A stretch of 64,000 nucleotides of DNA, taken from Devosia sp. (lineage in GTDB: Bacteria > Pseudomonadota > Alphaproteobacteria > Rhizobiales > Devosiaceae). The notes below the pieces were generated by a model, which ran no database searches, had not been told where the DNA came from, and worked only from the letters and a program-made list of their open reading frames with translations. The stretch lies in assembly GCF_014860165.1 (NCBI RefSeq), contig NZ_JACZKG010000075.1, positions 1 to 64,000 of the forward strand, written 5' to 3'. Below, one piece after another: positions 1 to 64,000 of this stretch (positions are counted from its first letter, which is position 1; the number at the start of each line of letters is the position of its first letter). The translations under genes were made by a program, and so were the position numbers.

Positions 1-397
1 GGGCGATGGCGGCCGGTGCGGTGCCAGCGCCCGAAATGACGATGCGCAGGGCCTCGAGGATGGCTTCGCCGCCGGCGGGAGGTGCGTCGGGCTGTTCGAT
101 CAGCTTGTGGATATGGTCCTTGGCATCGAGCGCCACGGCGATCAGTTCTGATGTGGCCGGGGTGTGACCCTTGCGGACCTGGTCGAAGGCGGTCTCGAAT
201 TCGTGGACGAAGGTGGCGACGGCGGTGAAGCCGAACATGGCGCCCGAGCCCTTGATGGTATGGAGGGCGCGGAAGGTGGAGTTGATCAGGTCGTCATTGG
301 CAGGGTTCTGCTCGAGGTCGAGCAGGCCCAGCTCGAGCTGGTCGAGCAGTTCCCTTGCTTCCTGGCGAAATGTCTCGGTGGGATCGGGGAAGCTCAT
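1..397 (-). CDS. cheA: Chemotaxis histidine kinase CheA, N-terminal part (cut by the window edge)
   Basis: Only the first 132 codons are inside the window. The translated start is an HPt domain with the phospho-accepting histidine in HTIKGSGAMFGF, at about residue 48, which is the P1 domain of CheA. CheA is the cytoplasmic kinase that autophosphorylates on this histidine and passes phosphate to CheY and CheB under control of chemoreceptors. The start ATG overlaps the stop of the upstream cheY gene (ATGA), so the two are probably translationally coupled. The P2-P5 domains lie outside the window. A free-standing HPt protein is a weaker alternative. Confidence 0.88.
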   Translation of the reverse strand, partial: MSFPDPTETFRQEARELLDQLELGLLDLEQNPANDDLINSTFRALHTIKGSGAMFGFTAVATFVHEFETAFDQVRKGHTPATSELIAVALDAKDHIHKLIEQPDAPPAGGEAILEALRIVISGAGTAPAAIA

Positions 398-762
398 GCG
401 CCGGTGACCTTCTTGATCACGGCCAGCAGCTGCTCCTGCTTGAAGGGCTTGACGATCCAGCCGGTGGCGCCGGCTTCCTTGGCCTGGCGCTTGAGCTCTT
501 CATCGGATTCAGTGGTCAGCAGGATGATCGGCACGCCCTTGCTGGCAGGGTGCTGACGATATTTCCGGATGAATTCGATGCCGTTCATGACGGGCATGTT
601 GAGATCGGTGATGACGGCATGGACCGTCTGGCTGGTGGCCTTGGTATAGCCATCGGCGCCATTGATGGCCTCGATGACATCGAGGCCCGCAGCCGAAAGC
701 GTCATCACCACCATCTGCCGGATGGATGCGGAATCGTCGATGGTCAGGATCGTCTTGCTCAT
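394..762 (-). CDS. cheY: Single-domain chemotaxis response regulator CheY
   Basis: A 122-residue receiver domain with no output domain. The acidic pocket D9-D10, phospho-acceptor D53 (in VITDLNMP), the threonine pair at 83-84 and K105 (in IVKPF) are all present. The length is that of classical CheY. It lies between a STAS-domain gene upstream and cheA downstream, with four-base overlaps at both ends, so all three form one operon. It should be phosphorylated by CheA and act at the flagellar motor or as a phosphate sink, since alphaproteobacteria often carry several CheY proteins. Confidence 0.93.
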   Translation of the reverse strand: MSKTILTIDDSASIRQMVVMTLSAAGLDVIEAINGADGYTKATSQTVHAVITDLNMPVMNGIEFIRKYRQHPASKGVPIILLTTESDEELKRQAKEAGATGWIVKPFKQEQLLAVIKKVTGA

Positions 763-1139
763 GCTGGCTTGCCCTCGCCCGGTCTTGCAGATTGTGTCCA
801 GAAGTCGCCATCGGGGGTCAGGGGATGGCCATTGGCATCAAGGCAGCCGACCTCGATCAGCAGCGCGCGCAGCACCCCTGAGGGCGGCGCGGCCAGGAAC
901 AGTGACTTGCCCGTGTCCCGGGCCTGCCTGTTGGCGGCCAACAACAGCTGGATGGTGGTGATGTCGGCGCCTGATATCGCCTCGGTCGCGATGGCGACCC
1001 TGTCGTGTCCGGTGAGCGCCTGGCGCAGCGACAAGGCGATGTCCTGGGCCGCTCGAAGGCCGGCATCGCCTGATATCTTGACCGTGTAAACGCTGCCCCT
1101 GGTCATGACAATGACCGGGCTGAAAAGCACGAAACGCAA
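759..1139 (-). CDS. STAS-domain protein, first gene of the chemotaxis operon
   Basis: A 126-residue protein that reads as one STAS-like fold: a short beta-rich start, a central segment ISGADITTIQLLLAANRQA typical of STAS helix 1, and a LRALLIEVGC segment near the end. STAS proteins usually work in partner-switching or as scaffolds. Small ones upstream of cheY-cheA are common in alphaproteobacterial chemotaxis operons. The stop overlaps the cheY start by four bases. The start is uncertain: an internal ATG at 1104-1106 gives a 115-residue product that begins closer to the domain, and neither start has a clear ribosome binding site. Confidence 0.7.
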   Translation of the reverse strand: MRFVLFSPVIVMTRGSVYTVKISGDAGLRAAQDIALSLRQALTGHDRVAIATEAISGADITTIQLLLAANRQARDTGKSLFLAAPPSGVLRALLIEVGCLDANGHPLTPDGDFWTQSARPGEGKPA

Positions 1140-1644
1140 CGCATAACTTTTACTACCGTTGGATGGGCGGCCGCAGCAGTGGAGCCGTATTATCTATCGA
1201 TCAATTACGCCGCTGACTGAGGCATTCCTTGATTTCACTACGCACATCGTATTCCCATCCGATGCATTACAGACTGTATGCGAAGTTGATTAAGGCACCC
1301 TTACTGATTGATACTTCCCTTGATCAATTTTCTTCTGCTCAAACTCAGCAAATAATCTGCGATTGATTCAGAATCCTCGCAGTGGATTCAGATGATCGAC
1401 TCAGTCTCGATTCTATTGCGTCGAGTCTTCGACTCAGACGGCGCGAGTCAGACTCGAATCAAGGGCAAAGTATTATTGCCGATCCGGCCCAGTATTGTTC
1501 GAGGATGCCAAATTCCGGCGACCGCCTGATCTTGCCCGGAACCTCGCGGGCCGGCATTTTTACCGGGGAACGCGGACCATTCGCGGCGCATGGACAAACC
1601 GCAGGGGTCCAAACGAGCGTGCGATGCCGAAAGGGGAAGGGGAG
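1140..1644. other. Gene-free, relatively AT-rich intergenic region
   Basis: These 505 bases hold no convincing gene. The part up to about 1360 is richer in A and T than its surroundings and is probably the promoter region of the chemotaxis operon. The part from 1365 to 1460 is a dense GANTC cluster, listed separately. The HD-GYP gene ends just beyond on the same strand. No terminator with a T-run was recognised. Confidence 0.6.
1365..1460. promoter_or_regulatory. Cluster of ten GANTC (CcrM) sites in 96 bases
   Basis: GANTC sites start at 1365, 1371, 1385, 1398, 1409, 1423, 1431, 1445, 1451 and 1456. Three pairs form small inverted repeats: GATTC-A-GAATC (1365-1375), GAGTC-TTC-GACTC (1423-1435) and GAGTC-A-GACTC (1445-1455). 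Several neighbours are 13-14 bases apart. Random sequence would give less than one site in this length. GANTC is the cell-cycle methylation target of CcrM, read by GcrA, and a gcrA gene is present in this window at 34.6 kb. A regulatory or chromosome-related role is an inference. Confidence 0.75.
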
Positions 1645-2691
1645 CTAGAAGCCGACCGCGGCGGCCTGAGCGCCACCCATGATGGCCTCGATTTCGGGCC
1701 ACTTGGCGCTGAAGGCGGCAACGCAGGCGGGGTCGAAGTGGCTGCCGCTGCAGGCGACGATTTCGGCATAGGCCTTCTCGATGGGCCAGGCCGCCTTGTA
1801 GGGCCGTTCCGAGCAGAGTGCGTCGAATACGTCGGCTATGGCCACAACGCGCGCCTCGATGGGGATATCGCCCCCCGACAGGCGGTCCGGATAGCCCGTG
1901 CCATCCCAGCGCTCGTGGTGGCTCTGCGCGATCAGCTCGGCGGTCCGGATCAGTTCGGACGAACCGTTCTCCAGGATGCGGGCGCCGATGGTGACATGCT
2001 CGCGCATGATCCTGAACTCTTCGGGCGTCAGCTTGCCGGGCTTGCCCAGAATGGCATCGGCAATGCCGATCTTGCCGATATCGTGCAGCGGCGCCGCCAG
2101 GTAGATCATGCGGCAGCGCTGGGCGCTGAGGCCGATGCCTGATGCAATGAGCTGGCTGATCTGGGCGACGCGCGAGACATGTTCACCCGTATCGCCGTCG
2201 CGATATTCGATGGCACGCGCCAGGCGCCAGATGATCTCCTCTTCACGCGCCAGCAGGTGCGCCGTGGCCGTCTCGACCTCACGCGCCAACCAGGCGGCGC
2301 GGTCGGCCAGCTCGACCTGCGCGGCGCGCAGGGTCAGCAGGTTGGCGACACGGGCCTGCAGCTCGGTGGGATCGAAGGGCTTGTTGACGAAGTCGGTGGC
2401 GCCTGCGCGGATGGCCTCGATGCGCGTATTGCGGTCCATGTCCGAGGTGACCATGACGATGGGCACCAGCCGGTAGGCGTCGCGGGCGCGCAGGGCGCTG
2501 GTGAACTGAACGCCGTCCATTTCGGGCATGATGTGGTCGACCAGCACCAGGTCGTATTGGGTGAGCCTGGTCTGTTCCAGGGCCTCGAAGGGATGCAGGT
2601 ATGCATCGATATCGGCGTTGGTGGCCGCCCTGACGATCGTACCGATCATGGCAAGGCTCGACCGACTGTCGTCAACGATCAAGATACGCAT
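1645..2691 (-). CDS. Response regulator with HD-GYP cyclic-di-GMP phosphodiesterase domain
   Basis: A 348-residue two-domain protein. Residues 1-120 are a receiver with D7-D8, phospho-acceptor D52 and the NKPF lysine at 104. Residues 145-335 are an HD-GYP domain with HD at 203-204 (LHDIGKIGI) and GYP at 266-268 (HHERWDGTGYP). HD-GYP enzymes hydrolyse cyclic-di-GMP, here probably switched by phosphorylation (RpfG type). No partner kinase is adjacent. The 140 bases upstream separate it from a plus-strand aminotransferase gene. Its nearness to the PilZ-tailed glycosyltransferase at 5.6 kb is suggestive only. Confidence 0.9.
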   Translation of the reverse strand: MRILIVDDSRSSLAMIGTIVRAATNADIDAYLHPFEALEQTRLTQYDLVLVDHIMPEMDGVQFTSALRARDAYRLVPIVMVTSDMDRNTRIEAIRAGATDFVNKPFDPTELQARVANLLTLRAAQVELADRAAWLAREVETATAHLLAREEEIIWRLARAIEYRDGDTGEHVSRVAQISQLIASGIGLSAQRCRMIYLAAPLHDIGKIGIADAILGKPGKLTPEEFRIMREHVTIGARILENGSSELIRTAELIAQSHHERWDGTGYPDRLSGGDIPIEARVVAIADVFDALCSERPYKAAWPIEKAYAEIVACSGSHFDPACVAAFSAKWPEIEAIMGGAQAAAVGF

Positions 2692-2858
2692 ATCCGCCCC
2701 CGGAACTGGCGCAAGGATAGGCGTGAAGCCGTTATGCGACTGTTAATTGCCACGACTTGAGGCGGCCAGGGCGCCAAACGTCGCCATCCCCAAGGCCGAC
2801 TAGGCAAGCTTAAGGCAAGGGCGTAGGGTTAGTGCCAATGGCCTCGAGGGAGAGAACA

Positions 2859-4043
2859 ATGGCGCAGATCAGCTCGAGGATATCCCAGCGCGCTTTGGCC
2901 GCCGACAAGTCCTTTGCAGCGGTTGCCGACTTTTACTTCAATTCGCGGTACGGCAAGCAGCGCGGGGACGGCGGCATCGCGGACTTCACGTTCGGCAATC
3001 CCCACGAAATGCCCCTGCGCGGCCTTGTCAGTGCCTTGACCCGAGCGGCGGAACCCGAAGACAAAAACTGGTTCGCCTACAAGTCGAGCGAACCGGAGCC
3101 GCAGGCTTTCCTTGCAGAGCGGCTGAGCCTGGAGCTCGGACTGCCCTTCGAACCTGAGGACTTCGCACTGACCGCGGGCGCCTTTGCTGCCATCTCGCTG
3201 GCTTTCCGCGTCCTGCTGGATGCCGGCGATGAGGCAATCTATTGTGAGCCCGCCTGGTTCTGCTACGAGCCGATGCTGCATCTGGCAGACGCGGTTCCGG
3301 TGAAGGTGGACCTGAAGGCCGACAACTTCGACCTGGACATTGCGGCAATCGAGGCGGCGGTAACGCCACGAACGCGGCTCGTTATCATCAATTCACCGCA
3401 TAATCCCACCGGGCGAATCTACAGCGCCGAACTGCTCAAAGAACTGGCGGAGATGCTTGAGCGTCAGTCCCTGCGGATCAATCGACGCATATATCTGCTT
3501 TCCGACGAGCCTTACCGGCGGCTCCGCTTCGACAACGCCCCATTTGTCAGCGCCGCGCAACTCTATCCATGGACCTTGATCGACTATAGCTATGGCAAGG
3601 TCTTGCTCGCGCCTGGGCAAAGGCTTGGATATCTGGCGATTTCGCCACTGATGCCAACGGCTGAACGCCATCAGTTGCGGGCGGTGATGTTCGCAAGCCA
3701 AATGGCGCTTGGCTGGTGTTTTCCCAACGCGATCATGCAGCACGCGATCCGCGATCTTGAGGATCTCAGTATCGATCTTGCTGCTTTGCACAGGCGAAGG
3801 AACACCTTGCTACAGGAGCTTCAAGGCTCCGGATGCCAGGTTACCAATCCAGAGGGCACGTTCTATCTCTGGGGCCGGTGGCCCGGAGATCCGGAACGAC
3901 TCTGGAATGACCTGGCGGACAGGAACGTCTTCGTCATGCCCGGCACGATCCTCGGGGCGCCAGACTGCTTCCGCATCAGCCTGACGGCTTCCGACGCGAT
4001 GGTGGAAGCAGCTCTGCCTGTTCTACATGAAGTTCTGCGCTAG
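2859..4043 (+). CDS. PLP-dependent aminotransferase, class I/II (fold type I)
   Basis: About 394 residues from the chosen ATG, which follows a GGGAG ribosome binding site at 2849-2853. An upstream in-frame ATG at 2838 has none. Fold-type-I features are visible: the NSPHNPTG loop, LLSDEPYRRL carrying the PLP-contacting aspartate and tyrosine, and the Schiff-base lysine in SYGKVLLAPGQRLGY. The C-terminal RISLTAS arginine is the usual carboxylate binder. The family transfers amino groups between amino acids and 2-oxo acids. The substrate cannot be told from sequence. It appears monocistronic, and tRNA-Gly follows 120 bases downstream. Confidence 0.85.
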   Translation: MAQISSRISQRALAADKSFAAVADFYFNSRYGKQRGDGGIADFTFGNPHEMPLRGLVSALTRAAEPEDKNWFAYKSSEPEPQAFLAERLSLELGLPFEPEDFALTAGAFAAISLAFRVLLDAGDEAIYCEPAWFCYEPMLHLADAVPVKVDLKADNFDLDIAAIEAAVTPRTRLVIINSPHNPTGRIYSAELLKELAEMLERQSLRINRRIYLLSDEPYRRLRFDNAPFVSAAQLYPWTLIDYSYGKVLLAPGQRLGYLAISPLMPTAERHQLRAVMFASQMALGWCFPNAIMQHAIRDLEDLSIDLAALHRRRNTLLQELQGSGCQVTNPEGTFYLWGRWPGDPERLWNDLADRNVFVMPGTILGAPDCFRISLTASDAMVEAALPVLHEVLR

Positions 4044-4162
4044 ACAATTCTGACCCGATAGGGGCGGGCGTCTTGGGGCTGCGCAAATTCGCCCTGGCTG
4101 CGCCACACACGCACCGACCCGCCTTGACGCACCGGCCGATTTCCAGCATCTAGTTGCGCGTC

Positions 4163-4236
4163 GCGGGTGTAGCTCAATGGTAGAGCAGAAGCTTCCCAAG
4201 CTTACGACGAGGGTTCGATTCCCTTCACCCGCTCCA
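4163..4236 (+). tRNA. tRNA-Gly, anticodon CCC
   Basis: A full cloverleaf can be drawn. The acceptor GCGGGTG (4163-4169) pairs perfectly with CACCCGC (4226-4232). The D arm is GCTC/GAGC, the anticodon loop is TTCCCAA giving CCC, and the T arm contains GGTTCGATTC. The discriminator base is T, and CCA is encoded at 4234-4236. The anticodon stem has one mismatch at its outer pair. The sequence closely resembles the bacterial glyU-type tRNA-Gly(CCC). No integrase or direct repeat marks it as an attachment site. Confidence 0.95.
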
Positions 4237-4345
4237 AAAATCCCACATCGTCGCACGGATATGCTCGTCGGCACCGGCCGGCCCGTTTCCGTGACACCGT
4301 CACATCAGCGGATTCAGCTGTTCCATGGTCGGATTAGCGCCGTAG

Positions 4346-4627
4346 TCATTCGCCAGGGACGCGGGCGCTGGCGATTTCCGGCCGTGTCGATGCATGGTCG
4401 ACAGCGTCAGATACGGGCATCGGCGCAAGAGCTCGCCAACAGATGTCGACGACAACTGCAACGGCCGTCAGGGCCGAGAGCTTGAGGAAGATCGACGCCT
4501 CGCGGCCGGCCATCCAGGCGGGTCCGCCATATGACGCAGCATAGAGGCAGGTGGCGCCGATGACCACAACGATGGCCCCGCCGAGCAGGCAGGCTCCGAT
4601 CCAAGGCAAGTGTCTGGGGGTGGGCAA
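4346..4627 (-). CDS. Small hypothetical membrane protein with two transmembrane segments
   Basis: A 93-residue product if translation starts at the TTG at 4627, which has a good AGGAG site six bases upstream. The frame remains open further upstream to 4696 without a ribosome binding site. Two hydrophobic segments are visible, about residues 9-28 (around GGAIVVVIGATCLYAAS) and 46-64 (around LSALTAVAVVVDICW), with a short loop between. The tail is polar. I recognise no family. It is divergent from the adaptor/glycosyltransferase pair that starts at 4792. This is otherwise a gene-free stretch after tRNA-Gly, so the call is tentative. Confidence 0.42.
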   Translation of the reverse strand: MPTPRHLPWIGACLLGGAIVVVIGATCLYAASYGGPAWMAGREASIFLKLSALTAVAVVVDICWRALAPMPVSDAVDHASTRPEIASARVPGE

Positions 4628-4791
4628 GACGCACTCCTGATTGCGTTCCCACCCTGCCCTGCAAGGTTTTCCACCGACCCAAATTCGGGATCGCAATTGT
4701 ATCCAATCGGGCAGCTATTGATTCACCTTCCGCTGCAAGGGTTGGCCTCGGTGACGAGTCGAACCCGTTGTTCCGGCAAGGAGAAACCTGC

Positions 4792-5613
4792 TTGAAATAC
4801 GCGCTGAGAATCGTCGGCCTCCTCGCCATCCTGTTCGCGGTCTATGTGATTGCCGGCGAGCAACTGGTCGGCTCGAGCGGCAATGCCTATGTGAACACGC
4901 GGCTGGCGGCCGTGCGGGCGCCGCTCGAGGGAATGCTGCAACTGTCGGTCGTTCCAACTGGCGGGCGCATCGCGGAAGGCGAGGTGATGGGTTCGGTCGC
5001 GACGAGCCGCGACAGCGACTCGGCGCTGTCCTGGATCGAGCAGGGCCGGCTCGAAGCGCTGGCCGAGCTCAAGGCCCTGGACCGTCTCGAGGCTGTTGAT
5101 GAAGCCGCCAGGCGCCTTGCGACCGAGCGGCTGGCTGCGTACGAACGCATGCTGCAGGCCCGGCGGGCCGCACTTGTTGCGCGCAACGTCGCCTCGATCC
5201 GCTCGCCGGTCGGTGGGGTGGTATGGAGCCTGCCCGTCTATAGTGGGGATGTCATTGCCCGTGGGGACGTCATCGCCAACCTTGCCGATTGCGACGGGCT
5301 GTTCGTGCACGCCACGGTGGATCAACGCATCTTCAACGAGCTCAGCCCCGGCGACGCCGCGCAGTTCCGTTTTCACGATGGACAGGTGGTGCCGGTCATA
5401 GTGACCCTGCGGGCCGGCACGGGGCCGCGTACCCTGTTCGACACCCTGGCGGTCAGCCCAACCCGGGAGCAGACGGAGGGGTATGCAGTGCTGCTCGAGG
5501 GCGCTGGCCTGATGGCGAATGGCCAGTGCCCGATTGGCGAAACCGGACGGGTGGTATTCAGCGAGGGACCATTGGGCGCGATCGGCGATTTCATCGGCGC
5601 GCTGGGCCTTTGA
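4792..5613 (+). CDS. HlyD-like membrane-anchored periplasmic adaptor for a polysaccharide synthase
   Basis: The TTG at 4792 is chosen because AAGGAG at 4778-4783 lies eight bases upstream. The ATG at 4768 has no such site. The 273-residue protein has one N-terminal membrane segment (about residues 5-24), a beta/lipoyl-like half (VRAPLEGMLQLSVVPTGG and IRSPVGGVVWSLPVYSGDVI), a central coiled-coil hairpin rich in E, A, L and R, and a beta-barrel tail. This is the HlyD/EmrA adaptor layout. Its stop overlaps the ATG of the following glycosyltransferase (TGATG). Such pairs build or guide extracellular polysaccharides, as Alg44-like proteins do. No outer membrane partner is in the window. Confidence 0.75.
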   Translation: MKYALRIVGLLAILFAVYVIAGEQLVGSSGNAYVNTRLAAVRAPLEGMLQLSVVPTGGRIAEGEVMGSVATSRDSDSALSWIEQGRLEALAELKALDRLEAVDEAARRLATERLAAYERMLQARRAALVARNVASIRSPVGGVVWSLPVYSGDVIARGDVIANLADCDGLFVHATVDQRIFNELSPGDAAQFRFHDGQVVPVIVTLRAGTGPRTLFDTLAVSPTREQTEGYAVLLEGAGLMANGQCPIGETGRVVFSEGPLGAIGDFIGALGL

Positions 5614-7583
5614 TGCTGAACTTTCCCGACTGGGTTGTCGCGCTGGCGCCTTCCATCCTGCTTTTGGGAATAGGCCTTGCCGTCGCGCCGATGTTCTCGC
5701 GCACCTTCATCCCGGCTCGTATCGCCATGGCGCTTGTGGCGATCGTCTTCAGCCTTCGCTACGTCACATGGCGGGCAACAGAGACATTGGCGCCATGGGG
5801 ATGGAGCCTCGACACCCTGGTCAGCTGGTCGTTCTTCGCGTTCGAGGCCGGCAGCATCGTGTCCGGGGTCTCGGCCTTCATCATCCTCTCGCGCTACCGG
5901 AACCGCTCGCCCGAGGCCGACGCGGCCGCCGCGGGCATGGCCGCGCGAAACCCGCGGGTCGCCATCTTCATCGCGACCTACAATGAGGAATGGCCGGTGC
6001 TGGAACGCACCATTGCCGGCGCCCTGGCCTGCGACTACCCCAACAAGACGATCTACGTGCTCGACGATGGCCGGCGCGGCTGGCTGGGTGAACGGTGCCG
6101 GGACATGGGGGTTGTCCATGTAACAAGACCGGACAACAGGGACAGCAAGGCCGGCAATATCAATCACGCGCTTGCCTTGCTCAGGGCGCATCGGCGGGTA
6201 TCCGATTTTGTGGCCGTGCTCGACGCGGATTTCGTGCCGCATCGCGATTTCCTGACGCGCGGACTTGCCCTTTTCGCCGATCCCGCGGTGGGGCTGGTGC
6301 AGACGCCACAGCACTTCTTCAACCCCGATCCAATCCAGCACAATCTGGGGATCAGCCGCTCCTATCCCGATGAGCAGCGCTTCTTTTTCGACTACATGCA
6401 ACCGGCGCGAGACGCCTGGGGCATTGCGGTGTGCTGCGGGACATCGTCCATCGTGCGCTGGTCAGCGCTCGAGGCTATCGGCGACTTCCCCACATCGAGC
6501 GTGACGGAAGACTATTTGCTGACCGCAACCCTCGCCATGCATGACTATGCGACCGTCTATCTCAATGAGCCGCTGAGCGAGGGATTGGCGCCCGAGGGGC
6601 TCAAGGAATACATCACGCAGCGCGCCCGCTGGTGCCTGGGGCTGATGCAAATCGTTCACAGCGAGGCAGGCCCGATGAGCCGGCGTCGCCTGCGCTGGCG
6701 GGATCGGTGGAGCATACTGGATTCAGCCGCCTATTGGCTGACCACCTTCCCGTTCAAGCTCGCCTGCCTGATCTACCCGCTGTTCTACTGGTATTTCGGC
6801 GCCATCGTCATGGATGCGCAGCTCAACGAGGTCATCTTCTACTTCGTTCCCTATTATCTCGGCACAATGCTGTTCCTCAACTTTGTGTCGGTGGGGATGT
6901 TCGTTCCTGTGGTCAACGACATCAGCCAGCTCGTGGGCGCCTGGGAAATTTCGCGCGCCGCGATAGCCGGTCTGGTCCGGCCGCGCGGGCACGCCTTCAA
7001 GGTGACGATGAAGGGGGGCGACAGGGGGACCCTGACCGTGCAGTGGAGCCTCATGCGACGCTTCCTCGTGCTGTTCCTGCTCACGCTGGGCGGGCTGTCG
7101 GTCGGGCTGGCATCAGACTACCTGTTCGACGCGCGTGCCGCCGAGGGGAAGAGCGTCATCCTGTTCTGGACGCTCTATAATCTCCTGGTTCTGGCAGGAA
7201 CCGTGCTGGTCTGCGTGGAACTGCCGCGCACTGCCTCCGTGCTGCGGTCCCATCCGGAGCGCGTGGTGGTTCGCGGCGCCGGGCGGGAATGGAACGCCTG
7301 GCTTGAAGACATCAACCTGGAGGCCGTGCGCCTGCGCGGGCTTTCCGTGCCCGCTGGTACGCAACTCAAGGTTGCCGTTGCCGGGCTGGGCGGCGTGTCG
7401 GCGACGACCACGCTGCTGCTGGGCGCCACCGTGGACGCCGATATCTTCCTCACCAACCAGCAGCGCGAGTTGCTCGTGGAAAAGCTCCACACGCGCGCGG
7501 GCGCCCCGGGGACCACGGGCGTTGCCGCCATTGCGCTGGGCGCCGGCCTGCTGCGCCGGATCATAGCCGGCACCGTGCACTAA
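5613..7583 (+). CDS. Processive family-2 glycosyltransferase, cellulose-synthase-like, with PilZ-like C-terminus
   Basis: A 656-residue inner membrane protein starting at the ATG that overlaps the adaptor stop. Two N-terminal membrane helices precede a GT2 domain with all BcsA-type motifs: DDG (151-153), DAD (204-206), FFNPDP (235-240), TED (298-300) and QRARW (336-340). Several membrane helices follow at 370-540. Residues 545-600 look like PilZ: an RVVVR motif at 550-554 fits RxxxR, but the second motif reads DINLEAV instead of D/NxSxxG. BcsB, BcsZ and BcsC genes are absent nearby, so this is probably not ordinary cellulose. Curdlan-like or other beta-glucans are possible. The stop overlaps the convergent sensor gene by four bases. 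Confidence 0.82.
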   Translation: MLNFPDWVVALAPSILLLGIGLAVAPMFSRTFIPARIAMALVAIVFSLRYVTWRATETLAPWGWSLDTLVSWSFFAFEAGSIVSGVSAFIILSRYRNRSPEADAAAAGMAARNPRVAIFIATYNEEWPVLERTIAGALACDYPNKTIYVLDDGRRGWLGERCRDMGVVHVTRPDNRDSKAGNINHALALLRAHRRVSDFVAVLDADFVPHRDFLTRGLALFADPAVGLVQTPQHFFNPDPIQHNLGISRSYPDEQRFFFDYMQPARDAWGIAVCCGTSSIVRWSALEAIGDFPTSSVTEDYLLTATLAMHDYATVYLNEPLSEGLAPEGLKEYITQRARWCLGLMQIVHSEAGPMSRRRLRWRDRWSILDSAAYWLTTFPFKLACLIYPLFYWYFGAIVMDAQLNEVIFYFVPYYLGTMLFLNFVSVGMFVPVVNDISQLVGAWEISRAAIAGLVRPRGHAFKVTMKGGDRGTLTVQWSLMRRFLVLFLLTLGGLSVGLASDYLFDARAAEGKSVILFWTLYNLLVLAGTVLVCVELPRTASVLRSHPERVVVRGAGREWNAWLEDINLEAVRLRGLSVPAGTQLKVAVAGLGGVSATTTLLLGATVDADIFLTNQQRELLVEKLHTRAGAPGTTGVAAIALGAGLLRRIIAGTVH

Positions 7584-8668
7584 CCCGACGATCCCGAATC
7601 CCCGCCGGGGCCGGACGCCTGGAATCGCGCCAGGGCCTCCGACAGCACCTGGCTTTCCGCCGTGCGGCGATGTTCCCTGATATAGGCTGTGGGCTCGCCT
7701 CTGGACTGTGACAGAAGGGCCGCGCTCAGCCGGCGAAGCGGCCTGATCAGAATGCCGGCGACCAGAGCAAAGATGACCAGCACGGCGAACCACAGGACGG
7801 CCCCGGCGGCCCACATCTGCCTCTGGAAGCTCTGTTCGGACAGATCGAACGCACTCTCCTCCAGCCGCGCGACCAGCGCCCAGCCAAAGGAGGGCATATC
7901 GGCATAGGTCAGGTTTGGAACGGTGAAGCTATGGTAAGCCGTGCCGTCGCCCCAGGTTTCGGTGAAGTTCGACGTCACCCCGCGCCGGGCCGCCTCGAAC
8001 GAGGGCAGCGCCGCACTGGCTTCGTCGATCGGCGCCGTGGCGAGGATCACCGTACCCTCCCTGTTGACCACGAAGGCATCCAGTTCGAGTTGCCGGGCGG
8101 CCTCCGCGGCGACGTTGCGGACCCAGCGCCAGTTCACATGCGCGCCAAGCACGCCCATGACCTGGCCATCGGCGCCGACAATGGGTGCCGAAAAATCGAC
8201 GAACCGCAGGGGTTCGCTGGTATCATTCTGCAGCAGGCGCGCCAGAAGTACCGCCTCATGCACGTCGCCGGCGAAGGGACCGGCCAGGCCCTGCTGAAAC
8301 CAGGGTCGCTCGGCCACGCTCTGCCCCTCCAGCAAGCCACCGGTCGAGGCCAGTATCCTGCCTTCAGGCGATGCCACGCCCATCCATGAGATCTTGTCGG
8401 GATTGCCCGCCAATGCATCGAGCCGCTCGCGCAGCGCGGGAAGGTCCGCCCTGGAGAACTCGGCGGCCGAAGCCTCCAGCTGGCGCCACTCCTCATAAAG
8501 CGTTCGCGTGAGAAAGCTGCCAAGCGCCTGCGCGCGAACGCGCACCGCATGTTCCGAGGTCTCCGCCTGATAGGTGTTCAGGTTGTTCTGGAAGACCAGT
8601 GCAACGATGACAAACACAACAGTGCCAATCAGGCCAACCACCAGAGTGAGCAAGGTCCGTAGCTGCAT
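7580..8668 (-). CDS. Membrane sensor with a periplasmic dCache-like domain and no recognisable output domain
   Basis: A 362-residue protein. An N-terminal membrane helix (about 8-28) is followed by a periplasmic region of about 240 residues with the dCache pattern (MGVASPEGRILAST, AERPWFQQGLAG, VDFSAPIVGADGQVMGVLGAH). A second helix (about 292-313) is followed by roughly 50 cytoplasmic residues that resemble the start of a HAMP linker (IRPLRRLSAALL). The frame then ends, with no kinase, GGDEF or methyl-accepting domain. It is convergent with the glycosyltransferase gene. It could be a truncated diguanylate cyclase or chemoreceptor, or a partner that signals through another membrane protein. 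Confidence 0.72.
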   Translation of the reverse strand: MQLRTLLTLVVGLIGTVVFVIVALVFQNNLNTYQAETSEHAVRVRAQALGSFLTRTLYEEWRQLEASAAEFSRADLPALRERLDALAGNPDKISWMGVASPEGRILASTGGLLEGQSVAERPWFQQGLAGPFAGDVHEAVLLARLLQNDTSEPLRFVDFSAPIVGADGQVMGVLGAHVNWRWVRNVAAEAARQLELDAFVVNREGTVILATAPIDEASAALPSFEAARRGVTSNFTETWGDGTAYHSFTVPNLTYADMPSFGWALVARLEESAFDLSEQSFQRQMWAAGAVLWFAVLVIFALVAGILIRPLRRLSAALLSQSRGEPTAYIREHRRTAESQVLSEALARFQASGPGGDSGSSG

Positions 8669-8835
8669 GGCGCTTCATCTCCCGGTGACGGCTAAGGGGT
8701 GCAACGGCCCGTTTGTTCCCGACCACCAGTCGACAAGGTTAACCCGGTCAAAGTCCGGGCCGTTTCAGCACTGCCTCGGCGTATGGCTCGCCGGCATGCT
8801 GGATGGAAGCGATATCTCCCGCACAAGCATGACCC

Positions 8836-8859
8836 CGGGGGAAAGCCGGTGCTTCCCCC
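8836..8859. terminator. Hairpin between the ABC operon and the sensor gene
   Basis: A GC-rich inverted repeat, GGGGGAAAGC-CGGT-GCTTCCCCC with one bulged A, in the 261-base gap between the end of the minus-strand transporter operon and the start of the sensor gene. There is no clear T-run, so terminator activity is only likely. Confidence 0.4.
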
Positions 8860-8897
8860 CGCGGTCTGTCTGACGCTCGCTTCATGGCATCGCTCTT

Positions 8898-8912
8898 GCC
8901 CCGCTGCGGGGC
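8898..8912 (-). terminator. Candidate terminator hairpin after the Opp-type operon
   Basis: GCCCC-GCTGC-GGGGC lies 18 bases beyond the stop of the last ATPase gene in the transcript direction. The stem is short and no T-run follows on the minus strand, so it may act only as a 3' stabiliser. Confidence 0.35.
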
Positions 8913-8929
8913 GGGCATCGGCCGTTCTC

Positions 8930-9850
8930 TCAGGCCCTTTCGTACACCCGGACGCTGCGGCCGTCGGGTCGGGCTACCAACCTGCCCGGCTGGCGGATCA
9001 GGGCCGTTGCCCGTTCGGCCATGCCGGGATCGGTGATGAGCTTGCCGCTGCCGGCATCCTCGGTCGATAGCACGCTGGCCTTGAGCAGGCGCGAATAGGG
9101 GTGCTCGGGATTGTCGAGCACGGTCCGGGCATCGCCCATTTCCACGATCCGCCCGCGCTGCATGATGATCAGGCGGTTGGAGATGTAATAGGCGGTGGCC
9201 AGGTCGTGGGTGATGTAGATGACGCTGACCCTGAGGTCGTCGCGCAGGCTCTTGAGCAGGTTGACGATGCTCATGCGCAGGCTGGCATCCACCATGCTGA
9301 CCGGTTCGTCGGCGACCAGCAGCGGCGGATTGGGGATCAGCGCCCGGGCGATGGCGGCACGCTGCAGCTGGCCGCCGCTCATTTCATGGGGGAAGCGCCC
9401 GCGGACTTCCGCAATGCTCAGGCCGACCTTTTGCAGGGCGCTGTCCATTGCCGCGTCGAGATCGTCGCGATGGCGCAGCTTGAGGAAACGCTTGGCGGTG
9501 GATTCGAGGTAGCGATCGATGCGCTTGAGCGGATTGAAAGCCTCGAACGGGTTCTGGAAGACCGGCTGCACATTGGCCATGAATTCCAGCCGTTCCTGGC
9601 GCCCCACCCGATGGCTCACGGTCTTGCCGCGAAAGCTGATCTCGCCATCGGTGGGCAGTTCCAGACCCAGGATCATGCGCGCCAGCGTGGTCTTGCCCGA
9701 GCCGGATTCCCCGATGATGGTGAAGATCTCCGGCGTCTCGGCGCTCAGCGACAGGCTCGCATCCTGGACGGCGTCGACGGTCTTGCGCGACAGCAGGCCG
9801 CCCATAGTGAAGCGCTTGGATACGTTGCGGACGTCGAGCAGTGTGCTCAT
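8930..9850 (-). CDS. Opp/Dpp-family ABC transporter ATPase (second ATPase, DppF-like)
   Basis: 306 residues with Walker A GESGSGKTT, signature MSGGQLQRAAIARAL, Walker B VADEPVSMVDAS and an H-loop THDL. This is one of the two nucleotide-binding subunits of a peptide/nickel/oligosaccharide-type importer. The ATG overlaps the stop of the first ATPase gene by four bases. It is the last gene of the operon. The transporter genes follow a GH51 arabinofuranosidase gene, so the imported ligand is probably an oligosaccharide rather than a peptide. That is inferred from context, not from this subunit. Confidence 0.9.
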   Translation of the reverse strand: MSTLLDVRNVSKRFTMGGLLSRKTVDAVQDASLSLSAETPEIFTIIGESGSGKTTLARMILGLELPTDGEISFRGKTVSHRVGRQERLEFMANVQPVFQNPFEAFNPLKRIDRYLESTAKRFLKLRHRDDLDAAMDSALQKVGLSIAEVRGRFPHEMSGGQLQRAAIARALIPNPPLLVADEPVSMVDASLRMSIVNLLKSLRDDLRVSVIYITHDLATAYYISNRLIIMQRGRIVEMGDARTVLDNPEHPYSRLLKASVLSTEDAGSGKLITDPGMAERATALIRQPGRLVARPDGRSVRVYERA

Positions 9851-10872
9851 GCCATCACCTCATGCCGCTGCGGCACCACAAGCGGCTCTACGTCCTGCCA
9901 GCGCCAGCAGGCAGAACGGTGATCATTGGCCACTTGGATGAGCGGCGGGACATCCGTCTTGCATTTGTCGATCGCCAGCGGGCAGCGGGGGTGGAAGCGG
10001 CAGCCGCTGGGCGGACTGGCGAGGCTCGGCGGGCGACCCTCCAGCGCCGGGCGCTGGGCGGTGTCGCCGATGCGCGGCAGGCTGGCCACCAGGTGGGCGG
10101 TATAGGGATGCTTGGGCGCGAAGAACATCTGCCGCGTCGGCCCCTCCTCCACCAGCCGCCCGGCATAGATGATGCCGACCCGGTCAGCCATGTTGGCATG
10201 GACGGTCATGTCATGGGTGACGAAGACCACGGACGAGCCCATGTCCTGCTGGATTTCGCGGATCAGCCCCAGCACTTCCTTCTGCACGACCACGTCGAGC
10301 GCCGTGGTCGGCTCGTCGGCAATAACGAATTCGGGGTGGCAGACGGTGGCCAGGCCAATGGTCACGCGCTGGCGCATGCCGCCCGAAAGCTCGTGCGGAT
10401 AGGCATTGAGCACGTCGGCGGGCAACTTGAGGCGCTCGAGATGGTTGAGCACACGCGCCCGGTACGCTTCGCCGCTCAGCCCCAGCGGGCGCCTGGCGAA
10501 ATCCTCGAAGGTCCGCCCGATGCGGCGCACCGGGTTGAGCACGCTCATGGAGCCCTGCATGATGTAGCTCAGGTGCCGCCAGCGCACCGCCTCGATCTGG
10601 GCGGGCGTGGCTGTCGCGACATCGATGGGGCCGTTCTTGAAGTCATACTTCACCGACCCGGCCACGATACGCATCGGCGGCCGGATTGCGGCGGCCAGCA
10701 CCTTGATGAAGCTGGTCTTGCCCGAAGAGCTTTCCCCGGCAATGCCGTAGATCTCGTTCTTGCGGATGGTCATAGTGATGTCGTCGACGGCGCGCACTTC
10801 GCGTTCCACGCCGAAATAGTTCATCTGGTAATAGGCCTTGAGGCCCTCGACCTTGAGCAGATCTTCGGTCAT
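9847..10872 (-). CDS. Opp/Dpp-family ABC transporter ATPase (first ATPase, DppD-like)
   Basis: 341 residues with an ABC domain and the C-terminal oligo_HPY extension. Walker A reads GESSSGKTS, a slight departure from GESGSGKST. The signature is LSGGMRQRVTIGLA and Walker B is VIADEPTTALD. The C-terminal GCRFHPRCPLAIDKC cysteine cluster is typical of DppD/OppD proteins. It pairs with the downstream DppF-like ATPase, and its start lies four bases after the DppC-like permease stop, supporting one transcript. Confidence 0.9.
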   Translation of the reverse strand: MTEDLLKVEGLKAYYQMNYFGVEREVRAVDDITMTIRKNEIYGIAGESSSGKTSFIKVLAAAIRPPMRIVAGSVKYDFKNGPIDVATATPAQIEAVRWRHLSYIMQGSMSVLNPVRRIGRTFEDFARRPLGLSGEAYRARVLNHLERLKLPADVLNAYPHELSGGMRQRVTIGLATVCHPEFVIADEPTTALDVVVQKEVLGLIREIQQDMGSSVVFVTHDMTVHANMADRVGIIYAGRLVEEGPTRQMFFAPKHPYTAHLVASLPRIGDTAQRPALEGRPPSLASPPSGCRFHPRCPLAIDKCKTDVPPLIQVANDHRSACWRWQDVEPLVVPQRHEVMA

Positions 10873-10876
10873 TGGC

Positions 10877-11734
10877 CTAGGCTCCCATGCGGCGCAGGCG
10901 GCTGCGCGGGTCGATATATTCGTTCATCGAGACGGCCAGCAGGAACAGGCCCAGGAACGTCATGACGATCAGGATCACCGGGATGACGATCCACCACCAG
11001 GTGCCCACCACCATGGCCGAGTGGCTGTTGGCCCAGTAGAGCACCGTGCCGATTGTGGGCTGGTTGATATTGGTGAAGCCCAGCACTGCCAGGGTCACTT
11101 CGAGGCCGATCGACCACAGCATGTTGTTCATGAAGGTGGCGAAGACGATGGGCATCACATAGGGCAGATGTTCTTCAAGCAGCACCTTGGGCGTGCTCAT
11201 GCCCGCGAATACCGCATGGCGGGTGAATTCGCGATGCTTGAGGCCCACGGCCACCGAGCGGATGAGCCGGGCGTCGAAGGGCCAGCCGAAACCGGCCATG
11301 ATCAGCGCCAGGGTGAAGCTGTCCATATTGTTGCGCAACACGAAATAGAACAGCACCAGGATCGGGAAGATCGGCACGGAAACGAAGATGTCGTTGATGA
11401 ACATCAGCACCCGGTCGACCCAGCCGCCGAGATAGCCCGAGGTCAGGCCCACCGCTATCGAGATGATGCGACTCAGCACCGCCACGGTCAGCCCGAAGAT
11501 CAGGCTGTTCTTGAACGCGGCCGCCAGGTGCCAGAACATGTCCTGGCCGCGTGAGTTGGTGCCGAACCAATACTGCGCGGACGGCGGCTGATCGGGAATG
11601 GTCATATAGATCAGCGACGGATCGACCGGCGAGAAGAAGCTCGCGGCGGAAAACGCCACGATGATGACCACCAGGACGAGGCCGATGGTGAATTCGGCAT
11701 TGTAGCGAACCAGGTCGCGGAAGACGGCAAACAT
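10877..11734 (-). CDS. Opp/Dpp-family ABC transporter permease (DppC-like)
   Basis: 285 residues with six predicted membrane helices, an N-terminal helix before a long periplasmic segment, and the conserved GTNSRGQDMFWHLAAAFKNS region that marks DppC/OppC permeases. The EAA-type cytoplasmic loop is near residues 175-200 (VGLKHREFTRHAVFAG). It forms the transmembrane channel with the DppB-like subunit encoded six bases upstream. Confidence 0.9.
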   Translation of the reverse strand: MFAVFRDLVRYNAEFTIGLVLVVIIVAFSAASFFSPVDPSLIYMTIPDQPPSAQYWFGTNSRGQDMFWHLAAAFKNSLIFGLTVAVLSRIISIAVGLTSGYLGGWVDRVLMFINDIFVSVPIFPILVLFYFVLRNNMDSFTLALIMAGFGWPFDARLIRSVAVGLKHREFTRHAVFAGMSTPKVLLEEHLPYVMPIVFATFMNNMLWSIGLEVTLAVLGFTNINQPTIGTVLYWANSHSAMVVGTWWWIVIPVILIVMTFLGLFLLAVSMNEYIDPRSRLRRMGA

Positions 11735-11739
11735 CGGCG

Positions 11740-12744
11740 CTACTCCGCCTTCACGCGTGGATCGAGCAGAGGATGCAGCAGATCGACAGTAAAGATCGCC
11801 ACGGCGACGGCGGTGATCGACACGGTCGAAACCGCCAGCACCAGCGAATAGTCGCCATAGTTCACGGCGTCGATCAACAGCGACCCCAGGCCCGGATAGT
11901 TGAACACCTGCTCAGTGATGACGGTGCCGGAAAACACGCCGCCCAGCGCCAGCGCCAGCGCAGTCAACTGCGGTACCATGGCATTGCGGATCACGTAGCC
12001 GCCCACGATCGTGGATTTGTCCACGCCCGCCAGTTCCGCATAGGTCACATAATCGTCGTTGACGACATTGGACACCAGTGCGCGCATGCCGATGAACCAG
12101 CCGCCAAACCCCACAATTACCACCGAAAGGGTGGGCAGAATGGCGTGCTGCAGCACCGAGCTGATGAACGGCCAGTTATAGCCGGGCGTAACGTCCATGG
12201 CGAAACCACCCGAAATGGGCAGCACCGGCCAGAGGAAGCCGAAGATGATCAACAGGATGAAAGCCACCACGTAATAAGGGATGGGCTGGATGCCCATTGC
12301 GATGATGCCGAAGAGCTTGAAGAAGCGGTTATTCTGGTTGTACCCGGCCAGCGCGCCCAGGAGGTTGCCGATGACGAAGGTGATCAGGGTGGCCGACACC
12401 AGCAGCCCCAGAGTCCAGGGCATGGCCCGCGCCACGATATCCATTGCCGGCGTGGGGAAGGCCATCAGCGAGGGCCCGAAGTCGCCGCGGACGAGCCGCA
12501 GCCAGAAGTTGACATACTGCTCGTGGAGCGGCGCGCCGGTGCCAAACAGGTCACTCAGTGCCGCGCGCGTCGAGGCGATGGCTTCAGGCGAGAGGTTGGC
12601 ACGCGAGGACAGGCGACCCAAGACTTGTTCGACCGGATCGATCGGTGAGAGATGCGTCACCAGAAACGTCGCCGAGATGGCACAGAAGATTACTGCCAGC
12701 ATCTGTAGCGCGCGTTTTGCGATGAACCATAGGTAACCGTGCAT
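11740..12744 (-). CDS. Opp/Dpp-family ABC transporter permease (DppB-like)
   Basis: 334 residues starting after a GAGGAG ribosome binding site. The N-terminal helix is followed by a large periplasmic loop and five more helices. The C-terminal GLGSLLIDAVNYGDYSLV region is the usual DppB/OppB signature. It is separated from the upstream binding-protein gene by 313 bases of hairpins and repeats, a gap that often lets the binding protein be made in excess over the membrane subunits. Confidence 0.9.
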   Translation of the reverse strand: MHGYLWFIAKRALQMLAVIFCAISATFLVTHLSPIDPVEQVLGRLSSRANLSPEAIASTRAALSDLFGTGAPLHEQYVNFWLRLVRGDFGPSLMAFPTPAMDIVARAMPWTLGLLVSATLITFVIGNLLGALAGYNQNNRFFKLFGIIAMGIQPIPYYVVAFILLIIFGFLWPVLPISGGFAMDVTPGYNWPFISSVLQHAILPTLSVVIVGFGGWFIGMRALVSNVVNDDYVTYAELAGVDKSTIVGGYVIRNAMVPQLTALALALGGVFSGTVITEQVFNYPGLGSLLIDAVNYGDYSLVLAVSTVSITAVAVAIFTVDLLHPLLDPRVKAE

Positions 12745-12773
12745 GCGGACTCCTCAACCGTCCTCTTGATCCT

Positions 12774-12811
12774 CTCTCCATCGCGGAGAGGTGTCTCGGC
12801 AATGCCGAGAC
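12774..12811. repeat. Two small hairpins between binding-protein and permease genes
   Basis: CTCTCC-ATCGC-GGAGAG at 12774-12790 and GTCTCGGC-AAT-GCCGAGAC at 12793-12811. They lie in the leader of the DppB-like permease, downstream of the binding-protein gene, and may modulate readthrough or mRNA stability. Confidence 0.5.
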
Positions 12812-12874
12812 GGTGAGGGGAGTGGCGAGCGCGCCCATACGCGCCCCTGTTCCAGGCATTATCCCACCCACCGC

Positions 12875-12955
12875 GTCATTCCCGCGAAGGCGGGAATCCA
12901 TTCTCATCTTTCCCCGGCGGCCTAAATGTGGAATCCCGTCCGCGCAGGAATGACG
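12875..12955. repeat. Paired palindromic repeat, GTCATTCCCGCG family (copy 1)
   Basis: The left half GTCATTCCCGCG...CGGGAATCCA is itself a hairpin. The right half (12928-12955) is an imperfect inverted copy ending in GGAATGAC. This is one of six copies of this family in the window, all between genes. Confidence 0.8.
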
Positions 12956-13019
12956 CCGGGCATTTTGGACCACCGCGAAAAACAGAGAGGGGCACGAGGC
13001 AGGTCGCGCCCCTCAGAAC

Positions 13020-13041
13020 GGCCCGGCAATGACGCCGGGCC
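13020..13041 (-). terminator. Strong hairpin directly after the binding-protein gene
   Basis: GGCCCGGC-AATGAC-GCCGGGCC, an eight-pair GC stem 16 bases downstream of the binding-protein stop on the minus strand. A second arm pair GAGGGGC/GCCCCTC lies at 12987-13014. Without a T-run this is more likely an mRNA 3' stabiliser or partial terminator inside the operon. Confidence 0.55.
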
Positions 13042-13057
13042 ATCCGGGAGGACGACG

Positions 13058-14980
13058 TTACGCCACGGGCGTGATCTGGGTGAAGATATACCGGCCGTTG
13101 GACCAATTGGTCACCGGGTTGGCATAGTTGTTGTTCGCGTCCGGCCAGCCAGTCCAGTACTTGTTGGACTGAATGGAGAACACGTTATACGCCATGATCG
13201 GGATATTCGGCATTTCCTCGAGGTGAAGCTTGACGAAATCCGTGCCGTATTCGATGCCCTTGGGGTCGTTGAAGTCGATGCCGCGGATCTTCTCGATGAT
13301 CTCGTCGAGACGCGGATCCTTCCAGCGCATCCAGTTGCGGTCTGGCTGCGAAGCGCCCGGCTCGGCGACATAGGCCGAGTGGTAGCTGTCGAGGAAGAAG
13401 CTGAGGTCGGGGTGACCGCCCCAGGTTTCCACGGCCCAGGCGATGTTGACTTCGTAATCGCCAACGCGCTGGCGGCCCCAGGTGTCGGAGTCGACCTGTG
13501 CAGTCGCCTGGATGCCGTTCTGCGACCAGGTCTGCGCAATGATCACACCGAGACGGTTGACCACGCCTTCGGCCGGCACCATCACCTCGAAGGCGAAGGG
13601 CTGTCCATCGGGCATCATCCACTGGTTGCCATTCTTGGTGAAGCCGGCAGCCGTGAGCAATTCGCCGGCAGCTTCGACATTCTGCTTCCACCAGCCGTAG
13701 CCGAAGGCGTTGCGGATAGCCGTTTCGTCGGTCGGGACGGCGTCACCGAACTGCGGCCGCACCATATCGGCAATCTGGATACCGATGGTGGGGTCGTAGG
13801 GCTTGACCTTGCTGGTGCCGGTGTCGATCTCGTAGTCGGTCAGGAACTGCTGGAGCGGACCATGGTAGTCGCGCGGATGCGTTCCGGTCGGCGGCACCGA
13901 GATGGCGGACAGCGTTGCTGCACCACGATAGGACGCCATCGACATGGCACGTGCATCGAGCATCAGAGCCAGGGCCCAGCGGACGCGCTTGTCCTGGAAC
14001 TTGGGATTCTGATGGTTCGGGATGGCCATGACCAGGGTCGGATCGGGGTGGGCATAGGGGAAGCCCGGGAACCAGCCCTGGATCTGCGGGTCCTGCTGCA
14101 CGACCGAGAAGGTGCCTTCCGGCGTTAGATCGTGGACCATATCAAGATTGCCGTTGCGGATCTCGATCAGGCGATTGTCGGTGGAAATGTTGTTCCGGTA
14201 GATGATGTACTTCGGCTTGGGCTCGCCCACCATGCCGAGAGCGGTCGCTTCCCAATCGGCGCGCTTTTCCCAGATATACCAGGTGCCGTTCGGATCGAAG
14301 GAATGGAGCGTGTACGGCCCCAGGCTCACCGGCGGGTTATTGTCGAATTTCAGGATATCTTCCTGAGCTTCCATGATGTGCTTGGGCATGATCCATGCCG
14401 CAGTCCAACGCACCGAGAACAGCGCGTGGAAGCGCGAGTTCGGGGCATTGAGCACGAAGTGGACCGTATAGTCGTCCGGCGCTTCGACCGTCTTCACCTG
14501 GGCGGTGAAGGCGCCATTGTAGGGCGTACCCGGCGTGGCCTTCTGCTTTTCGACAGTATAGACGACGTCGGCGGCCGTGAAGTCGACGCCGTCGCTCCAC
14601 TTAATGCCCTTTTTGAGCTTCACGGTCATCTCCGTGAAGTCGGCATTGTATTCCCACGGGCCGTCGGCCAGGGAATTGTAGACTGCGTTTTCGCTGGCGC
14701 CCTCGACGCCGGCATCGGGGTCGATGAACCACAGCGTGTCCGTGGTCAGGTTATGCGTGCCGTTGCTGGTACCGGCGCCGCTGCCCACGACCCAGGGATT
14801 GAACCAGGCCGGATTGCGGATCACGCCTTCGGGATTGTGAACGATCACAGTCTCGTTGCGTGGAAAGCTCGTCAGGTCAGGCGCCGCGCCTTCAGCAGCG
14901 TCCTGGGCGAATGACAGCCGGGTACTGGCCAGCATCAGCGCGGTAACGGAAGTTCCGATAAGAAAATTGCGTCTATCCAA
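13058..14980 (-). CDS. Extracellular solute-binding protein family 5 with Tat-like signal peptide
   Basis: About 640 residues, the size of large family-5 (Opp/Dpp) binding proteins. The TTG start at 14980 is chosen because GGGAGG lies five bases upstream at 14986-14991. The frame extends further up without support. The N-terminus LDRRNFLIGTSVTALML carries a twin-arginine-type RRNFL motif and an A-Q cleavage region, suggesting export of the folded protein by Tat. The body has the VYNSLADGPWEYN and KLKKGIKWSDGVDFTAADV pattern of the family. It follows the GH51 gene and precedes the permeases. Large members of this family next to glycosidases bind oligosaccharides in other bacteria, so arabino-oligosaccharides are the favoured ligand. 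Confidence 0.87.
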   Translation of the reverse strand: MDRRNFLIGTSVTALMLASTRLSFAQDAAEGAAPDLTSFPRNETVIVHNPEGVIRNPAWFNPWVVGSGAGTSNGTHNLTTDTLWFIDPDAGVEGASENAVYNSLADGPWEYNADFTEMTVKLKKGIKWSDGVDFTAADVVYTVEKQKATPGTPYNGAFTAQVKTVEAPDDYTVHFVLNAPNSRFHALFSVRWTAAWIMPKHIMEAQEDILKFDNNPPVSLGPYTLHSFDPNGTWYIWEKRADWEATALGMVGEPKPKYIIYRNNISTDNRLIEIRNGNLDMVHDLTPEGTFSVVQQDPQIQGWFPGFPYAHPDPTLVMAIPNHQNPKFQDKRVRWALALMLDARAMSMASYRGAATLSAISVPPTGTHPRDYHGPLQQFLTDYEIDTGTSKVKPYDPTIGIQIADMVRPQFGDAVPTDETAIRNAFGYGWWKQNVEAAGELLTAAGFTKNGNQWMMPDGQPFAFEVMVPAEGVVNRLGVIIAQTWSQNGIQATAQVDSDTWGRQRVGDYEVNIAWAVETWGGHPDLSFFLDSYHSAYVAEPGASQPDRNWMRWKDPRLDEIIEKIRGIDFNDPKGIEYGTDFVKLHLEEMPNIPIMAYNVFSIQSNKYWTGWPDANNNYANPVTNWSNGRYIFTQITPVA

Positions 14981-15090
14981 TTTTTCCTCCCTTGGGACGC
15001 CCTCCAGCGCCCTCATTAATCATACTAAGGACCCCCTGACTGTTGTCAATGAGGATCATGATGTTCATCATATTTCTGGATACAAACGGC

Positions 15091-15116
15091 GGGCTCCATC
15101 AGTTTTGATGGAGCCC
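15091..15116 (-). terminator. Terminator-like hairpin after the arabinofuranosidase gene
   Basis: GGGCTCCATCA-GTTT-TGATGGAGCCC, a perfect 11-pair stem with a four-base loop, nine bases beyond the stop of the GH51 gene on the minus strand. The T-run is weak (CGTTTG). It separates GH51 from the binding-protein gene, which probably has its own promoter in the AT-rich stretch 14990-15085. Confidence 0.6.
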
Positions 15117-15124
15117 AGGCGTTC

Positions 15125-16639
15125 TCAGCCGAGCTTCACCCGCACCATCTGGTAAGAGTATGGCGGCAGGGCGACAGTCAGGGTGTTGCCGGCAATCCTG
15201 GCGCCGGAGCCCTTGCGTGGAGCCACTTCCTGCTGGTTCCTGGCGGTGTTGACCGCCTTGAGGTCCGGATGGGTCATCACCTGGTGATCGATGACGGTGC
15301 CATTGCCGAAGCCCTGCAGGCTGACTTCGGTCTCTATGGTCTCTGATGTGTGGCGATTGACCAGGAAGAAGCTCAGCGTACCATCTTCTTCGTTATGAAC
15401 GCCTGACACATCCACGAAGGGGGTATCGGCGGCATGGGTGGTCTCGTAGCCCGGCGAGCTGGTCACCAGCTGCAGGGCGGTGCCACGTCCGAAGACCGAA
15501 GCGAAGAAGTAGGGGTAGTAGATGGTCTGCGCCCAGGCCGGGCCGCCCTTTTCGGTCATGATCGGCGCGATAACGTTCACCAGCTGGGCGATGCAGGCGA
15601 TCTTCACCACATCCGAGCGGCGGATGAAGGTGTTGAGGATCAACCCCACCATCAGCACGTCTTCGAAATTGTAGATGTCCTCGAGCAGGCCCGGCGCATG
15701 CGGCCAGCCGCCATTGCCGTCCAGGATCTCGCGATCCTTCTTGTTGGAATGGTACCAGACGTTCCATTCGTCGAAGGAGATGTAGATGTCCTTCTTGGAC
15801 TTCTTCTTGGCCTTCACCTGCTTGATGGTGGACGCCACGGTCTCGATGTAGCGGTCGAGCTTGTGGCTCAGGCCCAGGTAATTGGGCGTATTGTCGTCGC
15901 GATTGGCGAAATACATATGCAGGCTGATGTGATCGACATGCTCATAGGTATGCTCGAGCACGATGCGTTCCCAATCGGGGAAGCTGGGCATGTCCATATG
16001 CGACGAGCCGCAGACGATCAGTTCGAGCGACTTGTCGAACATGCGCATGGCGCGGGCCGTGTTGGCGGCCAGCTTGCCATATTCGTCGGCATCCTTGTGG
16101 CCGACCTGCCAGGGGCCGTCCATTTCGTTGCCCAGGCACCACATCTTGACGTTCCACGGTTCCTTGCGGCCGTTTTTGATGCGCAGGTCGCTCCAATAGG
16201 AGCCGCCGGGATGGTTCACATATTCGAGGAAATTGCGGGCCTCGTCGACGCCGCGCGAACCCAGGTTCACAGCGAGCATCATTTCGGTACCGACGGTCGC
16301 GCACCAGTCGGCGAATTCATGCACGCCCACCGCATTGCTCTCGGAGGTGTGCCAGGCCAGGTCGAGGCGAACGGGGCGCTGGTCGCGCGGGCCGATGCCA
16401 TCTTCCCAGTTATAGGCGGAAACGAAATTGCCGCCGGGGTAGCGGACCACCGGCACATTGAGGTCCTTGACGAGCTTGACGACGTCGCCCCGCATCCCGT
16501 CCTTGTCGGCGGTCGGGTGATCGGGCTCGTAGATGCCCTCGTAAACGGCCCGGCCGAGATGCTCCAGGAATGCGCCATAGACACGATCATCGATCTTGCT
16601 GATCGTGTAGTCCTTGTGCGCGACGACGGACGCCTTCAT
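15125..16639 (-). CDS. Alpha-L-arabinofuranosidase, glycoside hydrolase family 51
   Basis: About 504 residues. The ATG at 16639 has GGAGG five bases upstream, and earlier in-frame ATGs overlap that site. The protein begins with the GH51 opening (DDRVYGAFLEHLGRAVYEG). It carries the acid/base glutamate in CLGNEMDGPW and the nucleophile glutamate in SFDEWNVWY, inside a TIM barrel followed by a beta domain. There is no signal peptide, so it acts in the cytoplasm. GH51 enzymes remove terminal L-arabinofuranose from arabinan and arabinoxylan fragments. It sits just downstream of an ArsR-type regulator and upstream of the Opp-type transporter, consistent with import followed by intracellular hydrolysis. 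Confidence 0.95.
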   Translation of the reverse strand: MKASVVAHKDYTISKIDDRVYGAFLEHLGRAVYEGIYEPDHPTADKDGMRGDVVKLVKDLNVPVVRYPGGNFVSAYNWEDGIGPRDQRPVRLDLAWHTSESNAVGVHEFADWCATVGTEMMLAVNLGSRGVDEARNFLEYVNHPGGSYWSDLRIKNGRKEPWNVKMWCLGNEMDGPWQVGHKDADEYGKLAANTARAMRMFDKSLELIVCGSSHMDMPSFPDWERIVLEHTYEHVDHISLHMYFANRDDNTPNYLGLSHKLDRYIETVASTIKQVKAKKKSKKDIYISFDEWNVWYHSNKKDREILDGNGGWPHAPGLLEDIYNFEDVLMVGLILNTFIRRSDVVKIACIAQLVNVIAPIMTEKGGPAWAQTIYYPYFFASVFGRGTALQLVTSSPGYETTHAADTPFVDVSGVHNEEDGTLSFFLVNRHTSETIETEVSLQGFGNGTVIDHQVMTHPDLKAVNTARNQQEVAPRKGSGARIAGNTLTVALPPYSYQMVRVKLG

Positions 16640-16739
16640 CATTTCCTCCATTCCCATTCCTGATTTATATCAGTTACTGCGTTTTAAACGTGCGCAGGGC
16701 ACCGACGCAATAGGGGCTCGGGAAAAATATGATAAATGG

Positions 16740-17669
16740 CTAGCGGGCGGTCTGCAGCCGCATGATGATGTCCTGGTCGTAGTTGCCGAAGCCGCGGCCG
16801 AAAATGTTGACGCCGCCGGGGTGCTTGGCATCGTCCTTGACCGCGATCCGCAGCCGGATCGAGTGATGCGTGGTCAGGTCAAGGTCGCCCAACGAGACTG
16901 GGGATATCTTCATTCCGTCCACATAGGTGCCGTTCTGCGTGACGCGCCAGCTCTTGAGCTTGCCGTACTGGCTGCCCTTGAGCTTCCACCAATCGGGCGT
17001 ATAGACGCCGCGCTTGTCGCCAAAATCGCCCGGCGAGGTCCAGCTGCCGATTTCGGTGCCGTTGACGGACAGGGTGATGTCGCTGGGCCAGTCGGCCGAG
17101 GTGCCCGGCACCTCAGAGCTTAGCTCCATCGAGAATTCGATGGCTTCGATCTTGCGCTGGCCCAGCTTGGCATTGTTGGGAAACTGGTATTCGAGATAGC
17201 CGCGGGTGAACCAGATCAGCCCGGCCTTCATCCGCTCCGGGTTGAGGAAGGAATCGGGCACATCGAGCAGTCCGATGATGCCCTCGACCGAGCAGGAGCC
17301 GCAGGGCGCCGAAACTTCGCAGCTAGTATAGAGTCCAAGCGGCATCGACACCTCGATGGTGTTCTCGCGCGGCGGACTGGAATCCTCCTTGAACATCACC
17401 ACCACCTCGTCGAAGGCGGAGTGACACACCTTCTGGTTGCCCTTGCGGGCCTTCTGCGTCTCCATCCGGATCAGGCCGGAGCTTTCGAGGATTTGCAGGT
17501 TGGTCGACACCGTCGACTGCGGCAGGCCCAGATGCTCGGCAAGTTCATTGCCGTTGAGCGGCCCCTTCTGGCGCAGGGCCTTGAGAACCTTGACCCGGAT
17601 CGGCGATGCCAGAGCCTTGAGCACCTCCATGCCTTCCTCGGGGTCGATCAGCAGAAAATTCCGGCTCAT
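16740..17669 (-). CDS. ArsR-type winged-helix regulator with a large C-terminal domain
   Basis: 309 residues. Residues 12-85 are an ArsR-like winged helix (LKALASPIRVKVLKALRQ, then HLGLPQSTVSTNLQILESSGLI). Residues 95-309 form a long second domain with three cysteines close together (YTSCEVSAPCGSC), a FTRGYLEYQFPN segment and a beta-rich tail. Usual ArsR proteins are about 100-120 residues, so this is a distinct architecture. I do not recognise the second domain by name. Position directly upstream of the GH51 gene suggests it controls arabinofuranoside use. The cysteines could bind metal or be structural. Confidence 0.75.
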   Translation of the reverse strand: MSRNFLLIDPEEGMEVLKALASPIRVKVLKALRQKGPLNGNELAEHLGLPQSTVSTNLQILESSGLIRMETQKARKGNQKVCHSAFDEVVVMFKEDSSPPRENTIEVSMPLGLYTSCEVSAPCGSCSVEGIIGLLDVPDSFLNPERMKAGLIWFTRGYLEYQFPNNAKLGQRKIEAIEFSMELSSEVPGTSADWPSDITLSVNGTEIGSWTSPGDFGDKRGVYTPDWWKLKGSQYGKLKSWRVTQNGTYVDGMKISPVSLGDLDLTTHHSIRLRIAVKDDAKHPGGVNIFGRGFGNYDQDIIMRLQTAR

Positions 17670-17774
17670 TGTGCATCCGTTAGTGCGTGCTGCCAGCTTT
17701 GTGTATCAGAGCTTTCGATACTTATCTGGCGTGGCGAGGCTTCGTGTCAATGGCGGCAGGCCGCCCCGTTATCG

Positions 17775-18518
17775 TCAGGCCTGTACCGAGGCCATGACGC
17801 GCGCCTCGTCGAGGTCGATGACCTCGCCCACGATGGCCGTGGCTTCGGCGGCGTCGGCATTGCCGATGGCCGCCACCAGCCGCGTCAGGGCTTCGAGCGT
17901 GGTCGTGAGATAGTCGCCGGGGCCTTGCGCGAGGCATTGCTTGAGCGCCAGGGCCACGGTCAGTTCGACGATGCCGGTCACCGACCGCAGCAGGGCGTTG
18001 CCCGAGGTTTCGGCGACGGTGCGGTGGATTTCCAGCGCCGCGATGCCGTGGTTCTCGAGATCGCCGCCGGCTGACTCCATCTGGTGCAGCCAGTATTTCA
18101 TGACGCGGATATTCTCGGCGGTGCGCCGCTGGGTGGCGAGGGCAGCGGCGCGGATTTCGAGCGCACGGCGCACGTCGAACAGGCTTTCGTAGAAGTGGCG
18201 GTCGGGCTTGGCATAGAAGTGCCAGGAAAGCACCTGCGGGTCAAAGAAGCTCCAGCGGCTGGGTAGGGAGACGCGGGTGCCGACCTTGGGGCGCGCCTCG
18301 ACCAGGCCCTTGGCCTCGAGCGTCTTGAGCGCCTCGCGCAGCACAGTGCGCGATACGCCATAGGTTTCCATCATCACCGCATCGCTGGCGAGGATCGAGC
18401 CCACCGGATACTTACCCGTGACGATGCCCTGGCCGATTTCGTTGATGACGAAGGTATGGAAATTCCGTGCAGCGGGTCGCCCGGACAGCGAGCGAATAAG
18501 GCTGCCTGCTTCGATCAT
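17775..18518 (-). CDS. GntR-family transcriptional regulator, FadR/FCD subgroup
   Basis: About 247 residues from the ATG at 18518. An in-frame ATG at 18584 would overlap the permease gene. An N-terminal GntR winged helix (ILASDAVMMETYGVSRTVLREALKTLEAKGLV) is followed by an all-helical FCD domain with the metal-site pattern of an arginine/aspartate (FDVRRALEIRAA) and histidines (LEIHRTVAE). FCD regulators sense organic or sugar acids. As the last gene of the furanose transporter operon, it most likely controls that operon. Confidence 0.85.
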   Translation of the reverse strand: MIEAGSLIRSLSGRPAARNFHTFVINEIGQGIVTGKYPVGSILASDAVMMETYGVSRTVLREALKTLEAKGLVEARPKVGTRVSLPSRWSFFDPQVLSWHFYAKPDRHFYESLFDVRRALEIRAAALATQRRTAENIRVMKYWLHQMESAGGDLENHGIAALEIHRTVAETSGNALLRSVTGIVELTVALALKQCLAQGPGDYLTTTLEALTRLVAAIGNADAAEATAIVGEVIDLDEARVMASVQA

Positions 18519-18519
18519 G

Positions 18520-19497
18520 CTACACTTTCTCGGGCGACTCTTCTCCGGGAGCGGAGGCCGCAAATATGATGCGCTGCAGGACAATGAACAAGAACAGCAG
18601 CACGCCGATCACGATCTTGGTCCACCAGCTCGACAGCGTGCCGTCGAAGATGATGTAGGTCTGGACCAGACCCAGCAGCATGACGCCGACAAACGAGCCC
18701 AGCACGAAACCATAGCCACCCGTCAGCAGCGTGCCGCCGATAACCACCGCGCTGATCGCGTCGAGCTCGACGCCAACCGCCGCCAGCGGATAGCCGGCCG
18801 ATGTGTAGAGCGAAAAGACGATTCCCGCCAAGGCCGCCAAGACGCTGGACAACATGTAGATCTGTACCGTCGTGCGGGCCACCGGCACCCCCATCAGCAG
18901 GGCCGATACGGGATTGCCGCCCAGCGCATAGACATAGGAGCCAAACCGGGTGCGATGCGCCAGCAGGGCACCGACGAGGAAGACAGCCACCATCAGCAGG
19001 CCGATGAAGCTCAGCCGGCCGCCGCCCGGCAGGCGAATGATAAGGCCGGAAATGGCGGCGTAGAACTCGTGGTTGATCGGCACCGAATCCTGGGTGATGA
19101 CCGAGGCGCCACCGCGCGCCAGGAACATGCCGGCCAGGGTGACGATGAAGCTGGGCACCTGCAGATAATGGATGGCCGCGCCCATGGCGCCGCCGAACAG
19201 GGCCGCGACGCCCAGGGCAATGGCGAAGGCGGCCAGGGGATGCAGGCCCATCCAGGAAATCAGCACGGCCACCAGCACCCCGGTGAAGCCGATGACGGCC
19301 CCCACCGACAGGTCGATACCGCCCGAAATGATGACAAAGGTCATGCCGACGGCGGCGATACCCAAAAAGGCATTGTCGGTGAGGAAGTTGCCAAGCACGC
19401 GGGTCGACAGCATGCCGGGAAACTGCAGCACGCTCAGGGCATAGGCGATGAGGAAAATGACGGCGGTGGCGGCGAGCGGACGAAGACTGCGTTTCAT
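18520..19497 (-). CDS. yjfF: Sugar ABC transporter permease, YjfF-like
   Basis: About 325 residues and roughly ten membrane helices. The ATG overlaps the stop of the YtfT-like permease (ATGA). The GIDLSVGAVIGFTGV and ELDAISAVVIGGTLLTGG motifs are those of ribose/galactofuranose-type permeases. It is the second of two permeases in a four-gene transporter with the E. coli ytfQ-ytfR-ytfT-yjfF order. A longer open frame running to 20256 is only an overlap in another frame of ytfT. Confidence 0.88.
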   Translation of the reverse strand: MKRSLRPLAATAVIFLIAYALSVLQFPGMLSTRVLGNFLTDNAFLGIAAVGMTFVIISGGIDLSVGAVIGFTGVLVAVLISWMGLHPLAAFAIALGVAALFGGAMGAAIHYLQVPSFIVTLAGMFLARGGASVITQDSVPINHEFYAAISGLIIRLPGGGRLSFIGLLMVAVFLVGALLAHRTRFGSYVYALGGNPVSALLMGVPVARTTVQIYMLSSVLAALAGIVFSLYTSAGYPLAAVGVELDAISAVVIGGTLLTGGYGFVLGSFVGVMLLGLVQTYIIFDGTLSSWWTKIVIGVLLFLFIVLQRIIFAASAPGEESPEKV

Positions 19498-20498
19498 TTC
19501 GAGCCCGCCTGCCTGGTGTCGCGTTTGAAGAAGCCGGCGGCGTTGCCGACCAGCGGCGATTGCAGCATCAGGATGAGGATGATCATCCCGGCCTTGACGA
19601 TGAGGTTGAACTCGGGCCGGAAGCCGGAGACCAGGATGCCGGTATTCATCGCCTGGATGATGAGCGCCCCGACCACCGCCAGCGGAATAGAGAATTTGCC
19701 GCCCAGCAGCGAGGTGCCGCCGATGACCACGGCCAGGATGGCGTCGAGTTCGAGCCAGAGGCCGGAATTGTTGGCATCGGCGCCGCGAATGTCGGCGGCG
19801 ACGATGATGCCGGCAATGGCGGCGCAGAAGCCACTGAGCGCATAGACCAGCACCAGCAGCATGCGGCTGTGAATACCGGCCAGCGATGCCGCCGCGCGAT
19901 TGACGCCGATGGCCTGGATGAACAGGCCTATGGCAGTGCGCCGGACCAGCAGCGTCACCAGGATCATCAGCACCAGGGCGATAACCGCCGCCATGGGAAA
20001 GCCGAGAAAGGAGCCGGTGCCGATGAAGATCAGGCTCGGCTCGTTGAAGGTGACGATGGAGCCCTCGGTAATGAGCTGGGCAATGCCGCGGCCGGCCACC
20101 ATGAGCACCAGGGTGGCCACGATCGGCTGAATGTCGAGTATCGCGACCAGGAAGCCATTCCAGAGGCCGCAGGCAATGCCCACGGCCAGGGCCGCGACGA
20201 CGGCGATGGGGGTCGGATAGCCGGCGACGACCATGGTCGCGGCCACGGCGCCGCACACCGCCATGATGGCGCCGACCGAAAGATCGACGCCCTTGGTGGC
20301 GATGACCCCGGTCATGCCGATGGCGAGGATAGCGACCGGCGCGCCGCGATTGAGCACGTCGATGAAGCTGCCGAACAGGCGTCCATCCTGCCAGGAGATG
20401 CGGAAGAAGTTCGGGAACAGGGCCCAGTTGATCAGCAGCACGGCGACAAGGGCCAGCAATTGCGGATTGGCGAGGCGTTCGAGATGGAGCCGCTTCAT
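19494..20498 (-). CDS. ytfT: Sugar ABC transporter permease, YtfT-like
   Basis: 334 residues with the GVDLSVGAIMAVCGA and ELDAILAVVIGGTSLLGG motifs of the RbsC/YtfT permease family and about ten helices. Its start overlaps the stop of the ATPase gene by four bases, and its stop overlaps the start of the second permease. Heterodimeric permeases are what distinguish the YtfT-YjfF furanose transporter from single-permease ribose systems. Confidence 0.88.
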   Translation of the reverse strand: MKRLHLERLANPQLLALVAVLLINWALFPNFFRISWQDGRLFGSFIDVLNRGAPVAILAIGMTGVIATKGVDLSVGAIMAVCGAVAATMVVAGYPTPIAVVAALAVGIACGLWNGFLVAILDIQPIVATLVLMVAGRGIAQLITEGSIVTFNEPSLIFIGTGSFLGFPMAAVIALVLMILVTLLVRRTAIGLFIQAIGVNRAAASLAGIHSRMLLVLVYALSGFCAAIAGIIVAADIRGADANNSGLWLELDAILAVVIGGTSLLGGKFSIPLAVVGALIIQAMNTGILVSGFRPEFNLIVKAGMIILILMLQSPLVGNAAGFFKRDTRQAGSK

Positions 20499-22012
20499 GC
20501 GACGGCCTCGTCGGGATGGTTGGCGATGGCCTGCACGATGACTCCGGGATTGATGTTCTTGCCGCGCAGTTCGGCGACCATTTCGCGGTCGCGCATCACC
20601 ACGATGCGCGAGCTATAGGCGACGACTTCGTCGAGCTCGGACGAGATGACCAGCATGGCCATGCCATCCTCGCGCAGCCGGTTGATGGTGCGGACAATTT
20701 CGGCATGGGCGCCGACATCGATGCCGCGGGTGGGTTCGTCGAGAATGAGGAAGGCGGGATCGGTGGCCAGCCAGCGCGACAGGATGACCTTCTGCTGGTT
20801 GCCGCCCGAAAGCAGTTTGACCGGCATGTCGAGCGAGGCGGCGCGGATATCCATGGCCTCGCCGAAGCGGCCGGCAATTTCGAGCTGCTCGTCGCGGTTG
20901 AGCGCCTTGAACCAGCCCAGCTTGCCCTGGAGGGCGATCACGATGTTCTCGCGCACGCTGAGATCACCGAGGATGCCCTCGGCCTTGCGGTCTTCGGGGC
21001 AGAAGCCGAAGCCGTGCTTGATGGCGTCGGTGGTCTTGCGGATGGCGGTCGGCTTGCCGTTGACCGAGAGCGTGCCCTGATCGGCCGGGTCGGCGCCGAA
21101 CATGATGCGCGCCATTTCGGTTCGGCCCGAGCCGAGGAGGCCGGCCACGCCGACCACCTCGCCCTTGTGGATGGTGAGATCGAAGGGCAGCACGCCGCGC
21201 TTGCGACCGTAGCCCTTGAATTCGAGCAGCACTTCGTCCGGATTCTCGCTGGGCTCGACATCGGTGGCGCCGGAAAAGGCGATATCCTTGCCCAGCATCA
21301 GGCGGACCACGTCGGTGCGGCTGAGCGCATCGAGCTGCCTGGTGTCGACCAGCTTGCCGTTGCGCAGCACCGTAACGCGGTCGGCAAGGGCGAAGACCTG
21401 ATCGAGGAAATGGGTGATGAAGATGATCGCCAGGCCGCGCGCCTTGAGGCCGCGCACCACCTCGAACAGGCGTTCGACCTCGTTGCGGTCGAGGCTGGCG
21501 GTGGGTTCGTCCAGGATCAGCACCTTGCCCGAAAGCTGGACGGCCCGCGCAATGGCGACGATCTGCTGCACGGCAACCGAATGGGTCCCCAATTCGCTCG
21601 CCGGGTCGATATGAAGATCATAGATGGCCAGCAGCGCACGGGCATCGGCTTCCATCTTGCGGAAATCGACGAAGCCGAAGCGGCGTGGCTGGTGCCCGAG
21701 AAAGAGGTTTTCCGCCACCGAGCGGTTCGGCAGCAGGTTGACCTCCTGGTAGACCGTGCCGATGCCGAAGGTCTGGGCATGCAGGGGATTGTCGAGCGAC
21801 ACCTTGGCGCCATCGACATAGATGCCGCCGCCATCGGGCTGGTAGGCGCCGGTCAGTATTTTGATGAGGGTGGATTTGCCGGCACCATTTTCGCCCAGCA
21901 GGGCATGGACTTCGCCCGAGCGCAGGCCGAAATCGACGCCATCGAGAGCAACATGGTTGCCAAAGATCTTGAGGACGCCGCGTGCTTCGAGCACGTAGTT
22001 GTTGTCCGCCAT
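20495..22012 (-). CDS. ytfR: Sugar ABC transporter ATPase with two ABC domains, YtfR-like
   Basis: 505 residues with two nucleotide-binding domains. The first has Walker [10 protein letters not shown] and Walker B LILDEPTASLD. The second has the degenerate Walker A GLLGSGRTE, signature LSGGNQQKV and Walker [12 protein letters not shown]. This is the carbohydrate CUT2 layout. It belongs to the same operon as the binding protein upstream, separated by 151 bases that contain a paired palindromic repeat, and the permeases downstream. Confidence 0.92.
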   Translation of the reverse strand: MADNNYVLEARGVLKIFGNHVALDGVDFGLRSGEVHALLGENGAGKSTLIKILTGAYQPDGGGIYVDGAKVSLDNPLHAQTFGIGTVYQEVNLLPNRSVAENLFLGHQPRRFGFVDFRKMEADARALLAIYDLHIDPASELGTHSVAVQQIVAIARAVQLSGKVLILDEPTASLDRNEVERLFEVVRGLKARGLAIIFITHFLDQVFALADRVTVLRNGKLVDTRQLDALSRTDVVRLMLGKDIAFSGATDVEPSENPDEVLLEFKGYGRKRGVLPFDLTIHKGEVVGVAGLLGSGRTEMARIMFGADPADQGTLSVNGKPTAIRKTTDAIKHGFGFCPEDRKAEGILGDLSVRENIVIALQGKLGWFKALNRDEQLEIAGRFGEAMDIRAASLDMPVKLLSGGNQQKVILSRWLATDPAFLILDEPTRGIDVGAHAEIVRTINRLREDGMAMLVISSELDEVVAYSSRIVVMRDREMVAELRGKNINPGVIVQAIANHPDEAVA

Positions 22013-22065
22013 ATCGCCCCTCCCCCAGTCAGCCGATTCAGCTTAGCACCGATTTCGGTTCGGCC

Positions 22066-22134
22066 GTCATTGCCCGGCTTGTCCGGGCAATCCAGCAGCC
22101 CGCAATGGACCACCCGGACGAGCCGGGTGGTGAC
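22066..22134. repeat. Paired palindromic repeat, GTCATTGCCCGGC family (copy 1)
   Basis: GTCATTGCCCGGCTTGTCCGGGCAAT forms one hairpin and ACCACCCGGACGAGCCGGGTGGTGAC the second, in the gap between the binding-protein and ATPase genes. It has the same GTCA...TGAC outline as the other repeat families in the window. Confidence 0.75.
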
Positions 22135-22163
22135 GTTGCGGAGGTATCCGGTATTTGTCGAGC

Positions 22164-23138
22164 TTAGTAGCCCAGACCCTTGCGGGTGTCATACTCGCCC
22201 TGCGGGTTATCAGCAGGCGTATAGAGCTTGGACTCGGTGATGATGAACTTCTCGGGTTCGGTGCCGTCGGCCAGATAGGCCGAGAGGGCTTCAAAGGCGG
22301 GACCGGCCATGTTGGGGGTCAGCTCGACCGTGGCATTGGCTTCGCCGGCAACCATGGCGGCGAAGATATCGGGCACGGCGTCGATGGAGACCACCTTGAT
22401 GTCGGTGCCGGGCTTGAGGCCGGCATCCTTGATGGCCTGGATGGCGCCAACGGCCATGTCGTCATTGTGGGCATAGACCGCGCAGATGTCGGCGCCGCCG
22501 TTTTCGGCCTTGATGAAGCCTTCCATCACTTCCTTGCCCTTGGCGCGGGTGAAGTCGCCGGTCTGGCTGCGGACGATGGTGAGGTTGGCGTGGCCGGCAA
22601 TGGCCTCTTCGAAGCCCTGCTTGCGGTTGATGGCCGGGGTGGAACCCACGGTGCCCTGCAGCTCGACGATCTTGCAATCGGCATCGCCGACTTCAGCCAC
22701 CAGCCATTCGCCGGCAACGCGGCCTTCCTTGACCTGGTCGGAAGCAACCGAGGTCAGGTAGAGGTCTTCGGGCGCATCGACGCCGCGATCGAGCAGGATC
22801 ACCGGGATTTCGGCTTCCTTGGCTTCGGTCAGCACGTCGTCCCAGCCGGTGGCGACCACGGGAGCGACCAGGATGGCATCGACACCCTGGGCGATGAAGC
22901 CGCGGATCGCCTTGATCTGGTTTTCCTGCTTCTGCTGGGCATCGGCAAACTTGAGATCGATGCCGAGAGCTTCGGCCTGCTGCTTGGTCACCGAGGTCTC
23001 GGCGGCGCGCCAGCCCGATTCCGAGCCGATCTGGCTGAAGCCGACGACGAGGCCCGAAAGGTTTTCCTGGGCAATGCTGACCGAGGTCAAAGCGGTAGCG
23101 AGGCTCGCCGCGATGGCGAGCTTGGAAATGATGGTCAC
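22164..23138 (-). CDS. ytfQ: Periplasmic sugar-binding protein, YtfQ-like (furanose transporter)
   Basis: About 324 residues. GTG at 23138 is chosen because TGGGAGGA ends five bases upstream. The N-terminus is a Sec signal peptide ending around SIAQ. The mature part is strikingly like E. coli YtfQ: VGFSQIGSESGWRAAET, ADAQQKQENQIKAIRGF, APVVATGWDDVL, VELQGTVGSTPAI and VYAHNDDM are near-identical landmarks. YtfQ binds galactofuranose. With an arabinofuranosidase gene 5.5 kb away, L-arabinofuranose is an equally plausible ligand here. First gene of the operon, downstream of an AT-rich promoter region. Confidence 0.92.
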   Translation of the reverse strand: MTIISKLAIAASLATALTSVSIAQENLSGLVVGFSQIGSESGWRAAETSVTKQQAEALGIDLKFADAQQKQENQIKAIRGFIAQGVDAILVAPVVATGWDDVLTEAKEAEIPVILLDRGVDAPEDLYLTSVASDQVKEGRVAGEWLVAEVGDADCKIVELQGTVGSTPAINRKQGFEEAIAGHANLTIVRSQTGDFTRAKGKEVMEGFIKAENGGADICAVYAHNDDMAVGAIQAIKDAGLKPGTDIKVVSIDAVPDIFAAMVAGEANATVELTPNMAGPAFEALSAYLADGTEPEKFIITESKLYTPADNPQGEYDTRKGLGY

Positions 23139-23195
23139 GATGTCCTCCCAATGTGGCCGTCGCGGCGTGTTCACCTGCGACGATGCGAGGACGCT

Positions 23196-23214
23196 ATATA
23201 AAGTACTATTATAT
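23196..23214 (-). promoter_or_regulatory. AT-rich dyad upstream of ytfQ
   Basis: ATATAA-AGTACTA-TTATAT, a perfect six-base inverted repeat with a seven-base centre, 58 bases upstream of the chosen start. On the minus strand it contains TATAAT (23208-23213), which could be the -10 element. It may be an operator of the GntR/FCD regulator of the operon. This is inference. Confidence 0.4.
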
Positions 23215-23283
23215 GTAAATAGCAAAAAACACGGCCGCGGAATCTGGCTGCGTCAGGAGAAAAAGCCAGATATTACAGGCCTT

Positions 23284-23958
23284 TCAGGCTGTTCGGCTCA
23301 TTGCACCCTCACCGCTGGTGACCCGTCCTTGCGGGCCGCGCGACCCTGCACGGGCAACGATGAACACGGCTTTCCCCCGGCCCGGCTGCCATTGCTGCTC
23401 GATGGCGAAGCCGGCGCCGGTAAGGCTAGCGACCAGTTCGACCGAGGTCATCACGTCGAGTTGCGGCAGCAGGCCCAGCGCCTTGCCGAGCGGCGCGATG
23501 AACTTGAAGGCGCCCATGGTGTCGCCCACACACGTCGTGCTGCTGATGAACACGCCACCCGGCTTGAGCAGGCGGAACACCCTGGCGATGACGGCATCCT
23601 TGTCGGCCAGCAGGTGCAGGATGCTGAGGCCCAGGATCACATCGAAACTGCCCTCGGGCGCCACGAAGCTGGTGATGTCGGCGCGCTCGAAGGTCACGTT
23701 GCCGGTGCCCGCGGCGGCGGCCTTGGCGCGGGCAATGTCCAGCATGGCCTGGGAGAAATCAATGGCCGTGATGTGCCGGACATAGGGCGCCTGGAGGATG
23801 GCGGTACCACCGGTCCCGCAGCCGAATTCCAGCACATCCATGTCCGGGCGCAGGTAGTCGCGCGTGATCTGCAGCTTGCGCTGATAGGCCGCCTCGTCGG
23901 CGATCGGCTGCCGCGCGTAGCGTTCGGCCAGCCGATCCCAGAACCTGTCCTCGCCCAT
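23284..23958 (-). CDS. Class I SAM-dependent methyltransferase
   Basis: 224 residues with motif I VLEFGCGTGG (residues 43-52), an acidic residue at the end of strand 2 (ITAIDFS), FERADITSF and a post-motif LLKPGGVFI. The fold is that of ubiquinone/menaquinone-type methyltransferases, but the substrate is unknown. It starts after AGGAGC and is divergent from a LysR-type regulator 90 bases away, which is a typical arrangement for a regulator and its target. Confidence 0.82.
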   Translation of the reverse strand: MGEDRFWDRLAERYARQPIADEAAYQRKLQITRDYLRPDMDVLEFGCGTGGTAILQAPYVRHITAIDFSQAMLDIARAKAAAAGTGNVTFERADITSFVAPEGSFDVILGLSILHLLADKDAVIARVFRLLKPGGVFISSTTCVGDTMGAFKFIAPLGKALGLLPQLDVMTSVELVASLTGAGFAIEQQWQPGRGKAVFIVARAGSRGPQGRVTSGEGAMSRTA

Positions 23959-24047
23959 AGTTTTGCTCCTGTCTATGCAGCAAAGGATAGTGGCGGGCGC
24001 GCTGAAACGAAATTGCAGAAATTCGCACGAGCGATATACATCAGCGC

Positions 24048-24926
24048 ATGAGTTCGCATTACCCCGACTGGAACCAGCTGCACGCCTTCCTCGCCACGGT
24101 CGAGACCGGCTCGCTGTCGGCTGCGGCGCGCCAGCTTGACCTGACGCAGCCGACCGTGGGCCGGCAGGTCGCGGCGCTGGAACAGGACCTCGGCGTGCTG
24201 CTGTTCGAACGCGTCGGCCGCTCGCTGAGCCTCACCAGTGCCGGGCGGGAGCTGTTCGAGTCGGCGCGGTCGATGAGCGAGGCGGCAAGCCGCCTGTCCC
24301 TCATCGCCTCGGGCCAATCGCAGGCCGTCGAGGGGCTGGTGCGCATCACCGCCAGCGATATCGTCGCCGCCTATACACTGCCCCCGATCCTCAAGCGCCT
24401 GCATGAGGTGGCACCGGGCATCGAGGTGGATGTCGTGGCCGCCAACGATGTCCGCGACCTGATGCGGCGGGAGGCAGACATCGCCATCCGCCACGTGTCG
24501 CCCGAGCAGCCGGACCTGATTGCCCGGCGTTGCCGCGGCACCACGGCGCATCTTTATGGCGCGACCAGCTACCTGAACGCCCACGGTCGCCCGGCCGGCG
24601 CCGCCGATCTCGCCGATGACGACTTCATCGGCTATTCGGCCGCGGATGGCCTGGTAGCCGATCTCAATGCGCGCGGCGTGCCGGTGACGCGGCGCAATTT
24701 CCGCTGGACCACCGGCAGCGTCGTCACTGCCTGGCAGATGATCCGGCAGGGCCTGGGCATCGGCGTCATGTTTCGCGAGGTGGCCGAGGGGGCCGATGGC
24801 GTCGAGCCGGTCCTGCCGGAGCTGGCGCCGTTCGACGTACCGATCTGGCTGGTGGTGCGTCGCGAGCTGCATACCAGCCGTCGCATCAGGCTGGTCTTTG
24901 ACCTCTTGGCCGAAACGCTGGGCTGA
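24048..24926 (+). CDS. LysR-family transcriptional regulator
   Basis: 292 residues. Residues 7-65 form the LysR helix-turn-helix (LHAFLATVETGSLSAAARQLDLTQPTVGRQVAALEQ), followed by a periplasmic-binding-like effector domain (SDIVAAYTLPPILKRLHEVAPGIEV). It is divergent from the methyltransferase gene and probably regulates it and itself. The effector is unknown. Confidence 0.9.
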   Translation: MSSHYPDWNQLHAFLATVETGSLSAAARQLDLTQPTVGRQVAALEQDLGVLLFERVGRSLSLTSAGRELFESARSMSEAASRLSLIASGQSQAVEGLVRITASDIVAAYTLPPILKRLHEVAPGIEVDVVAANDVRDLMRREADIAIRHVSPEQPDLIARRCRGTTAHLYGATSYLNAHGRPAGAADLADDDFIGYSAADGLVADLNARGVPVTRRNFRWTTGSVVTAWQMIRQGLGIGVMFREVAEGADGVEPVLPELAPFDVPIWLVVRRELHTSRRIRLVFDLLAETLG

Positions 24927-25030
24927 TCGCATACCCCCTGTGACACCGGCAGGCTTGCGCCTTCGGCCCCGCAGTGCTTTACGGGCGCGTTCGCTGTGCC
25001 CATTGGCCGGCCGCAGGAATCCGCACGGCA

Positions 25031-26653
25031 ATGATACGTCTCGAAAGCATCGGTAAGCAGAACGGCAAGCAGATCGTCTTCATCGACGCATCGGCAACGC
25101 TGCTCAAGGGTGAGAAGGTCGGCCTGGTCGGCCCCAATGGCGCTGGCAAGACCACCCTCTTCCGCATGATTACCGGCGAGGAACAGCCCGACGAGGGCCA
25201 GGTTTCGATCGATCGCGGCATGACCATAGGCTATTTCAGCCAGGATGTGGGCGAGATGGAAGGTCGGCCTGTGGTCGCCGAAGTGATGGATGGCGCCGGC
25301 CCGGTCAGCGCCCTCATCACCGAGATGCGGGCGCTCGAGGCCGATATGGGCGACCCCGACAAGGCCGATGACATGGATGCCATCATCGAGCGCTATGGCG
25401 AGGTGCAGCACCAGTTCGAGGAGCTCGACGGCTATTCGCTCGATGGCCGCGCCCGCGAGGTGCTCGACGGCCTTGGCTTCAGCCAGGAGATGATGGACGG
25501 CGATGTCGGCGCGCTCAGTGGCGGCTGGAAGATGCGCGTGGCCCTGGCCCGGATACTCCTGATGCGTCCCGATGCGCTGCTGCTGGACGAGCCGAGCAAC
25601 CATCTCGACCTGGAAAGCCTGATCTGGCTGGAAGATTTCCTGCAGAATTATTCGGGCGCGCTGTTCATGACCAGCCATGACCGCGAGTTCATGAACCGCA
25701 TCTGCACCAAGATCATCGAGATCGATGCCGGATCGCTCACCACCTATTCGGGCAATTACGAGTTCTACCAGAGCCAGCGCGCCATTGCCGAGAAGAACCA
25801 GCAGGCGCAGTTCGAGCGCCAGCAGGCCATGCTGGCCAAGGAGCTGGATTTCATTGCCCGTTTCAAGGCGCGCGCCAGCCATGCCGCGCAGGTGCAGAGC
25901 CGGGTCAAGAAGCTCGACAAGATCGACCGCGTCGAACCGCCCAAGCGGCGGCAGACGGTGGAATTCGAGTTCCGCCCTGCCCCGCGCTCGGGCGAGGATG
26001 TCGCCCTGCTCAAGGGTGTCTCCAAGAGCTATGGCAGCCGCACCATCTATGACGGGCTCGACTTTCATGTGCGCCGCAAGGAACGCTGGTGCATCATGGG
26101 CGTCAACGGCGCGGGCAAGTCGACCCTGCTCAAGCTGGTGACCGGCACTGCCGATCCCGACCAGGGCACGGTGTCGCGCGGCCCCTCGGTCAAGATGGCC
26201 TATTTTGCCCAGCATGCCATGGACGTGCTCGATGGCGACCTGACCGTGTTCAAGCAGCTCGAAAGCGCCTTCCCGCAGGCCGGACAGGCGCCGCTGCGCG
26301 CACTGGCCGGCGCCTTCGGCTTTTCGGGCGACGAGATCGAAAAGAAGTGCCGGGTCCTCTCGGGCGGCGAGAAGGCACGGCTGGTGATGGCCATGATGCT
26401 GTTCGATCCGCCGAACTTCCTGGTGCTCGACGAGCCCACCAACCATCTCGACATCGCCACCAAGGAAATGCTCATCACCGCCCTCAGCCAATATGAGGGC
26501 ACCATGCTGTTCGTCAGCCATGACCGCCATTTCCTCGCCGCGCTCTCCAATCGCGTGCTGGAACTGACGCCCGAGGGCGTCCATACCTATGGCGGCGGCT
26601 ATACCGAATATGTGCAGAGCACCGGGCAGGAAGCGCCGGGGCTACGCAGCTAA
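25031..26653 (+). CDS. ABC-F family ATPase (ribosome-associated translation factor type)
   Basis: About 540 residues from the ATG at 25031, and an open extension upstream lacks family similarity. Two ABC domains are joined by a charged linker. Domain 1 has Walker A GPNGAGKTT, signature LSGGWKMRVALA and Walker B LLLDEPSNHLD. Domain 2 has Walker A GVNGAGKST, signature LSGGEKARLVMA and LVLDEPTNHLD. There are no membrane segments. ABC-F proteins act on the ribosome (EttA, YbiT, Uup, YheS types) or give antibiotic protection. The subgroup cannot be fixed by eye. Confidence 0.9.
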   Translation: MIRLESIGKQNGKQIVFIDASATLLKGEKVGLVGPNGAGKTTLFRMITGEEQPDEGQVSIDRGMTIGYFSQDVGEMEGRPVVAEVMDGAGPVSALITEMRALEADMGDPDKADDMDAIIERYGEVQHQFEELDGYSLDGRAREVLDGLGFSQEMMDGDVGALSGGWKMRVALARILLMRPDALLLDEPSNHLDLESLIWLEDFLQNYSGALFMTSHDREFMNRICTKIIEIDAGSLTTYSGNYEFYQSQRAIAEKNQQAQFERQQAMLAKELDFIARFKARASHAAQVQSRVKKLDKIDRVEPPKRRQTVEFEFRPAPRSGEDVALLKGVSKSYGSRTIYDGLDFHVRRKERWCIMGVNGAGKSTLLKLVTGTADPDQGTVSRGPSVKMAYFAQHAMDVLDGDLTVFKQLESAFPQAGQAPLRALAGAFGFSGDEIEKKCRVLSGGEKARLVMAMMLFDPPNFLVLDEPTNHLDIATKEMLITALSQYEGTMLFVSHDRHFLAALSNRVLELTPEGVHTYGGGYTEYVQSTGQEAPGLRS

Positions 26654-26773
26654 CACATTCGTGACGGCAAACGTCTGAATGACTCGATCCGATTCAGGAA
26701 TAGAGAACGCTTAGCTGGTATCCCTGAGGGGGACCCTGGGGCGTGGCCGCCCCGCCCGGCCCGGGAGGCCAGA

Positions 26774-28663
26774 TTGACGTCACCCTGGCAGATGCTTGCT
26801 GGCAATCTCGCCGTCGTTGCTCTTTTTGTCCTGGCATGGGGCCATGCCCGATTCTGGTTGCGCGGCGTGCCCGGCGCAAGCCGCGCCGCCCTGTTCGGCA
26901 CGGTCATGGGGCTTGGCGCCGTATCGACCATGTTGATGGCAGCCGAAATCGCGCCCGGCCGCTTTCTTGACCTGCGCCTCTCCCTGGTGGCGCTTTCGGC
27001 GTTCTTCGGCGGACCGCTGGCGGCAGCGATCACGCTTGTGATGGCTCTGACCTTCCGTGTGGTGCTGGGTGGCGTCGTGTTGCCGGCAGTGGTGACGATC
27101 GTCGCGGTGGCCGCTGTGGGACTGGTCCTGCGCCAGATCGTGCGGCGTGGCGCCATCACGCCCTGGCATGCCCTTGGCCTGGGCATTGCGACAGCCATCG
27201 TTCCGTCGACCAGCGCCGTGGTGCAGCAGGCATGGACGATGCTGCCCAACCTGGTACCGCTGGCGGTGCTCAACACGGTCGCCATCTTCCTGGCCGGCGT
27301 AATCTTCCTGCAGGCCCGGCGCTTCGCTGCGGAGCGCGACCTTCTAGCCGCCGCCCTCGCGCAATCGCCGGACTACAACTATATCAAGGACCAACACGGT
27401 CGCTTTGTCGCGGTCAACGAGCGCGTCGCGCGGCTGCATGGCTTCGCCAACCCAACCGACATGATCGGCAAGACCGACTTCGACATTGCCACGCCCGAAC
27501 GCGCATCGGCCCTGTTTGCTGCCGAGCAAAGCCTGATCGCCGGCCGTGAGACGCAGGTCGAGCTCGAGGAACTGTTGCAGGACGAGACCGGGGCCGAACG
27601 CTGGTTTACGACCGCGAAGGTACCGCTGCATGGGGCCAATGGCGACATGATCGGCATAGCGGGCGTTACACGCGACATCACCGCCGATCGGCAATTGCGG
27701 CAGGATCTGATCGACAGCCGCAACACGCTGTCCTATGCGCTGGAGGAGATGTCGGACGGCCTTGCCATGTTCGACCGCCAGGGCAACATCATCCTGTGCA
27801 ACGACCAGTATCGTGCCCTCTTCCCCTATACGAGCGAGGTCCGGCGACCGGGTGCCAATCTGCGCGACATCCTGCAAGAAGTGGTCAAGACCGGCGAGCA
27901 GCTCAGTATTCCGGCCGGCCACGAGGCTGCCTGGATCGAGCAGATCATCGGCAACCTGCATTCTGAATGCGAAGAAGAGGTCAACCTGTTTGACGGCCGG
28001 TGGCTGCAGGTGCGCACCCGCCCGACCAGTGAAGGCCGCACCCTCGTCGTGGTCACCGACGTCACCCGCCTCAAGAATGCCGAGCTGGCGCTGCATTCCG
28101 CCGCCGACCAGCTCAAGCATCTGGTGCGGACCGATAGCCTGACGGGGCTCTTGAACCGCCGCGCCTTCGACGAAGCGATGGAAACCGAAATTGCCCGCAG
28201 CGCCCGGACTGCCGCACCGATGAGCTTGCTGCTCATCGATGTCGATCGCTTCAAGGCCTTTAATGACGAATATGGCCATCCGGCGGGCGACGACGCCCTC
28301 CGGCTCGTGGCCAAGCATCTGCGGGGGTCACTCAAGCGGCCCGCCGACATGGCGGCGCGCTATGGCGGGGAGGAATTCGCCGCCATCCTGCCCGATACCG
28401 ACGAGGACGGCGCCTATCTGGTTGCCGAGGCCTTCCGGCGCTCGGTGGCGGATGCCAAGCTGCCGCATCGAGGCAGCGAACGCGGCGTCCTCACCGCCAG
28501 CGTTGGCGTCGCCACCTATATGCCGGACAATCTGCATCGCAGCGCCGCCGAGATCATCCAGGTCGCCGACGAGGCGCTCTACAGCGCCAAGGCCGCCGGC
28601 CGCGACCGCGTCTTCGGCACACGGGTCGCCGGCAAGCAGCGCCGATACGGAACCCACAACTGA
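26774..28663 (+). CDS. Membrane-bound diguanylate cyclase with 5TMR-like sensor, two PAS domains and GGDEF
   Basis: 629 residues. The TTG start follows GGGAGG (26763-26768). Residues 5-180 contain about six membrane helices with the 5TMR-LYT-like pattern (DLRLSLVALSAFFGGPL, TFRVVLGG). PAS domains lie at about 190-305 and 315-435. The GGDEF domain at 445-615 carries GGEEF at 531-535 and the inhibitory RxxD site (RPAD, 522-525) exactly five residues before it. It should make cyclic-di-GMP with product inhibition. Two GANTC sites lie upstream at 26681 and 26691. It is convergent with a membrane glycosyltransferase gene 18 bases away. Confidence 0.9.
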   Translation: MTSPWQMLAGNLAVVALFVLAWGHARFWLRGVPGASRAALFGTVMGLGAVSTMLMAAEIAPGRFLDLRLSLVALSAFFGGPLAAAITLVMALTFRVVLGGVVLPAVVTIVAVAAVGLVLRQIVRRGAITPWHALGLGIATAIVPSTSAVVQQAWTMLPNLVPLAVLNTVAIFLAGVIFLQARRFAAERDLLAAALAQSPDYNYIKDQHGRFVAVNERVARLHGFANPTDMIGKTDFDIATPERASALFAAEQSLIAGRETQVELEELLQDETGAERWFTTAKVPLHGANGDMIGIAGVTRDITADRQLRQDLIDSRNTLSYALEEMSDGLAMFDRQGNIILCNDQYRALFPYTSEVRRPGANLRDILQEVVKTGEQLSIPAGHEAAWIEQIIGNLHSECEEEVNLFDGRWLQVRTRPTSEGRTLVVVTDVTRLKNAELALHSAADQLKHLVRTDSLTGLLNRRAFDEAMETEIARSARTAAPMSLLLIDVDRFKAFNDEYGHPAGDDALRLVAKHLRGSLKRPADMAARYGGEEFAAILPDTDEDGAYLVAEAFRRSVADAKLPHRGSERGVLTASVGVATYMPDNLHRSAAEIIQVADEALYSAKAAGRDRVFGTRVAGKQRRYGTHN

Positions 28664-28681
28664 CAGCTACGGGTCTGGCCG

Positions 28682-30574
28682 CTATGGCCGGGGTCTCCGG
28701 AGGCCGATCCAGGCAAGACGGATCTTTTCCCATCCGTCAGCGCGGGGTCGCCACCATCGGGCCCGGCTCGGCCATCGCTTGGACAGGGTGTTGGCTGGCC
28801 GATGCGGCGACTTGAACCAGTAGAAGGGCCGCGCCAGCAGGTCATGTGCTGCACGCAGCGTGGCAAAGCCCATCAGCAGCCAATAGGCGGGCAAGAGGAT
28901 CTGGGCCGGCAGCAATTCGCTCCTGCCAAGCCGGTGCAGGCCAAGCCCCGTCATGGCGAGCGCACTGCCATAGCCCAGCGCCAGTATCGCCAGATAGAAT
29001 GCGGTCCAGATGCTGGCATCGAGGCCCCCCATGCCGGAGAGCCAGCGGACCAGCAGCAGCAGGGCGAAGCCGCAATGCAGCATCGGCGCCAGGATCATAC
29101 CGAGCAACAGCGCCTCGACCACCAGAAAGGCCGGCAGGCCCATTTCGGCCATGAGCCGGCCCGGATCGCGATTATGCACGATGAAGGTCTGCATCCAGCC
29201 CTTTATCCAGCGGGTGCGCTGGCCGATCCAGGGCAGCAACTGGGTCGGCGCGGCCTCGCGCGTTGACGAGGCCAGCACCTCGACGCGCAGCCGTCGTCGC
29301 GCCAGGCGCAGGCCAAGATCGGCATCCTCGGTGACGTTATAGGCATCCCAGCCACCCAGTTCGCGGAGCACCTTGAGGCGAAAGTGGTTTGAGGTCCCAC
29401 CCAGTGGCATGGGCAGGCGCCAGCGTGCCAGGGCCGGCAGCAGCACCAGGAACAGGCCGGCATATTCGCCCGCAAACAAGGCCGCAAGCCAGTTGCGGGA
29501 GCCATTGTCGATCACCAGCGGCGCCTGCAGGCAGACCAGGTCATCGGCGTCGCGAAACCGCAAAGCGGCCTTCCACAGCTGGTCGGGATCGGGCACGTCC
29601 TCGGCGTCGAAGACGACGACATGCTCGCCCCGGCAAAGCGGCAGCGCGAAATCGAGCGCCTTGGGCTTGGTGCGAGGCAAGGCATCGGGCACAGTCACCA
29701 GCGAGAAGCGTGGATCGCTCAGCCCGGCGCGGACCGCGGCCACCGTATCCACCGAACGCGCCTCCACCACGAACTTGATGTCGAGGCGTTCGGCCGGATA
29801 GTCCAGCGCAGCCATGGCAGCATAGAGCTGGGGGACCATCTCGGCTTCATTGTAGAGTGGGATTAGCACCGAATAGTCGGGCAGTTCCTCATCGGGCGGG
29901 CGGCGGAGCGACGGGGCTGGCCGAATCGGCGTGAATACCGCGCCAAGCCGGATCGCCGCAGGCAGGAGCAGCATGCCGCAGGCCAGGGGCAGCAGCCACA
30001 CTTGCGCGACGAACGGGGCCAGCAAGAGGCTCGACGCCAGCAGCGCCAGGGCACCGACAAAGCCGAGCCGAGCCAGCAGGGTCAGCTCGAGATGGGCGGA
30101 GGCATAGGGCCATCGCCGCGCCAGGTTCTGCCGCGCGCCATCGATCAGGGCCGGCGCGGCGGCCTGGGCGAGATATTCGCGCAGCGCCGGCTCGGGCACG
30201 AAGAACAGCAGGTTGAGCAGCCGGGGCGTTGTGCTCTTCTTGTTGCGGAGGCGAATGACATCGAAGAATCCGGGCGCCGCAAAGGCGACCTCGCGATCCA
30301 GCAGCTGCACCCGAAACAGGCGGACGCTGGCCAGCGCTTCGAGCTTGGTCGGCTGGGCATCGCCCTGCGCCCCCAGCGGCACGCGTTCATAGAAGGCATA
30401 GCCGGCCCAGGCGGCGGCACGCTGCATGACGAGATCCGCACCCAGGCCGAGCGTCGCCGCGCAATAGCGCAGCACATCGACCTCGCGCTCCAGCGCCGCC
30501 TCCAGCACCCGCAGGGCGCGTGCGTCATCAGGCTCGGCCAGAATGGCTCTGGTCAGGTCCAGCGCATCGGACAT
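28682..30574 (-). CDS. Membrane family-2 glycosyltransferase with an extra N-terminal domain
   Basis: 630 residues. The first 160 residues form a soluble region before two membrane helices (about 167-214). The GT2 domain starts near 232 (YSVLIPLYNEAEMV) and has DAED (323-326), TEDAD (415-419) and QRTRW (452-456), the set found in processive enzymes. More helices follow at 475-590. The N-terminal region (around ALEREVDVLRYCAATLGLG and AAAWAGYAFYERVP) faintly resembles the GSPII_E_N/MshEN fold seen in NfrB-like glycosyltransferases. I would not rely on that without a profile search. It is convergent with a diguanylate cyclase gene. The polymer made is unknown. Confidence 0.8.
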   Translation of the reverse strand: MSDALDLTRAILAEPDDARALRVLEAALEREVDVLRYCAATLGLGADLVMQRAAAWAGYAFYERVPLGAQGDAQPTKLEALASVRLFRVQLLDREVAFAAPGFFDVIRLRNKKSTTPRLLNLLFFVPEPALREYLAQAAAPALIDGARQNLARRWPYASAHLELTLLARLGFVGALALLASSLLLAPFVAQVWLLPLACGMLLLPAAIRLGAVFTPIRPAPSLRRPPDEELPDYSVLIPLYNEAEMVPQLYAAMAALDYPAERLDIKFVVEARSVDTVAAVRAGLSDPRFSLVTVPDALPRTKPKALDFALPLCRGEHVVVFDAEDVPDPDQLWKAALRFRDADDLVCLQAPLVIDNGSRNWLAALFAGEYAGLFLVLLPALARWRLPMPLGGTSNHFRLKVLRELGGWDAYNVTEDADLGLRLARRRLRVEVLASSTREAAPTQLLPWIGQRTRWIKGWMQTFIVHNRDPGRLMAEMGLPAFLVVEALLLGMILAPMLHCGFALLLLVRWLSGMGGLDASIWTAFYLAILALGYGSALAMTGLGLHRLGRSELLPAQILLPAYWLLMGFATLRAAHDLLARPFYWFKSPHRPANTLSKRWPSRARWWRPRADGWEKIRLAWIGLRRPRP

Positions 30575-30813
30575 CGAACGCGGTCCGGATCAGCGCTTGT
30601 ACATCGGCATTCCGAGGTGATCGTCCGGTCTATCGACCCTGTACACTGTCATGGCCCTGCCCCCAAGCAAGAGACGGCTGCGCCCCCGGCACAGCCGATA
30701 TTCTCAATACTGATATAGATTTAGAGCAAAGGCTAGTTGTTCGACGCCAATATTGCGTTCCCTGCAAGCGAGATCTGGCGGGAATACATCATGCGGGCCG
30801 GCGGGCGATGGGG

Positions 30814-30832
30814 ACGGCCGCCGGGCGGCCGT
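30814..30832 (-). terminator. Hairpin after hslO
   Basis: ACGGCCGCC-G-GGCGGCCGT, nine pairs with a minimal loop, seven bases beyond the hslO stop on the minus strand. No T-run follows. The rest of the 264-base gap 30575-30838 holds nothing else I can support. Confidence 0.45.
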
Positions 30833-30838
30833 TCCGTC

Positions 30839-31861
30839 TCAATGCTTGGCGTTGAACTGGTGCGGGTTGAAGCGATAGGCGGTCGAGCAGAATTCGCAGA
30901 CCACTTCTATCTCTCCGTTCACGGCCATTTCCTCGCGGTCTTCGGCGGTGAAGCTGGTGGCCAGCATGTCCTCGATACGGTCGGCCGAGCAGGTGCAGCG
31001 CTCCACCATTGGCAGAGGGGTGAACACGCGGACGCCAGTCTCGTGATAGAGCCGGAACAGCAGGCGTTCCGAGCTCAGGTCTGGATCGGCCAGTTCAAGA
31101 TCATCCAGGGTGGCCAGGTGGATCTTGGCTTCGTTCCAGCCGTCGGCCTCGACAAAATCGGGGTCGGCCGTTTCCGGATTGTCGAAATTGCCGTCGCCAG
31201 GCAGATCGGCCATATGCGAGATGCCATGCTCGGGCAGATGCTGGATCAGCACGCCGCCGGCACGCCAGTGCGGGCGATGGTCACCCTTCTTGGTGAACTC
31301 GGCGACCGCCAGCCGGACCTGTGTTGGGATCTGCTCGGACTGCATGAAATAGGTATGCGCCACTTCTTCCAGGGAATTGCCGTGCAGGGCCACGATGCCC
31401 TGATAGCGCTCGGTATTGGGTCCCTGGTCGATGGTCATGGCCAGGTGGCCGTTGCCCAGCAGTTCGTGTGGCCTTGTACGACCCTCCGCGGCTGCCTTGA
31501 GCAGCGCCTCATGATCGAAGCGGGCGTAGCCGCGCAGCCCGTCGGGCGCGTCGAAATCGACCACGATCAGGTTCACCGGACCATCGGTCTGGGTCTGCAT
31601 GATAAAACGGCCCTCGAATTTGAGGGACGAGCCGATCAGGGCGGCCAGCACCACTGCCTCGCCGAGCAACCGGGCCACCGGAGCGGGATAGTTGTGGCGG
31701 GAGAGGATGGTATCGAGCGCATCGCCCAGCCGCACGCTGCGGCCGCGGGTGTCGAGCCTATCGAGGGTGAACGGCACCACGGTATCATCGCGGCTTTCCG
31801 GCCGGTCGAGCCCCAGGGCACTCATCAGGTTCTCGTTCATGGCAGTCGTATCCGTCGTCAT
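30839..31861 (-). CDS. hslO: Redox-regulated chaperone Hsp33
   Basis: 340 residues. The C-terminal zinc centre has its four cysteines as CTC (in VERCTCSADRIEDML) and CEFC, the CXC and CXXC pair that defines Hsp33. The N-terminal core has the family motifs AVVLAALIGSSLKFEGR and TIDQGP. Hsp33 is a cytoplasmic holdase activated by oxidation of these cysteines. It is slightly longer than the E. coli protein, mainly through an acidic loop (GDGNFDNPETADPDFVE). It lies downstream of argF and argD on the same strand, an order common in Hyphomicrobiales. Confidence 0.96.
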   Translation of the reverse strand: MTTDTTAMNENLMSALGLDRPESRDDTVVPFTLDRLDTRGRSVRLGDALDTILSRHNYPAPVARLLGEAVVLAALIGSSLKFEGRFIMQTQTDGPVNLIVVDFDAPDGLRGYARFDHEALLKAAAEGRTRPHELLGNGHLAMTIDQGPNTERYQGIVALHGNSLEEVAHTYFMQSEQIPTQVRLAVAEFTKKGDHRPHWRAGGVLIQHLPEHGISHMADLPGDGNFDNPETADPDFVEADGWNEAKIHLATLDDLELADPDLSSERLLFRLYHETGVRVFTPLPMVERCTCSADRIEDMLATSFTAEDREEMAVNGEIEVVCEFCSTAYRFNPHQFNAKH

Positions 31862-31930
31862 TCTCTTGGCTTTCTTGAGGCTAAACCCTCAAGGCGAAAC
31901 GTGCCACCAGCTGTTCGTTCAAACCACAAC

Positions 31931-32007
31931 GTCATTCCCGCGCAAGCGGGAATCCACTCCTTCGGGTCAAATCGAAGAGTGGATTCCCCGCATTCGCGGG
32001 AATGACG
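31931..32007. repeat. Paired palindromic repeat, GTCATTCCCGCG family (copy 2)
   Basis: The left half GTCATTCCCGCGCAAGCGGG and the right half CCCGCATTCGCGGGAATGAC are hairpins and inverted copies of each other. Located between hslO and argF. Confidence 0.85.
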
Positions 32008-32030
32008 CGATAGAATAGATCAGTCGCAAC

Positions 32031-32963
32031 CTAGTTCACGTCTGCCCCGAAGGCCCAGCACAGGATGGCTTTTTGGGCATGCAGGCGGTTTTCGGCCTCG
32101 TCCCACACAACCGATTGCGGACCGTCGATCACCTCGTCGGTCACCTCATCGCCACGATGGGCGGGCAGGTCATGCATGAACAGGGCGTTCTTGTCCGCCA
32201 AGGCCATCAAACTGGTGTTGACCTGGTAGGGTTTCAAGACCCGGCGGCGCTCGGCGACGTCGACATCGCCCATCGAGACCCAGGTGTCGGTGATGACGAG
32301 GTCGGCGCCCTCGACAGCCTCGCGGGGGTCCTCGATCAGCTTGACGAAGTCCCCGGCCCGCTTGATGTCGTCCATCAGGTCCTTTTCGGGGCTATATTCC
32401 TCGGGTGTCGCGATGGTCAGGTGGCATTCGAACAGCTCGGCCGCGTTCACCCAGGAATGCAGCACATTGTTGCTGTCGCCGACCCAGGCCACCTTCGCGC
32501 CCCTGATATTGCCGCGGTGCTCTTCGAAGGTCATGAGGTCAGCCATGATCTGGCAGGGATGGGCGCGGCGCGTCAGCCCGTTGATGACAGGGACCGTGGC
32601 GGCCTCGGCCAGGTCGAGCAGGTCGGCGTGGCTCAGGATGCGGATCATGATGGCATCGACATAGCGGCTGAGCACGCGAGCCGTATCGGCCAGCGTTTCC
32701 TCACGGCTGAGCTGCATTTCCTGACCCGACAGCATGATGGTCTCGCCACCCAGCTGGCGCATGCCGACATCGAAGCTGACGCGGGTGCGGGTGGACTGGC
32801 GCTCGAAGATCATGGCCAGGACCTTGTCCTTGAGCGGCTGCGGGCGATCGCCCTGCTTGAGGCGGGATTTGAGCGAGCCGGCCGCATCAAGCATGCCGCG
32901 CAGTTCGGGATAGGTGAAGTCGTCGATCGAAAGAAAATGCCGTGGGGTGCCGGTCGATGTCAT
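32031..32963 (-). CDS. argF: Ornithine carbamoyltransferase
   Basis: 310 residues with the carbamoyl-phosphate motif STRTR (57-61) and HPCQ (135-138), which convert ornithine and carbamoyl phosphate to citrulline in arginine synthesis. The ornithine-binding motif, usually HCLP, reads HDLP here (264-267), so the conserved cysteine is an aspartate at 265. The rest ([18 protein letters not shown]) is normal. It follows argD on the minus strand with a 121-base gap. Confidence 0.93.
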
Positions 32964-33084
32964 GGGCCGGGTTCCTTTTTGACGCTATGGTTGTTCAGAG
33001 CATACGCGAGTTCTCTCCTTCCCTCAGGGAGGAGGAAACAGACCGCGTCGTCGCCGACCAAAATAGCGGACACTCAAGTCCATC

Positions 33085-34290
33085 TCAGCCAACCGCCGGA
33101 ACCGACGCCGTTTCGGCCTCGATGGCGTCGAAGGCGTCGCCGAGCTTGGCCATCGCCTCCTCGATCTCCGCCTCGGTGACGATCAGCGGCGGAATGAGCC
33201 GCAGCACATTGTCGCCGGCGCCGATGGCCAGCATGCGATGATCGTCGCGCAGCCGGGCGACGAAGTCGCGTACCGGTGGGGTGATCTTGATGCCGGCGAG
33301 CAGGCCCTTGCCGCGCAGTTCGAGCACATAGTCGGGATATTTCTGCGCCAGTTGCTGCAGGTGCCAGGCCAGCTTCTGGCCCATCTGGTTGACATGGTCG
33401 ATGAAGCCGGGCGCCAGGATGCGGTCGAGCACGGCATTGCCGACGGCCGATGCCAGCGGATTGCCGCCATAGGTCGAACCATGCGTACCGGGCACCATGG
33501 ATGCCGCGACATCGCCCTTGGCCAGGCACGCCCCGAGCGGGAAGCCGCCGCCAATGGCCTTGGCCACCGCGACGATATCGGGCGTGATGCCGCTCCACTC
33601 GAAGGCAAAGAAGCGCCCGGTCCGGCCATAGCCGCATTGCACTTCGTCGAGGATCAGCAGCATGCCGTGTTCGTCGCAGAGCGCGCGCAGGCCCTGCATG
33701 AATTCTGATGTCATGGCGGTGACGCCGCCCTCGCCCTGCACGGTCTCGATCAGGATGGCGCAGGTCTGCGGCCCGATCAGTGCCCTGACCGCATCCAGAT
33801 CGCCCGGCGCGGTATGCTTGAAACCGGGCATTGGCGGGCCGAAGCCTTCCAGGTAGCTCGGATTGCCGCCGGCGGCGATGGTGCCCAGCGTGCGGCCATG
33901 GAACGAGCCGGTAAAGGCGATGATCTCGTAGCGGTCGACCTCGCCCTTGGCCCAGAAATAGTGCCGTGCCGTCTTGATGGCGCATTCGAGCGCCTCGGCG
34001 CCCGAATTGGTGAAGAACACCGAATCCGCGAAAGTGGCGTCCGCCAGCCGCTGGCCCAGCCGTTCCTGTTCGGGAATGGTGAAGACGTTGGAGGTGTGCC
34101 AGACCTTGTCGGCCGCCGATTTCAGCGCCGAGACGATGTGGGGGTCGCCATGGCCCAGCGCGTTGACCGCGATGCCGGAATGGAAATCGAGATAGTCTCG
34201 GCCATGCTGGTCATACAGGCGCATGCCCTCGCCCCGCTCGAAAGCGAGATCGGACCGGGCATAGGTGCCGTAGAGCGCAGACATGGACAA
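33085..34290 (-). CDS. argD: Acetylornithine aminotransferase
   Basis: 401 residues of a class III PLP aminotransferase: GSFHGRTLG, LDEVQCGYGRTG with the cofactor aspartate, and the Schiff-base lysine in VAVAKAIGGGFPLG. It makes N-acetylornithine from the semialdehyde, and the enzyme may also serve lysine synthesis. It is followed on the same strand by argF and hslO. A terminator-like hairpin sits 69 bases upstream of its start, so leader control is possible. Confidence 0.94.
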   Translation of the reverse strand: MSMSALYGTYARSDLAFERGEGMRLYDQHGRDYLDFHSGIAVNALGHGDPHIVSALKSAADKVWHTSNVFTIPEQERLGQRLADATFADSVFFTNSGAEALECAIKTARHYFWAKGEVDRYEIIAFTGSFHGRTLGTIAAGGNPSYLEGFGPPMPGFKHTAPGDLDAVRALIGPQTCAILIETVQGEGGVTAMTSEFMQGLRALCDEHGMLLILDEVQCGYGRTGRFFAFEWSGITPDIVAVAKAIGGGFPLGACLAKGDVAASMVPGTHGSTYGGNPLASAVGNAVLDRILAPGFIDHVNQMGQKLAWHLQQLAQKYPDYVLELRGKGLLAGIKITPPVRDFVARLRDDHRMLAIGAGDNVLRLIPPLIVTEAEIEEAMAKLGDAFDAIEAETASVPAVG

Positions 34291-34345
34291 TTTCCTTCGA
34301 TTGCAGGGTTGAAAACGAGGCTAGCGGCGATGCGTGACAATACCG

Positions 34346-34384
34346 CCACAAAAACCAAAAACGCGCTCATTGCGCAGCGCGTTT
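34346..34384 (-). terminator. Rho-independent terminator pointing toward argD, with no annotated gene before it
   Basis: AAACGCGCT (34359-34367) pairs perfectly with AGCGCGTTT (34376-34384). On the minus strand the stem is followed by a T-rich run (TTTTTGGTTTTTG, counting the last bases of the stem). Read on the plus strand there is no T-run. It would end a minus-strand transcript begun in the gcrA-argD gap, which holds no known gene, or act as an argD leader attenuator. Confidence 0.65.
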
Positions 34385-34447
34385 CGGTGTCAGAGTTAGG
34401 CCATTTTCGTCAGATAAGTCAATGATCGCCGCCCAAGCCCCTGATTT

Positions 34448-34643
34448 GACTCATGGTTTGTTAGGACAATTTTAACCAGTGAATTTACGGGGAAAGTCGC
34501 CCCCGACTCTTGATCCCGATTCCGCCGATGTCGTAAACTACATGGCATTGGGAACACGATATCTCGTGTGGCGGACCCACCTAACATACGACGCCTAGCG
34601 TTTGATGGTTGCCATGGCCATTTGGCAGCGCAATGAAGGATTC
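34448..34643. promoter_or_regulatory. gcrA: GANTC sites in the gcrA upstream region
   Basis: GACTC at 34448, GACTC at 34505, GATTC at 34518 and GATTC at 34639, four CcrM sites within 196 bases covering the likely gcrA promoter and start. In Caulobacter, gcrA transcription depends on GANTC methylation state, so cell-cycle control by methylation is likely here. The remaining gap 34291-34632 has the hairpin listed separately and no convincing gene. Confidence 0.6.
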
Positions 34644-35223
34644 TGTTTTGACGATGGTTTCAGGAGCACAATCGGCGGGCTGGACTGACGAGCGCGTCGA
34701 GACTTTGAAGAAGCTCTGGATGGAAGGCCTCTCGGCCAGCCAGATCGCCGGCGAGCTGGGCGAAGGGGTTACCCGCAACGCCGTGATCGGCAAAGTGCAT
34801 CGCCTCAAGCTGTCTGCCCGCGCCAAGCCGACCAATTCGGCACCGCGTGCGCGCCCGGCAGCCCGCCCGGCGCCGCGCCGCGTGGCCAGCCCCTCGGCCG
34901 GCATTTCGAGCATGGGTGGTGGCGCCGGCAAGGTGCGTCCACAGATGTCGTCGCGGCCGCAATCAATCGGCGCAACCGCGCTGGCGCATAATCCGGAAAT
35001 GGAGCAGCAGCTCTATGTGGCGCCTGCCGCGGCGGAACTGTTCATCCCCGAGGACAAGCGCCTGAGCCTGCTGCAGCTCACCGAAGCCACCTGCAAGTGG
35101 CCGATCGGCGATCCGCTGACCAAGGACTTCTACTTCTGCGGCCAGCATAGCCTCGAGACCGGCCCCTATTGCGAGTTCCACTCGCGCCGGGCGTACCACC
35201 AGGTCGACAAGAAGCGGCGCTGA
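34633..35223 (+). CDS. gcrA: Cell-cycle regulator GcrA
   Basis: 196 residues from the ATG at 34633. The N-terminal GcrA DNA-binding domain is plain: GWTDERVETLKKLWMEGLSASQI and GVTRNAVIGKVHRLKL. A basic, proline/alanine-rich linker follows. The C-terminal sigma-factor-binding part has a cysteine/histidine cluster (TCKWPIGDP, FYFCGQ, YCEFHSRRAY). GcrA binds sigma-70 RNA polymerase and activates promoters carrying methylated GANTC. The start is uncertain: 34609, 34633 and 34654 are all in frame, none with a good ribosome binding site, and the Caulobacter protein begins just before WTDERV. Confidence 0.93.
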   Translation: MKDSVLTMVSGAQSAGWTDERVETLKKLWMEGLSASQIAGELGEGVTRNAVIGKVHRLKLSARAKPTNSAPRARPAARPAPRRVASPSAGISSMGGGAGKVRPQMSSRPQSIGATALAHNPEMEQQLYVAPAAAELFIPEDKRLSLLQLTEATCKWPIGDPLTKDFYFCGQHSLETGPYCEFHSRRAYHQVDKKRR

Positions 35224-35244
35224 GGCGCGATCACAGAACGACGA

Positions 35245-35268
35245 AGGGCGCCACCGGGCGCCCTTTTT
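35245..35268 (+). terminator. Rho-independent terminator of gcrA
   Basis: AGGGCGCC-ACCG-GGCGCCCT followed by TTTT, 21 bases after the gcrA stop. A textbook intrinsic terminator. Confidence 0.85.
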
Positions 35269-35313
35269 GTTTGAAGTGACGAGCAGTCATCGACCTGCAA
35301 CACACCACCGCAT

Positions 35314-35398
35314 GTCACCCTTGGGCTTGACCCGAGGGCACTGTACTTAGCAGAGCGCCTGGTAAGTGAAGAGCCCTCGGGTCAAACCCGAGGGTGAC
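35314..35398. repeat. Paired palindromic repeat, GTCACCCTCGGG family (copy 1)
   Basis: GTCACCCTTGGGCTTGACCC at the left and an inverted partner, CTCGGGTCAAACCCGAGGGTGAC, at the right, separated by about 40 bases. Located between the gcrA terminator and the convergent kinase gene. Confidence 0.85.
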
Positions 35399-35441
35399 GC
35401 CCGGTGGATGGGTAACATCGAGGCGCAGCAGAGCATCGCGC

Positions 35442-36722
35442 CTAAGGCAGAAACACATCCACCCGCATGCCCTCGCCCGGCTTGCTCCTGAACGAAAGCT
35501 GCCCGCGATGGCGGTTGACGATGTGCTTGACGATGGCGAGGCCAAGGCCCGTGCCCTTCTTCTTGCGGCTGACCTCGGCATCGATGCGGTAGAACCGTTC
35601 GGTCAAGCGCGGCACATGCTCGGGCTCGACGCCCGGGCCGTGGTCGATGACAGTTACCTGATGCTGAAAACCCGGCCGGCCGGCCGGGGCGAGGCTCACC
35701 TCGACATACTTGCCGCTCGCGCCATACTTGACCGCATTGTCCAGCAGGTTCTCGAACACTTCATAAAGCTGGCCCCGATCGCCGGTCGTGATGCTCGGGC
35801 CCTCGAACAGGCTCAGACGGATTTCGACATCGGCCGCCTTGGCCTGCATCATCAGCCCCTCGCGCACTTCGCGCAGCAGGGCTGCCAGGTCGATGCTGCC
35901 GGTGGGCCGCACATGCTGGTGCATCTCGATGCGCGACAGGCTCAGGAGGTCGTCGATCAGCTTGCTCATGCGCTCGGCCTGGCCGCGCATGATGCCGAGG
36001 AATTTTTCCCGCGCGGCGGCATCCTTGGCGGCCGGCCCGAGCAGCGTATCGATGAAGCCGCGCAACGAGGCGAGCGGCGTCCGCAATTCATGGCTGGCAT
36101 TGGCGATGAAATCGGAGCGCAGCGCATCGACGCGCTTGAGCTCGGTGAGGCTCTGGAATGTCACCACCAGTTGCCTGTTGTCGTCGGCGAACCAGTCGCG
36201 GCCGGTCCGGCGCAGCGGCGACACCACGACCTTGTCCCAGGTTTCGGACGGCACCGTCTCATGCAGCTCGACCGTGTGGACCGCACCGCCACGCATGGCC
36301 AGGTCGATGGCCCCGACCAGTTCGGGATTGCGCAGCGAGAAGGTGATCGGGTTGCCATTGCTCACCGAAGGGAACTGCCGGCGGGCTGCCGCATTGGCGT
36401 GAAGCACGACGCTGCGGCGGTCGAGCACCAGGCAAGGATCGGCCAGGGCGTCGGCAAAGGCAAAGACCGCGTCATCCGCAGCGGCGGCCGGGTGCGGCGT
36501 CTCGACCATCTGCGTCACCGTGACGGTGTTGCCTGGGAGCACGAGGACAGCCGCCAAAATGGCCAGATAGCCAAGCAGGGCCGCGACAATGCCGACCTCG
36601 CCAAACAGCGCCAGGCCGATGAAGACGGCAAGGATGCCGGCCAGCAGGCCGCCCTGCGCAGCCAGGCGTGCCAGCGCCACCGTCAGGGGCGAGATGGGGC
36701 GGGTCGCCCGGAGGTCATCCAT
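35442..36722 (-). CDS. Sensor histidine kinase, PhoR-like
   Basis: 426 residues. Two membrane helices at about 20-62 have almost no periplasmic loop, as in PhoR. A PAS-like region at 85-190 follows, then the HisKA domain with the phospho-acceptor histidine 211 (NASHELRTPLASL) and a HATPase domain with the N box ENLLDNAVKYG, G1 DHGPGV, the F box RFYRID and G2 GTGLGLAIVKH. This layout matches the phosphate-starvation kinase PhoR, but no phoB or pst genes are in the window. It is divergent from a polyphosphate kinase gene, which fits phosphate regulation. The name remains tentative. Confidence 0.82.
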   Translation of the reverse strand: MDDLRATRPISPLTVALARLAAQGGLLAGILAVFIGLALFGEVGIVAALLGYLAILAAVLVLPGNTVTVTQMVETPHPAAAADDAVFAFADALADPCLVLDRRSVVLHANAAARRQFPSVSNGNPITFSLRNPELVGAIDLAMRGGAVHTVELHETVPSETWDKVVVSPLRRTGRDWFADDNRQLVVTFQSLTELKRVDALRSDFIANASHELRTPLASLRGFIDTLLGPAAKDAAAREKFLGIMRGQAERMSKLIDDLLSLSRIEMHQHVRPTGSIDLAALLREVREGLMMQAKAADVEIRLSLFEGPSITTGDRGQLYEVFENLLDNAVKYGASGKYVEVSLAPAGRPGFQHQVTVIDHGPGVEPEHVPRLTERFYRIDAEVSRKKKGTGLGLAIVKHIVNRHRGQLSFRSKPGEGMRVDVFLP

Positions 36723-36812
36723 GTTTTGTTTCTGAGAATCAGCCAGTTGCGAGGCCCCTTGCGCGCGGGGGCGCCTTCATAGCACGGTGAAGATGACAAC
36801 GGAGAGACACCT

Positions 36813-37670
36813 GTGACCGACCCTCTTGATGGTTTCGACCTCGAAAATCCGGAACTGCCCAAGGCGATCAAGAAACGTGCGATGACCTCAGGCGGCTATC
36901 CTTACGAGGATAAGCTGGATGGCGACATCTATGAAGCGCAGATGTATGAGCTGCAAAAGCAACTGGTATTGCTGCAGGCGCACCTGGCCACATCGGGCGA
37001 GCGCATCATGATCGTGTTCGAGGGGCGGGATGCTGCGGGCAAGGGCGGCACCATCAAGACCTATCTCGAAAACCTCAATCCCCGCTACAACCTCATCGCC
37101 GCCCTGCCCAAGCCGAATGACCGCGAACGCACGCAATGGTATTTCCAGCGCTATGTCGACTGGCTGCCGGCCGCCGGGGAAACCGTGCTGTTCGACCGCT
37201 CCTGGTATAACCGGGCGGGTGTCGAGAAGGTCATGGGCTTTGCCACGCCCGAGCAGGTCGAGCACTTCCTCGATGAAGCGCCGGAATTCGAGAAGCGCAT
37301 CACCAATGACGGCATCCATCTGTTCAAGTTCTGGCTGTCGATCGGTCGCGAAATGCAGCTTAAGCGCTTCCATGACCGCCGCCACGATCCGCTCAAGATA
37401 TGGAAACTCTCGCCCATCGACATGGAGGCCCTGCACAAGTGGGACGCCTATACCGCGGCCCGCGACGAGATGCTCAAGCGCACCGATTGCCCGCACGCGC
37501 CCTGGACCGTCATCCGCGCCAACGACAAGCGCCGTGGCCGCATCAATGTCATCCAGACTGTGCTCAAGGGCCTCGCCTATACCGGCAAGGACGAGAAGGC
37601 CATCGGGGAATTTGATCCGAACATCACGATGAGCGCCGAGGATTTTCTGAGGCTGAAGAAGACCGACTAG
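36813..37670 (+). CDS. ppk2: Polyphosphate kinase 2
   Basis: 285 residues from a GTG start with GGAGAG six bases upstream (36801-36806). One-domain PPK2 signatures are all present: Walker A GRDAAGKGG (71-79), the lid region KPNDRERTQWYFQRY and Walker B LFDRSWYNRAGVE. PPK2 enzymes use polyphosphate to phosphorylate nucleoside mono- or diphosphates, or the reverse. It is divergent from the PhoR-like kinase gene across 90 bases, so both may answer to phosphate supply. Confidence 0.95.
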   Translation: MTDPLDGFDLENPELPKAIKKRAMTSGGYPYEDKLDGDIYEAQMYELQKQLVLLQAHLATSGERIMIVFEGRDAAGKGGTIKTYLENLNPRYNLIAALPKPNDRERTQWYFQRYVDWLPAAGETVLFDRSWYNRAGVEKVMGFATPEQVEHFLDEAPEFEKRITNDGIHLFKFWLSIGREMQLKRFHDRRHDPLKIWKLSPIDMEALHKWDAYTAARDEMLKRTDCPHAPWTVIRANDKRRGRINVIQTVLKGLAYTGKDEKAIGEFDPNITMSAEDFLRLKKTD

Positions 37671-37696
37671 CTTGGCCGCATTCCCACCCAACGGCC

Positions 37697-37781
37697 GTCA
37701 CCCTCGGGTTTGACCCGAGGGCTCTTCATTTTTCGAACGCTTCGCAAAGTCCAACGCCCTCGGGCCAAGCCCGAGGGTAAC
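37697..37781. repeat. Paired palindromic repeat, GTCACCCTCGGG family (copy 2)
   Basis: GTCACCCTCGGGTTTGACCC and the inverted partner CCCTCGGGCCAAGCCCGAGG ending GGTAAC. It lies between two convergent genes, ppk2 and the RpiR-type regulator. Confidence 0.85.
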
Positions 37782-37824
37782 GATCCAGCGTGTGAATTCA
37801 ACATGAGGACACCCTTGGCATCCC

Positions 37825-38661
37825 CTACACGCCCTCGATGCTGCCCATCCGCTTGCTGGCGGTGGGCCAACTCAGTTCGGTGGTGCGAGCGATCACCGCT
37901 TCGACCACGGTGAACAGCGCGCCATTGGCGTCCCAGGTGCGCCCCATATCGGTCCGGCAGGGCAGCACCAGCTTGGCGAAGCGGCTGACCGGGCTCATCC
38001 ACTCATCGGTAACAAGCACGATCTGTGCCCGGCGGGCGGCCAGCTCGACGGAGACATCGACAAGCCCCGGATCATAGCGCCGGACATCGAAGATGATGGC
38101 GACGTCGCCCGGCTTGACGTCGATCAACTGGTCGGCGCGGGTGGCGACGCGCCCGTCGAGCCGCCGCACGCTCTGCCGGATCAGGCGCAGATGGGCCTCC
38201 ATATAGCCGGCGACGAAATCGGTGAACCGGCCGCCGGCCAGCCAGCAGGCCCCTCTTGTATCGGCCAGCCGCTCGCAGACTTCCTCGAATTCGGATGCTG
38301 GGATGAGCGACGCCGAACCGCGCAGGTTTTCGATCTCCTGGGTCACGAACCGGTCGAGAAAATTCTTGTCCCCCGCCGGCTGGCCGCTGGCAGACTGGCT
38401 GCGCTGCAGGGGCGACTTGGAGCGTTCCTCTAGTTCCTCGCGCAGGGCCCGCTGGAAATCGGGATAGGATTTGTAGCCCAGTTGCGCCACGAAGCGCAGG
38501 ACGGTGGCCGAACTCGCGCCGGCCTGCTGGGCGAACTCGGCGACCGGGGCCAGGCCCAAGGTCGGATAGGACCCCAGAAGCCCCCGCGCCGCCCGCTTTT
38601 CCGCTGCCGTCAGCCGATGGATCGCGTCGTGGATACGCCCCGCGACCGATTTCCCCTCCAT
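37825..38661 (-). CDS. RpiR/MurR-family transcriptional regulator
   Basis: About 278 residues from the ATG at 38661, which has AGAGGGG upstream. An open extension to 38796 runs into the opposite gene. The N-terminal RpiR helix-turn-helix (EFAQQAGASSATVLRFVAQLGYKSYPDFQ) is followed by a SIS domain (residues 120-260). RpiR proteins usually sense phosphosugars, but members controlling amino-compound catabolism are common in Hyphomicrobiales. It is divergent from the permease/ligase/dehydrogenase cluster and probably controls it from the 92-base gap. Confidence 0.87.
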   Translation of the reverse strand: MEGKSVAGRIHDAIHRLTAAEKRAARGLLGSYPTLGLAPVAEFAQQAGASSATVLRFVAQLGYKSYPDFQRALREELEERSKSPLQRSQSASGQPAGDKNFLDRFVTQEIENLRGSASLIPASEFEEVCERLADTRGACWLAGGRFTDFVAGYMEAHLRLIRQSVRRLDGRVATRADQLIDVKPGDVAIIFDVRRYDPGLVDVSVELAARRAQIVLVTDEWMSPVSRFAKLVLPCRTDMGRTWDANGALFTVVEAVIARTTELSWPTASKRMGSIEGV

Positions 38662-38753
38662 GCGCCCCTCTGAATTTGTGATTTCAGCATTGACAGTTTT
38701 GAGCAATGTGGAACTACTGATACAGAAGTTAATCGGCCATGCGTAGAGGCTAA

Positions 38754-39524
38754 ATGGATATTGGCGGGCAAAAGGCGGTGCTGGTTTCCAATGCACGGGG
38801 GCGGTCGCCCTTCGTCATCGTCTGCGACCATGCCAGCAACCGCATTCCGGAAAAGTACGGCACGATGGGCCTCACACAGGCCGAACGAGTGAGCCATATC
38901 GCCTGGGACCCGGGTGCACTGGCCGTCAGCCGCCGGCTTTCCGAATTGCTGGATGCCCCCCTGGTGCAATCCACCGTGTCGCGCATCGTCATCGACTGCA
39001 ACCGCGACCTGGATGCACCGGACCTGATCTGGACCCTGTCCGAGACGACGCGCATCGCCGCCAATGAGAACCTGCCTCCCGAGGAGCGCCAGTATCGGAT
39101 CGAGCATTTCCACAAGCCCTACCATGCGTCCATCGAGACGCTGCTGGAGGCGCGGCGCCATGCCGGACAGGAAACCGTGCTGGTCTGCATGCACTCCTTC
39201 ACTCCGGTCTATCACGGCGTGGCGCGGCCCTGGCCCATCGGGCTGATCCATGGCGCGGACCCCGCCTATACCCGGGCGCTGTTCGATGCGCTGACCGATG
39301 CGGAGCCCGGCCTCAACATCGGCTGGAACGAGCCTTATGCGGCGCTCAACGGCGTCACCCTGACGCTGGAGAAGCATGGCGACGGGCGGGGGCTCGACGC
39401 CACCATGATCGAAATCCGCAATGACGAAATTCTCGAACCTGCCGGCGTGACCCTGTGGTCGACCCGGCTGGCCCGTTGCCTCGAAGCGGCGCGGCAGGCG
39501 CGCAAAGGGGCAATGGCAGTCTAG
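38754..39524 (+). CDS. N-formylglutamate amidohydrolase family enzyme
   Basis: 256 residues with the family opening (FVIVCDHASNRIPEKYG) and the later MHSFTPVYHG segment. Known members hydrolyse N-formylglutamate to glutamate and formate in histidine breakdown. No hut genes are nearby. It is instead the first gene of a cluster with a permease, a glutamine-synthetase-like ligase and two dehydrogenases. A hydrolase acting on an N-acylated or gamma-glutamyl amino acid would complete that pathway. Substrate reassignment is inference. Confidence 0.82.
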   Translation: MDIGGQKAVLVSNARGRSPFVIVCDHASNRIPEKYGTMGLTQAERVSHIAWDPGALAVSRRLSELLDAPLVQSTVSRIVIDCNRDLDAPDLIWTLSETTRIAANENLPPEERQYRIEHFHKPYHASIETLLEARRHAGQETVLVCMHSFTPVYHGVARPWPIGLIHGADPAYTRALFDALTDAEPGLNIGWNEPYAALNGVTLTLEKHGDGRGLDATMIEIRNDEILEPAGVTLWSTRLARCLEAARQARKGAMAV

Positions 39525-39558
39525 ACTTAACCGTGGGCTACTTCAGGGGGACGTGACT

Positions 39559-41067
39559 ATGACTGATACCAAGAGGGTCGGCAGTGTCGCCTATGCGACG
39601 CGCGACAAGGACTATTTCGCAAAGCGCGGGCTCGAACGCTATGCCGGCATCTGGTCGCTGTGGGCATTGGGTGTGGGCGCGGTGATTTCCGGCCATTTCT
39701 CTGGCTGGAACTTCGGCTTTGCCACCGGCGGCTGGGGCGGCATGCTGGTTGCCGGCGGCATCATCGCCATCATGTATATGGGCCTGGTCTCCTCGATCGC
39801 CGAAATGAGCCCTGCTTTGCCCCATACCGGGGCGGCCTATTCCTTCGCCCGCACCTCCATGGGGCCATGGGGTGGGTTCGTCACGGGTCTCTTTGAAAAC
39901 GTCGAATATGTGCTTACCCCGGCGGTGATCGTTACCTTCATATCGGGCTATTTCGGCTCGATTACCGGCATGGATACATCGCTCTACCCGATCCTGTGGA
40001 TCGTCTTCTACGCGGTGTTCCTCGCTCTCAACATCTATGGCGTGGCGTTGAGCTACAAGGTGACGCTGGTCGTCACCCTGATCTCTTTGGCCGTGCTGGT
40101 GGTGTTCTGGATCTCGGCCATTCCCAACATGGATTTTGGCCGCTGGGCGCTCAATATCGGTGTCGGCGTAGACGGCAAGGCCGTCGAGTTGCCTGAGGGC
40201 AACGGCTCCTGGTTCCCCTTTGGCTGGCAGGGCGTGCTTGCCACGCTGCCCTTCGCGGTTTGGCTGTTTCTTGCCATCGAGCAGGTGCCGCTGGCTGCCG
40301 AGGAATCGGTCGATCCCAAGCGTGACCTGCCGCGCGGCATCCTGCTGGGCTTTGCCACGCTCGTGCTGTCGGCCTTCATGATTGTGCTGCTCAACCCGTC
40401 GGTGAACGGCATCGGCAGCTTCGCGCTCGGCACCTCGCTCGAGCCACTGCTCGACGGCTTCCGCGCCATCTATGGCGATGCGGGCGCAACGGTCCTGGGC
40501 ATCGTGGCCCTCACCGGCCTCATCGCCTCGTTCCACACCATCCTCTATGCGCAGGGCCGCCAGGTCTATTCGCTGAGCCGTGCCGGCTACTTTCCGTCGG
40601 CCCTCTCGGTGACGCATGAAAAGTACAAGACCCCGCATATCGCCATGATATCAGGGGCGCTGCTGGGCCTGGCCGTGATGCTGATCATCTGGTTCGCCAA
40701 TGGCGGCGGCGGCGGTGGCGAAACCCAGCTGGGCGACGACATCATCGGCACGGTGCTGCTCAACATGGCCGTGTTTGGCGCGATGCTGAGCTACATTATG
40801 CAGGCGCTCAGCTTCATCATCCTGCGGCGCAACCAGCCCAATATCGAGCGGCCGTTCCGCTCGCCGCTGGGCATTCCTGGCGCCATCGTCACAATCATCA
40901 TCGCGGCGATAACGCTGTACTACCAGATGCAGGACCCCAACTTCTTCAAGGGCGTGATCTGGGTGGTGCTGTGGTGCGCTGTTGGCATCGTCTACTTCGC
41001 CGCCATCGGCCGCAACAAGCTGATCCTGTCGCCTGAGGAAGAGTTCGCCCTGGCGCACAAGGCGTAA
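39559..41067 (+). CDS. APC-family amino acid/amine permease, ethanolamine-permease-like
   Basis: About 502 residues with twelve predicted helices. The ATG at 39559 is chosen with GGGGG eight bases upstream. A GTG six bases earlier is too close to that site. The first helix (GIWSLWALGVGAVISGHFSGWNFG) and the FLAIEQVPLAAEESVDPKRDLPRG segment are characteristic of the ethanolamine permease branch of the APC superfamily. A proton-coupled importer for ethanolamine or a similar small amine is likely. It lies 34 bases after the amidohydrolase gene in the same direction. Confidence 0.8.
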   Translation: MTDTKRVGSVAYATRDKDYFAKRGLERYAGIWSLWALGVGAVISGHFSGWNFGFATGGWGGMLVAGGIIAIMYMGLVSSIAEMSPALPHTGAAYSFARTSMGPWGGFVTGLFENVEYVLTPAVIVTFISGYFGSITGMDTSLYPILWIVFYAVFLALNIYGVALSYKVTLVVTLISLAVLVVFWISAIPNMDFGRWALNIGVGVDGKAVELPEGNGSWFPFGWQGVLATLPFAVWLFLAIEQVPLAAEESVDPKRDLPRGILLGFATLVLSAFMIVLLNPSVNGIGSFALGTSLEPLLDGFRAIYGDAGATVLGIVALTGLIASFHTILYAQGRQVYSLSRAGYFPSALSVTHEKYKTPHIAMISGALLGLAVMLIIWFANGGGGGGETQLGDDIIGTVLLNMAVFGAMLSYIMQALSFIILRRNQPNIERPFRSPLGIPGAIVTIIIAAITLYYQMQDPNFFKGVIWVVLWCAVGIVYFAAIGRNKLILSPEEEFALAHKA

Positions 41068-41112
41068 AGCTAACGAGGGCGCGGTCACGCACTGCGCCCT
41101 CCCACCCCCGAT

Positions 41113-41211
41113 GTCATTCCGGCGCAGGCCGGAATCCATGCGGTGACCCTTCCCCGCGCTGGGTGCATGCGGAACACCACGGACATGGATCCCGGCCTGC
41201 GCCGGGATGAC
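41113..41211. repeat. Paired palindromic repeat, GTCATTCCCGCG family variant (copy 3)
   Basis: GTCATTCCGGCGCAGGCCGG at the left and GGCCTGCGCCGGGATGAC at the right, a GC-shifted variant of the family, between the permease and ligase genes. Confidence 0.8.
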
Positions 41212-41243
41212 CCGGCGGGGATCGACCAAACGAGGAGATTTTC

Positions 41244-42605
41244 ATGGCCTACACTCTTGCCGAACTGCGCAAGGACGTCGCAGCGGGCAGCATCGATACC
41301 GTGCTCGTCGCCTTCCCCGACATGCAGGGGCGGATGATCGGCAAGCGCTTCCAGGCCGAGTATTTCCTCGAAGTCGCCAATGACGAAACCCATGGCTGCG
41401 ACTATCTCCTCGCCGACGATATCGACATGGAGCCCGTCCCCGGCTACGAGGCCGCCAACTGGGGCAAGGGCTATGGCGATTTCGTCATGAAGCCGGACCT
41501 CGATACGCTGATGAAGGCCAACTGGCTCGACGGCACCGCGATCGTGCTCTGCGATCTCAGCGACCACCACCATCACGAGCCGATTGTCCACAGCCCGCGC
41601 GCCATCCTCAAGGCGCAGATCGCGCGCCTTGCCGCCATGGGCTACACCGCCAATGCGGCCACCGAGCTCGAATTCTACCTGTTCGACGAGGACTACCGCA
41701 CCATCGCGCAAAATGGCCATGCCAGGGCGCAGACGGCGGGCGACTACATTCAGGATTACCACATCTTCCAGACCACCAAGGAAGAAGGCGTGATGCGGGC
41801 CCTGCGTAAGCACCTGCAGGCTTCCGGCATTCCGGTGGAAAGCTCGAAGGGTGAATGGGGCCCCGGCCAGGAAGAAATCAACGTCAAATATGCCGATGCC
41901 CTCACCATGGCCGATCGCCATGTGGTGCTCAAGAACGCCACCAAGGAAATCGCCTGGTCACAGGGCAAGGCCGTGACGTTCATGGCCAAGTGGGATTACA
42001 CCCTCGCTGGCTCATCGAGCCACATCCATATGTCGCTGGCCGACAAATCCGGCAAGCCGCTCTTCGTTGACGGCAAGGACGAGCGCGGCATGAGCGACCT
42101 CATGAAGCATTTCATGGCCGGCCAGCTCGCCTATGCGCGCGACATCACCTATTTCCTCGCGCCCTATATCAACAGCTATAAGCGCTTCCAGGCGGGCACT
42201 TTCGCGCCCACCAAGGCGATCTGGTCGCCGGATAACCGCACGGCCGGCTTCCGCCTCTGCGGCGAGCATTCCAAATCCATCCGCGTCGAATGCCGCATGG
42301 GCGGCGCCGACCTCAACCCCTATCTCGCCATCGCGGCCCTGATCGCTGCCGGCATCAAGGGCATCGAGGACAAGATGCCGCTCGAGCCGGCCTTTGTCGG
42401 CGACGCCTATATCACCAAGAAGCTGCGCGAGATTCCCAAGACGCTGCGCGAGGCGACCGACACGCTGCGCAAGTCAAAGATGCTTAAGGACGCGTTTGGC
42501 GAACAGGTCATCGGCCATTATGTGCATACGGCGGAGTGGGAGCAGTTCGAGTATGATCGGCGGGTGACCGATTGGGAGCTGAAACGCGGGTTTGAGCGGA
42601 GCTGA
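41244..42605 (+). CDS. Glutamine-synthetase-like gamma-glutamyl-amine ligase
   Basis: 453 residues starting after AGGAG. The GS catalytic core is present: ELEFYLFDE, EWGPGQEEIN, the nucleotide-binding GSSSHIHMSL, and NSYKRFQAGTFAPTKAIW followed by SIRVECRMGGADLNPYLA. Spacing and the PGYEAANWGKGYGDF N-terminus resemble the GlnA3/GlnA4/PuuA-type ligases that join glutamate to amines rather than to ammonia. With an ethanolamine-type permease upstream and alcohol and aldehyde dehydrogenases downstream, gamma-glutamylethanolamide synthesis is the best guess. The amine cannot be read directly from sequence. Confidence 0.83.
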   Translation: MAYTLAELRKDVAAGSIDTVLVAFPDMQGRMIGKRFQAEYFLEVANDETHGCDYLLADDIDMEPVPGYEAANWGKGYGDFVMKPDLDTLMKANWLDGTAIVLCDLSDHHHHEPIVHSPRAILKAQIARLAAMGYTANAATELEFYLFDEDYRTIAQNGHARAQTAGDYIQDYHIFQTTKEEGVMRALRKHLQASGIPVESSKGEWGPGQEEINVKYADALTMADRHVVLKNATKEIAWSQGKAVTFMAKWDYTLAGSSSHIHMSLADKSGKPLFVDGKDERGMSDLMKHFMAGQLAYARDITYFLAPYINSYKRFQAGTFAPTKAIWSPDNRTAGFRLCGEHSKSIRVECRMGGADLNPYLAIAALIAAGIKGIEDKMPLEPAFVGDAYITKKLREIPKTLREATDTLRKSKMLKDAFGEQVIGHYVHTAEWEQFEYDRRVTDWELKRGFERS

Positions 42606-42674
42606 TCCCGATTGTCGCCCCGTCCGGCAGGCACTAAAGACCTGGCCACCACTGCGTCGCATACCACCCACGAC

Positions 42675-42740
42675 GTCATTCCCGCGCAGGCGGGAATCCA
42701 CCTTTGCGGAAGAATGGATTCCCGCCTGCGCGGGAATGAC
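42675..42740. repeat. Paired palindromic repeat, GTCATTCCCGCG family (copy 4)
   Basis: GTCATTCCCGCGCAGGCGGG and CCCGCCTGCGCGGGAATGAC around a 20-base centre, nearly perfect. Located between the ligase and aldehyde dehydrogenase genes. Confidence 0.9.
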
Positions 42741-42763
42741 GCTGAGATAGAAGGCCAAACACC

Positions 42764-44146
42764 ATGACCGAAACGGTCAAGATCATCTCCCCCATCGACG
42801 GCAGCGTCTATGCCGAGCGACCCCTGGCCAGCGCGACCGAGATCGACAGCGCCGTAATCCGCGCCAAGGCGGCCCGTCGTGCCTGGGGCGAGACCACCAT
42901 TCCCGAACGCCAGAAGATCCTGACGCATTTGGTCGATGCCCTGTTGCTCATGAACGACGAGATCGTTCCCGAACTGGCCTGGCAGATGGGCCGCCCCATC
43001 CGCTTCGGCGGCGAGAAGCGCGGGGTCGAGGAACGCAGCCGCTACATGATCGAGCTGGCCGCCGAAGCCCTCGCGCCCTCGATGCGGCCCGAGAAGGAAG
43101 GCTTCACCCGCTACATTACCCGCGAAGCGCTCGGCACCGTCATGGTCATCGCCCCGTGGAACTATCCCTTCCTCACCGCGGTCAATTCCATCGTCCCGGG
43201 CCTGCTGGCCGGCAATGCGATCATGCTCAAGCATGCCAGCCAGACGCTGCTGGCCGGCGAACGCTTCGCCATGGCCGCCGAAAGCGCCGGGCTGCCGGCT
43301 GGGCTGTTCCAGAACCTGGTCCTCGGCCATGCCGATACTGAAAAACTCATCGCCTCGGGCGCCATCGACCACATCAATTTCACCGGTTCGGTGGAAGGCG
43401 GTCGTCGCATCGAAAAGGCCGCCGCTGGCACCTTTGCCACGCTCGGCCTCGAGCTGGGCGGCAAGGACCCGGCCTATGTGCGGGCCGATGCCGTCATCGA
43501 CAATGCGGTCGAGAACCTGGTCGATGGCTCCTTCTTCAATTCCGGCCAGTCCTGCTGCGGCGTCGAACGCATCTATGTGCATGAAGCGGTCTATGATCGC
43601 TTCGTCGAGGGCTTCATCGACAATGCGCGCGGCTGGACGCTGGGCAATCCGCTCGACGCAGACACCATTGTCGGCCCCATGGCCCGCGGCAGCTTCGCCG
43701 ACCACGTGCGCCAGCAGACCGAAGAGGCTCTGCGCGGAGGCGCTGCCAGGCACCTCAACACGCGCCACGAACTCGACAAGCCAGGCTCGCCCTATCTGGC
43801 GCCCGAGGTGCTGACCAACGTCAACCACCAGATGAGCGTGATGCGTGAAGAGAGCTTCGGCCCGGTCGTCGGCATCATGAAGGTGGCCGACGATGCCGAG
43901 GCCATTACCCTGATGAATGACAGCCCCTATGGCCTGACCGCCTCTGTCTGGACCGAGGACCTTGATGCGGCGGCGAAAATCGGCGGTCAGGTCGAGACCG
44001 GCACGGTTTTCGCCAATCGCTGCGACTATCTCGATCCGGCTCTGGTCTGGACCGGGGTCAAAGATACCGGCAAGGGCGGCGCGCTGAGCGAGATCGGCTA
44101 TGCCAACCTGACGCAGCCGAAGAGTTATCATCTGAAGCGGGTGTAA
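42764..44146 (+). CDS. NAD(P)-dependent aldehyde dehydrogenase
   Basis: 460 residues with the ALDH motifs IAPWNYPFLTAVNSIVPGLLAGN, the general-base glutamate in LELGGKDPAY and the catalytic cysteine in NSGQSCCGVERIYV (two adjacent cysteines). The C-terminal MREESFGPVVGI is typical. It should oxidise an aldehyde to a carboxylate in the cytoplasm. In context the substrate is probably a gamma-glutamyl amino-aldehyde produced by the following iron alcohol dehydrogenase. It is slightly shorter than the usual 480-500 residues. Confidence 0.9.
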   Translation: MTETVKIISPIDGSVYAERPLASATEIDSAVIRAKAARRAWGETTIPERQKILTHLVDALLLMNDEIVPELAWQMGRPIRFGGEKRGVEERSRYMIELAAEALAPSMRPEKEGFTRYITREALGTVMVIAPWNYPFLTAVNSIVPGLLAGNAIMLKHASQTLLAGERFAMAAESAGLPAGLFQNLVLGHADTEKLIASGAIDHINFTGSVEGGRRIEKAAAGTFATLGLELGGKDPAYVRADAVIDNAVENLVDGSFFNSGQSCCGVERIYVHEAVYDRFVEGFIDNARGWTLGNPLDADTIVGPMARGSFADHVRQQTEEALRGGAARHLNTRHELDKPGSPYLAPEVLTNVNHQMSVMREESFGPVVGIMKVADDAEAITLMNDSPYGLTASVWTEDLDAAAKIGGQVETGTVFANRCDYLDPALVWTGVKDTGKGGALSEIGYANLTQPKSYHLKRV

Positions 44147-44176
44147 ATTCTGGGGGGCATTGCGCCCTCCCCAATC

Positions 44177-44259
44177 GTCACCACCGGGTTTGTCCCGGTG
44201 GTCCATGCCACCGCCAGCGCGATCCTGCGATGGATTGCCGGGACAAGCCCGGCAATGAC
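44177..44259. repeat. Paired palindromic repeat, GTCATTGCCCGGC family (copy 2)
   Basis: Left half GTCACCACCGGG...CCCGGTGGT and right half ATTGCCGGGACAAGCCCGGCAATGAC: the same two half-types as at 22066-22134 but in the opposite order. Between the aldehyde and alcohol dehydrogenase genes. Confidence 0.8.
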
Positions 44260-44299
44260 GGTGGTGCAGGGCCAAAGGCCCGGAAACAACGAGGCGACA

Positions 44300-45454
44300 A
44301 TGACCAAGGCCAACTGGAACTACCCCACCGCAGTCAAATTCGGCCCCGGCCGCATTGCCGAACTGCCTGAGGCATTGAAGACCGCCGGGATCAGCAACCC
44401 CCTGCTGGTCACCGATGCGGGCCTCGTCAACCTGCCGGTCACGCAGAAAACTATCCAGATCCTCAAAGATGCTGGCATCCCCGTGGGTGTCTTCGCCGAT
44501 GTGAAGCCCAACCCGATCTCGGCCAATGTCGAAGCCGGCATCAAGGTGCTGCGCGAGGGCGGCCATGACGGCGTCATCGCCTTTGGCGGCGGCTCGGGGC
44601 TCGATGTGGGCAAGGTCATCGCCTTCATGGCCGGGCAGACCCGGCCGATGTGGGATTTCGAGGATATCGGCGACTGGTGGACCCGCGCCGATCCCAAGGG
44701 CATTTTCCCGATTGTCGCCGTGCCCACGACGGCTGGCACAGGCTCGGAAGTCGGCCGCGCCGGCGTCATCACCGATGAAACGACCCACACCAAGAAGGTG
44801 ATCTTCCATCCGCTGATGATGCCCAAGGTGGTCATCGCCGATCCGGAACTCACCGTCGGCATGCCCAAATTCATCACCGTGGGCACCGGCATGGATGCGC
44901 TGGCGCATTGCCTCGAAGCCTATTGTGCCCCCGGCTATCACCCGCTGGCCGATGGCATTGCCGTCGAAGGCATCCGCCTCGTCTTCGAGAACCTACCCAA
45001 GGTCTATGCCGATCCCAACGATGTGGAAGCACGCGGCCACATGATGAGCGCCGCCGCCATGGGCGCCACCGCCTTCCAGAAGGGGCTCGGCGCCATCCAT
45101 GCGCTCAGCCACCCGGTCGGCGCGCTCTACGACACCCATCACGGCATGACCAATGCCGTGTTCATGCCCTATGTGCTGGCGGTCAACCATGCGGCCATCG
45201 AAGCCCGCATCGCGCGCCTCGCCGCCTATCTCGGGCTCGCCCCCAGCTTCGAGGCCTTCCAGCACGCCGTCCTGGCCCTGCGCCTCCGTCTCGACGTGCC
45301 GCATACGCTGGCCGAGTTCAAGGTGGATAACAGCAAGCGCGAACTGATCGGGGACATGGCGATCGTTGACCCGACAGCCGGTGGCAATCCGATCGAGCTG
45401 ACGAAAGAGCGGGCGCTGGAGATTTTCGACCGGGCCATGGAGGGGCGGGTCTGA
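44300..45454 (+). CDS. Iron-containing alcohol dehydrogenase (group III)
   Basis: 384 residues from the ATG at 44300. An open extension upstream only translates the palindromic repeat. The family is clear: nucleotide site GGGSGLDVGK, VPTTAGTGSEV, and the metal ligands in TGMDALAHCLEAY, ALSHPVGA and DTHHGMTNA. Members oxidise primary or secondary alcohols with NAD(P). As the last gene of the cluster, it may oxidise the hydroxyl of a gamma-glutamyl amino alcohol to the aldehyde used by the preceding dehydrogenase. Confidence 0.92.
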   Translation: MTKANWNYPTAVKFGPGRIAELPEALKTAGISNPLLVTDAGLVNLPVTQKTIQILKDAGIPVGVFADVKPNPISANVEAGIKVLREGGHDGVIAFGGGSGLDVGKVIAFMAGQTRPMWDFEDIGDWWTRADPKGIFPIVAVPTTAGTGSEVGRAGVITDETTHTKKVIFHPLMMPKVVIADPELTVGMPKFITVGTGMDALAHCLEAYCAPGYHPLADGIAVEGIRLVFENLPKVYADPNDVEARGHMMSAAAMGATAFQKGLGAIHALSHPVGALYDTHHGMTNAVFMPYVLAVNHAAIEARIARLAAYLGLAPSFEAFQHAVLALRLRLDVPHTLAEFKVDNSKRELIGDMAIVDPTAGGNPIELTKERALEIFDRAMEGRV

Positions 45455-45502
45455 ACGAACTGTATGACCGCGCGTTGAACCGGGCCTCATGGAGTACCCG
45501 AT

Positions 45503-45823
45503 ATGCGCGCGATCTTCCTTGCGACCTGTCTCACCCTGATCGTCGGCGTAGCCAATACGCCGGCGCATCACAAGCCCGGCCACCCCATGCCTCCCGGCCA
45601 GGCCAAGAAACTGCTGCCGCCGGAACTGGTGATCATGGCCCCGCCACCCGAAGTGGAGGAGGTCTGCCTCGTCACCACGGACACGCCGGGCGACCCCTTC
45701 GCGCCGGTGATCGTGACCGAGTGGCTACCGCGTGACGTGGCAGAGAACCGTGCCGAGGCCGGCGGCAGCTTCGTCATCTACCACCCGGATTTCAACAGCG
45801 AAGTCGGCTGCGTGAGTTTCTAG
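45503..45823 (+). CDS. Small secreted protein of unknown function
   Basis: 106 residues with a clear signal peptide (residues 1-20). A histidine/proline-rich start (HHKPGHPMPPGQ) and two cysteines that may form a disulphide follow. I recognise no family. It lies 48 bases after the alcohol dehydrogenase gene, and its last four bases overlap the end of the convergent dehydrogenase gene. Confidence 0.55.
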   Translation: MRAIFLATCLTLIVGVANTPAHHKPGHPMPPGQAKKLLPPELVIMAPPPEVEEVCLVTTDTPGDPFAPVIVTEWLPRDVAENRAEAGGSFVIYHPDFNSEVGCVSF

Positions 45824-47286
45824 CCGGCGACTTCGGCAACGGTGGCCTTCACGCCAACCTCGAACAGGCTGTCGAGATGGGTGGCGACCGTCTCGCCAAA
45901 AGTCTGGTTGTCCGCCAGGTCGCTGCCGAACACTTCGGTCAGCGCCACCAGGCCGACATAGAGCGCCTCGGCGTCATCCCCGGCGTCGGCGGCGATGGCC
46001 ATCATGCGCATGGCCAGGGGGTCGCGCACGTCGATGCTCTCGCCCTTCTCGTCGATCCCCACGACATAGCGCATCCATGCCGCCACCCCCAAACCCAGCC
46101 GTTCGAACGGCTGGTTGGCCTTGAGGCGGTCGCGGATTGTCCCCAGCAGGCGCTGCGGCAGCTTTTGCGATCCATCCATGGCGATCTGCCAGGTGCGGTG
46201 CTTGAGCGCCGGATTGCGGAAACGGTCGAGCAACTGGTCGCGATAGGCGCCCAGGTCAACGCCCGGCATGTCCAGCGTCGGCATGGCTTCCTCGGTCATC
46301 AGCCCGTGGATCAGCTTGACGAAGTCGGCGTCGCCCATCACGTCGGAGATATATTCGTAGCCCGCCAGGTAGCCGAGATAGGCCATGGTGGAGTGGCTGC
46401 CATTGAGCATGCGCAGCTTCATGCGCTCGAAGGGCTCGACATCCTCGACCATCTGCGCGCCGGCCTGTTCGAAGGGCGGGCGGCCATCGGGGAAGTGATC
46501 CTCGATCACCCATTGGGTGAAAGGCTCGGTCATGATCGGCCAGGCATCCTCCGCCCCGATCATGCCGGCGACGGTCTCGCGATCGGCGTCGGTGGTCGAG
46601 GGCACGATGCGGTCGACCATGGTGCCGGGGAAGGCAACCTTGCCGACATATTCGCCCAAAGCCGCATCGCGCAGGCTGGCAAACCTGGTGACGATCCGCT
46701 TCACCGTCGCGCCATTGCTCGGCAGGTTGTCGCAGCTCATCACGGCGAAGGGGGCAATGCCCGCAGCCTTGCGGCGCGCCAGGGCCTCGACCAGCATGCC
46801 AGGCGCCGATTTCGGCACGGCGGGATTAGCCAGATCATGCACAATGTCGGGGTGGCGCTGGTCGAGCTCGCCCGTCGCCGGATCGTGGCAATAGCCCTTC
46901 TCGGTCACGGTCAGGGAGACGATGCGGATGGCCGGGCTTGCCATCAGCGCCAGCAGGTCCTCGCGCTGGGTGTTGGCGTCGAGTACTCGGAGGATGGAGC
47001 CGATGACACGGGGATGGGTGCCCGACGCATCGCGCACCGCGACGGTGTAGAGCCCGTCCTGCGGCTCCAGCGCCTCCTTGGTATCGGGCCGGCGGAGGCT
47101 GGCGCCGACGATCGCCCAATCAGGATGGCGGGCCAACAGATCGTCGACATAAACGGCCATATGCGCCCGGTGGAACGCGCCGATGCCCAGATGCACGATA
47201 CCCGGGGTGATCCGGCTCCGATCGTATTTCGGCACGGTCACGCCGGCGGGAACTTGGCTCAGGGTTGCGGCGCTCAGACGCGTCAT
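45820..47286 (-). CDS. Mannitol dehydrogenase family oxidoreductase (fructuronate reductase / mannitol dehydrogenase type)
   Basis: About 488 residues from the ATG at 47286, with GGAG six bases upstream. The N-terminal Rossmann region (IVHLGIGAFHRAHMAVYVDDL) and the catalytic KLRMLNGSHSTMAYLG motif define the family that includes UxuB fructuronate reductase and mannitol or arabinitol 2-dehydrogenases. The adjacent divergent 2-keto-3-deoxygluconate kinase gene favours a role in hexuronate breakdown, but polyol oxidation cannot be excluded. Confidence 0.88.
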   Translation of the reverse strand: MTRLSAATLSQVPAGVTVPKYDRSRITPGIVHLGIGAFHRAHMAVYVDDLLARHPDWAIVGASLRRPDTKEALEPQDGLYTVAVRDASGTHPRVIGSILRVLDANTQREDLLALMASPAIRIVSLTVTEKGYCHDPATGELDQRHPDIVHDLANPAVPKSAPGMLVEALARRKAAGIAPFAVMSCDNLPSNGATVKRIVTRFASLRDAALGEYVGKVAFPGTMVDRIVPSTTDADRETVAGMIGAEDAWPIMTEPFTQWVIEDHFPDGRPPFEQAGAQMVEDVEPFERMKLRMLNGSHSTMAYLGYLAGYEYISDVMGDADFVKLIHGLMTEEAMPTLDMPGVDLGAYRDQLLDRFRNPALKHRTWQIAMDGSQKLPQRLLGTIRDRLKANQPFERLGLGVAAWMRYVVGIDEKGESIDVRDPLAMRMMAIAADAGDDAEALYVGLVALTEVFGSDLADNQTFGETVATHLDSLFEVGVKATVAEVAG

Positions 47287-47375
47287 GGATGTCTCCGGCA
47301 AAACGATGCGACACCATAATGGTGTTTCATCTTGTATGGAAGATGCAGTATCTACACCATCCGTCTATCCACTAC

Positions 47376-47451
47376 GTCATTCCCGCGCAGGCGGGAATCC
47401 ACTCCTTGCTGCGACTGGACAAGAATGGATTCCCGCTTGCGCGGGAATGAC
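47376..47451. repeat. Paired palindromic repeat, GTCATTCCCGCG family (copy 5)
   Basis: GTCATTCCCGCGCAGGCGGG and CCCGCTTGCGCGGGAATGAC with a 30-base centre, between two divergent genes, so probably not a terminator here. Confidence 0.88.
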
Positions 47452-47489
47452 GTCGTGACTATGCGAATAGCCAATTGGGAGGACGCGTA

Positions 47490-48398
47490 GTGGCAAATCG
47501 GTTCGTCAGCATCGGGGAATGCATGATCGAGATGAGCGGCGGCGAGGATCGCCTGTATCGCCTGGGCTATGCCGGCGATACGCTCAACACCGCCTGGTAT
47601 ATGCGCGCGCTGCTCGGCGAGGACTGGTCGGTGGATTATTTCACCGGCCTGGGCGAAGACAAATATTCCGGCGATATCCGCGCCTTCCTCGATACCAACA
47701 ATATCGGCACCAGCCACATACGCACCGTGCCTGGCCGCCGTCCCGGCTTGTACCTGATCCACCAGGAAAAGGGCGACCGGCACTTCACCTATTGGCGCGA
47801 TACTTCGGCCGCCAAGCTGCTGGCCGACGACAAGGACGCGCTGGCGGCGGCGGTCGATGGCGCCAGCATGGTCTATTTTTCCGGCATCACGCTGGCCATC
47901 CTCGCCCCGCGCGCCCGCGGAAGGCTGCTTGGCGCCATCGTCAAGGCGCGCGATGCCGGCGCCAAGGTGGTGTTCGACACCAATATCCGCCCGGCTCTGT
48001 GGACCAGCCCGCGCGTCATGACCGCGGTGCTTACGGCGGCGGCGACCATGTGCGACATCGTGCTGCCCACCCATGGTGACGAGGCGCCACTGTTCGGCGA
48101 CAAAAATGTCGACGACACGGCCGATCGCTATCTCGAACTGGGCGTCGAGGAAGTGGTGGTCAAGGACGGGGCCGGCGAGGCGTTGATCGCCACCGCATCT
48201 GAGCGCGTGAAGGTCGCCCCGAAACCCGGAGCCACTGTGGTTGACGCCACCGGCGCCGGCGACAGTTTCAACGGCGCCTATCTCTCGGCAAGGCTGGCAG
48301 GAAAGTCCCTGCGGGAAGCGGCTGAGGCCGCCCATAGGGTGGCGGGCGTGGTCATCGGGCAAAAGGGCGCCCTGGTCGATCCCAAGTTGCTGCAGTAG
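47490..48398 (+). CDS. kdgK: 2-keto-3-deoxygluconate kinase (PfkB family)
   Basis: About 302 residues. GTG at 47490 is preceded by GGGAGGACGCGTA. The start FVSIGECMIEMSGGEDRLYRLGYAGDTLNTAWYMR is the KdgK form of the PfkB sugar-binding motif, and DATGAGDSFNGAY carries the catalytic aspartate. It phosphorylates 2-keto-3-deoxygluconate, an intermediate of uronate and some aldonate routes, feeding the Entner-Doudoroff aldolase. Confidence 0.9.
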   Translation: MANRFVSIGECMIEMSGGEDRLYRLGYAGDTLNTAWYMRALLGEDWSVDYFTGLGEDKYSGDIRAFLDTNNIGTSHIRTVPGRRPGLYLIHQEKGDRHFTYWRDTSAAKLLADDKDALAAAVDGASMVYFSGITLAILAPRARGRLLGAIVKARDAGAKVVFDTNIRPALWTSPRVMTAVLTAAATMCDIVLPTHGDEAPLFGDKNVDDTADRYLELGVEEVVVKDGAGEALIATASERVKVAPKPGATVVDATGAGDSFNGAYLSARLAGKSLREAAEAAHRVAGVVIGQKGALVDPKLLQ

Positions 48399-48404
48399 GC
48401 ACTT

Positions 48405-48427
48405 CGTCTCTCCCGGTGGGAGAGACG
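48405..48427. terminator. Bidirectional hairpin between convergent genes
   Basis: CGTCTCTCCC-GGT-GGGAGAGACG, a perfect ten-pair stem between the ends of kdgK and the DUF924 gene. No long T-run on either strand. Confidence 0.6.
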
Positions 48428-48431
48428 GCGG

Positions 48432-48974
48432 TCAAAACACCCGATCCTTCTGTTCTTCCATATAGGCTATCTCAGCCGGCGTACTCTGCCGCCCGAGGAC
48501 TGCGTTGCGGAACGGAAACCGGCCGAAGCGCCTGATCGTGTCGCGGTGGTCGGTCATGAATTTCAGCATTTCCTCGCCGAACTGTACGAAGTGCCGGCAG
48601 CCTTCCTCCTGGATCAGCAGCGACTCGGAATGCTGGAAGGGCATGAACAGAAACATACGGCGGTCCGTTGGAATGGCCTGGTCGGCCCCAGCCGCAATGG
48701 TCTCCTGAGCCAGCACCAGGGCCATCTTGTCCTGTGCGAAGGCCTGCGGTGAACCACGGTGCAGCTGCCGCGAGAACTGGTCGAGCACGATGATCTCGGC
48801 CAGCCGGCCTTCCGGCGTCTCGCGCCAGCGCCAGGCCTCCCCCAGGGCGACGCGCGCATGCGTGTCGGCGAATTGCCTGGCAAGTTCGGCATCGAATTCC
48901 GCCTCGCCGCCGAACCAGTCGTCCATGCCATGCTCGACGAACCAGAACCGGATGACGTCCTCGGCGGTGCGCAT
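48432..48974 (-). CDS. DUF924 family protein
   Basis: About 180 residues from the ATG at 48974, after AGGAG with five bases between. It reads as the DUF924 family: VIRFWFVEHGMDDWFGG at the start, IIVLDQFSRQLHRGSPQAFAQD in the middle and FMPFQHSESLLIQEEG further on. The family is helical (TPR-like) and of unknown function. It lies eight bases downstream of the Zn dehydrogenase gene on the same strand and may be cotranscribed. Confidence 0.85.
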   Translation of the reverse strand: MRTAEDVIRFWFVEHGMDDWFGGEAEFDAELARQFADTHARVALGEAWRWRETPEGRLAEIIVLDQFSRQLHRGSPQAFAQDKMALVLAQETIAAGADQAIPTDRRMFLFMPFQHSESLLIQEEGCRHFVQFGEEMLKFMTDHRDTIRRFGRFPFRNAVLGRQSTPAEIAYMEEQKDRVF

Positions 48975-48982
48975 GATCACTC

Positions 48983-49984
48983 CTAAACCGTGATGATCGC
49001 CTTGATCAGCCCCTGGCGTTCATGGGCCCATTTCGGCAGGTTGACCGGCACATCATCAAAGCTCGTCGCGTGGGTGGCAAGCCCGTCCGTCGGCACGCCG
49101 CCGTTGCGGATGGACGCCATGACATGGTCGAAATCCTCGCGCGTCGCGTTGCGCGAGGCGCGGATGGTCAGCTCCCGACGGTGGATTTCCGGATCCTCCC
49201 AGCTCAGCGTGCCCTTTACCACGCCGACCAGCGTCAGCGCGCCACCATTGCGGCAATAGCCGACCGCCTGGTTCATCGCCGGAATGGCGCCGGTGGCGTC
49301 GAAGACGGCATCAAAGCCGGTTCCCATCCTGGCCTTGAACACGGCGCCATCGCGCTCGCCCAGTGAAGCCGCGGCAAAGCCGAAGCCCTGTGCCGCCTCC
49401 AGCTTGTCCACCGCCGCGTCGAGAACGGTCACGTCGGCCCCGGCAATCCGTGCGAAGAAGGCGACTCCCAGCCCGATCGGTCCGCCGCCCACCACCAGCA
49501 CGCGCCAGCCCGGCTTGAGCTCGGTGCGGCGCACCGCATGGGCGCCAATGGCCAGGAATTCCACCATGGCCGCGTCGCGCAGGCTGAGGCCCTCGGCCTT
49601 GTAGAGATTGGCCTCCGGCATGACGATTTCCTCGGCCATGCCGCCATCGCCATGCACGCCGAGAACCGTCAGCGTCTCGCAGCAATTGGTCTTGCCCTCG
49701 AGGCATGCCGGGCACTGGTCGCAGGGCAGATAGGGGTTGACCACCACCGCGTCGCCATTGGCCAGCGCGACCGCGCCATTGGCATCGAGCACCACGCCGC
49801 TCAGTTCATGGCCCATGATGCGCGGATATTGCAGGAACGGGTGCTTGCCTTCGTAGATGTGATAGTCGGTGCCGCAAATGCCGATATAGCGAATGCCGAC
49901 CCGCACCCAGCCGGGCTTGAGCTCGGGTCGTTCGATATCGACCAGCGCCAGTTCGCCCGGCGCCGCACAAGAAATAGCCCGCAT
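48983..49984 (-). CDS. Zinc-dependent medium-chain alcohol/sugar-acid dehydrogenase
   Basis: 333 residues of the MDR superfamily. The catalytic zinc site includes GICGTDYH and GHELSG. The structural zinc cysteines are in CDQCPACLEGKTNCC. The nucleotide fold begins VLVVGGGPIGLGVA. Close relatives act on threonine, galactitol, or L-galactonate/L-idonate-type sugar acids. The neighbouring uronate genes suggest a sugar acid. A perfect 14-base palindrome lies 31 bases upstream of its start. Confidence 0.86.
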   Translation of the reverse strand: MRAISCAAPGELALVDIERPELKPGWVRVGIRYIGICGTDYHIYEGKHPFLQYPRIMGHELSGVVLDANGAVALANGDAVVVNPYLPCDQCPACLEGKTNCCETLTVLGVHGDGGMAEEIVMPEANLYKAEGLSLRDAAMVEFLAIGAHAVRRTELKPGWRVLVVGGGPIGLGVAFFARIAGADVTVLDAAVDKLEAAQGFGFAAASLGERDGAVFKARMGTGFDAVFDATGAIPAMNQAVGYCRNGGALTLVGVVKGTLSWEDPEIHRRELTIRASRNATREDFDHVMASIRNGGVPTDGLATHATSFDDVPVNLPKWAHERQGLIKAIITV

Positions 49985-50014
49985 GAAATCCTCTCCAGAT
50001 CAGTGATCGGAGTG

Positions 50015-50028
50015 ACTAACATGTTAGT
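50015..50028. promoter_or_regulatory. Palindromic candidate operator ACTAACATGTTAGT
   Basis: A perfect 14-base palindrome in the upstream region of the Zn dehydrogenase gene, of the shape recognised by GntR/FCD or similar regulators. A near copy (12 of 14 bases) occurs at 62969-62982 in the fucose-type locus. The remaining part of the 233-base gap has a degenerate CCTTGATCCCCC...GGGGG inverted repeat near 50124-50150. Confidence 0.5.
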
Positions 50029-50217
50029 TGGGGAGGGGGAAGGGTTCTGTGTCTGCTGCGGGCGGAACAGGCAGTCCCGCCTGAAGTGAGGGCCAGCAAA
50101 AGGGTGCTGGGGGATCACCCCACCCTTGATCCCCCCACAGGGGGAGGTTCAATTGGCCACCGTGGTCCAGTCGATACCGCGACAACCCACCCATCAAGGC
50201 AGATCATCGCGTCGGCG

Positions 50218-51141
50218 CTAGACCGCCACCAGTACCCTTATGCGATTGCCCGAGGGGTCCTGCGTCTCAATGCCGCCATCTACGGCCGAAACCGGTGCCG
50301 CAGCGCCTTGCAGCCGCGCCTTGACGCCGTCGAGCGTTGCGGCATCGGGCACCACAATGGTGAACCAGCGCAGACCCGCCGCTCCGGCCGCCGGCAGGCC
50401 GGCATTGGGGCCCGACCAGATGTTGAAGGCCAGGGTGTGAGGCATGTAGTCGAGCCCGACATCGCCCATGCCAAACGAGGTAATCAGCAGGAATCCGGCA
50501 AAGCCAAGGACGTCGCGATAGAAGTGCATGGCGATGTGCAGGTCGTTCACATGCACATGCACATGGCCGATTCGCGTACCATCGGGCATGCGCGCAGCCA
50601 GGTCAGGGGCAGGTCCCAGTTCGGCCAGCAGGCCATCCAGGTCGATGGGCTCGCGCCCCGAATGCGACTTGCCCTCCGAGGTGACCGCATAGGTCTGGCC
50701 CTTGTCGGGGTCGCCCAGCGTGCCACGCCAGGGCGTTTCAAAGGTGATCTCGATGCCATTGCCATCAAGGTCCCACAGGTAGATCGCCTCGGAGACCAGG
50801 TGATCGGTCGGGGAAATGCGCACATTGCGCTGCAGCGCCCGCACGGCCATCTGTGCCAGATCCACGCGCCGGGGCACGTGGATGGCCACGTGATAGAGCC
50901 CGATCGTGCGCGGCACGACGGGCCGCAGCGCCCCGGTCTCGAGCACGATCAGCGGCTTCCCGCCAGCGCCCAGGATCAGTGCGTTGCCGTTCTCCCCGAT
51001 CAGATCGAGCCCGACGACGTCCTGCCAGATGGCGAGTGCCCTGGCGCGATCGGTCACGGCGATATGCACGGGCCCCAGCGTCGTGGTCAGCGGCAGGATG
51101 GGCGCAGACCTCACATTGGTCTGTATGGATGTGTCGATCAT
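50218..51141 (-). CDS. Two-domain VOC (vicinal oxygen chelate) protein, catechol 2,3-dioxygenase-like
   Basis: About 307 residues from the ATG at 51141, with GGAG six bases upstream. Two glyoxalase-like halves are visible. The first (LGPVHIAVTDRARALAIWQD, GLYHVAIHV, GNGIEITFE) and the second (IGHVHVHVNDLHIAMHFYRDVLGFAG) each have the histidine and glutamate ligand pattern expected of a metal site. Related proteins are extradiol dioxygenases or glyoxalase-type enzymes. The substrate is unknown. Confidence 0.8.
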   Translation of the reverse strand: MIDTSIQTNVRSAPILPLTTTLGPVHIAVTDRARALAIWQDVVGLDLIGENGNALILGAGGKPLIVLETGALRPVVPRTIGLYHVAIHVPRRVDLAQMAVRALQRNVRISPTDHLVSEAIYLWDLDGNGIEITFETPWRGTLGDPDKGQTYAVTSEGKSHSGREPIDLDGLLAELGPAPDLAARMPDGTRIGHVHVHVNDLHIAMHFYRDVLGFAGFLLITSFGMGDVGLDYMPHTLAFNIWSGPNAGLPAAGAAGLRWFTIVVPDAATLDGVKARLQGAAAPVSAVDGGIETQDPSGNRIRVLVAV

Positions 51142-51302
51142 GGCGATCTCCAATTCAGCTTTTCCCAGCATATAGGCCGGTGTTCACGCGCCCACCACTG
51201 GTCCGCCAGCGAAGGCATTGTTCGCCAAAGCGTGAGCAATGCGATCCGGCTTTGCCGATCGGCGCTTTCGTGCTGAACTCCGGAAGGACTTGGGAGGCCA
51301 CA

Positions 51303-51629
51303 ATGAAACTGAGAAGTCTGATCGCGGCTGTCGCCCTGCTTGCAGGCACGGGAGCGGCCATGGCGAATTGCTACGAGATCATCGGCTGCGACTACAGCGA
51401 CTATTTCCAGCGCAGCGACCTGCGGCAGCTCAGCTGCCAGTCGCTGTGGGAGGTGCGCAACCTGATCTACCAGCAGAACGGCTACTGCTTCCAGACCGAC
51501 CGGGCCCGCCGTGCCTTCGGCAACCAGGGCTGCTGGATCAGCGAACAGGGCCAGGTTCGCCTCAACGCCTATGAGCGGGAAAACGTCGCCCAGATCGTGG
51601 CGGTGGAGAAATCCAAGGGCTGCAACTAG
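51303..51629 (+). CDS. Small secreted protein with a YARHG domain
   Basis: 108 residues from the ATG at 51303, after GGGAGG. A signal peptide (residues 1-22) is followed by a short domain with the YARHG pattern (LSCQSLWEVRNLIYQQNGYCF, then RARRAFGNQGC) and several cysteines that probably form disulphides. YARHG domains occur in secreted and surface proteins, with no established biochemical role. A longer open frame upstream in this frame is not supported. Confidence 0.78.
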   Translation: MKLRSLIAAVALLAGTGAAMANCYEIIGCDYSDYFQRSDLRQLSCQSLWEVRNLIYQQNGYCFQTDRARRAFGNQGCWISEQGQVRLNAYERENVAQIVAVEKSKGCN

Positions 51630-51663
51630 AGGACGGGTGATCGCTACCTCCTCGCACTTGATC

Positions 51664-51747
51664 GTCACCCTCGGGCTTGACCCAAGGGCCCTGTACTTAC
51701 CGGGCGTGCAGCAAGTGAAGAGCCCTTGGGTCAAGCCCGAGGGTGAC
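51664..51747. repeat. Paired palindromic repeat, GTCACCCTCGGG family (copy 3)
   Basis: GTCACCCTCGGGCTTGACCC and the inverted partner TTGGGTCAAGCCCGAGGGTGAC around a 38-base centre, between the YARHG gene and the convergent exporter gene. Confidence 0.88.
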
Positions 51748-51796
51748 GGCCCCAGTTGGCGGCGTCAATGTGCGCTCACACCGATTGGAGGAGCAG

Positions 51797-51822
51797 AACG
51801 CCGGGGCTCACACCCCGGCGTT
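51797..51822. terminator. Terminator hairpin of the ABC exporter / YARHG gene pair
   Basis: AACGCCGGGG-CTCACA-CCCCGGCGTT, a perfect ten-pair stem, six bases beyond the stop of the minus-strand exporter. A short T stretch follows on the plus strand. Confidence 0.65.
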
Positions 51823-51828
51823 TCAGTT

Positions 51829-53628
51829 TCACGCGATCTTCAGCCCCTTGGTCAGCTCCAGCGCCTGCCGCTCGAACAGCCGGCGATAGATGCCGCCATT
51901 GAGGCGGATCAGTTCGGCATGGTCGCCCTCCTCGACGATACGGCCCTTGTCGAAGACCAGCAGCCGGTCGAGCGCCCGCACCGTCGACAGCCGGTGGGCG
52001 ATGACCAGCGTGGTGCGGCCGACCATCAGGCGTTCCATGGCCTGCTGGATCTGCACCTCGCTCTCGCTGTCGAGGCTCGACGTGGCTTCGTCCAGGATCA
52101 GCACCCGCGCATCGGCGAGGAACGCCCGGGCAATGGCGACGCGCTGGCGTTCGCCACCCGACAGCTTGACGCCACGCTCGCCGACCAGGGTTTCGTAGCC
52201 CTTGGGCAGGTTGAGGATGAAGTCATGCGCATTGGCCTGGACAGCCGCCAGCTCGATCTCAGCGCGCGTGGCGTCGGGACGGGCATAGGCGATGTTCTCG
52301 GCCAGCGTGCGGTGGAACAGGATAGGCTCCTGCTGCACGATGGCGATCTGGCTGCGCAGGCTCGCCTGTTTCACCTCAGCGATGTTCTGCCCGTCGATGC
52401 GAATGGCGCCGTCCTTCACGTCATAGAGACGCTGGATCAGCTTGACGAAGGTCGTCTTGCCCGAGCCTGAATGGCCGACAAGGCCCACCCGCTCGCCCGG
52501 TGCGATGGTCACCGAGAAATCGCGGTAGAGCGGCGTCGGGTGGGCGCCATACTGGAAGGTCACATGGTCGAACACGATCTCGCCCTTGCCGATGGCAATG
52601 GCTTTCGCGCCCTTGGCGTCATCGATGCCCAGCGGCGTCCGGTCGAGCGCCACCAGCTCTTCCATGTCATTGACCGCGCGCTGCAGGTTGCGGATGTGCT
52701 GGCCCACGTCCCGCAGATAGCCCTGCAGCACGAAGAACATGGCGAGCACGAAGGTGATATCGCCCGGCGTCGCCAGGCCGCGCTGCCACATCAAGAGGCC
52801 CGTGCCCAGGATGCCGGCCTGCATGGTCACCATCATGAAGCCCTGGATGGTGCCGCTCAGCGTGCCGCGCTTCCAGGTGCGGCGGGTGCGGATGTCCCAC
52901 TTGCCCAGCACATGGCGCAGCCGCTGCTCTTCCCGGTCCTCGGCGCCAAAGGCCTTCACCACGGAGTTGCAGCTCACCGCATCGGCCAGAGCGCCGCCAA
53001 GCCGGGTGTCCCAGGCGTTGGCGAGGCTGGCGGCCGGGGAGACGAAGCCCATGGACAGAGCCACCGTGACGCCGATGTAAATCACCGAGCCGAGGCCGAC
53101 GACGAGACCCATGACAGGCCAGTAGGAGCCGAGGATGACCGTGGCGCCGACCAGCATGACAATGGATGGCAACAGCGCGATCAGCAGCACGTCGTTGAGC
53201 GAATCGAGCGCCCACATGCCGCGGGTGATCTTGCGGACGGTGGAGCCGGCAAAGCTGTTGGCATGCCAGTCGGTCGAGAAGCGCTGCACCCGGTGGAAGC
53301 CGTTGTTGACGATGTCGGCCATCATGCGGATCGTCAGCCGGATGATGCCCTGGAAGATGAACCAGCGCAGGATGACGCTGGCCAGCCCCAGGCCGACCAC
53401 GATGGCAAAGGCGCGCAGGGCCGCGTCCGCGCCGCTGCCGGTGCCCCCGGCAATGGCGTCGACGATCTGGCCTGAAAACACCGGTACCATGACTTCGGCA
53501 AGCGTCGAGGCGATCACCAGCACGCAGATGATGGCGATCAGCGCCGGCCGGCCCGACCAGTGGCGGAAGGTGAAGCCGAGCACGTTGCGATAGGCATCGG
53601 CGCGGAAATCGAGTTTCTTGCGACTCAT
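51829..53628 (-). CDS. ABC exporter, fused permease and ATPase (MsbA/multidrug type)
   Basis: 599 residues: about six membrane helices in residues 25-320, then an ATPase domain with Walker A GHSGSGKTT, signature LSGGERQRVAIARA, Walker B LILDEATSSLD and H-loop IAHRLSTV. This is a homodimeric half-transporter exporting lipids, drugs or glycans. The substrate is not readable. Neither upstream nor downstream neighbours give a hint. Confidence 0.9.
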   Translation of the reverse strand: MSRKKLDFRADAYRNVLGFTFRHWSGRPALIAIICVLVIASTLAEVMVPVFSGQIVDAIAGGTGSGADAALRAFAIVVGLGLASVILRWFIFQGIIRLTIRMMADIVNNGFHRVQRFSTDWHANSFAGSTVRKITRGMWALDSLNDVLLIALLPSIVMLVGATVILGSYWPVMGLVVGLGSVIYIGVTVALSMGFVSPAASLANAWDTRLGGALADAVSCNSVVKAFGAEDREEQRLRHVLGKWDIRTRRTWKRGTLSGTIQGFMMVTMQAGILGTGLLMWQRGLATPGDITFVLAMFFVLQGYLRDVGQHIRNLQRAVNDMEELVALDRTPLGIDDAKGAKAIAIGKGEIVFDHVTFQYGAHPTPLYRDFSVTIAPGERVGLVGHSGSGKTTFVKLIQRLYDVKDGAIRIDGQNIAEVKQASLRSQIAIVQQEPILFHRTLAENIAYARPDATRAEIELAAVQANAHDFILNLPKGYETLVGERGVKLSGGERQRVAIARAFLADARVLILDEATSSLDSESEVQIQQAMERLMVGRTTLVIAHRLSTVRALDRLLVFDKGRIVEEGDHAELIRLNGGIYRRLFERQALELTKGLKIA

Positions 53629-54084
53629 ATTGGCAGCCCGGTTCCGTTATCCGGCAACCGGCCCTCAAAAGCAGGGGATGAAAGGCGCAGCCGGAACGGG
53701 AGGCAAAATGATCCCGTCAGATCATCAGGGCTGCGAAAGGAAGAAACCGCGGGCGGCGGTCCTCGGTCTGGCCGAGGAGGGCCGCGGATGGAAACGACCT
53801 AACGTCGTTTGTCGCCCAGCGGGAGGGGGATGAATGTCACTGCCATACAACGCCTCCCTGGTTCGAAATCTGAAGCGGTGGACGGTTTGTACCCAAACCG
53901 TTCGGGCTTGCCAACAGGGTATTTTGCAGCGTTGCAGTGGTGATGCGCGAAAGCCACAGCCCAATGCACCGCCGTGCCTCAAGCACCGGACGGCGCACCT
54001 ATTGTCCGGGGTGTTGGGAGGCACAGTGGGGGGCCAACCATACCGCCCTTGATCCCCCGCAGGGCGCGGGGGTCAATGTGAGGG
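53629..54084. other. Gene-free intergenic region
   Basis: 456 bases with no supportable gene. A frame on the plus strand (53834-54052) lacks a ribosome binding site and any family resemblance. The segment contains the exporter promoter region and, at its right end, an inverted repeat listed separately. Confidence 0.5.
54049..54076. repeat. Inverted repeat TTGAT-CCCCCGC ... GCGGGGG-TCAA
   Basis: CCCCCGC (54054-54060) pairs with GCGGGGG (54066-54072), and the flanks TTGA and TCAA also pair. It lies just beyond the stop of the small membrane protein gene and may end its transcript. A degenerate relative is near 50124-50150. Confidence 0.55.
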
Positions 54085-54219
54085 TCAGCGATCGTGGGAC
54101 TGGTCGGCCCGATAGACCTCGATGCCACGCGTCGACCATTGCGCATAGGCCAGCGCCAGCATGAAAGTGCCGAACAGCGCGCCGACGGCGACGGTGAGCA
54201 GAGTAAGGTTGGCAGCCAT
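54085..54219 (-). CDS. 44-residue single-pass membrane protein
   Basis: Starts MAANLTLLTVAVGALFG after AAGGAAA on the minus strand. One strong membrane helix (about residues 5-26) is followed by a short polar tail (STRGIEVYRADQSHDR). Too small for most gene finders. Codon use and the ribosome binding site look normal. I recognise no family. Small proteins of this shape often act as subunits or regulators of membrane complexes, which is inference only. Confidence 0.55.
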   Translation of the reverse strand: MAANLTLLTVAVGALFGTFMLALAYAQWSTRGIEVYRADQSHDR

Positions 54220-54376
54220 TGTAGTTTCCTTTGTGACGCTGCCAAACCTGCACCAACCGCCGCTGCCACCACCTTGATCCAGGTCAATTTGATTTTCGGA
54301 TACATGGCTGTGGCGCCGATCCCAACCGGCGGCTAGGCTCCGGCCAACCGATTCAAGACCAAGAGGCATTCGCCCA

Positions 54377-55609
54377 ATGACCATCGATCCCATCAAGCTC
54401 GACAAGCTCGCCCAGGTTGCCATCAAGGTAGGCCTGCAACTGGCCGAGGGCCAGGACCTGATCATGACCGCGCCGATGACCGCCGCGCCGCTGGTCCGCC
54501 GCATCACCGAGCATGCCTACAAGGCCGGGGCGGGCCTGGTGACCACCATCTATTCGGACGAGGAGGCGACCCTCGCCCGCTACAAGCACGGCAACAATGC
54601 CAGCTTCGACAAGGCCGCCGGCTGGCTCTATTCGGGCATGGCCGAGGCCTTCAGGAACAATGCGGCGCGCCTCGCCATATCAGGCGACAATCCGATGATG
54701 CTGGCCGGCCAGGACCCCGACAAGGTGACCCGTGCCATGCGCGCCAATTCGGCGGCCTACAAGCCGGCTTTGCAGCTCATCACCGGCTTCGACATCAACT
54801 GGAATATCGTCTCCTATCCCGGTGCCGCCTGGGCCAAGCTGGTCTTCCCCAATGACAGCGAGGAAGAGGCGGTGACCAAGCTGGCCGACGCCATCTTCAA
54901 GGCGTCGCGCGTCGACCAGGACGATCCGATCGCCGCCTGGAAAGACCACAATGCCAACCTCAAGAAGCGCTGGACCTGGCTCAACGGCAAGGCTTTCTCC
55001 GCGCTCAAATATACTGGCCCGGGCACCGACCTCACCGTCGGCCTAGCCGATGGACACCGCTGGAAGGGTGGCGCGTCAGAGGCCAAGAACGGCATCACTT
55101 GCAACCCCAATATCCCGACCGAGGAGGTCTTCACCACGCCGCACAAGCTGCGCGTGGAAGGCCATGTCGCCGGCACCAAGCCGCTCAGCCACAATGGTGC
55201 GCTGATCGAGGACATGCAGGCCCGCTTCGAAGGCGGCCGCCTGGTGGAATTCAAGGCGAGCAAGAACCAGGACCTGTTCAACAAGGTGCTCGACACCGAC
55301 GAGGGCGGGCGTCGTCTCGGCGAAGTGGCGCTGGTGCCGCACTCCTCGCCCATTTCGGCCTCGGGCATCCTGTTCTTCAACACGCTCTACGACGAAAACG
55401 CCTCCTGCCACATCGCGCAGGGCCAGTGTTATTCGGACTGCTTCATCAACGGCAAGGATCTCAGCCAGGAGCAGATTTCCGCCCAGGGCGGCAATACGTC
55501 CAACATTCACATTGACTGGATGATCGGCAGCGACAAGATCGACATCGATGGCGTCCATGCCGATGGCAGCACGGAACCGGTGATGCGCGGCGGCGAGTGG
55601 GCTAACTAG
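54377..55609 (+). CDS. Aminopeptidase, peptidase family M29
   Basis: 410 residues starting at ATG (MTIDPIKLDKLAQVAIKVGLQL). The M29 features are the N-terminal alpha/beta domain ending near residue 120 and the C-terminal catalytic part with NIPTEEVFTTPHKLRVEGHV, FEGGRLVEF, EVALVPHSSPIS and HIDWMIGS, which contain the glutamate and histidine metal ligands of thermophilic aminopeptidase T-type enzymes. Cytoplasmic, two-metal, probably dimeric. Confidence 0.9.
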   Translation: MTIDPIKLDKLAQVAIKVGLQLAEGQDLIMTAPMTAAPLVRRITEHAYKAGAGLVTTIYSDEEATLARYKHGNNASFDKAAGWLYSGMAEAFRNNAARLAISGDNPMMLAGQDPDKVTRAMRANSAAYKPALQLITGFDINWNIVSYPGAAWAKLVFPNDSEEEAVTKLADAIFKASRVDQDDPIAAWKDHNANLKKRWTWLNGKAFSALKYTGPGTDLTVGLADGHRWKGGASEAKNGITCNPNIPTEEVFTTPHKLRVEGHVAGTKPLSHNGALIEDMQARFEGGRLVEFKASKNQDLFNKVLDTDEGGRRLGEVALVPHSSPISASGILFFNTLYDENASCHIAQGQCYSDCFINGKDLSQEQISAQGGNTSNIHIDWMIGSDKIDIDGVHADGSTEPVMRGGEWAN

Positions 55610-55635
55610 GGGCGCAAAGCGCCAGGGGGACGAGC

Positions 55636-56082
55636 ATGAAGAGACTGCTGTCGACTTTGATCCTCGTCGCCCTGGCGCAACCGGCCCTGGCGCAGACGGT
55701 GCTGGAGAGCGATTTCACCATTTCGGTGCCTAATGGCTCGGGCGATCCGGTGGTGGAAAGCACGACGCTGGTGCCGCTGCTGGCCGGCACCTGCTACAAT
55801 TGGCACCTGCGCCTGGGCAAGGTGAAGGGCGATATCGAAGTCACCGAGATCTATAGGCTGCCCGCGGCGCCCGAGACCTGGGGGCTGAGCGAGGGCAGCG
55901 ATATCGTCGTGTCCGACGACAAGCTGTCGGCGACTTCTACCCTCTCGCTGACGCCCGAGGACGGCTGGATCGCCAGCGGCTGGTGCGTGTCGGAAGGCGA
56001 CCCGGAAGGGGATTACACGTTCGAGATCAGGTCCGGCGACAAGCTGCTGGAGACCTTCGAGTTTGAGCTGCGGGCGATGTAG
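55636..56082 (+). CDS. Secreted protein of unknown function
   Basis: 148 residues with a signal peptide ending near ALAQ (residue 20). The mature part is beta-rich with two cysteines (AGTCYNWHLRL, ASGWCVSEGD) and resembles an immunoglobulin-like or similar periplasmic fold. I recognise no family. It lies 26 bases after the aminopeptidase gene in the same direction and may be cotranscribed, but a joint function is not evident. Confidence 0.65.
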   Translation: MKRLLSTLILVALAQPALAQTVLESDFTISVPNGSGDPVVESTTLVPLLAGTCYNWHLRLGKVKGDIEVTEIYRLPAAPETWGLSEGSDIVVSDDKLSATSTLSLTPEDGWIASGWCVSEGDPEGDYTFEIRSGDKLLETFEFELRAM

Positions 56083-56083
56083 C

Positions 56084-57358
56084 CTACCCCCTGAACTCGT
56101 TCTCCCGGATGCTTTCCGGCTTCATCTGGATCGAAAACCCCGGCAGCTTCGGTGGCATGTAGGCGGCGTTCCGGATGTCGCACGGCTCGATGAAATGCTC
56201 GTGCAGGTGGTCGACATATTCGATCACGCGGCCTTCCTTGGTGCCCGATACGACCAGATAGTCGATCATGCTGAGATGCTGCACATATTCGCAGAGGCCC
56301 ACGCCGCCGGCATGCGGCCAGACCGGCAGGCCGAACTTGGCCGCCATCAGCAGCACGCTCAGCACTTCATTGAGCCCGCCAATGCGGCAGGCGTCGATCT
56401 GGACGATGTCGATGGCGCCGTCCTTGATGAACTGCTTGAACAGGATGCGGTTCTGGCACATTTCGCCGGTCGCCACCTTGACCGGTGCGATGGCCGCCCG
56501 GATCGCCTTATGGCCGGACACATCATCAGGGCTGGTCGGCTCCTCGATGAAATAGGGATTGAAGCGGCTGAGCGCCTTGACCCAGTCGATAGCCTGGTCG
56601 ACCTCCCACACCTGGTTGGCGTCGATCATCAGGAACCGGGCCGGGCCCATGATGGAGCGGACGATTTCGAGCCGGCGGATATCGTCGTCGAGATCACGCC
56701 CGACCTTCATCTTGATGTGGTTGAAACCCTCGGCCACCGCTTCGGTGGCCAGCCGTGTCAGCTTCTCGTTGGAATAGCCCAGCCACCCCGCCGAGGTGGT
56801 GTAGCACTGGTAGCCCTCGGCCTTGAGCGTCGCCATGCGCTCGGCCTTGCCCGCCTCGGCCTCGCGGAAGATTGCCAGCGCTTCTGCTGGCGTGATGGCG
56901 TCGGTGAGGTAGCGGAAGTCGATGATATCGACGAGCTGTTCGGGCGTCATGTCGGCCACCAGCTGCCAGACGGGCTTGCCGGCGTCCTTGGCCAGAAGAT
57001 CCCACACGGCGTTGACCACCGCGCCGGTGGCCAGGTGCATGGCGCCCTTGTCCGGGCCGATCCAGCGCAGCTGGCTGTCGCCAGTCACATGCCGCCAGAA
57101 CCGACCGGGATTTTCGGCGATCCAGGAGAGCTCCAGCCCGACCACGCGGCTTTCCAGCGCCCTTATCGCGGCCACCACCACTTCATTGCCGCGGCCGATG
57201 GTGAAGGTCAGCCCATGTCCCTCATGCGTCCCATCCGTGCCGAGGATCACATAGGCGGCCGAATAGTCCGGATCGGGGTTCATCGCATCGGACCCATCGA
57301 GCGAGGCCGAGGTGGGGAAGCGGAGATCGTGGGTGGAAAGTGAGGTGATCCTGGTCAT
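56084..57358 (-). CDS. L-fuconate dehydratase (enolase superfamily)
   Basis: 424 residues. The opening TRITSLSTHDLRFPTSASLDGSDAMNPDPDY matches L-fuconate dehydratases, including human ENOSF1. The KxK acid/base motif HIKMKVG, metal ligands in MIDANQ, FIEEPTSPDD and ATGEMCQN, and WPHAGGVG are all intact. It removes water from L-fuconate to give 2-keto-3-deoxy-L-fuconate in the oxidative L-fucose route. The other pathway genes lie at 58.3-64 kb, separated by a plus-strand diguanylate cyclase gene. Confidence 0.9.
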   Translation of the reverse strand: MTRITSLSTHDLRFPTSASLDGSDAMNPDPDYSAAYVILGTDGTHEGHGLTFTIGRGNEVVVAAIRALESRVVGLELSWIAENPGRFWRHVTGDSQLRWIGPDKGAMHLATGAVVNAVWDLLAKDAGKPVWQLVADMTPEQLVDIIDFRYLTDAITPAEALAIFREAEAGKAERMATLKAEGYQCYTTSAGWLGYSNEKLTRLATEAVAEGFNHIKMKVGRDLDDDIRRLEIVRSIMGPARFLMIDANQVWEVDQAIDWVKALSRFNPYFIEEPTSPDDVSGHKAIRAAIAPVKVATGEMCQNRILFKQFIKDGAIDIVQIDACRIGGLNEVLSVLLMAAKFGLPVWPHAGGVGLCEYVQHLSMIDYLVVSGTKEGRVIEYVDHLHEHFIEPCDIRNAAYMPPKLPGFSIQMKPESIRENEFRG

Positions 57359-57476
57359 TTCAAACTCGACTGAAACTGAAAATGCGGCGCTGCGATGCGT
57401 TAAGTATGCGGATTAACCCAGGCGGAGCCCCTGGCGTGACATTGTCCTGTCGCAGGTTGGACCACGGGGATGCGGA

Positions 57477-58268
57477 GTGTCGGGCAAGATCTTTGGGCAG
57501 AGCTATCGACGCTTCTACGCCTGGCTGCTGCGGCTGGGCCGCGTGCGCGCGATGCTGCTGGGCACCACAATCGCGATCACGACATCGGTGCTGGTCACCG
57601 CGCTGGTCATGGCCGTGATCCCCGGCTCCAGGGACTTCTTCTGGTACAACATGATCGTTGCGGTCGTGTCGCCGCTGGTCAGCGCCCCCGGCCTGACGCT
57701 GGTTGCCATTTCCATGGTCTACCAGCTCAACGCGGCCCAGACCGCGCTGACGCTGGCGGCCGAAACCGATGCGCTGACCGGCGTTTCCAACCGCCGCTCC
57801 TTCATGGCGCAGGCCGAACTGGCCTTCGCCCAGACCCAGGCGGGCGGTCCGCCCTTCGCTGTGATCATGCTCGATATCGATCACTTCAAGGCCATCAACG
57901 ACAACCACGGGCATATCGTGGGCGATGACGTGCTGCGCGATGTGGCGCATGCCTGCAAGGCGGCGCTGCGGGGCAGCGACTGCTTCGCCCGGTTCGGCGG
58001 CGAGGAGTTCGTCGCCCTGCTGCGCGTGACCGATACGGCCAGCGCGGCGGTCGTCGCGGAAGGCCTGCGCAAGACTGTCGCGGCGCTGGCCTTCGAAAGC
58101 CGGACGCCGCCAGCCGTGACAGTCAGCCTGGGAGTCGCCGGTTATCTTCCGGGCAGCGAGAGCCTGCATGATATCCTCAATGAAGCCGATCGGCAGCTCT
58201 ATGCCGCCAAGGCCGCCGGCCGGAACCGGGTAATGGTGGCCGGCGGTGGCATGCGCCAGGCGTCCTGA
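57477..58268 (+). CDS. Membrane diguanylate cyclase (GGDEF)
   Basis: 263 residues from a GTG start preceded by GGGGA. Two membrane helices (about 27-48 and 57-80) are followed by a GGDEF domain from residue 92: DALTGVSNRR, LDIDHFKAIND, GGEEF at 174-178 and an inhibitory RxxD site (RGSD, 165-168) exactly five residues before. It should make cyclic-di-GMP. It is divergent from the fuconate dehydratase gene and convergent with the SDR gene (two bases apart), so it interrupts the fucose locus. Confidence 0.9.
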   Translation: MSGKIFGQSYRRFYAWLLRLGRVRAMLLGTTIAITTSVLVTALVMAVIPGSRDFFWYNMIVAVVSPLVSAPGLTLVAISMVYQLNAAQTALTLAAETDALTGVSNRRSFMAQAELAFAQTQAGGPPFAVIMLDIDHFKAINDNHGHIVGDDVLRDVAHACKAALRGSDCFARFGGEEFVALLRVTDTASAAVVAEGLRKTVAALAFESRTPPAVTVSLGVAGYLPGSESLHDILNEADRQLYAAKAAGRNRVMVAGGGMRQAS

Positions 58269-58270
58269 CC

Positions 58271-59002
58271 TCAGGCCGTCCAGCCCCCGTCGATGATGTG
58301 AACCTGCCCTGTCGTATAGGTGGCACCCGCCAGGTAAACCGCCAGGTCCGCGACCTCGTCGGGTCGCGCGATCCGCCCGATCGGCTGGCGGGCGATGAAG
58401 GCCTTCCTGGCCGCCTCGAAATCGCCCGTAGCATGCCAGCGCTCGTGCAGGCTGGGAGAATCCACCGTGCCCGGCGCGATGGCATTCACGCGGATGCCCT
58501 GCGTCGTATAGTCGGCGGCAATGGACTTGGTCAGCCCGATCACCGCGGCCTTGGAAATGGTATAGGCCGCCCGGTTGGGCACGCCCTTCACCGAGCTGGC
58601 CACCGTCGCCATGTTGATGATGCAGCCATCTTTGCGCGCAAGCATTTGCGGCAGCACCGCCTGGATGGTGCGGATCTGCGCCTTGATGTTGAGGTCGAAG
58701 GCGAAATCGAGGTCCTTGTCGCTCATTTCCAGCACCGTGCCGGAATGGACCACGCCGGCGCAGTTGAACAGCACGTCGATATGGCCGATCTCTGCCACCG
58801 CCTGGTTCACGGCCTCAGCGGAGAGCACGTCGAGCACCCTCGTCGTCACGCCGGCCATGCCCTCGAGTTCGGCCAGCTTGCCGGCATTGATATCGGTGGC
58901 GATCACCTTCGCCCCGGCCCGCACAAAGGCTTCGACCGAAGCGCGGCCGATACCCTGGGCAGCGGCGGTGATGAGGACGATTTTGCCTTTGAGGTCGGCC
59001 AT
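58271..59002 (-). CDS. Short-chain dehydrogenase, 2-keto-3-deoxy-L-fuconate dehydrogenase-like
   Basis: 243 residues of a classical SDR: the glycine motif appears as TAAAQGIGR instead of TGxxxGIG, then VIATDINAGKLAEL, NCAGVV, the catalytic serine region MATVASSVKG and YTISK. The TAAAQGIG variant and IATDIN are typical of the BDH2-like subgroup that oxidises 2-keto-3-deoxy-L-fuconate. It is the last gene of the ABC transporter operon, matching the dehydratase at 56.1 kb. Confidence 0.87.
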   Translation of the reverse strand: MADLKGKIVLITAAAQGIGRASVEAFVRAGAKVIATDINAGKLAELEGMAGVTTRVLDVLSAEAVNQAVAEIGHIDVLFNCAGVVHSGTVLEMSDKDLDFAFDLNIKAQIRTIQAVLPQMLARKDGCIINMATVASSVKGVPNRAAYTISKAAVIGLTKSIAADYTTQGIRVNAIAPGTVDSPSLHERWHATGDFEAARKAFIARQPIGRIARPDEVADLAVYLAGATYTTGQVHIIDGGWTA

Positions 59003-59055
59003 AGGAGATTCCTGAATGAAGGTGGGCCGGGCGATTTGCGCCCGGCCCGTTGATC

Positions 59056-60000
59056 TTAGTCGTACAGCACGGCCGCGATCTTGGGATCGGTCATGTTGGT
59101 CTTGTCATAGTAGTAGAAGCCGGTGTCGATGATGGCGGGCAGGGTTTCGCCCTTGAGCGCGCTCACGGCGGCCTGGACGGTCTGGTAGCCGATGCCGACC
59201 GGGTTCTGGGTGATGGCGCCGGCGATGACGCCGCTCTCGATCAGGGCCTTCTGGGCAGCGCCAGAGTCGTAGCCGATGATGACGACATTGCTGCCCAGTT
59301 CCTGCTTGCCATTGGCAACGCCGAGGACCGAACCTTCATTGGCGCCGAAAATGCCCTTGAGGTCCGGATTGGCGAGCAGGATCGACTTGGTGATTTCGGT
59401 CGACTGCAACTGGTCGCCGCCGCCATACTGCACCGAAACGACTTCGATGTTCGGATAGGCTTCCTTGATCCGGTTCGAGAAGCCTTCCACGCGGTCGATG
59501 CCCGTGCGGCTGGTCTGGTCATGTGCCACGATGGCAACCTTGCCTTCGCCGCCGATCAGTTCGGCCATCACGTCGGCGGCCAGGGCAGCTGCGGCCACGT
59601 TGTCGGTGGTGGCAGTGGTCAGCGGGATGTCGCTATCGACGCCGGAGTCGAAGGCGATGACCGGGATGCCGGCATCCTTGGCCTGCTGCAGCAGCGGCGT
59701 TGCGGCCTGGCTGTCCAGGGCGGCAAAGCCGATGGCCGAGGGCTTGCGCGACAGCGCGGCGGCCAGCATGTCCATCTGGCGGTCGACCTGGCTTTCGGTT
59801 TCCGGACCTTCGAAGGTCACGGTCACGCCGAGATCGGCAGCGGCCTGGTCCGCGCCGGCCTTCACGGCCTGCCAGAACTGGTGCTGGAAGCCCTTGGAAA
59901 TCAGGGCGATGTCATAGGCGTCCTGTGCGGTGGCAGCGCCGCCTGCGGTCAGGAGTGCAAGTGCGCTGATGGCGCCAAGCAGGGTACGTCTGGTAAGCAT
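59056..60000 (-). CDS. Periplasmic sugar-binding protein, RbsB-like (probably for L-fucose)
   Basis: 314 residues with GGGAGG upstream. The signal peptide starts MLTRRTLLGAISALALL, has a twin-arginine-like RRTLL and ends near ATAQ, so Tat or Sec export is possible. The mature part is a type I periplasmic binding fold (LISKGFQHQFWQAVKAGADQ, FDSGVDSDIP, IFGANEGSVLG). It belongs to the CUT2 transporter encoded upstream. Neighbouring fuconate enzymes point to L-fucose or a related 6-deoxysugar. Confidence 0.88.
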   Translation of the reverse strand: MLTRRTLLGAISALALLTAGGAATAQDAYDIALISKGFQHQFWQAVKAGADQAAADLGVTVTFEGPETESQVDRQMDMLAAALSRKPSAIGFAALDSQAATPLLQQAKDAGIPVIAFDSGVDSDIPLTTATTDNVAAAALAADVMAELIGGEGKVAIVAHDQTSRTGIDRVEGFSNRIKEAYPNIEVVSVQYGGGDQLQSTEITKSILLANPDLKGIFGANEGSVLGVANGKQELGSNVVIIGYDSGAAQKALIESGVIAGAITQNPVGIGYQTVQAAVSALKGETLPAIIDTGFYYYDKTNMTDPKIAAVLYD

Positions 60001-60120
60001 TTGAAGTCCTCCCTTAGAGTGTGAATTCGTCTTCTGGCGAGGCCTGATCCGGCCTTCTTGTTGGCATCCTCGGGCGCGATCCTTCCGGATCGGCCTTCGG
60101 GCGCGGGGGATCGTCGGCGC

Positions 60121-61116
60121 CTAAAGTGTACGGCGCCGCAGGATATCGGCGTAGACCGCCAGGATGATGATCAGTCCGGTCACGACCGTCTGCCATTCCT
60201 GGGGGACCGAAAGGATGCGCAGGCCATTGGCCAGCACGGAGATGATGAGGGCGCCGATCAGCGTGCCGATCACGGTGCCGCGGCCGCCCGAAAGCGACGT
60301 ACCGCCAATGACCACTGCCGCGATGGCGTCGAGTTCATAGCCCTGGCCCAAGGCGGGCTGCGCCGAATTGAGGCGGCTGGCAATGAGCAGGCCCGCGACG
60401 CCGCAGATGCCGCCAGCGGTGGCATAGACGGCGATCTTCCAGCGATCGATGTTGACGCCCGAGAGGCGAACGGCTTCCTCATTGGAGCCCAGCGCAAAGG
60501 TGTAGCGGCCCAGTTGCGTCTTCCCCAGCACGAAGGCGGCCAGCAGCGCCACCACGAACAGGATCAGTACGCCATTGGGGAGCGGCACGGCGGGGAATAT
60601 CGTCCCCACCCAGGAGCCCAGCGCGATCTGGTTGAAACCCGGCGTGTCGTTGAAATAGATCGGCTTGGTGCCTGAAATGACCAACGACAGACCCTTGAGG
60701 ATCAGCATCATGCCCAGGGTTGCGATGAAGGGCGGCACCTTGAGCTTGGCGATGATCGTGCCCGAGACCAGGCCGCAGGCCGTGCCGGCCAGGATCGAGG
60801 CGACGATGCCCAGCGGCAGAGGCAGACCGAGATAGGTCAGCACCACGCCGGTGATCACCGCGCAGAAGGTCATCAGCGTCCCGACGCTGAGGTCGATGCC
60901 GCCGGTGATGATCACCAGCGTTGCCGCGATGGCGAGCACGCCATTGACCGAGGTGGCCTGCAGGATGGCCAGCACGTTCTGCGTCTGCATGAAGTTGGGC
61001 GAGGCGATCGAGAACACCACGATCAGCGCGATGAGGCCCGAGAAAGCCAGCAGCCGATGGAACGCACCCGAGATGCGAACGCCGGACTTGGTGGCGGGAG
61101 CAGTGGTGTCAGTCAT
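60121..61116 (-). CDS. Sugar ABC transporter permease, RbsC-like
   Basis: 331 residues with about ten helices and the motifs GIDLSVGTLMTFCAV and ELDAIAAVVIGGTSLSGG of CUT2 permeases. A single permease gene, so it probably forms a homodimer, unlike the YtfT-YjfF pair at 18-20 kb. The 120-base gap to the binding-protein gene contains a small CGATCC-TTCC-GGATCG hairpin. Confidence 0.9.
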   Translation of the reverse strand: MTDTTAPATKSGVRISGAFHRLLAFSGLIALIVVFSIASPNFMQTQNVLAILQATSVNGVLAIAATLVIITGGIDLSVGTLMTFCAVITGVVLTYLGLPLPLGIVASILAGTACGLVSGTIIAKLKVPPFIATLGMMLILKGLSLVISGTKPIYFNDTPGFNQIALGSWVGTIFPAVPLPNGVLILFVVALLAAFVLGKTQLGRYTFALGSNEEAVRLSGVNIDRWKIAVYATAGGICGVAGLLIASRLNSAQPALGQGYELDAIAAVVIGGTSLSGGRGTVIGTLIGALIISVLANGLRILSVPQEWQTVVTGLIIILAVYADILRRRTL

Positions 61117-61192
61117 GATTGGTCTCCGCGGTGCGGTGCTTGCGGCCCCCTTTTGGGGGCGCTTGGTTGGTGTGAAGTTTCACAACCACGGC

Positions 61193-61272
61193 GTCATTCC
61201 CGCGAAAGCGGGAAACCATTCTCTTCAAACCAGGCTCGCCCAAGAGTGGATTCCCGCCTTCGCGGGAATGAC
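61193..61272. repeat. Paired palindromic repeat, GTCATTCCCGCG family (copy 6)
   Basis: GTCATTCCCGCGAAAGCGGG and CCCGCCTTCGCGGGAATGAC with a 40-base centre, between the ATPase and permease genes of one operon. A separate GCCCCC-TTTT-GGGGGC hairpin lies at 61145-61160 in the same gap. Confidence 0.85.
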
Positions 61273-61337
61273 GCCTGGGGAGAAAGCCTGCCTTGGTGGG
61301 AAGCTGGCCAGGACAGGCGGCGACGATTTCCGTCACA

Positions 61338-62891
<1,554 letters not shown>

Positions 62892-62968
62892 GGGTTCTGA
62901 TATCCTCCCGCGCATTCTTGCGATGCGCATGCAAACAATCTATTCATAAATGAAACGAGGTTGCAATA

Positions 62969-62982
62969 GCTAACATGTCAGT
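62969..62982. promoter_or_regulatory. Imperfect palindrome overlapping the IclR start (GCTAACATGTCAGT)
   Basis: Matches the perfect palindrome at 50015-50028 in 12 of 14 positions. It lies in the divergent gap between the sugar ATPase gene and the IclR-type regulator and overlaps the first possible start codon of the latter, which suggests an operator for auto-regulation if the true start is downstream. Confidence 0.35.
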
Positions 62983-63811
62983 GCGAATGCACGAGCAGCC
63001 GAGGGTGACTACAAATGCTAACAGTCCGTTGGCGTTGGAGGGGAAAGTGGACGAGGATGCGAATGATCGCTATCGCGCGCCGGCGCTGGACAAGGGGCTC
63101 GACATCCTCGAGTTGCTGGCCCGCACCGATGACGGGTTGAGCCAGGCGGAGATTGCCAAGGCGCTGGAGCGGTCCCCCAACGAAATCTACCGCATGCTCG
63201 ACCGGCTGGTGCGCCGCGACTATGTGCGCCGCACGCCCGAGGATCGCTACGAAATTACGCTCAAGCTGTTCGAACTGGCCCATGCCAGGCCACCGCTACA
63301 CCGGCTGATCAGCCAGGCGACGCCGGTGCTGCGCAACTTTTCACTCCGGGCGGAACAGGCCGTGCACCTGGTGGTGCAGGATCGCAATATCCTGGTCGTC
63401 GTGGCCCAGTTCGATGGGCCCGGCTACTGGAACGTCTCGATCCGCGTCGGCTCCCGCATCGGGCTGGTCAATACCGGCTCGGGCCATGTGTTCCTCGCCT
63501 TTGCGACGCCGGAGGAGCGGAGCATGATGCTGGAGGCGCAGGATCTGGGACGGCCGCAGAAGATGCCCAACGGGCTGGAGTCGCGGTTGGCGGGCATCGC
63601 CGAACAGGGCTATGAAAGCATGCCGAGTGCCCAGACCCCCGGCGTCTTCAACCTGTCGGTTCCCATTATCGGACCGATGGGCAGCGTGCTGGCGGTCATC
63701 ACCTGCCCTTACACGCAGCGCCTGGACAAGTATGATGCGCCCAACATGCAGCAGGCGCTCGAACTGCTGCAAGCGGCGGGCCAGGAGCTGTCCCGGCGGA
63801 CCAAGGAGTAA
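62975..63811 (+). CDS. IclR-family transcriptional regulator
   Basis: 278 residues at most, and starts at 62975 or the in-frame ATG at 62987 are possible. The winged helix lies at about 35-90 (ALDKGLDILELLARTDDGLSQAEIAKALERS) and the IclR effector domain follows (LRNFSLRAEQAVHLVVQ, GSGHVFLAFAT, NLSVPIIGPMG). IclR proteins sense small organic ligands, and this one likely controls the divergent fucose-type transporter operon and the hydrolase downstream. Confidence 0.9.
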   Translation: MSVRMHEQPRVTTNANSPLALEGKVDEDANDRYRAPALDKGLDILELLARTDDGLSQAEIAKALERSPNEIYRMLDRLVRRDYVRRTPEDRYEITLKLFELAHARPPLHRLISQATPVLRNFSLRAEQAVHLVVQDRNILVVVAQFDGPGYWNVSIRVGSRIGLVNTGSGHVFLAFATPEERSMMLEAQDLGRPQKMPNGLESRLAGIAEQGYESMPSAQTPGVFNLSVPIIGPMGSVLAVITCPYTQRLDKYDAPNMQQALELLQAAGQELSRRTKE

Positions 63812-63814
63812 ACC

Positions 63815-64000
63815 GTGCGCATCGTCGATACCCACCTGCACCTGATCTACCCGGACCGCTTCAGCTATCCCTGGCTCGCCAGCAAGCCCAGGCTGAACTG
63901 GCAGCCCTGGACCCATGAGGCCTATTTCGCCGAAGCCGTGCCACTGGGGATCGAGACGGCCCTCCACATGGAGGTCGATGTCGCCGAGGCCGACATTATG
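63815..64000 (+). CDS. Amidohydrolase family 2, L-fuconolactonase-like (cut by the window end)
   Basis: The first 62 codons, starting at GTG after AAGGAG (63803-63808), three bases after the IclR stop. The protein begins VRIVDTHLHLIYPDRFSYPWL, with the HxH metal motif of the amidohydrolase-2 family that includes L-fuconolactonases and L-rhamnonolactonases. In this setting it would open L-fuconolactone to L-fuconate for the dehydratase at 56.1 kb. The rest lies outside the window. Confidence 0.8.
   Translation, partial: MRIVDTHLHLIYPDRFSYPWLASKPRLNWQPWTHEAYFAEAVPLGIETALHMEVDVAEADIM

Follow-up and report, generated by a model that had tools for sequence, protein, structure and literature searches.

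The main chemotaxis (che) operon of Devosia is preceded by a dense array of GANTC, the word methylated by CcrM and read by GcrA, which in the genome described here comprises ten sites in 96 nt. The array is conserved in the genus as part of the che promoter together with a CtrA-like box, its sites are helically phased in several other clades, and the genome encodes both CcrM and GcrA. Such a dense array, phased in many species, suggests that methylation may help to time or to switch chemotaxis in the cell cycle. At slightly better than even chance, the array would be a multi-site platform for GcrA, methylated by CcrM and placed upstream of the CtrA-type promoter of this operon.

Direct recount within the window, i.e. 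the whole 64-kb stretch of DNA that was analysed, gives the ten GANTC starts listed in a preliminary description of the sequence (1365, 1371, 1385, 1398, 1409, 1423, 1431, 1445, 1451 and 1456), and the three inverted repeats formed by six of these sites are all perfect (pairs 1365/1371, 1423/1431 and 1445/1451). The 13-14 nt spacing that was also pointed out holds for four of the nine gaps of this array and is a trait of the window's own clade. The word is avoided in the window, since 83 GANTC are observed vs 279 expected from dinucleotide shuffles; such avoidance is known for CcrM-bearing alphaproteobacteria (PMC3973325, in excerpt). When the intergenic region 1140-1644 is shuffled 3000 times with its dinucleotides preserved, at most five GANTC fall within 96 nt. 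A sample of the same genome (1,514,702 bases including the window, 34% of the genome) holds 1878 GANTC, which amounts to 1.24 per kb or ~0.12 per 96 nt, and the 96-nt clusters in it comprise 171 with two sites, 22 with three and five with four; clusters of five to nine are absent, and the single cluster of ten is the array. Its density is thus unmatched in that 34% sample, the runner-up clusters having four sites; in a second genus genome (G010) no 96-nt cluster reaches four GANTC in a 400 kb sample with its own array excluded. A repeat element or chance was rejected on the basis of the shuffles, the lack of a match in the genome sample and the conservation in relatives described below. Neither equally dense clusters nor loss of the array from relatives, the two outcomes that the preliminary description had named as contrary to its proposal, was encountered in the material examined.

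Features of the che locus and of the candidate reader gene in the window (nt positions; GANTC words have no strand).
Feature	Position	Strand	Basis or remark
cheA, N-terminal part (Hpt domain), continuing beyond the window edge	2..397	-	Pfam
Single-domain response regulator, cheY type (receiver domain)	394..762	-	Pfam
STAS-domain gene, che operon gene 1	759..1139	-	Pfam
Conserved block CGGATGGGAATACGATG / GGATGGGAATAC	1245..1261	-	One of the region's most conserved words
CtrA-like box GTAA-N7-TTAA, GTAAGGGTGCCTTAA	1290..1304	-	60 nt from the array; same place in 39/41 che copies
GANTC array, ten sites in 96 nt	1365..1460	none	Word count and conservation in relatives
Inverted pair GATTC-A-GAATC	1365..1375	none	Sequence
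Inverted pair GAGTC-TTC-GACTC	1423..1435	none	Sequence
Inverted pair GAGTC-A-GACTC	1445..1455	none	Sequence
AT-rich element AATAATACTTT, outer edge of the array	1467..1477	-	AAGTAWTACTT in several relatives
Response regulator, receiver + HD-GYP type, upstream neighbour	1645..2691	-	Pfam (receiver + HD)
gcrA, candidate reader of methylated GANTC	34681..35220	+	PF07750, 173.4 bits (cut-off 26.9)

The STAS gene is found in 39 of 61 genus genomes, in 41 copies, and the same 39 have the cheY; the other 22 are without both genes of this type. Inspection of the regions upstream of all 41 STAS copies, a check on conservation that had been proposed with the first description, shows that array and CtrA-like box are kept in 39 of the 41 che-operon copies (39 Devosia-genus genomes). 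The exceptions are G076, in which che and GcrA are present with no cluster and no box, and the second copy of G080, which lies near a contig end and has seven GANTC over ~280 nt, at most four per 96 nt, with no box. In 48 distinct regions (63 minus 15 duplicates) there are 3-10 GANTC each, on average 6.5, between positions -200 and -50 relative to the box and few elsewhere, in a layout that varies in detail from clade to clade.

Loci of the neighbouring HD-GYP gene separate the array from this neighbour. The named proteins that best match its product carry the label Devosia, at up to 95% identity. Eighty such loci were found, 51 scanned and 44 of Devosia type analysed, a set that overlaps in part with the 61 genomes. 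All 33 loci with STAS within 2.5 kb downstream have a cluster (3-9 GANTC per 96 nt), and all 10 loci without STAS in that interval are array-less (at most one GANTC per 96 nt); L073, in which the contig ends before STAS, was left out of this count. The array is also present in 10 che copies in which HD-GYP is missing from the fetched upstream sequence (L024, L025, L026, L030, L033, L034, L035, L037, L203 and L205), not counting L016, in which the contig begins 586 nt before STAS. Because the array tracks the operon, also without an HD-GYP neighbour, it is part of the che promoter, and a link to the HD-GYP gene was rejected on these two counts. Hence the initial placement of the array between a chemotaxis operon and a cyclic-di-GMP regulator is right as to position, and the array belongs with the che promoter beside the CtrA-like box and not with the regulator.

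Both flanking genes are read leftward, so that the array is upstream of STAS-cheY-cheA and downstream of the HD-GYP gene. In a relative (L040) the operon goes on with a 683-aa cheA-like ORF and then a cheW-like ORF, both named by eye. For the STAS gene of the window we infer that the ATG at 1106 is the likelier start. The consensus CtrA box is of the TTAA-N7-TTAA type, and the box upstream of che, with GTAA as its first half-site, is one base off this consensus; ctrA is generally present in the alphaproteobacteria. The word GGGAATAC from the conserved block is found in 39 of 56 upstream regions, a set that, like the set of 57 arrays used below, keeps a few duplicates (L201/L051, L202/L058, L206/L101 and L298/L069). 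This block is predicted to lie at or just past the che transcription start because the CtrA box is assumed to be at -35, and the array is ~100-200 nt upstream of that start, itself predicted from the CtrA-like box alone. The AT-rich element that borders the array on its outer side is possibly a site for another regulator, and words akin to AAGTAWTACTT recur close to the CtrA-like box in some relatives.

Base-level conservation was measured as mismatch between ordered pairs in an alignment of the 48 regions, with ten control words for comparison. Among pairs of 50-65% identity (408 comparisons) mismatch is 0.25 at the GA/TC bases of GANTC, whereas N reaches 0.55 and the flanks 0.53; at 65-80% identity (118 comparisons) the values are 0.12 for the core, 0.32 for N and 0.37 for the flanks, and the core value is the lowest among the 11 words tested. 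At 80-97% identity core mismatch is 0.04 (28 comparisons), a set that does not discriminate because several control words are equally low. In the most distant set eight of the ten control words have a core mismatch of 0.43-0.67, and GTNAC and TCNGA have 0.27; the CtrA-like box is the probable source of the low GTNAC value, and the flanks of TCNGA (0.26) are conserved as well as its core. Conservation of GA and TC over N and flanks is thus as expected if GANTC itself is selected. Neighbouring sites may abut. The flanks favour TGANTCA, with a preceding T at 0.41 vs 0.07 and a following A at 0.40 vs 0.16 in the other sites of the window, a lean that is due in part to the AT-rich region and that is not clearly the YGAKTCK extension given in excerpts of PMC7987155.

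Across arrays the distances between pairs of sites bunch at multiples of ~5.25 bp. Three subclades have their strongest period at 5.24-5.32 bp, the D. insulae group at 10.68 bp and one further subclade at 10.26 bp; in the window's own group it is a non-helical 7.42 bp. Of 41 arrays tested singly among the 48, 29 have p < 0.05 at 5.25 or 10.5 bp, values that are uncorrected and come from related sequences. In sets of 6-10 dissimilar representatives, drawn from 57 arrays (371 sites; arrays of fewer than four sites excluded), none of 400 random placements gave a 5.3-bp signal as strong, and the signal survives correction for the choice of period as well as removal of pairs closer than 9 bp; the mean cosine is 0.45-0.53 in the representative arrays, and 417 pairs of background GANTC give 0.054 (s.e. 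0.035). At 10.5 bp the representatives give a weak signal, matched by 2 to 136 of 400 random sets. Because the representatives share ancestry, the phasing evidence is strong yet not many times independent. The half-turn (5.3 bp) spacing of sites in several other clades is a new finding here. The window's array itself has no significant helical phase (p 0.32 at 5.25 bp and 0.87 at 10.5 bp), 15 of its 45 pairs lying near multiples of 5.25 bp vs 28.6% expected.

Half-turn or whole-turn spacing would fit close-packed proteins that share one side of the helix or sit on opposite sides. On this basis it may tentatively be proposed that the array is a methylation-addressed enhancer, i.e. a phased m6A lattice on which GcrA or another m6A reader would assemble a cooperative complex, through which the passage of replication would be linked to chemotaxis expression driven by CtrA. 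Regular helical spacing is also typical of cooperative operators, and together with the TGANTCA lean, in part a matter of the AT-rich setting, it would suit GANTC as the operator word of some other cooperative DNA-binding protein, to which CcrM methylation would be incidental or modulatory. However, conservation drops sharply beyond GANTC, the N is free and sites can abut, all of which would be odd for ordinary operators, and the word is exactly that of CcrM and GcrA in a genome that avoids it; an unrelated operator is thus a fairly unlikely explanation.

That GANTC is here a CcrM target read by GcrA, as first supposed, agrees with the gene content, since the genome encodes both proteins by domain matches. 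The GcrA of the window scores 144.1 bits with the NCBIfam model, under its curated cut-off of 280, and GcrA is found in 60 of the 61 genus genomes, G076 included. The CcrM-type methylase is a 377-aa ORF with N6_N4_Mtase and RAMA domains that scores 630.9 bits with its NCBIfam model, likewise under the curated cut-off (830). In the proposed GcrA platform CcrM would methylate the GANTC sites of the array, GcrA, a sigma70 cofactor, would read the methylated sites, and several GcrA molecules would share the array ~100-200 nt upstream of the predicted start, with CtrA occupying the GTAA-N7-TTAA box near -35. Passage of the fork would make every site of the array hemimethylated together and late CcrM would restore them, so that che expression would be tied to fork passage and to CtrA, and the many sites might make the response to methylation state steep or robust. 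We infer activation by the array, and not repression.

In excerpted work GcrA recognises promoter DNA that is methylated, contacts sigma region 2 and promotes open-complex formation (PMC7403470, PMC3667746), and GANTC sites, whether upstream or downstream of a promoter, are described as activating (PMC7987155, in part). In the Caulobacter data as excerpted from PMC3667746, GcrA occupies promoters whose GANTC is methylated, and the region richest in GcrA reads contains three sites. Several points tell against the GcrA platform. The GcrA footprint at ctrAP1 covers -35 to -10 (PMC3667746, in excerpt), unlike the array, which would be well upstream of the predicted start. According to the same partial text half of the top GcrA regions are without GANTC association, and the three-site CCNA_00697 region is not crippled by GANTC mutation, so that a high number of sites is no guarantee of control by GcrA. 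The array of the window has no significant helical phase, G076 has GcrA and no array or box, the flank lean is not clearly YGAKTCK, and the NCBIfam scores fall under their cut-offs.

The array might also work as a heritable on/off switch, in which a DNA-binding protein competes with CcrM, the array is either methylated or unmethylated, and che expression differs between cells. The parallel is Dam and OxyR at agn43. The best candidate for the blocker would be MucR, or else GcrA or CtrA themselves. According to the excerpts of PMC5172544, MucR keeps CcrM off GANTC sites at promoters of Caulobacter, and S. meliloti too has hypomethylated GANTC. MucR-family genes are present in all six Devosia genomes tested, and AT-rich elements of the AAGTAWTACTT type border many arrays. 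However, the sites of the array are numerous and their layouts drift among clades, whereas known methylation switches have few fixed sites overlapping one operator, and no blocker site was identified; on balance a heritable switch is unlikely.

The position of the operon on the chromosome bears on whether the array could be a titration sink for GcrA and CcrM, or a sensor of replication passage, that merely adjoins the operon. In four genomes the operon is 17-24% of the chromosome (~0.66-1.06 Mb) from hemE/parS, the sizes of three of the four being rounded values, and is therefore mid-arm there and not at the origin; GC skew over 20 samples of G010, used for placement of the terminus, gave no clean switch. 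The distance between gcrA and the array is 33 kb in the window, and in those four genomes 28-36 kb in three and 100 kb in the fourth. Both the mid-arm position and the nearness of gcrA would suit a sink or sensor, but linkage to gcrA is not general (more than 1 Mb from the operon in G063 and G025), the array is missing at the operon-less HD-GYP loci and accompanies the operon to other contexts, and 22 of the 61 genus genomes are without STAS and this cheY. Stand-alone titration or sensing is very improbable because the array goes with the operon. The first description of GcrA and CcrM as acting here is thus supported in part: a promoter function is the best reading, and titration, or the sensing of replication passage, for its own sake is disfavoured.

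Least probable is that the array serves as a chromosomal origin, belongs to a repeat element or encodes a structured RNA. The region upstream of hemE (L134 8936-9030; G000:C85) holds one of the five four-GANTC clusters of the genome sample, beside CtrA-like TTAA-N7-TTAA sites, and is a probable chromosomal origin in which the pairing of GANTC with CtrA-like sites recurs in weaker form. This likeness would favour an origin, but hemE and parS are ~0.66-1.06 Mb off, and an origin of replication was rejected on this distance, i.e. by the test for an oriC of hemE type. As for RNA, folding of the array exceeds that of shuffled sequence on either strand (z -2.41 and -2.65; equalled by 5 and 2 of 200 shuffles). 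However, folding that is equal on both strands is what palindromic words give, consensus folds are weak with just 6-25 pairs, Rfam gives no match in 1000-1800 up to E = 1, and the predicted che transcript would begin downstream of the array. The column-shuffle null for the consensus fold is too easy, breaking the GANTC words, and its z-values were not used.

Dense clusters of a methylation word that are read as a group are known from E. coli, where SeqA acts on GATC at oriC; methylase and reader are others, however, and the Devosia che locus is not an origin. Closer likenesses are the Caulobacter ctrA P1, mipZ, podJ and CCNA_00697 regions, which have GANTC in cell-cycle-linked promoter regions of a genome encoding CcrM and GcrA. 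The tested Caulobacter regions have one to three sites in the excerpts of PMC3667746, whereas in Devosia 3-10 are packed upstream of a chemotaxis operon with helical spacing in several clades. The Agrobacterium tumefaciens gcrA promoter, in which GANTC is over-represented and has been studied for methylation control, has a lower density of six GANTC in 250 bp, and CcrM represses gcrA (PMC11514494, in excerpt). Alphaproteobacterial ctrA promoters similarly have several GANTC upstream of a cell-cycle gene, at a lower density of up to 5-6 in 300 bp and at another gene (PMC8116508, in excerpt). MucR-shielded hypomethylated promoters share GANTC in regulated promoters, with MucR-family genes in Devosia too, but have one to four sites according to passages of PMC5172544. 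Within the open-licence literature the gcrA and ctrA promoters above are the densest encountered, and no paper was found on GANTC clusters or on GANTC in Devosia. Control by CcrM and GcrA has mostly been described at promoters with one to few GANTC, and a genus-wide array of up to ten that is locked to a CtrA-like box, and helically regular in several clades, makes testable how many marks are read together, whether they cooperate and whether replication sets chemotaxis. Such an array would also provide cell-cycle research beyond Caulobacter with a natural reporter of m6A at many sites.

Beyond the genus, an order-wide set of 199 genomes includes 29 with this cheY at E <= 1e-20, and 30 loci were scanned. 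At the 26 loci outside the genus there is no GANTC cluster of more than three in 1.5-kb flanks, outside of which the operon promoter may fall; only L173-L175 are close to this cheY (67-69% identity), and most of the others (44-59% identity) look like paralogs. Seven HD-GYP loci outside Devosia have at most two GANTC per 96 nt downstream of HD-GYP. The array is present in three of the four same-genus loci of the scan, L169 (the window's own), L170 and L171, and absent in L172 (G076).

Further GANTC groupings were observed in passing. Another of the five four-GANTC clusters of the genome sample sits inside a palindromic repeat, and an intergenic inverted repeat of the GTCATTCCCGCGCAGGCGGGAATCCA type (L136 1807-1915) bears GANTC sites. 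The region upstream of gcrA in the window has three GANTC in 75 nt (34448-34522). Two genomes, G011 (L024, L298) and G080 (L037, L208), have two STAS-cheY copies each, and in G011 the array has seven GANTC at one copy and three at the other.
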